Virus record (IMG/VR): IMGVR_UViG_3300045999_011128
Location: 1 to 23,592 of that record
DNA: 23,592 nt
DNA from: a virus
Strand: one strand, 5' to 3'
The position numbers were made by a program, and so were the translations under genes. Of this stretch, positions 1 to 23,592 are shown one piece after another. The notes beneath the pieces are model-generated. The model had not been told where the DNA came from. It did no database searches and saw only the letters and a program-made list of their open reading frames with translations. Numbering within the stretch: the stretch's first letter is position 1; the number at the start of each line of letters is the position of its first letter.

Positions 1-365
1 CAGCAGTAATAACTCTAGCCCAAAACCCAGGAACTTTTTACCCTCAAAGTTTTAATCGATTTAGATTAAATGCTCGTCCTGAATTTCCAATTCAGTTATG
101 GACAACAAGTTCAGTTTATTTAAATAATTATTATTTACCAACAGCATCTTATTGGGCTATTAAAGATTTAGATACTAATGAAATGGTAATCGATTTTGAT
201 ACTCAATATACTCAAATTAGCGCAGATGTAAGTTCAAGTTATTTTGATGTATGGATGAATGGTTTAGAACCAGAAAGATATTATGCTATTTTAATTAAAA
301 CAGAAATAGCAGGAACAACACAAGTATTTGATGATCAATATTACTTTAAAGTAATTAATGGATAA
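1..365 (+). CDS. Phage structural protein, 3' end only (5'-truncated by window edge)
   Basis: The reading frame is already open at base 3 and runs without a stop to TAA at 363-365, so this is the last ~120 residues of a longer gene. The internal ATG at 183 is not its start. The visible part is rich in aromatic residues and beta-forming stretches, with the flow 'RPEFP..LWTTSSVYLNN' then 'YFDVWMNGLEPERYYAILIKTE' shortened here to NGLEPERYY, and ends in FKVING. This looks like a beta-sandwich domain, possibly FN3-like, as seen in tail or baseplate proteins. The next gene's ATG overlaps its stop (TAATG), which ties it to the tail module downstream. The specific role is unknown; the structural assignment rests on context and composition. 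Confidence 0.75.
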   Translation, partial: AVITLAQNPGTFYPQSFNRFRLNARPEFPIQLWTTSSVYLNNYYLPTASYWAIKDLDTNEMVIDFDTQYTQISADVSSSYFDVWMNGLEPERYYAILIKTEIAGTTQVFDDQYYFKVING

Positions 366-721
366 TGGCTGAACAAATAAATCTAAATAAAACGGTTTAT
401 AGTAAAACTCAATTCGAAAGAGTTATTGATACTTCCTTTACCCAATTAGTTGAAACCCCAACCGTTACACCAGCATCAATCCCATCTGTTACAACAGCAG
501 AGTTTTTCCAAAATTATCAAGAAATATTTTATCAAATACCTAAGTTTGGAGATATAAATTCTCATGAGTATCTTATCAAAACGTCTCAAGCTTATTTAGG
601 AAGTAGTCAAATTAATGATGATACTATACAAGCTTTAATTGACGAAGTTACAACATTAAGAGCAGAGAATTTAGATTTACAACAACAAATTATAAATCTA
701 CAAGTAACAGGAAGTATATAA
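365..721 (+). CDS. Small tail-module protein with C-terminal coiled coil
   Basis: A 118-residue protein starting at an ATG that overlaps the upstream stop by one base and ending in a TAATG overlap with the giant structural gene. Residues 1-80 are Thr/Gln/Ser-rich with no recognisable motif. Residues about 86-113 form a heptad-like helix (IDEVTTLRAENLDLQQQI), a probable short trimeric or dimeric coiled coil. A short adaptor or oligomerisation subunit of the baseplate or tail would fit this position and shape. That is inference from neighbours; I do not recognise a named family. Confidence 0.75.
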   Translation: MAEQINLNKTVYSKTQFERVIDTSFTQLVETPTVTPASIPSVTTAEFFQNYQEIFYQIPKFGDINSHEYLIKTSQAYLGSSQINDDTIQALIDEVTTLRAENLDLQQQIINLQVTGSI

Positions 722-3700
722 TGGCTGAAATAGTTAATATAACATCAATAAATCCCTTTACATTTGAGGAACAAGCTTATTCTTTTCAGGATGAAGCTTT
801 AATTACTTCAATTGACATAAATACATCTTTTAATCCTAATACAGATTTAATAGAATATTATGTATATGATTTAAATGGAGATATCGTATTTCAAAATAAT
901 ACTGGTTGGCCTTCATATCAATTATTAGATAATGTTTTAGTTTTAGATCCTGAATCTGATTTAAAAAGTATAGGTTTTGATGAGGGACAATATAATACAT
1001 TATATAATTTTGCAAGTCCAAAAATGGGGTCAAGTGCTCTTGACCGTTATTTTATTTCCCAAATATCTCCTGATAGAACAGAGGTTCGATTAGATACAAC
1101 AGATATTCCTAACGATGTTGTTGTTATTTCTTCTCTTGAATTAATTAATAACATCAATACTTCCACAGGAAGTTATTATGATTTTTATCTTAATTTTGAT
1201 AATAATCAATCATTAATAGCTGTAAATGCTTTACTTGATACTTCAAGTATTGACAATCCTACAGTATTAATTAAATTATATGAAGCTTTACCTCAAGAAT
1301 TTGATGTAAATTCTCAATGTTGGGTTGTTACCCAAATTGCTGAACCTGTAGCATATAATGTTAATATTACCCAAGTTTTTGATATTTTAGAAGATAATAT
1401 TCCTTTAAGAGGACCTAACACAAATATTAGTCTTCAAGATCAAATTGCTAATTCAACTCCTTATAGTAATTTAACTCAACTTAATACTACTAATCAAGCA
1501 CAAGGTACTGGAAGTCTACAGTACCAATTAAATAGTATGCTTGCTCAAACAGGTATTGAGATAAATGTTGATTATTCTGATTATGTTAATTTTATTCATT
1601 TCTCTTCTGCTCAAACTAGATTAGAGAATTTTTATTATAAATTATCTTTACTTGAACAATATCAATATAGTGCTAGTTTATCAAGTGGTACTTTAACAAA
1701 CACTTATGTTTCTTCAAGTAATTTAATCTGGCAAGCTAAAATAGATGAAATTATTACTGGATTTGATGATTATGAATATTACCTTTACTATAATTCAGGT
1801 TCATCATCTTGGCCTAAAACTAACTCAACACCTCCATATACAAACGTAACAACAGGTTCAGTAGCTGGACAAACTTGGTTTGTTTCACAATCTGCTGTAG
1901 CTGAAGAATATGATATTTTAAACAATAATGCTCTTATTAATGCTATTCCTTCTTATCTTTTAGAAGATCCGGAAAATGCTCAATATGAGTTATTTGTTGA
2001 AATGATTGGTCAATATTTTGATACTGTATTTTTATATACTCAAGATATTACTAATAAATATAATGCTGATAACCGTGTAAATTATGGTGTATCAAAAGAT
2101 TTAGTAGCTGATATCTTAAGAGATATGGGTATTAAAATCTACCAAAATAATTTCTCAACAAACGATTTATACTCAGCACTTTTAGGTTTTACACCTTCAG
2201 GTAGTTTATATAATTTACCTTACACGACTGGTTCATTGCCAACTCCTACGGGTTATGAATATATAAACACGTATGTAACCGCATCAGCTACAGGTTCATT
2301 GGTACCGACCGAAGACATAAATGCTGAAATATATAAACGCATATATGCAAATTTACCTTACTTACTTAAGAAAAAAGGTACAGTAGAAGGTTTAAAAGCA
2401 TTAGTTACTCTTTATGGTATTCCTGATACTATTTTACAAGTAAATGAATTTGGTGGTCAAAATGAAATAGACGAAAATGACTATGATCTTTGGTTTGATC
2501 AATTTAATTATGCTTATAATGCTGGTGGAAGTCAATATATAACTTCTTCATGGGAAACTAACCCATTATTTGGCACACTTTATCCTCAAACCATCCAGTT
2601 TAGATTCCAAACTAGAGGTATTCCTACAGATACAGGATATTATTCTCAAAGTTTATGGACTACAGATGCAGGAGTTCTTATTCGTTTAAGATATACAGGT
2701 TCAGGATATACTAGTGGTTCATATTCTGGTTCAATTCCTGATCCTTATAATGAATATGCTCATTTAGATTTTATTCCTGATATATCAACTCCCTCACTCT
2801 CAGCAAGTGTTTATTTACCTTTCTTCAATGGAGATTGGTGGAATGTAATGGCTACTGGTTATGAATTTGGTAATATATTTAAATTATATGCTGGTAATAA
2901 AACTACTCCTGGAGGAAATTATAATACTTACCAATTTTTAGCTAGTTCATCAGTAAGTACTAATGAAGTTCCTTGGGATACAAGTGTATATAGTTACTTT
3001 CCATCTCTTACTAATTCTTCTTTTGGTAAGATGTTTAGTGGTTCTTATCAAGAAATTAGATATTATAACGAAATACTTACCGTAGATCCTTTTGAGGATT
3101 ATATAATGTATCCTTATTCTATTGATGCAAATGGAATTAATACTGCTCCTGATACATTAATATTTAGAGCAACTTTAGGAGGTGAATTATATACAGCTTC
3201 ACTTTCTATACATCCTAAAGTAACAGGTTCTTGGGCAACCACATCTTCATTTTCTGGAAATGATAATTCATTTTACTTGAGTAGTACTGATGTTTTTGTA
3301 GATAATAAGGAATTTGTTTATCCAAATCAATTCCCTGCAGGTATTAAAAATAGAGTATCTAATAAAATTAGACAACAGAATGAAGTTTTACCTTATAGTG
3401 GAAGTGAAGAAGTAAACCTTCCACAAAATACAGCTTTATCTCCATTTATTTCAGTACAACAAGATGTACCTGAAAGTGGATCTTATACACCTAATATTGA
3501 TTATGTTGAGGTAGCATTTTCTCCTCAAAACGAAATTAATAATGATATTGCTGGACAATTAGGTTACTTTAATATTGGTGAATACATTGGTGATCCAAGA
3601 TTAGTATCTTCATCTGCAGAATCATATCCTGCATTAGATGGTTTAAGAAACTATTATTTTGAAAAATACACAGGCAATTATAATATTTGGGATTATATAA

Positions 3701-5595
3701 GACTTATCAAATATTTTGATAACTCTTTATTTAAAATGATTCAAGATTGGGTTCCTGCTAGAACAAGTCTTGCTTCAGGTATTGTAATTAAACAAACTAC
3801 TTTAGAAAGAAACAAATATCCTGTTCCACAGCTTAATACTTATACTACTACCTCATTTTACGGAAGTGGATCAGTTTCTAATATTTCTTGGAATACACCT
3901 TTTGTTACTGAAGATCTACTTATTACAGGATCCCCAATTCAAATAGCAGAAGTTCAAGGAACTAATGGAGGAACAATGCCTGATCTATTTGGATTAACAT
4001 CTTCTGAATACACAGGTAATAACGTAGTTAATATTACTCAAGTTTGGACAGGTTCAACACCTTCACTTTTAGGTCCTGTTGTATTTACTGAATCTGCTCA
4101 ATATGAATTCTTTAATGGTGAATTAAGTGGTTCTACTCTTCAAGTAGAAAACGGAGAATTAAATGAAGCTAACCCTTATAAATCAGCTCCTACCCAAATT
4201 ATTCAGTATCAAAGTACAGGATCATCAGATACAAATCCTGGCCCTGGTCAATTTTATTGGACATCTTCACTTTCATATAATGGTGCAGGTTGGGGTAGAG
4301 CAGTTCAATATATTTATATAAATGAAATTGATAACAATGGTATTAATATCCAACCAGCATTATCAAATTTAAACCCAGGAAATAAAATAACATTTAGAAT
4401 TTTTGGTAATTATACTAATGATGGTGGTGTTATTTTTAGTTTTTATACAGGTTATACCCTTACAGGAGTAATTCAATCAATAAGTCCTGTTAGCCCCTCA
4501 GTTTATAGAATTCAATTAAGTACTACTTCTAATATAGCTGCAACTTATATAAATTTTGGACTTTGGATTCCTGGTGATCCTAATTATATAGATTATCCAG
4601 GTGTTGTTCTAGGTACAGTTTCTTTAGATCCATTTTTAAATGCCACATCAGGATTTGATAATTCGGAATATAATCCTTTGATTAATAATGCTGTTTTAGC
4701 AAGACCTAATGATAATTTTTTTGATGTTGATTTTTCATCAAATGCAATTACTGCTGTAAATAGAAATGTAATTATAAGTGCTTCTAGAGGAACCGGTAGT
4801 GCTACTCCTTCAACAATTCCTGCATCAAATTATACTACTGCAAGAATCACAAATCCAAGATATAATGGTAGTCGAACAACCTCTCCAACTGGGTCTCTTC
4901 CTTTATCATATGTTAACCAACCTATGGTTACCGGAAGTTCAATAGGGGCAGTAGCTAATGTTGAAGATTATTGTAACTGGTTTGGTTATTTTGATAATAT
5001 TTCTCCAACAAAATTAAGTGCTGATTTAGAACAAGAATTAGTTTCTGTATTGAATGCAAACGTAACAGTTGTTCACCTTACGGCTTTAATTAATGTAGAT
5101 GGAGAAAAAATAGAATTAAGTCCAACAAACAATTCATACACAGTTAACTCAGGTTCATTGTTTATTGGAGGAGGAAATATTATAGATAATCCTTTAACAA
5201 GTAATATTCCATTTCTTAACACAATTTATCCTAGTAATTTAGGAGCAGTAATGGCTAATTCTCCATACACCGCATCAAATCCTACCCCAGTTTATATCCA
5301 ACAATATAACTACTCAGGAAGTTCCCCTAACGTTAATTCAGGAAGTTTCCAAACCTACCAGGTAATAACATCTGGTGTAGCTCCAACATCTGGTAGTGGA
5401 TTTAATCCTCTTCTATATAGATTTGAATATGTGTATGGATTACCTAATGAAACTTTAGTTATATTAAGAACAGGATCATTTGTAACTCCCACAGGTAATA
5501 TTAATGGATTATTAATCCCCGGTAATTTTAATCCAAAATATAAAGAAAATGTGTTAGCAATAGCACAATCTGCAGGATTTTTTAATAATATTTAA
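721..5595 (+). CDS. Giant (1624 aa) baseplate/tail structural protein with lectin-like region
   Basis: The largest gene in the window. It is Asn/Ser/Thr/Tyr-rich with many TGS and SGS turns, typical of an extracellular beta-rich virion protein, and has no signal peptide. Residues about 440-545 look helical and contain NRVNYGVSKDLVADIL. Residues ~536-580 carry a conserved-looking block (IYANLPYLLKKKGTVEGLKA then LYGIPDTILQVNEFGG). Residues ~600-840 resemble a LamG/concanavalin-A-like sandwich (FSGSYQEIRYYNEIL near the end). Residues ~935-1030 carry SPQNEINNDIAGQLGYFNIG, then FDNSLFKMIQDWVPARTSLA. I remember similar blocks from uncultured marine T4-like phages but cannot search for them. The last ~500 residues are fibre-like. 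It may combine baseplate-wedge and carbohydrate-binding roles. The virion role is well supported; the exact position in the virion is inferred. Confidence 0.85.
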   Translation: MAEIVNITSINPFTFEEQAYSFQDEALITSIDINTSFNPNTDLIEYYVYDLNGDIVFQNNTGWPSYQLLDNVLVLDPESDLKSIGFDEGQYNTLYNFASPKMGSSALDRYFISQISPDRTEVRLDTTDIPNDVVVISSLELINNINTSTGSYYDFYLNFDNNQSLIAVNALLDTSSIDNPTVLIKLYEALPQEFDVNSQCWVVTQIAEPVAYNVNITQVFDILEDNIPLRGPNTNISLQDQIANSTPYSNLTQLNTTNQAQGTGSLQYQLNSMLAQTGIEINVDYSDYVNFIHFSSAQTRLENFYYKLSLLEQYQYSASLSSGTLTNTYVSSSNLIWQAKIDEIITGFDDYEYYLYYNSGSSSWPKTNSTPPYTNVTTGSVAGQTWFVSQSAVAEEYDILNNNALINAIPSYLLEDPENAQYELFVEMIGQYFDTVFLYTQDITNKYNADNRVNYGVSKDLVADILRDMGIKIYQNNFSTNDLYSALLGFTPSGSLYNLPYTTGSLPTPTGYEYINTYVTASATGSLVPTEDINAEIYKRIYANLPYLLKKKGTVEGLKALVTLYGIPDTILQVNEFGGQNEIDENDYDLWFDQFNYAYNAGGSQYITSSWETNPLFGTLYPQTIQFRFQTRGIPTDTGYYSQSLWTTDAGVLIRLRYTGSGYTSGSYSGSIPDPYNEYAHLDFIPDISTPSLSASVYLPFFNGDWWNVMATGYEFGNIFKLYAGNKTTPGGNYNTYQFLASSSVSTNEVPWDTSVYSYFPSLTNSSFGKMFSGSYQEIRYYNEILTVDPFEDYIMYPYSIDANGINTAPDTLIFRATLGGELYTASLSIHPKVTGSWATTSSFSGNDNSFYLSSTDVFVDNKEFVYPNQFPAGIKNRVSNKIRQQNEVLPYSGSEEVNLPQNTALSPFISVQQDVPESGSYTPNIDYVEVAFSPQNEINNDIAGQLGYFNIGEYIGDPRLVSSSAESYPALDGLRNYYFEKYTGNYNIWDYIRLIKYFDNSLFKMIQDWVPARTSLASGIVIKQTTLERNKYPVPQLNTYTTTSFYGSGSVSNISWNTPFVTEDLLITGSPIQIAEVQGTNGGTMPDLFGLTSSEYTGNNVVNITQVWTGSTPSLLGPVVFTESAQYEFFNGELSGSTLQVENGELNEANPYKSAPTQIIQYQSTGSSDTNPGPGQFYWTSSLSYNGAGWGRAVQYIYINEIDNNGINIQPALSNLNPGNKITFRIFGNYTNDGGVIFSFYTGYTLTGVIQSISPVSPSVYRIQLSTTSNIAATYINFGLWIPGDPNYIDYPGVVLGTVSLDPFLNATSGFDNSEYNPLINNAVLARPNDNFFDVDFSSNAITAVNRNVIISASRGTGSATPSTIPASNYTTARITNPRYNGSRTTSPTGSLPLSYVNQPMVTGSSIGAVANVEDYCNWFGYFDNISPTKLSADLEQELVSVLNANVTVVHLTALINVDGEKIELSPTNNSYTVNSGSLFIGGGNIIDNPLTSNIPFLNTIYPSNLGAVMANSPYTASNPTPVYIQQYNYSGSSPNVNSGSFQTYQVITSGVAPTSGSGFNPLLYRFEYVYGLPNETLVILRTGSFVTPTGNINGLLIPGNFNPKYKENVLAIAQSAGFFNNI

Positions 5596-5615
5596 TGAGA
5601 AAATAATAAAATTAT

Positions 5616-5631
5616 ATATTTATAACATATA
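5616..5631 (+). promoter_or_regulatory. Candidate phage late promoter, 16-base motif copy 1
   Basis: ATATTTATAACATATA lies in the 49-base gap before the gene at 5645, ending 13 bases upstream of its ATG. The same 16 bases recur exactly at 20312-20327 and with two mismatches at 11749-11764, each just upstream of a gene. The TATAACATA core resembles the T4 late -10 element TATAAATA. Promoter function is inferred from position and repetition. Confidence 0.5.
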
Positions 5632-5644
5632 ACACTAAAAAAAC

Positions 5645-6304
5645 ATGGGATATTTAAATAATACCGTAGTAACAGTAGATGCAATTTTGACCGATACAGG
5701 CCGTCAGTTATTGGCACAAAATGATGGTCAATTTAGAATAACACAATTTGCTTTAGCTGATGACGAAATCGATTATACACTTTATAATCCAACCCACCCA
5801 TCAGGTTCTGCATATTATGGAGAAGCAATTCAAAACATGCCTTTGTTAGAGGCCTTTCCTCAATCAACACAGGTAATGAAATATAAATTAGTTACTTTAC
5901 CTCGTGGAACTGCTAAAATGCCTATTCTTGATTTAGGTTACAATGCAATTGTAATTAAACAGGGTGCTTCATTAGCAATAACACCTCAAACATTAAATTA
6001 TTTAGGTGGTAATACTTATGAAACTGCAGGTTATACAGCAACTATCTCAGATGTTAGATTATTCAGCACATTTGAAGGTGTAGGTATTGACACCCCAGCA
6101 GTCCAAGCTCTTAATTTATCAAACCAAATACAAACATTAGGTACATCAGTATCAAGAACAGTAGTTGGTACAACAATTAATATGAGAGCAACAACAGTAA
6201 ATACATTGTTTGGTTCACAAACATCTTTACAAGCTACATTAACCGTAGAAGGTAGAGATTCAGGAGCTAGATTAACTATTCCAGTAACAGTAACACAAGT
6301 TTAA
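5645..6304 (+). CDS. Conserved phage structural protein (219 aa) of tail module
   Basis: Begins MGYLNNTVVTVDAILTDTGR and continues with FALADDEIDYTLYNP, an N-terminal block I remember as strongly conserved in marine T4-like phages. The remainder is beta-rich, ending in a Thr/Val-rich domain (about residues 150-219) with the feel of an Ig-like sandwich. It has no signal peptide, membrane segment or catalytic motif. It is the first gene after a 49-base gap carrying a putative late promoter and is followed 10 bases later by the next structural gene. A baseplate or fibre-attachment role is likely from context, but the function is not established. Confidence 0.8.
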   Translation: MGYLNNTVVTVDAILTDTGRQLLAQNDGQFRITQFALADDEIDYTLYNPTHPSGSAYYGEAIQNMPLLEAFPQSTQVMKYKLVTLPRGTAKMPILDLGYNAIVIKQGASLAITPQTLNYLGGNTYETAGYTATISDVRLFSTFEGVGIDTPAVQALNLSNQIQTLGTSVSRTVVGTTINMRATTVNTLFGSQTSLQATLTVEGRDSGARLTIPVTVTQV

Positions 6305-6314
6305 AATATAGACT

Positions 6315-7400
6315 ATGTCATTTAAAAGATTAGAAGCAGACGATTTTGTAGTAAGCACAGATGCTATTTCCTCTACATTATTTTCAAATAATTCACCATC
6401 GTTAACAGCGGTATTTACCTCTTCTGCTCAAGTTGCAGATGCTACCGGCGATTATTATATAAACATATTTGATACTGCTACAACAGAATCAGTTCAATTT
6501 GCTGTTGCATATGGAAACTCAGTTGGTAGTGGAAGTTTAGTATATAACCCAGTTGTTAATGGATTATCTCCAACATCTACAATTTATGGTCAATGGCAAG
6601 ATTTAGTAATTGGTGATGAAAGTACAAATTTTGTATTTGGTGCTATTACTGCATCTGAATTTTTTGCTATGACCTTTGAAAGAGCAAGATATAAAGATTC
6701 TTTATTTTTAGGATCTCTTTCATTAACTTTATCAGGTTCAGGAACTAACAATACTATTACATTAACTGATAATAGTAATTATGTAACTTCTGTTCAGTTT
6801 ACTGAAGCAGGACGTGTATTCCAATTAATTACAGGATCATCAGGAACTAGAGCAACAATTTCTTCAAGAAATACAGCCGATGGATATTCTGCAACTTCTG
6901 GTTCTTATGGTTGGTTATTACCAGACATTGGAACTATTATATTAAACCCATTAGCATTAGCTCAACCTGCTGTAAGTGGTGGTATTAGTTTAGGTTATAG
7001 TGGTTCATTTGCTTGGGGTCCAAATGTTGTTGTAGCTACAGGTTCCGCTGCTCCTACCCAAAGTGCTAACATTGCTTTATTTAATTCAATGAGATTAGCA
7101 ATGACTGGTTTAGGTTCAACAGCAGATTTTTATATTAATGCTCAAGAATCTATCACTTCAGACTTTATCTTTGTAAGACCTAGAACCTCAGAATTTAATT
7201 ATTCTGAAAATCCATCATTTATTTCTGGTTCAACTGGTGAAGTATTATATAGTTCGTTTATCAATAATCCAACAACATATATTACAAGTATTGGATTATA
7301 TAATGATACAAACCAATTGTTAGCAGTGGCTAAATTGTCAAGACCTTTACCAAAAGATTTTACAAAAGAAGCTTTAGTTAGAGTTAAGCTAGATTTTTAA
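6315..7400 (+). CDS. Tail/fibre-associated protein, paralogue A (361 aa)
   Basis: A beta-rich Ser/Thr/Gly protein starting MSFKRLEADDFVVSTDAISS. The last ~70 residues (about 290-361) contain EFNYSENPSFISGS, then ITSIGLYNDTNQLLAVAKLS and PLP near the C-terminus. The same layout closes the next gene's product (EFTLTQNPSALSGS ... VTTVGLYDDEQNLLAVGKLS ... PLP), so the two share a homologous C-terminal domain, while their N-terminal parts look unrelated. No enzymatic motif is visible. It probably belongs to the fibre or baseplate periphery, with the shared domain as an attachment or oligomerisation module and the N-terminal part diversified. The start ATG sits 10 bases after the previous stop. Confidence 0.8.
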   Translation: MSFKRLEADDFVVSTDAISSTLFSNNSPSLTAVFTSSAQVADATGDYYINIFDTATTESVQFAVAYGNSVGSGSLVYNPVVNGLSPTSTIYGQWQDLVIGDESTNFVFGAITASEFFAMTFERARYKDSLFLGSLSLTLSGSGTNNTITLTDNSNYVTSVQFTEAGRVFQLITGSSGTRATISSRNTADGYSATSGSYGWLLPDIGTIILNPLALAQPAVSGGISLGYSGSFAWGPNVVVATGSAAPTQSANIALFNSMRLAMTGLGSTADFYINAQESITSDFIFVRPRTSEFNYSENPSFISGSTGEVLYSSFINNPTTYITSIGLYNDTNQLLAVAKLSRPLPKDFTKEALVRVKLDF

Positions 7401-7405
7401 AATGA

Positions 7406-8380
7406 ATGAGTGCATACAAACAATTTCTAGCATCGGATATTACAGTTGTACCGTTTGAGGTTCATAAGGGATTTTACTTTAAAGGAAATCAATTAACTGG
7501 ATCTGATGTTGACATTAACCGATATCTAGGAACCAACCTCTCAGGCACTTTATTTAATCCAACTACAGATCCTACTACAGGACAAACTTCAATTCAATAT
7601 CAAAGATTAGTTTATGATTCTATACAAGAATTATATTATTCAAACTATTTGAGTTCTAGTTATGGTAGTCCTGCAACAACCCAAAGTTTAGTTCCTGGAG
7701 CAAATGCTGCCGGAGATGTATTTGTAGGCCCCTTAGATTCAAGTGGTAGATATTTTAATTATAATCAAACTACATTAACATTTGAAAAATATTTTCCAAC
7801 AGGTGCTAATGATACTGTAGGAGTTCTATCAATTCCTTCACGTTTATTTGGAAATTACATTCAACCAAGTTCATTCACCTGGTCAGGAATAAGTGGTTCA
7901 ATATACGATGATGGACAAGGAAACTTAATACTTTCATCATCTGGAGAAATTTGTGGACAAATATTTTATCCTCATGGAATAGCTGTAATTACAAGTGATT
8001 CTAATCCTGGTGCTAATGGATATGGAGTAGCACAATATGGCTCAGCATTATATGGTATAGGAGATTCTACTGTTATTGATGGTTTTATTAATTCACCTAA
8101 TGTAACATGTTCTTTTTCTTCATCTCTTACAATTTACGAAACTCAATATAAATGTACAATTAGAGAAAACGAATTCACATTAACCCAAAACCCATCAGCA
8201 TTATCAGGTTCAGGAGGAGATATGTATAGTTTTGTTACAGCATCTTATTTTAATCCCTATGTAACAACAGTTGGACTTTATGATGATGAACAAAATTTAT
8301 TAGCAGTAGGTAAATTATCTCAACCACTTCCAACTTCACCCACAACAGATACTACAATACTTATAAACATAGATAGATAA
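7406..8380 (+). CDS. Tail/fibre-associated protein, paralogue B (324 aa)
   Basis: Starts MSAYKQFLASDITVVPFEVH five bases after the previous stop. An out-of-frame ATG at 7402 lies just ahead and opens a different frame. Residues 1-250 are beta-rich with many Ser/Gly/Tyr turns and a loosely conserved start (ASDITVVPF, compare ADDFVVSTD in paralogue A). Residues ~256-324 hold the shared C-terminal domain (EFTLTQNPSALSGS, then GLYDDEQNLLAVGKLSQPLP). The likely role is the same as its neighbour, a fibre or baseplate component. TTATAAACATA near the 3' end (about 8369-8379) loosely resembles the promoter core but is in coding sequence and is not claimed. Confidence 0.8.
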   Translation: MSAYKQFLASDITVVPFEVHKGFYFKGNQLTGSDVDINRYLGTNLSGTLFNPTTDPTTGQTSIQYQRLVYDSIQELYYSNYLSSSYGSPATTQSLVPGANAAGDVFVGPLDSSGRYFNYNQTTLTFEKYFPTGANDTVGVLSIPSRLFGNYIQPSSFTWSGISGSIYDDGQGNLILSSSGEICGQIFYPHGIAVITSDSNPGANGYGVAQYGSALYGIGDSTVIDGFINSPNVTCSFSSSLTIYETQYKCTIRENEFTLTQNPSALSGSGGDMYSFVTASYFNPYVTTVGLYDDEQNLLAVGKLSQPLPTSPTTDTTILINIDR

Positions 8381-8382
8381 TT

Positions 8383-9036
8383 ATGGCAACTTTAGATAAT
8401 TCAAATATTGTAAATGGTAATATAATCGAGCCAAACGATTTATTACAATTATATTCTGCTTTTACAGCAGGTGGTGGATATGATGTTTCTATTAGTGGAA
8501 GCTTAACAGGTTCAGCAACTTCTGCTACTACAGCTACTACTGCAACTACAGCTTCTAATATTACAACAGCTATTACAGGTGGTGGTACTCATTATTTAGC
8601 ATTTGTTGACCAAGCAGGAACTCGCCCTCCAAAAATTGCTTCCCTTTTAGAATATACGGCAGCAACAAATTCATTGACCGTTACATCATCTCGTGCAGTT
8701 ACAGCTTCATTTGCTTCAACTACCCCAGACCCAACATTTTTTAATGCTTTTACATCCGCTAGTGGTTCAGCATATATTAGTAATACTCTTGGAGTAGTTG
8801 CTGGTTCTCTTACAGCAGCTGGAGGTCTAGCCCAAACCCCAGTATGTGATCCTTTAAAAGGAAAAGTTATAGGATCTACATTATTTATAAATGCCACTAT
8901 TTTTGGTCCTGGAGGACCAGCTAATAGTGTAGGTGTAAGATCATTTAATACTGGTACTGGACAAATCGAATTTCAAACAGGTGGTGGTAGTGGAACAGAA
9001 TTTATAATGTTTACAGCCCACTATAAACCAGCATAA
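8383..9036 (+). CDS. Short tail-fibre-like protein with Ala/Thr repeat (217 aa)
   Basis: The ATG lies two bases after the previous stop. Residues 1-40 form an N-terminal part (MATLDNSNIVNGNIIEPNDL). Residues 44-59 are a low-complexity Ser/Ala/Thr run of the ATTATTATTAS type, common in phage fibres, where such repeats form shafts or collagen-like linkers. Residues 60-150 continue with Ala/Thr/Ser-rich beta sequence and the last ~65 residues form a Gly-rich domain ending HYKPA that could be a fibre tip. As the last structural gene before the endonuclease and primase module, it is a reasonable candidate for a host-contact protein. That role is inferred from repeat type and position. Confidence 0.75.
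   Translation: MATLDNSNIVNGNIIEPNDLLQLYSAFTAGGGYDVSISGSLTGSATSATTATTATTASNITTAITGGGTHYLAFVDQAGTRPPKIASLLEYTAATNSLTVTSSRAVTASFASTTPDPTFFNAFTSASGSAYISNTLGVVAGSLTAAGGLAQTPVCDPLKGKVIGSTLFINATIFGPGGPANSVGVRSFNTGTGQIEFQTGGGSGTEFIMFTAHYKPA
8512..8559 (+). repeat. Low-complexity Ala/Thr codon repeat in fibre-like gene
   Basis: Imperfect tandem GCTACTACA-type codons encode residues 44-59 of the 217-residue fibre-like protein. Such tracts are prone to slippage and length change between strains, and in phage fibres they usually form linker or shaft. Confidence 0.6.
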
Positions 9037-9055
9037 TTAAAATTAATAAAAATTT

Positions 9056-9517
9056 ATGAAAAATTGGTTATACAATGGTAATGAAATTACCTCAATTGAG
9101 GAATTACCTCAAGATGCTTTTGGTTTTATATACATTACTACTCACACACCGAGTGGGTTGGCGTATATTGGTAAGAAATCGCTATATCACAATATAAAGC
9201 GCAAATTAACGAAGAAAGAATTAGCCGAGCAAACAGGACCTGGACGCAAACCAACTACTAAAATAGTTTCTAAAGAAAGTGATTGGAAAACATATTTTGG
9301 TTCCGCTAAACCTATTCTAGAAATTATAAAAGATGGAAGAGTAGATGAATTTAGGCGTGACATTCTTCAAATAGTTAATAATAAAAAACTCCTTACATAT
9401 TACGAGTGTAAGTACTTATTTAAATATGGTGTATTAGAACATCCACTAGAATATTTTAACGACAACATTTTAGGAAAATTTTTCACACGTGATTTTGGTT
9501 CCTCAAAAGAGGATTAA
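9056..9517 (+). CDS. SegE-like GIY-YIG endonuclease (153 aa)
   Basis: The GIY-YIG fold is shown by GFIYITTH at residues 23-30 (the GIY element) and LAYIGKKSL at 35-43 (the YIG element). Downstream are Arg100/Arg101 in DEFRRDIL, a Glu at 117 in TYYECKYLFKY suited to metal binding, and Asn135 in EYFNDNILGKF. The length and the YFGS...YYE.KYLFKY...NDNI layout match the stand-alone SegE-type nucleases of T4-like phages, which cut DNA in related phages and spread their own gene. The active-site residues appear intact, so it is probably functional. It sits between the fibre gene and the primase, 19 and 12 bases from its neighbours. A phage-domesticated role in DNA processing is an alternative. Confidence 0.85.
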   Translation: MKNWLYNGNEITSIEELPQDAFGFIYITTHTPSGLAYIGKKSLYHNIKRKLTKKELAEQTGPGRKPTTKIVSKESDWKTYFGSAKPILEIIKDGRVDEFRRDILQIVNNKKLLTYYECKYLFKYGVLEHPLEYFNDNILGKFFTRDFGSSKED

Positions 9518-9529
9518 TACATTATCACT

Positions 9530-10459
9530 ATGATAAATCAATCTCTAGTAGCACTGACTAATTCCGTGCTTGGTACTGGTAAACAAACGGCTCGAGGTAA
9601 CTATGCTTATCATTGTCCGTTATGTAAACACCATAAACCTAAATTAGAGGTTAATATGTCTGAAAATTCTAAAGGTGAAAATCCTTGGCATTGTTGGGTT
9701 TGTGATAAAAAAGGTAAAAAACTTTATCAATTATTTAAAGCTGTAGAGGTTGCTCCTGAAATAATGGCTGAATTAAAAGCTATTGTAAAATATGTGGGAC
9801 CTGAAACAGATGTTCAAGTTGAAACTAAAATCACACTACCTAAAGAATTTAAACCTCTAGCTAATATCCAGAAATCTAATATTATGGGAAGACATGCTCT
9901 TGCCTATATTAAATCTCGAGGTATTACTGAAGAAGATGTTTTAAAATATGGAATTGGTTATTGTGAGACAGGAAGGTATGCTAATATGGTTATAATTCCT
10001 TCTTATGATGAACGAGGAAATATTAATTACTTTACAGGAAGATCATTTGAAAAAGAACCTTCTGTAAAATACAGAAACCCATCAGTATCTCGTGACATAA
10101 TACCATTTGAATTGTTTATAAATTGGGATTTACCGCTTATATTGTGCGAAGGACCATTTGATGCCATAGCCATTAAAAGAAATGTAATCCCGCTTCTAGG
10201 CAAAAATATACAAACAAAATTAATGAAGAAGATAGTAATGTCTTCGGTTGAAAAAATATATATTGCACTTGATAGAGATGCACAAAAACAAGCTTTAGAC
10301 TTCTGTGAACGATTAATGCAAGAAGGAAAAGAAGTATATCTAGTAGATATGCAAGATAAAGATCCTAGTGAAATGGGATTTAATAACTTTACGAAACTTA
10401 TACAAGAAACTTACCCCTTAACATTCTCAGGGTTACTTGAGAAAAAACTATTCTTATGA
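9530..10459 (+). CDS. DNA primase, zinc finger plus TOPRIM (309 aa)
   Basis: The N-terminal zinc-binding domain has Cys29-x2-Cys32 (YHCPLCKHH) and Cys55-x2-Cys58 (WHCWVCDKKGK), the usual DnaG/gp61-type arrangement that recognises the priming site. After a linker, residues ~120-200 hold the core (RGITEEDVLKYGIGY, then VIIPSYDERGNINYFTGRSF), followed by TOPRIM: Glu207 in LCEGPFDAIA, Asp248 and Asp250 in IALDRDAQ, and a third acidic site at DKDPSEM (~277-282). These residues bind the metals used to make RNA primers for lagging-strand replication. At 309 residues it is slightly shorter than T4 gp61 and lacks an attached helicase, so a separate helicase gene is expected elsewhere. Its stop overlaps the next ATG (ATGA). 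Confidence 0.9.
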   Translation: MINQSLVALTNSVLGTGKQTARGNYAYHCPLCKHHKPKLEVNMSENSKGENPWHCWVCDKKGKKLYQLFKAVEVAPEIMAELKAIVKYVGPETDVQVETKITLPKEFKPLANIQKSNIMGRHALAYIKSRGITEEDVLKYGIGYCETGRYANMVIIPSYDERGNINYFTGRSFEKEPSVKYRNPSVSRDIIPFELFINWDLPLILCEGPFDAIAIKRNVIPLLGKNIQTKLMKKIVMSSVEKIYIALDRDAQKQALDFCERLMQEGKEVYLVDMQDKDPSEMGFNNFTKLIQETYPLTFSGLLEKKLFL

Positions 10460-11229
10460 AGAAAAGAAACATTAAACACGTTAACAATCGTATCTTAGAA
10501 ATCTCAGAAGATCACAAACAAATTACTCTTCCTGATTCTAGATACTACAGACGTAATGGAAAGTATTATCCATCAATTACACACGTTTTAAGTTATTATC
10601 CTAAAGGTAAACATTTTGAAGAATGGCTTAAAAACATGGGTCGTTCTGCTGATTATATTGTTAGAAAAGCAGCTGAAGATGGAACTAAAGTACACGAAAT
10701 GATTGAAGAGTATTTAGAAGGTAAAGAAATGAACTTTTTAAATCAATATGGTAACCCACAATATGACCCAACTATTTGGCAAATGTTTTTACGTTTTGTT
10801 GATTTTTGGGAAACATATAAACCCGAATTAATTGACCAGGAAATCCATTTATATTCAGATGTATTAGAAGTAGCAGGAACAACAGATTTAGTTTGTAAAA
10901 TTGATAATGAATTATGGATTATCGATCATAAAACTTCAAATCATATTCAAACAACATATGAACTACAGGCTGCTGTTTACGCTCATTGTTACGAAGAATG
11001 TTTTGGTGTTAAACCTGATAAGACTGGTATTTTATGGTTAAAATCTTCTAAACGTAAAGGTGCTAAAGATAAAATGCAAGGTAAAGGATGGGAAATGATT
11101 TTACCATCTCGTACACAAGAGGAAAATATTGAAATCTTTAAAACAGTAAAACGTTTATTTGATTTAGAAAATCCAAACGAAGCACCTGTATTTACTGAGT
11201 TCAAAACTCAAGTAAAAAAAGAAGATTAA
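10456..11229 (+). CDS. PD-(D/E)XK nuclease, RecB/Cas4-like (257 aa)
   Basis: Core motifs appear in order: His80 in TKVHEMIEEY, Asp144 in VAGTTDLVCKI, the D-x-K element Asp157-His158-Lys159 in WIIDHKTSN, and a QxxxY motif at Gln171-Tyr175 (ELQAAVYAH). This is the RecB-family exonuclease fold shared with Cas4 and with nucleases in many T4-like phages. No cysteine set for an iron-sulphur cluster is evident, unlike true Cas4. It is translationally coupled to the primase by ATGA, which suggests work in replication, recombination or host DNA degradation. The catalytic fold is well supported; the substrate is unknown. Confidence 0.85.
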   Translation: MKKRNIKHVNNRILEISEDHKQITLPDSRYYRRNGKYYPSITHVLSYYPKGKHFEEWLKNMGRSADYIVRKAAEDGTKVHEMIEEYLEGKEMNFLNQYGNPQYDPTIWQMFLRFVDFWETYKPELIDQEIHLYSDVLEVAGTTDLVCKIDNELWIIDHKTSNHIQTTYELQAAVYAHCYEECFGVKPDKTGILWLKSSKRKGAKDKMQGKGWEMILPSRTQEENIEIFKTVKRLFDLENPNEAPVFTEFKTQVKKED

Positions 11230-11248
11230 AAATTTTATATAGAATGGT

Positions 11249-11270
11249 TGGAGGGGCGAAAGCCCCTTCG
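11249..11270 (+). terminator. Strong GAAA-tetraloop hairpin, possible terminator or RNA element
   Basis: A 9-pair stem (two G-T wobbles) closes on a GAAA loop: GGGGC at 11253-11257 pairs with GCCCC at 11262-11266 and the stem extends outward to 11249 and 11270. It is by far the most GC-rich spot in an AT-rich window and lies 19 bases after the nuclease stop. No T-run follows, so a classical intrinsic terminator is uncertain. An mRNA-stabilising or processing element is equally possible. Confidence 0.5.
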
Positions 11271-11295
11271 TACATTCACATATAAAATAAAGGTT

Positions 11296-11454
11296 ATGCA
11301 ATTTAATACAAAAGAACAAATCGTTGAAGCATTAGTAAACGAGTTCGGTGAAAAAAAATCATCATTTTATAATACTGATACGAATAAACAACGTGAAAAG
11401 TATTGGACGTTTAATCGTACTAAGAATTTTTATTATAAGAAAAAAGGAATATGA
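11296..11454 (+). CDS. Small basic hypothetical protein (52 aa)
   Basis: I place the start at the ATG at 11296 (MQFNTKEQIVEALVNEF). The frame is open further upstream from a TTG at 11248, but that start would put the GAAA hairpin inside the coding region and add an unremarkable Arg/Lys stretch. The product is short, begins with one likely helix (residues 5-17) and ends in a Tyr/Lys-rich tail (FYYKKKGI). It has no recognisable family. Its stop overlaps the next start as ATGA, which supports it being translated. Confidence 0.6.
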   Translation: MQFNTKEQIVEALVNEFGEKKSSFYNTDTNKQREKYWTFNRTKNFYYKKKGI

Positions 11455-11732
11455 TTACAGATAAAAGCGGTTACGAATATATGTACATGGGACGTCACAA
11501 AGTTACTGTGCGTCATAAACTTCATGATAACCTATCTAAAATGATAGGACGTACTTTACGAACGTGTTTACTTCCCACTTATTTAGGAAAACTTCTTTAT
11601 ATTCAAGACGATAAATGTTATTTTGAAGTTCTACCTAACCCAGAATTTACTAGATACAATGGTTGTGCAGGTCAAGTAGAATATATTCATGAACATCATG
11701 TTGTTACGATGAAATTCGAAGAAGAAAATTAA
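11451..11732 (+). CDS. Hypothetical protein (93 aa)
   Basis: The start at 11451 overlaps the preceding stop by four bases. The product begins MITDKSGYEYMYMGRHKVTV and is a mix of short beta strands with four histidines near basic residues, two in the pair EHHVV. Two cysteines (in RTCLLP and DKCYFEV) and a third in NGCAGQ are not spaced as a zinc finger. I do not recognise it. A small beta-barrel fold would fit the strand pattern. It is the last gene before the 38-base gap carrying promoter motif copy 2. Confidence 0.65.
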   Translation: MITDKSGYEYMYMGRHKVTVRHKLHDNLSKMIGRTLRTCLLPTYLGKLLYIQDDKCYFEVLPNPEFTRYNGCAGQVEYIHEHHVVTMKFEEEN

Positions 11733-11748
11733 CATTAAATATTTTGTA

Positions 11749-11764
11749 ATATTTATAACAAATT
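11749..11764 (+). promoter_or_regulatory. Candidate phage late promoter, motif copy 2
   Basis: ATATTTATAACAAATT matches the 16-base motif at 5616 and 20312 in 14 of 16 positions and keeps the entire ATATTTATAACA core. It ends six bases before the ATG at 11771, which begins a long chain of overlapping genes. Confidence 0.45.
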
Positions 11765-11770
11765 TAATCC

Positions 11771-12532
11771 ATGATTGGACTGATATCTCTTTTGCAAGAA
11801 ATACAAGGTAAGCCAAAAGCAATTTTTATGGCTGGACCTGCTGGCTCGGGTAAGTCCTTTATTTTAAAAAAATTAGTTCCTTCTAATTTTAATGTTATAA
11901 ATGTAGATGATACCTATGAGGAATTACTTAAATCTTCAGGTATTGGGATGAAGTTAGCTCAAATGTCACCTGATGAATTAAAAAAGGCAGGTGAGTTAAT
12001 GGGTCAAGCAAGAAAAACAACAGATAGTAAATATCAAGATGCAACTAAAAATTTAAAAAATCTTGCTATTGATAGTGTAGGTGGTTCATCTAAAACCTTA
12101 CTTAAGAAAAAATCAGAATTAGAAAATTTAGGTTACGATACAATGATGGTAATGACTTATGTATCGCCTATAACGTCACTAGAGCGTAATAAACAGCGAG
12201 ACAGATCATTATTACCAGGTATTGTGATTCGTTCCTGGCGCGACGTAAATAAAAATATAGACGTATATAAACAAGCATTTGGAGATAGTTTTACAATAGT
12301 AGATTTAAATCCTGAAGATGCTAATAAAAGTTTTGATGAAGATTATATCTTTAAAACATACATCAAACCTTTAGGACAAGTAGGTAAAGAAAAAACTCCT
12401 GAAGAAAAAGCAAAATCTGAAAAAGAAGCCAAACAAATCAATTCAGATATAAAACAATTAATCTCAACTCAACCAGAGTTTGATACAATAGAACAAGCAC
12501 AAACAAAAATCACTAAATTTATAAACAAATGA
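11771..12532 (+). CDS. P-loop kinase-like protein, zeta-toxin-like, with cargo-type leader (253 aa)
   Basis: A Walker A loop, GPAGSGKS, occupies residues 22-29 after a strand (KAIFMA). VINVDD at 42-47 resembles the Asp pair that follows in zeta toxins and polynucleotide kinases. RNKQRDRSLLPGIVIRSW (139-156) resembles the Arg-rich lid of that group. The protein would therefore phosphorylate a small molecule, sugar nucleotide or nucleic-acid end. Residues 1-10 (MIGLISLLQE) precede the fold, are amphipathic and end in L-Q-E. The C-terminal 50 residues are Lys/Glu-rich helix. It starts behind promoter motif copy 2 and overlaps the next gene by ATGA. Kinase fold: fairly sure. Substrate and toxicity: unknown. 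Confidence 0.75.
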   Translation: MIGLISLLQEIQGKPKAIFMAGPAGSGKSFILKKLVPSNFNVINVDDTYEELLKSSGIGMKLAQMSPDELKKAGELMGQARKTTDSKYQDATKNLKNLAIDSVGGSSKTLLKKKSELENLGYDTMMVMTYVSPITSLERNKQRDRSLLPGIVIRSWRDVNKNIDVYKQAFGDSFTIVDLNPEDANKSFDEDYIFKTYIKPLGQVGKEKTPEEKAKSEKEAKQINSDIKQLISTQPEFDTIEQAQTKITKFINK

Positions 12533-12903
12533 AACTAGTAGACTTATTAAACGAAGTAGAAAAAAAAGAAAAACCAGTTAAGGAAGTAGCTCCTGTTCAA
12601 GAAGCTGAATCTACTGTAGTAGATGAAATTGGTAAATTCTTTGTAGTTAAAAAACCTGGTAAAGGTATGACTAAAGAAGATATGGTATATGAAGCTACTA
12701 TATTTGATGAAATTAAAATGGACGAAACTAAAGGTGCTTATAAAAATAGATCTGAGGCAAATCGTCATGCTACTGAAGCTTTAAAAGAATACGAAATGCA
12801 GCTTAAAGAAATGGAAGATGCTATGGAAGCTTTCCGTTCTGCTAAAAAAGATATTGAAGAAAAAAAAGCAACTGCTAAAGAAAAAATTCAAAAACTTAAA
12901 TAA
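12529..12903 (+). CDS. Coiled-coil hypothetical protein with cargo-type leader (124 aa)
   Basis: Begins MKLVDLLNEVEKKEK, an amphipathic leader with L-N-E at residues 7-9. Residues 30-70 contain a small predicted alpha/beta part (EIGKFFVVKKPGKGMTKEDM), and residues ~75-124 are a long charged helix (EALKEYEMQLKEMEDAMEAF, then Lys/Glu repeats) likely to form a coiled coil. It overlaps the gene before (ATGA) and the gene after (TAATG). No family is recognised. A core or scaffold-like internal head protein is one possibility given the highly charged helix. An antitoxin partner for the upstream kinase-like gene is less likely. Confidence 0.7.
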   Translation: MKLVDLLNEVEKKEKPVKEVAPVQEAESTVVDEIGKFFVVKKPGKGMTKEDMVYEATIFDEIKMDETKGAYKNRSEANRHATEALKEYEMQLKEMEDAMEAFRSAKKDIEEKKATAKEKIQKLK

Positions 12904-15674
12904 TGAACTCCCTTACCAAAGTCTTATTAGAAGATCTTTTGGAAGCGGAAAACAAAAAAATAACCGCTATTTATGGTGGTGGATTTAAACCACCTACCAA
13001 AGGACATTATGCTGTTGTCGAAAAAGCTGCTGAACAAGACCCTGAAATTGATGATATTATCATTTATGTGGGTGGGGGTGAGCGTGATGGTATTACTCAA
13101 GCTGAATCTATTCAAGTTTGGGAATTATATAAAAAATATCTTCCTTTAAAAGTAAGAATTGAACCATCAAAAGCACCTGTGGGTGATGTTTTACGTTATG
13201 CTAAAGAACATCCTGATGAGGAAGTACTTTGGATTATAGGTGCTCGTGAAAATAATCCTGAAGATTTTGCTGATATTGCTTCTAGAACTAGAACAATAGA
13301 TAAATACCCTAATCTTCAATTACGAGTTATTCAAACCTCAGGTGGTGTTAGTGGAACGGCAGCTCGTAAAGCTGTAAGAGATAATAACAAAGAACAATTT
13401 TTCCACTTAATCCCAGACATCGAGGAAAAAGAACAAGTATGGGATATTGTATCTCCTGTTATTAAAGAAGGTTTTGTAGATGATTTAAAATCTAAGTTTA
13501 ATAAATTTATATCTGCTGCTAAACAAGAGGGTAAAGAAACTAAAGAAGCATTATCCTTATTAATTAAATCAGCTAAAGGTGACATTGATTTAACAGATGA
13601 CCAGAAAAAAGAAATAGGTAATCAATTAAAAGATGTTTTAAAATTAGTAGGTTTAACAGCAATCGCTACTTTACCTGGTGGATTTATTGCGGCTGCCTTA
13701 ATTAAGTTATTTAAAGCAGAATATTTGATTACACCATCTTCAATGATGAATGAATATAATAACACAGGTCCTTCTACACCAAAAGTTTATATTGTAAAAG
13801 CAGATGGAAATTATAAAGAAGTACCTATAGAAATATTATCTAAAATCCCAAATCTAACATATGATATGGGTGGTGGTGAAACTAACTTTTTTCCTGAAAA
13901 AAATATTGTTATAGTAGACAATATTCCTATAAACCAATTTGCTCAAGAACCAGGTGAAATAAAAGATGAAAAAATATACGTTGAATATAATTTAAATCAG
14001 CCTTTTAGTTTTCCTAAAGCAAATAAAATTATAGCTTCTCAAATAGTATATCATTTAGGTGATATTAAATCTTTCGCTAAAACAATAAATGATTCACTTA
14101 AAAATGGAGGTACGTTTCAATTCTTTAGTGATTTAATGAATAAGCAAGATAAAGAATTTTTAAATTACTTATCTAGCGAATATAGATTTGGTTTACCTAA
14201 AAACTTAAATCCTTATAAAGGAGGAAATCTTTTATTAAAAAAAGGAGACTATACTGAACCTGTTATATCTTACATTTACAGTGTAACCGATGCTGAGGGA
14301 AATACAGCAAAAATATCTGTTACTAAAGAAGGTAGATGGTGGGAATATGCTAAAATTGAAGGTGATATAGATTTTAAACCTAGTAAATGGAGTGTTGAAC
14401 CTGAATATAAGTATAACAATATAATTCCAAGTAAGGAGAATGTTTTAGATTCTTTTTCTCAAGCTCTAAAAACTGATATTGTAGATTTTAAAAAATTAAA
14501 TGAAACTTTAGATGAAGGATCTTGTGGTTATGATACAGATGTAGCAACAGGTAAAAAATTAGATACACCTGGTGGATTAAAAGAAGCTGATTCTATAAAC
14601 GAAGGTCGTTATGATAGTATTTCAAGACAATTAGCTAAACTTACATTAAATTATTGGAAAGAAGGATTTGCCAAAGGTAAAAATGAAATAAATTACATTG
14701 ATAGAATTACCCCTGATGAATATCCGACAGATTTAGAATTTTTATACAATGGTGAGGTTATATTTACCTCAGCAGGAGATAAATATTCTCATAATGGTTA
14801 TGCTATGTCTAGAGGTGAGTCTAAAGATGGTACTCCTAGAGTAGGAGTTAATTATTTTGTTCCTAAAGATATGATTCCTCAAGGTTGGGAAGAAATTTAT
14901 ATGGATTTAATTACTACTCTTCGTCATGAAATTGAACATTTAACTCAATCAGGAGGTAATGTAAAACAAGGTAAAGAAATGGGTAGTGATATGAAACTAC
15001 GTAAACTTATTGGTACCAATAAAGATGTAGTAAGATACGTTTTATTACCCAAAGAAGTAGATGCTAATGTTCAAGGTTTATATTTAAAAGCTAAAAAATG
15101 GAGACGTCCTTATGTAGAAGTAGTAGATGAATGGATTAAAGATTTTTTAAAAATTAAAAAACAAAGTGATATTGATTTAATTAAAGGAATATACGATAAA
15201 AGAGCTAAAGAATTAAATTTACCTGCTATCCAAGAAAATGATCCTTTTGGTATTAAAGCATATGCTCGTGAATTAGTTAATGAAGCTTTAAAAGACACTT
15301 GGAATCCTAAAGAATCATTCGTATCTTTATCTAAGTTCATGATAGACAATGGAATGAATATCACCCCATTGCCTAAAATTAAGGTTATAAAGGATGATAA
15401 AGAAAACGCATCCAATCTTTTGGGTAAAACGGCTTACTATGATCCGAATAATAAATCAATTACTCTATTCACAATGGATAGACACCCAAAAGATATTTTG
15501 CGTTCATTTTCACATGAAATGGTTCATCATGAACAAAATTTAAATGGAAAACTAAATAATATTAATACAACCAATACAAACGAAGACGGAGATTTACCTG
15601 AAATCGAAAGAGAAGCATACGAAAAAGGAAATATAATGTTACGTAATTGGGAAGACACGATTAAAAATGTATAA
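12903..15674 (+). CDS. Multidomain protein: nucleotidyltransferase, hydrophobic helical module, two zinc metalloprotease domains (923 aa)
   Basis: Residues 1-16 are a leader (MNSLTKVLLEDLLEAE). Residues 20-175 form a cytidylyltransferase-like nucleotidyltransferase: GGGFKPPTKGH at 25-35 (the (H/T)xGH site) and VSGTAARKAV at 149-158 (the SxTxxR site). Residues 190-280 are helical with a hydrophobic stretch at 248-270 around TLPGG, loosely LETM1-like. Residues 294-445 look like a degenerate methyltransferase fold (YDMGGGE). Residues 568-770 carry HEIEH at 675-679 and 780-923 carry HEMVH at 871-875, two HExxH zinc sites, with Glu718 and Glu902/904 as possible third ligands. Tripeptides I-K-E 187-189, L-N-E 532-534, I-N-E 565-567 and I-Q-E 776-778 fall between modules. 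It is probably a processed polyprotein or a multi-enzyme internal protein. Confidence 0.8.
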   Translation: MNSLTKVLLEDLLEAENKKITAIYGGGFKPPTKGHYAVVEKAAEQDPEIDDIIIYVGGGERDGITQAESIQVWELYKKYLPLKVRIEPSKAPVGDVLRYAKEHPDEEVLWIIGARENNPEDFADIASRTRTIDKYPNLQLRVIQTSGGVSGTAARKAVRDNNKEQFFHLIPDIEEKEQVWDIVSPVIKEGFVDDLKSKFNKFISAAKQEGKETKEALSLLIKSAKGDIDLTDDQKKEIGNQLKDVLKLVGLTAIATLPGGFIAAALIKLFKAEYLITPSSMMNEYNNTGPSTPKVYIVKADGNYKEVPIEILSKIPNLTYDMGGGETNFFPEKNIVIVDNIPINQFAQEPGEIKDEKIYVEYNLNQPFSFPKANKIIASQIVYHLGDIKSFAKTINDSLKNGGTFQFFSDLMNKQDKEFLNYLSSEYRFGLPKNLNPYKGGNLLLKKGDYTEPVISYIYSVTDAEGNTAKISVTKEGRWWEYAKIEGDIDFKPSKWSVEPEYKYNNIIPSKENVLDSFSQALKTDIVDFKKLNETLDEGSCGYDTDVATGKKLDTPGGLKEADSINEGRYDSISRQLAKLTLNYWKEGFAKGKNEINYIDRITPDEYPTDLEFLYNGEVIFTSAGDKYSHNGYAMSRGESKDGTPRVGVNYFVPKDMIPQGWEEIYMDLITTLRHEIEHLTQSGGNVKQGKEMGSDMKLRKLIGTNKDVVRYVLLPKEVDANVQGLYLKAKKWRRPYVEVVDEWIKDFLKIKKQSDIDLIKGIYDKRAKELNLPAIQENDPFGIKAYARELVNEALKDTWNPKESFVSLSKFMIDNGMNITPLPKIKVIKDDKENASNLLGKTAYYDPNNKSITLFTMDRHPKDILRSFSHEMVHHEQNLNGKLNNINTTNTNEDGDLPEIEREAYEKGNIMLRNWEDTIKNV

Positions 15675-16212
15675 GCTAACAGATTTATATAAACAAATTA
15701 AAGAAGAAGCTAATGCGACTACCCCACAATATAAAATTTATTGTGATATGGATGGTGTATTAGTAGACTTTGATAAAGGTTATAAAGCATTAACTGGTAA
15801 AGAAACAAGTCATGTTGATGTTCAAGGTAAAAACGAGTTTTGGAGCACTTTTAAACAAGGTCTTGAAAATAAAAAAATGAGTGAAAAGGATTATTGGGCA
15901 AACTTAGAATGGATGCCTGATGGTAAAGAGCTTTGGGACCATATTAAACAGTACAAACCAACTTTACTTTCAGCCCCTTCAAGAGATCCACAATCTCGTT
16001 GGGGTAAACGTATTTGGGTAAAGAAAAATATCCCCGGTACACCTTTAATTCTTGCAGCAGCTCCAATGAAAAAGAATTATGCTAAAAAGAATGCAATACT
16101 TATAGACGATAAGATTTCTAATATCAACGAGTGGAATGAAGCTGGTGGTATTGGAATTCTTCATACTTCAACATCAACAACATTAGATAAATTAAGCAAA
16201 TATGGCATTTAG
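15667..16212 (+). CDS. HAD-family 5'-nucleotidase-like protein with cargo-type leader (181 aa)
   Basis: HAD motif I is YCDMDGVLVDFD, with nucleophile Asp27 and acid/base Asp29. Motif II is the Ser of TLLSAPS (Ser102), motif III a Lys in PMKKNYAKK (135-140), and motif IV Asp147-Asp148 in AILIDDKISN. The layout fits the 5'(3')-deoxyribonucleotidase (NT5C-like) branch common in phages, which dephosphorylates nucleoside monophosphates. Length is typical. Residues 1-15 (MYKLTDLYKQIKEEA) lie outside the catalytic fold and contain I-K-E at 11-13, like its neighbours. The start overlaps the previous gene by 8 bases and its end overlaps the next by 11. All catalytic residues are present. Confidence 0.85.
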   Translation: MYKLTDLYKQIKEEANATTPQYKIYCDMDGVLVDFDKGYKALTGKETSHVDVQGKNEFWSTFKQGLENKKMSEKDYWANLEWMPDGKELWDHIKQYKPTLLSAPSRDPQSRWGKRIWVKKNIPGTPLILAAAPMKKNYAKKNAILIDDKISNINEWNEAGGIGILHTSTSTTLDKLSKYGI

Positions 16213-16615
16213 AAGAGTAGTAATTAGTGGAGAAAAAGTACAAGATACAAAAACAGATCTTGATGGATTTTTTTCAAACAAAGTATTTAAAACCAACTAC
16301 CCAGGTCTTAAAACAAAAATGATAATTTCACCTGTTAAAACAGATACAATTGTAGTTGATATTAATGGTGATGGTGCTGATACTGTAGCTAAAAAAGTTA
16401 AAGATATTGGGATTAAATATAAAATGAAAGCAGTAATCAAAATGGAAAAACCAATGTCTGCTGTTAAAGAAAATAATAAAGAAAAAAATGATGAATTAGT
16501 AAATAAAATTAAATCATCATTGTTATTTCAATTAAGTGGAGGTAAACAAGGTGAACCAATGTCTAAAGGACAAAATTTACCTGCTAACACATTTATCAAA
16601 AAATCAGATAAATAA
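16202..16615 (+). CDS. Small alpha/beta hypothetical protein (137 aa)
   Basis: The ATG at 16202 lies inside the last codons of the nucleotidase gene (11-base overlap, different frame). Residues 1-80 alternate short strands and helices (RRVVISGEKV, KMIISPVKTDTIVVDI, GADTVAKKVKDIGIKYKMKAV), suggesting a ferredoxin-like beta-alpha-beta unit. Residues 88-110 form a Lys/Glu-rich helix, and the last 25 residues are Gly/Lys/Gln-rich and probably disordered. Unlike its neighbours it has no amphipathic leader. No family is recognised. Coupled to the next gene by TAATG. Confidence 0.7.
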   Translation: MAFRRVVISGEKVQDTKTDLDGFFSNKVFKTNYPGLKTKMIISPVKTDTIVVDINGDGADTVAKKVKDIGIKYKMKAVIKMEKPMSAVKENNKEKNDELVNKIKSSLLFQLSGGKQGEPMSKGQNLPANTFIKKSDK

Positions 16616-17187
16616 TGAAAAACGATTCGGTTTTAAAAAAAGAGTTCAAACAAAATGATGTACAACGTCTTCGTAACCTTGTTCAAGGTAAATACGGTGA
16701 TCGTACAACTATGGGAACTGGTTATCAAAAAACAAAAGAATTTCACGATGAAGGAGATATTTGGGAAGAAGATAGTCGAACATGGACTATTAAAAATGGT
16801 GTAAAACAAAATATTACTAAATTAGATAAGGCAAAAGAAGGTATTGTTTTACCTTTGTTTTGCCCTTCTTGTTCTCGTACAATGAAACCTCATCTTGACA
16901 AAAGATGGTTTGTTATGTATGGACACTGTTTTGATTGCCAAGTTACATTTGAAGCTGAATTAAAAAAACAAGGTAAACTTCAAGAATTTGAAGATCAAGT
17001 AGTTAATGCTAATATTGAAGGTGTTACTAAAGATCTTGAAGTTTGGTTCGATGAATTAATAAACGAAAAACAAACTTTTATTACTGAAGCTGGTGATGTT
17101 GAAAAGTGGGATGGTTCTGGTAAACAACAATTATTAAAATATAAACAAGAAGCATTAGATTACTTACAAAACAAAAAAAGAAGATGA
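16615..17187 (+). CDS. Zinc-ribbon phage protein (190 aa)
   Basis: Residues 14-75 form a conserved-looking block (NDVQRLRNLVQGKYGDRT, then GDIWEEDSRTWTIKNGVKQN) that I remember from marine T4-like phages. A zinc ribbon follows: Cys83-x2-Cys86 (FCPSCSRTM) and Cys105-x2-Cys108 (HCFDCQV). Residues 112-150 are helical, with the C-terminus Lys-rich (LQNKKRR). This could bind DNA or act as a packaging or assembly accessory. Function is unknown in what I can recall of the family. It is coupled on both sides (TAATG before, ATGATG after). Confidence 0.75.
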   Translation: MKNDSVLKKEFKQNDVQRLRNLVQGKYGDRTTMGTGYQKTKEFHDEGDIWEEDSRTWTIKNGVKQNITKLDKAKEGIVLPLFCPSCSRTMKPHLDKRWFVMYGHCFDCQVTFEAELKKQGKLQEFEDQVVNANIEGVTKDLEVWFDELINEKQTFITEAGDVEKWDGSGKQQLLKYKQEALDYLQNKKRR

Positions 17188-17810
17188 TGGAATTTACAAT
17201 GTTTACTACTATTATCGTTGCTCTAATTACAGCAGTGATAGGACCAGCAGTATTAGAATGGGTAAGAGCCAAATTAAAGAAAAAAGAAGTTGAGGATAAA
17301 AAATCTCCTGTAAAAGAAGCTATTGATATTAATGAAATAATTGATCATCAATTAGAACAAATTATGGAAGAACTTAACTGTGATCGTATTTGGTTAGCTC
17401 AATTTCACAATGGAGGTCATTTTTACCCAACAGGAAAATCCATTCAAAAATTTTCTATTTTTTATGAAAAAATGAATCCTGATATTCAAGCAGTACAACA
17501 TGTTTTTCAAAATATTCCTGTTTCTTTATTTCCAAAAGCATTATCTAAATTATATAAAGATGGAGAGTTAGGCATTGTTAGTTACAATACTGATGAAAAT
17601 TATGACTTGATGATGTTTCAAAAACAATATGGATGTAAATCTTTTTATATGTTGGCCTTAGATGATTTAGATGATCATTTTATAGGTGTATTAGGAATCG
17701 CATTTACTGAACAAGAACACAAATTATCCAGAGAAGAATGGATATTTATAAGACAGAAAGTGGGTGCTATTGGTTCCCTTTTAACAGACTACTTATACAA
17801 TAAGAAATGA
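17184..17810 (+). CDS. Membrane-anchored GAF-like domain protein (208 aa)
   Basis: Residues ~7-24 (FTTIIVALITAVIGPAVL) are a single N-terminal membrane segment followed by a Lys/Arg-rich stretch (28-40), so the bulk should stay in the cytoplasm. Residues ~50-205 resemble a GAF sensor fold: CDRIWLAQFHNGG, the following YPTGKSIQKFS, and FYMLALDDLDDHFIGVLGI as the central strands, ending in a helix. There is no kinase, cyclase or nuclease domain attached, so it would act by binding a ligand or a partner at the membrane. It overlaps the next gene by ATGA. The GAF resemblance is by pattern and should be tested by profile search. Confidence 0.7.
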   Translation: MMEFTMFTTIIVALITAVIGPAVLEWVRAKLKKKEVEDKKSPVKEAIDINEIIDHQLEQIMEELNCDRIWLAQFHNGGHFYPTGKSIQKFSIFYEKMNPDIQAVQHVFQNIPVSLFPKALSKLYKDGELGIVSYNTDENYDLMMFQKQYGCKSFYMLALDDLDDHFIGVLGIAFTEQEHKLSREEWIFIRQKVGAIGSLLTDYLYNKK

Positions 17811-20020
17811 AAGATATTCAAAAAATTAAAGAATTTTTCTCTAAACCTTTAGAAGAAGTTAAAACAGATAAATACGGTAATCATATTGAACCTCAATTTA
17901 AAAAAGGTGATAAAGTAACCTATTTAGGACACCCAGCAGAAATTACAGCTATCAATAAAGAAATGGACGGTACCTATAGCTATAGTGTATTCTACGATAA
18001 AGGTCAGGGTAAAACTAAAGCAAGTAATCTTAAAAATAAAGGTGGTGAGATTAAATTAACTGAAGCATCTAATGTTTTTAATTTAGAAACAGCAGTTGCG
18101 GAACTTATGAAAGCTTATCATCTTAATAAAGAAAAAGCTTTAAAAATTATAAATACAACTCCTCAAATAGAAAAAATTATTAATCTTGGTTACGCTACAT
18201 CAGCCCCAGAAGCTTTAGGTAAGGTTCATGGTGGTGCAGCTCGTACTTTTAATTATTTAGGTAGTCTTGATAAAATAAACGAAGAATATACAGTTGCTGG
18301 TCATTCTGTGACGTTAAACAAAGGTACAAAATCAGATGGAACTGATTGGACTGTAACTTTTAAAAACGGAAAATTAAAACCATTATCTGATGTTTTAGCT
18401 TTAATTAAACCAATGCCTAAAGGTATTACAATGAACGAAGTTAAAGAAGAAACAGGGGTTGACATGGTCAAAAAGAGATTAGATGCTTTAGGTGTTAAAT
18501 ACGAAATGTCAAAAACTGATAAAGTAAGACCATTTAAAGTAATTTACAAACCAGTTAACAAATCAGATAAATTTTATGATGAATTTGAAGATATTGTTGA
18601 TTTATTTAACTTAAAAGGTTTTGTAAAACAATCAATGAGTGAAGCAAAATTAATTTCTGACTATAAAATAGGTGATATTATTTCATTTAAAGATGGTGAG
18701 GATTGGAAAGTAATAAAGGTAAAAGATAACATAGGTAAACTTGTTATTAAACCTCACAATGAAAAAGCTAAAGAAGGAAACGTTAGTTTAGAAATTGACA
18801 TTGATGCTGATTATCTTAAAAAAAATCTATTAGAAGTAAAATCAGAAGATAAAGTAGATACTATAACAATGGATATTCCTTTATTCCTTCGTATGTTAGA
18901 ATACTCAAGAGAAGATGCTTCTCAAGACATGGATTTACATGACGTTACCGAAAAAGCAAATAAATTAGGTAAAGAAAGAGGTATCTTATCTATGGAAGAT
19001 TATGAGGAAATTGTAGGTGCTGCTGAAAAAATAAACGAATACAACCCAGACCAAGAACAATTAGACGATGAAGATGAAATCTTTGTGTCTTATGATGATG
19101 AAGGTAGACCTTTAGAAGAAGCAAATGTTCCTTCAAATATTAGAGATTTTGCTAAAAGAAAAGGTATATCTTCTTTAGTTAATAAAGTAGCAGGTTGGGC
19201 TGAAAAAGTAGGTGCTCGAATTGCTGGTGGAACAGCTATTGGTAAAAATTATAGTACGCTTGTTTTAGATTTAGATTATAAACAACAAGGTGAAATTCGC
19301 ATTGATACAGATGAAGAAACAATTGAATTATACGATGAACCAGTTTATGATTTTAAATCATTCCAACGTGTTTATATTGATGGAGCTGATAATAATTTAG
19401 AAGAAGGTGAAGAAGAACAATTATCATTCATCAGTAAAGCTCGTGCCAAATCATCTCTAAGACAATTCCTTTCAGGTAAACGTGATGATGGGATGGGTAA
19501 ATTTGATGCAATAGTATATGGTATAGATTCAGATGGTAAAAAACACCAAATTAAATATTATAATCATTTACAAGATTACGAAAAATTTGCATTAGGTGAT
19601 AACCCAGATATAAAAGAAGCTAAAAACACATCCTTAGATTCTGAAACCATCAAACAAATTAAAGATGATATTAAGGGATTTCCAAAATATCAAAAACGAG
19701 GATATGAATCTTTCAAAAAAGAAGTACGTGAAAAATATAATATAACTCCAAAACAATTAGAGGATATTTTACATGGAGATTTAAAAGAAAATGTTGCTCC
19801 TAATCACGATGGAAAAGCAGCTCCTTATGGTTCAGGATATAAACCATTAGAAGAAAGAATTGCCAAAGCATTAGATCAAATTAACGAAGAACTTTGCCCT
19901 GCAGGTAAAGCATATAGAAAACGTAGAATGGAAGCTGGTGAAAAATCATCTGCTTATCTTTCAGGTCGTGCTGTTAAAGTATGTAAAGGACAAATGTCTG
20001 GTAAAAAGAAAAAGAAATGA
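17807..20020 (+). CDS. Multimodule protein with (I/L)-x-E junctions and basic Cys-containing tail (737 aa)
   Basis: Starts MKDIQKIKEFFSKPLEEV, an amphipathic leader with I-K-E at 7-9 and L-E-E at 15-17. Residues ~30-80 are an SH3/KOW-like small barrel (KKGDKVTYLGHPAEI). Similar barrel-like sequence recurs at ~284-345 (YKIGDIISFKDGEDWKVIKV). Other modules: 160-205, 215-280, a helical acidic part 350-430, 440-600, and 605-660. Candidate cut sites are L-T-E 84-86, I-N-E 157-159, I-N-E 409-411, L-E-E 436-438, I-K-E 602-604, L-K-E 659-661 and I-N-E 692-694. The last site releases a ~43-residue tail that is strongly basic, with two cysteines (ELCPAGKAYRKRR, KVCKGQM, terminal Lys run), a likely DNA-binding peptide. 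No enzyme motif was found. Confidence 0.75.
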   Translation: MKDIQKIKEFFSKPLEEVKTDKYGNHIEPQFKKGDKVTYLGHPAEITAINKEMDGTYSYSVFYDKGQGKTKASNLKNKGGEIKLTEASNVFNLETAVAELMKAYHLNKEKALKIINTTPQIEKIINLGYATSAPEALGKVHGGAARTFNYLGSLDKINEEYTVAGHSVTLNKGTKSDGTDWTVTFKNGKLKPLSDVLALIKPMPKGITMNEVKEETGVDMVKKRLDALGVKYEMSKTDKVRPFKVIYKPVNKSDKFYDEFEDIVDLFNLKGFVKQSMSEAKLISDYKIGDIISFKDGEDWKVIKVKDNIGKLVIKPHNEKAKEGNVSLEIDIDADYLKKNLLEVKSEDKVDTITMDIPLFLRMLEYSREDASQDMDLHDVTEKANKLGKERGILSMEDYEEIVGAAEKINEYNPDQEQLDDEDEIFVSYDDEGRPLEEANVPSNIRDFAKRKGISSLVNKVAGWAEKVGARIAGGTAIGKNYSTLVLDLDYKQQGEIRIDTDEETIELYDEPVYDFKSFQRVYIDGADNNLEEGEEEQLSFISKARAKSSLRQFLSGKRDDGMGKFDAIVYGIDSDGKKHQIKYYNHLQDYEKFALGDNPDIKEAKNTSLDSETIKQIKDDIKGFPKYQKRGYESFKKEVREKYNITPKQLEDILHGDLKENVAPNHDGKAAPYGSGYKPLEERIAKALDQINEELCPAGKAYRKRRMEAGEKSSAYLSGRAVKVCKGQMSGKKKKK

Positions 20021-20310
20021 TTACACGAGAGCGACTACAAGAAATAATATCTGAATCATTACGTGACTGGTTTAAAAAAGAAGACTGGGTACGTATTGAT
20101 ACTCAAGGTAATATTACTGGTCCTTGTGGGACAATGAAAAAAGGTGGAGCTACAACAAGATGTTTACCTCGTAAAAAAGCTCAATCACTATCTAAAGCCG
20201 AACGTGCTAAAACATCACGTAAAAAAGCATCTGCTTCTCGTAAAGGAAAACAATTTGTAAAAAATACAGAAAAAGCAGAATACAAAAAAGGCACATATCA
20301 TAAAAAATAA
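20017..20310 (+). CDS. Highly basic small protein, likely DNA-binding, with leader (97 aa)
   Basis: Residues 1-13 (MITRERLQEIISE) form a leader with L-Q-E at 7-9 and I-S-E at 11-13. Residues 22-55 hold a conserved-looking block (DWVRIDTQGNITGPCG, then TTRCLPRKKAQSLSKAER) that I recall as a small domain of unknown function in T4-like phages. The remaining 40 residues are Lys/Arg/Ser/Ala-rich with no acidic cluster. If the leader is removed, the product is a small, very basic peptide suited to neutralising packaged DNA. Coupled to the previous gene by ATGA and followed by a 26-base gap with promoter motif copy 3. Confidence 0.75.
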   Translation: MITRERLQEIISESLRDWFKKEDWVRIDTQGNITGPCGTMKKGGATTRCLPRKKAQSLSKAERAKTSRKKASASRKGKQFVKNTEKAEYKKGTYHKK

Positions 20311-20311
20311 C

Positions 20312-20327
20312 ATATTTATAACATATA
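20312..20327 (+). promoter_or_regulatory. Candidate phage late promoter, motif copy 3
   Basis: ATATTTATAACATATA, identical over 16 bases to the copy at 5616-5631 and followed by C one or two bases later in both places. It ends nine bases before the ATG at 20337 and fills most of the only gap between the long coupled gene chain and the acidic core-like gene. Confidence 0.5.
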
Positions 20328-20336
20328 CTCAATAAA

Positions 20337-21950
20337 ATGGCAAAATTCGACTTAAAAAAAGCTATACTAAAAAATAAAGCTACATTTTTTGGTTCATTGA
20401 CTGAAGGTCAATTTTCTTGGTTTACCCAAGATACAGACCAACAAATTGGTTCTGAAGATGAAAATACTCTTCCTTTTGTTTACATGCACGATAATAAAGG
20501 TAACAAATGGTTAGAAAAAAATTATGAAGGATATGGTGTGTTTGGTGGTAAAGATTACTACGAATTATTAGACCAAATGAATGGTGGAGATGGTGATAGA
20601 AGTAGAGGTATTGATTTAGCTTTTAATGATGAAGCCGTTGCTGCTGGTAAAGTATTATTCCCAGCACTAACTGTTAGTGCAACATTACCTTCATATCACA
20701 GTTTTAATGAAGAACCAAAAAATGATCCAAACCAATCTTGGTATACTCCTGAAGAGGATGAAGAAAATGATTATGATTCTTATTTTGGAGATATGGATAG
20801 AGAAGAAGATTATGATTATGATGAAGAAGAATTAGATGAAGCAGAACTTCCTGCTTTAGCTGCTGATCAAGTTGAAAACATTGCTCAACAATTAGCAGAT
20901 AAATTTTCAGAAACAGATGATTTAGACATTAAATTCTCAATCACCCCAGGTTCAATTGAAGCTTCTCCTAAAGGAGCAGGATTTGATCTTGATACAATGG
21001 CTGGACCAAACACTCCTGGTGGAGATTGGAAAGATGAAAATGGCTTTGATATCGATAACTACTTGGGTAAATATGCAGGTGGTTCTTATTACATTAAACC
21101 CGAAGGAGGTAAACATAAGATTTATAACGCCGCCGCACAAAATGCTTATATTGGACACGTTACTCCTCAAGGTGAGGTAGTATTTGAAATTCCTGGTTTC
21201 GAAGGAACTATGGATCAATTAAACTCTCTTGAAGAAGAAAAACCAAAAACAAAAATGAAAAAATCCGAATTAAAAGAACTTATCAAGTCATCTATTATGA
21301 ATGAAATGTATGTTGATATTGATAATATGGAAGATGCTCCTGAATCAGAAGTTGATTTCTTAGCCGAAGTTGATGCTATTTTAGCTGAAGCAGATGAATT
21401 TGAAACAGCAAAACCAGCTCGTATTACTTCATTTCTTAAAGCACTTGATCTTCTTGTGTATGATGAATACCACGCAGAATTATACGATTCTGATGAAGTT
21501 AAACAAGCATATGATCTTTTAGTAAAAGCTGCTAAAAAATTAGGAAATTTAAATGAAGCTGATGAAGAAGTAGCAGTAGACGATACTGAAGTAGCCGTTG
21601 ATGGTGAAGAAAATATTGATGTTGATACAACAACAGAAGTAGATCCTAATGTAAAAGCAGTACAAGATGCTTTAACACAAGCCCAAGCAGCTGCTCAAAA
21701 ATTAGGTGATCCTAAATTAACAGATCAAATTGGTAATACAATTACATTCTTTACTCGTGCACACGTAGTTGATAAAGGTGCTGTTGCTGAAGCTGATGAA
21801 ATGGAAGAAGGTAAAAAAGAGTATTACAAAGATGCTGAAGCCGATGATGCTGAACATATCAACGCCTTAGAAAAAGATATGAAAGATGATAAAGATTCAT
21901 CTATGAAAATCAAAGAAGTTGTTTTCCCAATGTGGCAACGAATTAAATAA
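20337..21950 (+). CDS. Acidic multidomain protein, possible prohead core/cargo (537 aa)
   Basis: Residues 1-23 (MAKFDLKKAILKNKATFFGS then LTE) form a basic amphipathic leader. Residues 24-120 are a domain with NKWLEKNYEGYGVFGGKDYY and RGIDLAFND, which I remember from marine phages. Residues 138-175 are an acidic run of Asp/Glu/Tyr. Residues 180-290 are a mixed domain. Residues 307-323 repeat a leader-like helix inside the protein (MKKSELKELIKSSIMNE). Residues 355-405 are helical, 405-435 acidic, 438-480 helical (QDALTQAQAAAQKLG, then GNTITFFTRAHVV). There is no catalytic motif. Overall charge is strongly acidic, as in core/scaffold proteins, but no family match can be claimed. It follows promoter motif copy 3. 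Confidence 0.75.
   Translation: MAKFDLKKAILKNKATFFGSLTEGQFSWFTQDTDQQIGSEDENTLPFVYMHDNKGNKWLEKNYEGYGVFGGKDYYELLDQMNGGDGDRSRGIDLAFNDEAVAAGKVLFPALTVSATLPSYHSFNEEPKNDPNQSWYTPEEDEENDYDSYFGDMDREEDYDYDEEELDEAELPALAADQVENIAQQLADKFSETDDLDIKFSITPGSIEASPKGAGFDLDTMAGPNTPGGDWKDENGFDIDNYLGKYAGGSYYIKPEGGKHKIYNAAAQNAYIGHVTPQGEVVFEIPGFEGTMDQLNSLEEEKPKTKMKKSELKELIKSSIMNEMYVDIDNMEDAPESEVDFLAEVDAILAEADEFETAKPARITSFLKALDLLVYDEYHAELYDSDEVKQAYDLLVKAAKKLGNLNEADEEVAVDDTEVAVDGEENIDVDTTTEVDPNVKAVQDALTQAQAAAQKLGDPKLTDQIGNTITFFTRAHVVDKGAVAEADEMEEGKKEYYKDAEADDAEHINALEKDMKDDKDSSMKIKEVVFPMWQRIK
21255..21311 (+). other. Internal leader-like segment with its own ATG
   Basis: Codons 307-325 of the acidic 537-residue protein encode MKKSELKELIKSSIMNEMY. 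Its first six residues, MKKSEL, are the same as the N-terminus of the gene at 23225, and the helix resembles residues 62-77 of the gene at 22128 (NKNRIKELVRKSLMHE). This looks like a fused start of a formerly separate gene, or an internal translation start. Confidence 0.4.
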
Positions 21951-21956
21951 ATAATC

Positions 21957-21964
21957 TATAAATA
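21957..21964 (+). promoter_or_regulatory. TATAAATA, candidate T4-type late promoter
   Basis: An exact match to the T4 late -10 consensus TATAAATA in the 23-base gap before the histone-like gene, ending nine bases upstream of its ATG at 21974. An 8-base A/T word is easily found by chance in this sequence. Its position in one of the few gaps is the main support. Confidence 0.4.
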
Positions 21965-21973
21965 ATAAAAACT

Positions 21974-22144
21974 ATGAACACTCAAGAAATTTTTGAAAAA
22001 ATTGAAGCACTTTACGAATCATTTAAAGCAGAACATGCTGGAAAATCAAAAGCTGCTCATGGTCGCGCTCGTAAAGCATTAGGTGAAATCAAGAAATTGG
22101 TTACCGAATACAGAAAAGCGTCAATTGATGAAGATAAAAAGTAA
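21974..22144 (+). CDS. Histone H1-like (Hc1-type) small protein (56 aa)
   Basis: A short gene translating as MNTQEIFEKIEALYESFKAE, then HAGKSKAAHGRARKALGEIK, then KLVTEYRKASIDEDKK. The helix-turn-helix-like layout, the central Gly/Ser/Lys/Ala segment ending in ARKALGEIKKL, and the size match the Hc1 family of histone H1-like proteins, which is common in Bacteroidota and Chlamydiae and also found in some phages. Its role would be DNA binding and compaction, in the packaged head or on host DNA. It sits 23 bases after the acidic core-like gene, behind a TATAAATA element, and its 3' end overlaps the next gene's start by 17 bases. Family call: fairly confident by pattern. Confidence 0.8.
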   Translation: MNTQEIFEKIEALYESFKAEHAGKSKAAHGRARKALGEIKKLVTEYRKASIDEDKK

Positions 22145-23225
22145 TATAACTGAAAAAAAGCTTACCAAAGCTGAATTAGAGGCAAGAGAAAAAGTAATTA
22201 AGGACTTGAAAAAAAACAAGTCCGCTCTTGTTAAACGCTACGGCAAAGATGCTGAAGCCGTTATGTACGGACGTGCAACAAACATAGCTAAAAAAATGGC
22301 AGAATCAGAAAATAAAAACCGCATCAAAGAGCTTGTTAGAAAATCTCTTATGCATGAAGCCGATATTGAAGTCGATGCTGATAAATACGAAGGTGAAAAA
22401 GAACTAGGTCAAGTATCTATGATGATGGATGAACTAGAATCTCTTTTAAAAGGATTTGATTGGTATTATTACATGTCAGATGACCCTCGAGTTTATCGCA
22501 GTGGTTCAGCATATGATGATAAAGTATCTAGTCTTGTTAAACAATTAACAGATTTAGGATATGGAGATGATGCTAAAAAATTATACAATCAATATGCTCC
22601 AAGTGGTGATATTGATATGAGAATGAAAGAAGGTAAAAAAGAAGATGTTGATAGAGACGGAGATATCGATTCTAAAGATTACTTAGCTAAACGTGATGCT
22701 GCTATTAAAAAAGCAAAAGGTGACGTTAAAGAAGATATTGACTTAGGTCATGAAGATAACGAACCTCATATGATTAAAGGCGAATTATACCGTATTGGAA
22801 AATACGCTATGGAATTATACGCTATGTTAGAAGAATTTGAGGAAACGGGTGGTGAAGTTGATTTCCCAGCTTGGTGGCAATCTAAAATTACTATAGCCAT
22901 GAACAACATGGTTTCAGCTAAACATTATTTAGATTTTGAAACTAAAGAACCAGCTATTGATGCTGCTGTAGATGCTTTAACAGGTGAAGAACCTCATGAA
23001 GGTGAACCTGAACCTCCAATGATGGAAGGTGAAGTAACTAAAGTAGATAAATTAGCCGCTAAAATTGCTAAAGCTTTAAAAAACCCAAAAAACAACTCAG
23101 TTGAAGATCAAAATAATATCAAACAAGCTAGAAAAGCTATGAATGATGATAAAATTGAAACTGCTGAAAAAATTATTAAACCTTATTTAGCAGAAAAAAT
23201 AGCTAAACAGTTAAAGTCTAAATAA
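22128..23225 (+). CDS. Multidomain protein with EF-hand-like loop (365 aa)
   Basis: I choose the ATG at 22128 (MKIKSNITEKKL). A GTG at 22083 opens the same frame 15 codons earlier but lies wholly within the histone-like gene. Residues 11-58 are a Lys/Glu-rich helical domain (LTKAELEAREKVIKDLKKNK, then KRYGKDAEAVMYGRATNIAK), a motif I recall from many T4-like phages. Residues 62-77 are leader-like. Residues 92-160 form a helical domain, and 173-184 a DxDxDG calcium-binding loop (DVDRDGDIDSKD). Residues 203-283 hold DLGHEDNEPHMIKGELYRI, then DFPAWWQSKITIAM. Residues 302-365 are a Lys-rich helical tail. No catalytic residues were found. It is probably another processed internal head or core protein; this rests on context. 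Confidence 0.7.
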   Translation: MKIKSNITEKKLTKAELEAREKVIKDLKKNKSALVKRYGKDAEAVMYGRATNIAKKMAESENKNRIKELVRKSLMHEADIEVDADKYEGEKELGQVSMMMDELESLLKGFDWYYYMSDDPRVYRSGSAYDDKVSSLVKQLTDLGYGDDAKKLYNQYAPSGDIDMRMKEGKKEDVDRDGDIDSKDYLAKRDAAIKKAKGDVKEDIDLGHEDNEPHMIKGELYRIGKYAMELYAMLEEFEETGGEVDFPAWWQSKITIAMNNMVSAKHYLDFETKEPAIDAAVDALTGEEPHEGEPEPPMMEGEVTKVDKLAAKIAKALKNPKNNSVEDQNNIKQARKAMNDDKIETAEKIIKPYLAEKIAKQLKSK

Positions 23226-23592
23226 TGAAAAAAAGCGAATTAAGAGATAAAATCAAAATGCTTGTACAAAAAACGTACAAAGCTAAGACCATCGATTTAG
23301 ATAAAGGTGGAGAGGTTACTCTTGACGCTGAAAAATTTCCTGTTTTAACAAAATTTCCTAAATTAAAAGATGTCATAGTAGATCTATTAACAGATCAATA
23401 TGAGATTTTTATGAAAGCTATAGAATGGGTTGCTCCTCGTCCAACAACATTTAGAATTGTACTTGGTAATGATGAAAACTTTATGTTGATTTATACTGAA
23501 AGAAGTTGGATTGCTCAAGTTGAAGGTAAAAAATATTATCTATTAAACTTAGGTGAAGAGGAAATGGCAGCTGAATCTATTGCTAGATTCCC
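23225..23592 (+). CDS. Hypothetical phage protein, 3'-truncated by window edge
   Basis: The ATG at 23225 overlaps the previous stop (TAATG) and the frame stays open to the last base, giving at least 122 residues. It opens with MKKSELRDKIKMLVQKTYKA, a leader-like helix sharing MKKSEL with the internal segment at 21255. It continues with KFPVLTKFPKLKDVIVDLL, then WVAPRPTTFRIVLGND and KKYYLLNLGEEE, a small alpha/beta domain I recall from marine phages without a known function. The C-terminus is missing, so the domain order is incomplete. Confidence 0.75.
   Translation, partial: MKKSELRDKIKMLVQKTYKAKTIDLDKGGEVTLDAEKFPVLTKFPKLKDVIVDLLTDQYEIFMKAIEWVAPRPTTFRIVLGNDENFMLIYTERSWIAQVEGKKYYLLNLGEEEMAAESIARF

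Follow-up and report, generated by a model that had tools for sequence, protein, structure and literature searches.

The leader-bearing gene block of the 23,592-base IMG/VR virus fragment analysed here (the window) quite probably codes for proteins that a T4-superfamily phage carries in its head: short N-terminal leaders would bind the prohead, an S77 protease would cut them off, and the enzymes would be packed into the head, some of them to be injected. Capsid targeting and prohead-protease processing of the leaders, which the first-pass annotation had proposed by analogy with T4, are well supported from sequence.

The first part of the window encodes large proteins that have counterparts in the tail region of relatives. 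They are followed by a SegE-type GIY-YIG nuclease, a primase, a PD-(D/E)XK exonuclease and then the leader block; being a fragment, the window itself contains neither head genes nor a protease gene. Its closest cultured relative, Flavobacterium phage vB_FspM_immuto_2-6A (Immutovirus), has the same gene order over the common part, running from a SegE-like gene, primase, exonuclease, an NMNAT-like protein, an NT5C nucleotidase and unknown genes to TerL, a gp20-type portal, the prohead protease, a scaffold candidate and a gp23-type capsid protein. G001 (149.8 kb) is closer to the window than Immutovirus and carries the block and the head genes on a single piece. The series TerL, portal, protease, scaffold and major capsid protein (MCP) directly follows the block in G001, G003, G008, G009 and Immutovirus. 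Given the shared order in Immutovirus and the single piece in G001, we place the block directly before the head genes. The head module of the T4 superfamily (gp23-like MCP, gp20-like portal and S77 protease in synteny) is present in the Immutovirus annotation, the Immutovirus MCP matches T4-type MCPs, and G001 has the same head gene order. The phage that carries the block is probably a member of the T4 superfamily, probably with a Bacteroidota host.

All eight (I/L)-x-E tripeptides listed by the first-pass annotation were found at their residues. The leaders and two class B-like elements are as follows:

11771..11800, + strand: leader MIGLISLLQE, with LQE at residues 8-10 and a predicted cut after E10
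12529..12555, + strand: leader MKLVDLLNE of a 124-aa protein (12529-12903), with LNE at 7-9 and a predicted cut after E9
12903..12944, + strand: leader MNSLTKVLLEDLLE of a 923-aa protein, with LLE at 8-10 and sites at E10 and E14
15667..15705, + strand: leader MYKLTDLYKQIKE of an NT5C-type 5' nucleotidase, with IKE at 11-13 and a predicted cut after E13
17807..17857, + strand: leader MKDIQKIKEFFSKPLEE of a long protein of unknown function, with IKE at 7-9 and sites at E9 and E17
20017..20055, + strand: leader MITRERLQEIISE of a small basic protein, with LQE at 7-9 and sites at E9 and E13
20337..20405, + strand: class A leader MAKFDLKKAILKNKATFFGSLTE, with LTE at 21-23 and a predicted cut after E23
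22128..22154, + strand: leader MKIKSNITE, with ITE at 7-9 and a predicted cut after E9
22311..22358, + strand: internal class B-like module KNRIKELVRKSLMHE, residues 62-77 of the 22128 product
23225..23590, + strand: class B-like starting helix MKKSELRDKIKMLVQ of a gene cut by the contig end; the helix is leader-like, but has no early (I/L)xE

The 11771 product (11771-12532) is a zeta-toxin/polynucleotide-kinase-like P-loop protein, with a Zeta_toxin match (PF06414, 37 bits) above the cut-off and Foldseek likewise leading to zeta/PNK. Its residues M1, I2, L4, L8 and E10 are invariant in 19 orthologues, and in the AlphaFold model residues 1-11, and no other segment, have a pLDDT below 50. The model of the nucleotidase at 15667 has a pLDDT of about 52 over residues 1-20 and above 90 from residue 21; the phrog_2643 match begins at residue 20, and all 21 orthologues keep E13, among them that of Immutovirus with its otherwise different leader. 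The position of the leaders outside the folded domain is borne out for these two, the proteins modelled by AlphaFold. The leaders are also amphipathic, as had been claimed (hydrophobic moment over residues 2-12 of 0.368 vs 0.281, p 3e-4).

The 923-aa product of 12903 combines a nucleotidyltransferase-like domain, a middle region of unknown function and two HExxH motifs. Its domain matches are weak and both below the cut-off (CTP_transf_like, E 0.018; Peptidase_M91, E 0.0057), and it matches phrog_3041 cytidyltransferase with E 1.7e-4. Its orthologues bear other leaders (MIDSILEILFEED, MSEVTESLIKELLEE) ahead of the same AIYGGGF core. Orthologues of 12529 begin with MKLTDLLNE, MKTLLDLLNE or MKKLLDLLRE and those of 20017 with MDINRLQELVSE and similar leaders, and those of 17807 keep a constant leader followed by differing sequence. 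The ATG at 22128 gives MKIKSNITEKK, and within the internal module of this product K67, E68, L69, V70, L74 and E77 are invariant in 17 orthologues. A polyprotein organisation of 17807 and 20337 was considered and rejected, their internal (I/L)xE and (I/L)xE[ASG] counts being near shuffle expectation; in the long products generally, internal (I/L)xE sites are not above chance. Genes 16202, 16615, 17184 and 21974 of the block bear no leader, and the chain of leader genes described in the first-pass annotation holds for the eight genes with sites but is interrupted by these four. There is no single leader common to all; at least four exchangeable kinds are present.

By sequence, these kinds comprise short T4-like leaders, FDLKKFLVENKLT, KKSELRxxIRE and RMQKLAGI. 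The predicted leaders are exchangeable among orthologues, and the (I/L)xE stays at the joint between leader and core. In the 22128 family, 15 distinct leaders of 5-30 residues (e.g., MKIKSNITE, MLNE and MNKKDLQNAIREFLSKDGNSPITE) precede the LTKAEL core, and in all 15 the (I/L)xE ends 1-2 residues before it. The 20337 family has 12 distinct leaders, including the differing MTDFNYKKYLTENKLTQTTKLRAGILAE; in each of them [IL]xE immediately precedes the GQFSW core, into which KATFFGSLTE and TQTTKLRAGILAE both run straight. In the family of G001 gene 44251, FDLRKFITE leads in one phage and LRLQKLAGIISE in another, with cores that are 85% identical. Conservation in orthologues, on which the first-pass annotation had made its proposal depend, was found in that leaders are conserved and functionally replaced.

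A further cargo candidate is present in relatives and absent from the window. G001 encodes, distant from the block, a 2H-phosphoesterase-like gene behind the leader MKNNPFKRLQELAGIITE. It matches Pfam Acb1 (PF23474) with E 1.3e-5 and 25.4 bits, its G030 counterpart reaching 20.2 bits; since the match lies below the curated cut-off of 27, we call the protein Acb1-like only. Two HxT motifs are present. G030 has the same core behind MIKLKDLLTE, and 80 IMG/VR relatives yielded 45 different leaders at least nine residues long, with a strict (I/L)xE 2-6 residues before the core in 32 (5.9 expected); 12 loci of the family have no leader. Some leaders are very like those of T4 (MKHIKLFEEFVTE, MIKSFTQFVNE), others are RMQKLAGLITE, MADDFNLKEYLNNNPLLQE and MKYKIKEELRRGLLE, and the family carries all leader classes found in this study. 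One core behind both sorts indicates that the same enzyme has T4-like tags in some phages and other classes elsewhere.

Leaders, their exchange, the position of the joint, the identity with the scaffold tail described below and the protease genes of relatives are directly visible in these data; binding, cleavage, packaging and injection we infer. Each cargo protein would have a short leader, disordered or helical, that is not part of its fold. This leader would bind the core or shell of the assembling prohead, a step that several unrelated leaders could perform interchangeably. The S77 prohead protease would then cut after (I/L)-x-E at the leader-core joint, the freed enzyme would remain in the head with the DNA, and at least some cargo would enter the host with the genome, by analogy with the T4 internal proteins and Alt. 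The cargo in the window would include the zeta-toxin/PNK-like kinase, the NT5C nucleotidase and basic small proteins and, on weak matches, the nucleotidyltransferase-like protein with two HExxH motifs.

The leaders might instead be helices by which core proteins assemble or bind the scaffold, these proteins being cut and for the most part lost (cf. T4 gp67, gp68 and gp22), with a role in head assembly and none in delivery. The gene neighbourhood fits such a role, as does the lack of a recognisable enzyme domain in the products of 12529, 20337 and 22128, and the T4 shell protein gp24 has the same sort of propeptide. However, a zeta-like kinase, an NT5C nucleotidase and an Acb1-like phosphoesterase would be odd cores for scaffold proteins, and the many unrelated and variable cores that bear leaders are as expected of cargo. 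We regard this alternative as unlikely, although it fares best among those considered.

The RMQKLAGI leaders offer a link between cargo and scaffold. A DNA pattern for (R)MQKLAG(I/L) was scanned over IMG/VR with no condition on place. It gave at least 124 protein occurrences; among the matches listed, the motif occupies the extreme C-terminus in 92, lies close to the start Met in 30 and is internal in 2. The protein with the motif at its C-terminus is the scaffold candidate encoded between the protease and the capsid protein in Immutovirus, Mel-JY01 and close relatives, and nearly all relatives found via this candidate end in R(M/W)Q.LAGI. Twenty-eight of the N-terminal occurrences were taken further. 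They are distributed over 24 core families without mutual similarity, and in 28/28 the E of [ILVM]xE follows KLAG by 3-6 residues (at +4 in 21). In the scaffold tails, [ILV]xE stands before the motif in 73 of 83 distinct sequences (24 expected), 60 of which have the E exactly six residues before the R. With the site before the tail in the scaffold and after the tag in the cargo, it separates tail from body in both settings, and a cut at either place would free the body. Copies of RMQKLAG within a single genome show synonymous codon differences, which would be expected from selection on the peptide and not from recent copying. As RMQKLAGI repeats the extreme C-terminus of the scaffold, this class, to judge by its sequence, probably works through imitation of the scaffold tail, which suggests a common docking place for such cargo and the scaffold.

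The first-pass annotation had called for a search for a prohead protease, and S77 proteases were indeed found in relatives, including the close relative G001 and Immutovirus (gp070). Matches over the family cut-off were obtained in 7 of the 13 first relatives, namely every one longer than 60 kb. Of the contigs chosen by the RMQKLAG pattern alone, 9 of 14 had such a match (5/5 of those with 99 kb or more), as did all 13 contigs with the scaffold family. Nine of the 24 contigs of the Acb1-like family have S77. As an alternative protease, S78 (PF04586) gave no match in the 24 records of this family, and Gp23 gave no match over the cut-off in the 11 S77-negative contigs searched for it; the Acb1-like contigs without S77 or Gp23 may be fragments or have a differing head.

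The first-pass annotation had cautioned that the tripeptide by itself is weak, and our counts agree. Its enrichment is modest, and it was rejected as proof on its own, since about 30% of all proteins in these phages have it early. It also lies early, as had been pointed out, in the GIY-YIG protein (E16), where it is inside the domain, and in the exonuclease (E15), whose Immutovirus counterpart lacks it. In four relatives, 51/83 proteins encoded between exonuclease and TerL have [IL]xE with E at or before residue 25 vs 132/438 elsewhere, and shuffles of the N-termini from this interval gave about 30. As these genomes are mutually related, the count was repeated by protein family with Immutovirus added (30/48 in the block vs 111/356 elsewhere, p 3e-5). 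In the interval, [IL]xK, [IL]xQ and [VFMAY]xE are not above shuffles. The claimed clustering holds as enrichment in the block, though leader genes also occur far away, such as the Acb1-like gene of G001.

A sharper pattern was taken from T4, where residues 4 and 7 of IPIII matter for targeting and residues 8 and 10 for processing (PMC9026906): hydrophobic at 4 and 7, I/L at 8 and E at 10, as in the N-termini of IPIII (MKTYQEFIAE) and gp24 (MAKINELLRE). In exact register it matches 12/87 block proteins vs 3/503 others (shuffles 0.2 and 0.5); when the test is run in its two strictest forms, the matches counted as outside include G010 134371 and 134757, which are block genes just past the coordinate limit. 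Seven altered versions of the pattern were not significantly enriched. In free register it matches 16/48 block families vs 14/356 elsewhere. Because the window leaders had been seen when the pattern was chosen, four previously unused genomes were tested, and there genes within 20 kb of the protease were enriched over the rest (odds ratio 5.7, p 5e-8). Only four of the eight window leaders fit the T4 spacing, 11771 and 12903 exactly and 12529 and 20017 in a shifted register; 15667, 17807, 20337 and 22128 have the E site without it. The exact register was rejected as a universal mark, being not enriched in Immutovirus, where the free register is (9/21 vs 6/180). TerL and a gene of the baseplate operon have leader-like N-termini as well, and in Immutovirus neither the NMNAT-like gp088 nor the adjacent gp089 has a clear leader.

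The N-termini could also be amphipathic localisation or interaction helices for another partner (a membrane, a replication complex or a phage compartment), the glutamate reflecting helix composition and no protease site. [IL]xxE is likewise enriched, so that part of the signal is the composition of acidic amphipathic helices, and both the helices on TerL and the baseplate-operon gene and the several leader-bearing contigs without detected S77 would fit such a partner. Against it, the scaffold C-terminus recurs unchanged in one leader class, the scaffold tail too has a site, at a constant spacing towards the body, the joint retains (I/L)xE while leader sequence and length vary, and control patterns with K, Q, D or S/T in place of the E of the T4 spacing were not enriched, so that we consider this explanation improbable. 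That a common tripeptide recurs by chance in the lysine- and glutamate-rich N-termini of an AT-rich phage, as its frequency in these proteomes might suggest, is scarcely credible in view of the shuffle and motif controls, the family-level counts, the four validation genomes and the 15/15 conservation of the joint.

The proposed head cargo system has partial precedents. The first 10 residues are enough for IPIII of T4 to be packaged, and sequences like the T4 capsid-targeting sequence (CTS) have been noted on other T4-related proteins (PMC9026906). The block resembles T4 IPI-III and Alt, which bear a CTS and are cut by gp21 (Peptidase_S77), in its short N-terminal propeptides that end in (I/L)-x-E on unrelated mature proteins, in the S77 protease (here in relatives) and in its T4-superfamily head genes, and some leaders have the 4/7/8/10 spacing of IPIII and gp24. 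Unlike in IPI-III and Alt, several unrelated leaders are interchangeable here, one being the scaffold's own C-terminal tail, and many leader genes, with recognisable enzymes as cargo, form one block adjoining the head genes. Giant phages of the phiKZ/SPN3US type share a Gp21-related protease and have many processed internal head proteins, the ejection proteins, and in SPN3US two diverged paralogues have an identical N-terminus (PMC5694885). However, several propeptides there exceed 100 residues, compared with about 5-30 in the leaders here, and the cuts in SPN3US follow A-x-E, whereas the sites here are (I/L)-x-E. P22 capsids have been engineered to take up cargo joined to a coat-binding part of the scaffold, from which it can be released at a protease site (PMC9962691). 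A scaffold part as cargo carrier is likewise proposed here from sequence. Unlike in the laboratory constructs, it would be a natural feature, sit at the N-terminus and be removed by a protease that the phage itself encodes. T4 and giant phages already provide examples of capsid-targeting propeptides and of gp21-type processing. In the open-access literature we came across neither interchangeable leader classes nor a scaffold tail as leader, nor any paper with MQKLAGI, and no paper on virion proteomics of Immutovirus or Mel-JY01 was found.

Read jointly across the group, the same claim goes further, and here we are evenly divided. A large, mostly uncultured T4-superfamily group would use exchangeable N-terminal head-packing tags, one of them borrowed from the C-terminal tail of its own scaffold, but with the protease site placed on its opposite side, so that docking would be alike for scaffold and cargo and the same cut would release both. 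Kinases, nucleotidases and Acb1-like phosphoesterases, made in advance for host takeover and counter-defence, would be marked by the tag to be delivered together with the DNA.

If this is true, proteins in the phage head, which now take virion proteomics to identify, would become predictable from sequence across a large uncultured group. Head-packing tags would be modular and replaceable, and one of them would be explained by imitation of the scaffold tail. Natural packing tags would also be on offer, to be tried for protein loading into T4-type heads. For the phages themselves, it suggests that some counter-defence enzymes would arrive ready-made and act from the first moment of infection.

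The early (I/L)xE of the small Hc1-like protein encoded in the window is part of the domain and there is no leader; this protein is very highly conserved among relatives. Modules resembling class B leaders also occur inside two products, and the first of these is mostly unchanged across 17 orthologues.

Window 21974-22144: 56-aa histone H1-like protein (Hc1 match, PF07432, 40.7 bits)
Window 22311-22358 (22128 product): internal class B-like module KELVRKSLMHE
20337 product, roughly residues 311-326: second internal module, KSELKELIKSSIMNE (class B-like)

A class B-like amphipathic N-terminus is likewise found on a baseplate operon gene (15682 in the related contig G001, 64132 in G003, 81525 in the cultured relative Immutovirus), which is likely an exception to the head-cargo reading. 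Immutovirus also encodes a small leader-bearing protein, with counterparts in G030 and G031, for which Pfam gave no match and whose GEGDYGAVFLVG stretch looks kinase-like by eye.

Immutovirus 103366-103806 (gp093): small protein with leader MISIYNILKE, then GEGDYGAVFLVG

Among the head genes, contig G007 (268,739 bp) carries two S77 prohead protease genes, and in G046, G047, G049 and G064 the S77 matches lie within open frames of 576-660 aa, perhaps proteases fused to another head protein. Microcystis phage Mel-JY01 (PP395634), despite its listed host, has a capsid protein that shares 54% identity with that of Immutovirus, and a scaffold candidate with RMKKLAGIVK as its C-terminus.

G007 31291-31773: first S77 gene
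G007 233494-233940: second S77 gene

Head-packing-type leaders of several classes are present on Acb1-like (2H phosphoesterase) genes (loci L052, L298 and L317-L396); other phages have versions that lack a leader.

G001 108583-109146 (L052): Acb1-like gene with leader
G030 143528-144079 (L298): Acb1-like gene with leader

These varied leaders suggest that an anti-CBASS-like enzyme is carried in the virion.

Follow-up and report, generated by a model that had tools for sequence, protein, structure and literature searches.

Putative head-packaged cargo polyprotein of a T4-type phage, with modules exchanged at prohead-protease-type sites

Polyvalent proteins are large phage proteins with at least two disparate domains, among which zincins are the commonest (Iyer et al. 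2017, PMC5512222); in the accessible part of that paper the word "prohead" appears once, within a reference. In T4, according to the accessible part of PMC9026906, gp21 cleaves after L/I-X-E, the first ten residues of the internal protein IPIII suffice, with positions 4 and 7 serving targeting and positions 8 and 10 processing, and the protein Alt is an ADP-ribosyltransferase.

The window analysed here is a stretch of viral DNA of 23,592 nucleotides, and its features are listed in Table 1. We are rather confident that its 923-residue product is a head-packaged cargo polyprotein of a T4-type phage, cut by the S77 prohead protease, with modules that are injected; the host group is probably Flavobacteriia. 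The anatomy of the chain, the exchange of modules at a tripeptide motif, the stand-alone module genes with leaders, and the protease and T4-type capsid genes of relatives were observed directly, while targeting, cleavage, retention, injection and host activities are inferred, without proteomics. In the proposed mechanism, leader residues 1-14 would target the chain into the prohead core, and the T4 gp21-type protease (S77) would cleave after E at [ILVM]-x-E. Cleavage is predicted to release a nucleotidyltransferase of the NadD/NMNAT-like type, a helical module resembling LETM1, a module of 250 residues and two metallopeptidase modules of the zincin-like type, along with short peptides; all of these would stay in the head and be injected together with the DNA. 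Because cut sites flank the modules, these could be gained, lost, exchanged or run singly with their own leader.

Table 1. Features of the window and of the 923-residue chain; a slash marks a presumed cut site.
Feature	Coordinates	Strand	Basis
Zeta-toxin/kinase-like gene, leader MIGLISLLQE/	11771..12532	+	PF06414, E 3.2e-9
Small gene, leader MKLVDLLNE/	12529..12903	+	Sister genes with ten-residue leaders
Putative cargo polyprotein gene, 923 aa	12903..15674	+	ORF; relatives with shuffled modules
Leader, residues 1-14, LLE/DLLE/, predicted capsid-targeting propeptide	12903..12944	+	Fits ten-residue leader form
Nucleotidyltransferase module, residues 15-189, ending IKE/	12945..13469	+	Foldseek; site conserved at end
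LETM1-like hydrophobic helical module, residues 190-284, ending MNE/	13470..13754	+	Weak NF040639; gained or lost in relatives
285-534 module (degenerate methyltransferase-like in the sequence-only reading), ending LNE/	13755..14504	+	Stand-alone copy in L106; no confirmed family
TLDE/ spacer, residues 535-538	14505..14516	+	Motif positions
GSCGYDT..GGLKE/ 23-residue peptide module, residues 539-561	14517..14585	+	Recurs between xE sites in relatives
ADSINE/ spacer, residues 562-567	14586..14603	+	Motif positions
GRYD zincin-like module (HEIEH), residues 568-778, ending IQE/	14604..15236	+	Preceded by [ILVM]xE in 58/58 contexts
NDPFG..VNE/ 16-residue peptide, residues 779-794	15237..15284	+	Recurs ahead of terminal zincin-like module
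C-terminal zincin-like module (HEMVH), residues 795-923	15285..15671	+	Peptidase_M91 below cut-off; site at start
NT5C-like deoxynucleotidase gene, leader ..QIKE/	15667..16212	+	phrog_2643, E 2.8e-29
Second putative polyprotein, 737 aa	17807..20020	+	Indel edges in its family
Small basic protein, N-terminal LQE/IISE/	20017..20310	+	Sequence motif

A sequence-only reading of this DNA had described a single frame of 923 residues, and the frame is present on the plus strand with an ATG start. The motifs TKGH, SGTAAR, HEIEH and HEMVH that it named were all located (residues 32-35, 150-155, 675-679 and 871-875), as were its six tripeptides: IKE 187-189, LNE 532-534, LDE 536-538, LKE 559-561, INE 565-567 and IQE 776-778. 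Missing from it were further [ILVM]xE triplets in the leader (LLE 8-10 and LLE 12-14), making the N-terminus, MNSLTKVLLE/DLLE/, a short leader ending in L/I-x-E, and at module joints (MNE 282-284 and VNE 792-794). The residue at P3 of the presumed cut site may be V or M as well as I or L. Five more triplets lie within domains (VVE 38-40, VWE 72-74, IEE 173-175, VDE 741-743 and LPE 898-900); the motif alone therefore does not define a cut, and some of these intra-domain triplets are probably not cut.

The labels given to the modules fared unequally. NMNAT/NadD nucleotidyltransferases have (T/H)xGH and SxTxxR-type motifs, and Foldseek matched the first module to NadD-type enzymes (E 3.6e-6, TM 0.65 by target), with PPAT structures also among the matches; by its modelled fold, together with TKGH and SGTAAR, module 15-189 is a NadD/NMNAT-like nucleotidyltransferase, which upholds the earlier nucleotidyltransferase label, with substrate activity untested. 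The helical module has a weak LETM1-like match (NF040639, residues 208-263, E 3.1e-5), which at 23.6 bits is far under the curated cut-off of 250 bits. The methyltransferase label of residues 285-534 could not be confirmed: a Pfam search up to E 1 gave no match, and the best hit of a PDB profile search was an arginine methyltransferase at E 0.89. The zincin label rests on HExxH, which occurs twice, and on weak family support, the C-terminal HEMVH module reaching Peptidase_M91 in Pfam only below cut-off (E 0.0057), and the AlphaFold2 model of the GRYD module (pLDDT 79) has no fold match in the PDB at E 0.001. Nothing meaningful came out of searching PDB sequences with A1, A2 and A5. In relatives, a Polbeta match was found in L054 (E 1.2e-6) and ParB-like PHROGs in L057 (E 2e-5) and L041 (E 8e-4); family matches for ART-, GNAT- and Cys-peptidase-looking modules are weak or absent, so these labels rest on motif reading. 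Structure prediction, which was to place the tripeptides in linkers or in folded domains, was only partly informative. The full-length AlphaFold2 model is poor (mean pLDDT 54.8), with residues 273-695, and the 285-534 part among them, mostly below 50, too poor for linker placement of the middle sites; pLDDT is also below 50 at residues 1-16 and 774-798. At IKE 187-189 a helix is drawn across the site, and the local confidence dips there.

The number of [ILVM]xE sites is not above chance, and a check against composition found no enrichment, with 15 observed and 18.0 expected (z -0.9); for gp088, the homologous protein of the isolated Flavobacterium phage vB_FspM_immuto_2-6A (NC_055915.1, here immuto), the numbers are 20 and 20.2. 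What exceeds chance in sequence comparisons is placement. Relatives with the modules as separate genes and relatives with them in other orders were both found, as the sequence-only reading had proposed to check. In 46 complete relatives the gene encodes 360-1337 residues with modules shuffled; of 18 matches in a pattern scan of genome contigs, one was a relative. Indels of at least 15 aa were scored in pairs of relatives whose aligned columns were at least 80% identical, leaving out identical proteins, incomplete ORFs and ORFs below 330 aa. The motif lay at both ends of 30 of the 66 module indels, against 0.5% at random and 0/66 for six control motifs, and at one end or more in 60/66 (controls 5 to 30 of 66). 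Edges of homology blocks were examined in the 55 proteins that remained when identical, near-duplicate and <250-aa proteins were dropped. With unfiltered BLAST ends, the motif was at 26% of 924 starts and 26% of 933 ends (random about 11.5%). For distinct edges, it was at 10.2 of 16 ends (random 1.9) and 9.7 of 18 starts (random 2.0), the maximum in 200 random draws being 6. Some control motifs had a small excess at block edges, namely the reversed motif (z up to 5.6), [ILVM]xK and [DEKNQ]xE; at distinct edges these were [ILVM]xD (5.2/18, random 2.5) and again the reversed motif. Because the sequences are related, site and edge counts are not independent events.

Individual joints are conserved. 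A motif falls within a 22-residue stretch at the end of the nucleotidyltransferase in 53 of 55 distinct contexts (background 26%), the exceptions being L055 with D for E, L071 with FKE, and immuto with none. It stands exactly upstream of the GRYD module in 58/58 distinct contexts, where the exact-place background is 1.7%; these were found through the HExxH pattern, an earlier count of 56/56 having been biased at P1, as the scan pattern contained that E. Six HExxH rows spelled GVYD, GIYD or GKYG were excluded from the 58, and all six are preceded by LNE or VAE. A motif is also present within a 28-residue stretch at the start of the C-terminal zincin-like module (49/49 contexts, background 32%) and at most 10 residues upstream of a basic module (71/72) and of a Zn-ribbon module (38/38; background 12% for each). 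Comparison with relatives strongly supports the claim that (I/L)-x-E sites separate modules, giving at least four products, although no cleavage has been observed.

The same tripeptide ends the leaders of single genes. The 285-534 module exists as a separate gene in L106 (2971-3738; 72% identical) behind the ten-residue leader MIKLLDLLKE/, with the final E exactly where the window polyprotein has its joint. Stand-alone genes behind an xE-ending leader encode the 285-534 module, the GRYD zincin-like module, the basic module and the deoxynucleotidase (L106, L083, L178, L191, L197, the NT5C genes and 14 N-terminal basic-module copies), and the GSCGYDT peptide module is the first module after the leader in L212, L215, L216, L217 and L219. 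The loci hold 231 distinct leaders of the ten-residue form, some of which will be chance, such as that of a tail-gene ORF in L034 and L035. Position 10 across ORFs is E in 270, S in 45, K in 28, G in 8, A in 7 and D in 6, with others fewer, and the layout is that of T4 capsid-targeting sequences. The chain might instead be an uncut polyvalent protein that is injected whole, its xE tripeptides merely a habit of linkers. Cleavage data are absent for this polyprotein, and N4 virion RNAP, like some polyvalent proteins, is packaged unprocessed (PMC5512222, accessible part). We nevertheless regard this as unlikely: other E- or hydrophobic-containing motifs never bounded indels on both sides, and stand-alone module genes keep the tripeptide at the leader end, where no linker is needed.

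Neighbouring genes bear on who would do the cutting. The NT5C-like deoxynucleotidase is fused to the polyprotein in L073, L075, L078, L079, L085 and L092. In the family of the second putative polyprotein, the motif bounds both ends of 8 of 19 indels (0/19 for six control motifs); the window copy has no HExxH and neither have the first 19 members, while L149, added later, has a GRYD module. Two scaffold-like ORFs (20337 and 22083) had too few indels for the edge test (1 and 0). Autoproteolysis by the zincin-like modules, with xE as their recognition site, would suit the two HExxH sites of the chain, and zincin processing has been proposed for polyvalent proteins (Iyer et al. 2017, PMC5512222, accessible part). 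It is made more doubtful still by this second family, which has the same edges and no HExxH in those 19 members, by zincin-free leader-headed genes that also end the leader in xE, and by the motif being that of gp21, whose family relatives encode. That the edges reflect DNA recombination at a short conserved sequence rather than proteolysis has the clear shuffling of modules and the mostly GAA codon at P1 (60/65) in its favour but is barely credible, since at the GRYD joint, searched with a wider pattern, P2 spans nine residues and P3 uses 11 codons yet is always L, I, M or V, with E at P1 in 65/65, and codons that vary where residues are kept indicate a constraint on amino acids.

For cleavage by a prohead protease, the preferred reading, the enzyme has to be encoded. 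An S77 (T4 gp21-type) protease was found in 9 of the 20 relative records searched and in 7/7 of those of at least 118 kb, and all nine S77-bearing relatives have Gp23, the T4-type capsid protein (9/9); the window's own 23.6 kb record, a fragment, gave no S77 match. The N-terminus was readable at 6/10 capsid loci. In immuto, 22 of the 34 genes in the head-cargo stretch have an N-terminal [ILVM]xE, as against 45 of the 199 plus-strand genes elsewhere (p 2.3e-6; 233 of 239 genes, six minus-strand genes left out), the stretch having been chosen after an initial look at the immuto site data. Immuto gp088, 907 aa and annotated as NMN adenylyltransferase, has nucleotidyltransferase, zincin-like and GRYD modules with xE sites between them as in the window; unlike the window protein, it has another module order, no ten-residue leader, and an additional N-terminal part that is pol-beta-like by eye (no family match).

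On balance we favour a wider reading, in which the T4-type phages that infect Flavobacteriia, and phages related to them, would have a general delivery cassette system: a domain placed after a ten-residue leader or an [ILVM]xE would be packaged, freed by the head-maturation protease and injected, and the cut sites would be the exchange points of a shared effector pool, spread over two or more polyprotein genes and numerous single genes. If true, capsid cargo could be read from sequence, leaders and xE joints revealing the packaged proteins and their points of cleavage; how multi-domain injected proteins split into separate effectors would have a testable answer, with immuto as an isolated phage in which to test the scheme. 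The scheme would also supply a natural rule by which a phage head could be loaded with several proteins in a single chain, and it would draw attention to a set of early-infection modules not yet characterised, some of them zincin-like, pol-beta-like, ParB-like or NadD-like and many without a name. We found no report of exchangeable, protease-punctuated cargo cassettes.

The closest known relatives of this system are polyvalent proteins and T4 internal proteins. With the former it shares two or more disparate domains (in the window a NadD-like fold, two HExxH regions and a weak LETM1-like part) and, going by the accessible part of PMC5512222, pol-beta NTase, ParB-like, GNAT and ART themes, domain mosaicism, and proposed head packaging and injection. 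It differs in that processing there was proposed to be by built-in zincins or assemblin-like domains, whereas in this system sites of the prohead-protease type lie at the joints, and modules are also encoded as leader-headed single genes. In giant phage SPN3US, gp53 and gp54 (AXE motif, PMC10052503) are likewise packaged, ejected proteins with several propeptide cuts by the prohead protease; the accessible text does not contain the word polyprotein, and those cuts remove propeptides, whereas in the present chain cuts would set modules apart from one another. T4 internal proteins and Alt share the N-terminal targeting leader of ten residues, in which positions 4, 7, 8 and 10 are key, the gp21 cut after L/I-X-E, and packaging followed in many cases by ejection (PMC9026906, accessible part). 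T4 cargo consists of single proteins with terminal propeptides, whereas several cargo units share a single chain in the present case, with V and M also among the P3 residues; if the cassette system is true, a phage head protease would be in the role of the polyprotein proteases of RNA viruses.

The nucleotidyltransferase signatures, HExxH sites, and (I/L)-x-E tripeptides named in the sequence-only reading are all at the residues assigned to them in the polyprotein. The putative cut motif, [ILVM]xE with cleavage after E, occurs 15 times in this protein against 18.0 expected from composition, and 20 times against 20.2 in gp088, its homologue in Flavobacterium phage vB_FspM_immuto_2-6A (immuto; 907 aa, annotated NMN adenylyltransferase); since neither count exceeds composition, mere presence of the motif is uninformative. 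The neighbourhood of the polyprotein gene resembles that in immuto, as judged by eye and annotation without alignment, and the annotated neighbours of gp088 are a primase, an exonuclease, and a 5'-3' deoxyribonucleotidase. By annotation, immuto 1-46500 (L103) also holds queuosine-type DNA modification genes (QueC, QueD, QueE, DpdA), GroEL, and GroES.

Putative polyproteins of the window
Feature	Position	Remarks
Cargo polyprotein ORF	12903-15674	single ORF, 923 codons
Second putative polyprotein	17807-20020	without HExxH

Scanning viral contigs with the whole protein gave seven loci, and with the N-terminal domain 80 of 115 were kept; all scans together yielded 82 distinct ORFs with the nucleotidyltransferase and/or C-terminal zincin-like domain, and the 46 complete ORFs with both span 360-1337 aa. 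Most examples inspected open with the nucleotidyltransferase and close with the zincin-like domain; others have extra modules before or after the two, for instance loci L040, L041, L075, L078, and L085 and immuto. Variably present between or behind them are a LETM1-like helical module, a VGE/ANLKPYKW module (the slash marks the putative cut), a Zn-ribbon, the GCGYD, PYGSGF, and NDPFG peptides, a basic GTGKKP module, the GRYD module, pol-beta-like and ParB-like modules, and others. In two loci (L023 3586-4857 and L039 3301-4921) the polyprotein ORF ends early, at 284 and 282 aa, with more modules in the next ORF, from either a frameshift or a real split. Long ORFs from 1340 in L264 and from 2744 in L204 (locus coordinates) have a HAD-type phosphatase-looking first module after the leader, replacing the nucleotidyltransferase. 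A 1117-aa polyprotein from 4774 in L278, a contig of a Winogradskyella MAG that is probably a phage contig, contains a pair of GRYD-type modules and ends in an NT5C-like part.

The edges of these modules coincide with the motif. Block edges were taken from HSPs of at least 70% identity among 55 non-redundant proteins and counted if no more than two residues from an [ILVM]xE cut point, which was true of 54% of 85 block ends (39 at offset zero) and 52% of 149 block starts, compared with 8% of random places. At this identity setting the controls [ILVM]xD, [ILVM]xQ/N, and other-residue-xE were at or below random, and smaller excesses were found for the reversed motif on both sides (z 3.4, 3.8), [ILVM]xK at ends (z 3.2), and [DEKNQ]xE at ends (z 2.6). 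Collapsed to distinct edges, the motif accounts for 10.2 of 16 ends (1.9 expected) and 9.7 of 18 starts (2.0 expected), against 4.0 ends and 5.0 starts for the reversed motif and, at starts, 5.2 for [ILVM]xD (2.5 expected). Among 66 distinct clean indels, 30 have [ILVM]xE on both edges, whereas none has any of six control motifs on both and the random rate is 0.5%; 60 have it on at least one edge (controls 5 to 30).

Individual joints show the same pattern. At the nucleotidyltransferase end, the motif is in the surrounding 22 residues in 53 of 55 contexts (background 26%) and, read by eye, at the joint itself in 52 despite differing downstream sequence; the exceptions are L055 (KD), L071 (FKE), and immuto. 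It immediately precedes the GRYD module in 58 of 58 distinct contexts, gathered via the HExxH pattern (exact-place background 1.7%). With a wider pattern, E is at P1 in 65 of 65, and P3 is L in 40, I in 10, M in 9, and V in 6, encoded by 11 codons. It lies within 10 residues upstream of the basic module in 71 of 72 cases and of the Zn-ribbon in 38 of 38 (background 12% for each). Edge, indel, and joint counts all come from related sequences, and the events are not independent.

Whether relatives encode the modules separately or reordered had been proposed as a check, and both were seen; the separately encoded ones include module 285-534, the GRYD and basic modules, and a deoxynucleotidase. One other occurrence of module 285-534 was found (one relative in seven pattern matches), a 255-aa gene in which it directly follows MIKLLDLLKE/ and ends ..DYKKLN, the window equivalent being ..DFKKLNE/. 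As a separate gene, the GRYD module follows MIKLIDILKE/ in L197 and variant leaders in L178 and L191; the basic module is first behind such leaders in 14 ORFs. The deoxynucleotidase gene at 15667 has a leader ..QIKE/, and in L073, L075, L078, L079, L085, and L092 it is fused to the polyprotein C-terminus. When the form M..[LIVFY]..[LIVF][LIVF].X was run on the ATG ORFs from the loci (1880 distinct), position 10 was E in 270, compared with S 45, K 28, G 8, A 7, D 6, Q 6, and lower counts for the other residues tried; the E-ending leaders (231 distinct) have the consensus MI(K/S)L..(I/L)L(K/N)E. In immuto, an [ILVM]xE that ends at residues 5-20 is present in 22 of the 34 genes making up the head-cargo stretch, against 45 of the remaining 199 plus-strand genes (p 2.3e-6). 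Six controls were run alongside, and a difference was seen for [ILVM]xK alone (p 0.006); the stretch was picked post hoc, after motif data on immuto had been seen. A Zeta-toxin/kinase-like gene (window 11771-12532) has the leader MIGLISLLQE/, and many relatives have sister genes with similar leaders upstream of their polyprotein. In L106, MIKLLDLLRE/ begins a leucine-rich-repeat-looking protein (2121-2957) adjoining the stand-alone gene of module 285-534; nearby genes look replication-type, not head-type.

In the predicted full-length structure, confidence is high chiefly for 17-272 and 799-919, moderate for about 696-773, and below 50 pLDDT for 774-798, for 1-16, and for most of 273-695. Matches of the N-terminal part are to nucleotidyltransferases of the NadD/NMNAT type and related ones; the GRYD module was modelled at pLDDT 79, with no PDB match at E 0.001. 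The proposal that the tripeptides lie in linkers is neither proved nor refuted for the middle sites, since the model is poor across most of 273-695, and a helix is drawn through 187-189, around which block confidence drops from 90 to 74 to 61.

The second polyprotein family (387-1024 aa in relatives) shares a PYGSGY..PLxE peptide with the first and has [ILVM]xE edges at 8 of 19 indels (controls 0). Because HExxH is absent from the window copy and the 19 members first collected, these shared edges argue, from sequence, that the zincin-like modules are not the only processing enzyme, with the qualification that in L149 a GRYD module lies behind the N-terminus of the second polyprotein, so the family can take it up. 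In immuto, gp070 is a Peptidase_S77 (E 9e-35) and gp066 a Gp23 capsid protein (E 6e-84). A search of 20 records gave S77 in nine, among them every one of the seven that are 118 kb or longer, and not in the other 11 (19.5 to 58.3 kb); there was no match in the window's own 23.6-kb record, a fragment. All nine S77-bearing records have Gp23. The L041 record (268739 bases), perhaps two joined phage genomes, has two S77 (31291, 233494) and two Gp23 (34203, 237186), the pairs about 200 kb apart. Six capsid N-termini, those readable among ten loci, have a conserved (L/I)V[STMV]E near residue 60, comparable with the length of the T4 gp23 propeptide, 65 residues (PMC9026906 section 2.5), and read as a putative maturation site, by which V at P3 would be acceptable in this clade; this is not proven because LLE and ILE triplets also lie upstream in all six.

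The simplest account, an inferred one, is that the cargo polyprotein would be packaged via its N-terminal leader, the packaged chain cut by the S77 protease, for which there are no cleavage data, and the released modules injected. If the inferred activities hold, the NadD/NMNAT-like enzyme could replenish NAD during infection, and host proteins could be substrates of the zincin-like modules. Searches of an open library, judged from listings and from passages of PMC5512222, PMC7411985, PMC7824862, PMC9503650, PMC9026906, and PMC10052503, turned up no description of such an arrangement; most subscription journals lie outside that library. Polyvalent proteins are multi-domain injected phage proteins for which zincin or assemblin-like processing has been proposed (PMC5512222, where the portion available has "prohead" once, in a reference). 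According to PMC9026906, L/I-X-E is the sequence after which T4 gp21 cleaves, and T4 IPIII can be packaged by means of its ten N-terminal residues alone, of which 4 and 7 serve targeting and 8 and 10 processing; the leaders found in these loci match it in length and key positions. The prohead protease of SPN3US makes repeated cuts in propeptides (PMC10052503, in part). The cargo polyprotein arrangement is rated here as joining two known kinds.
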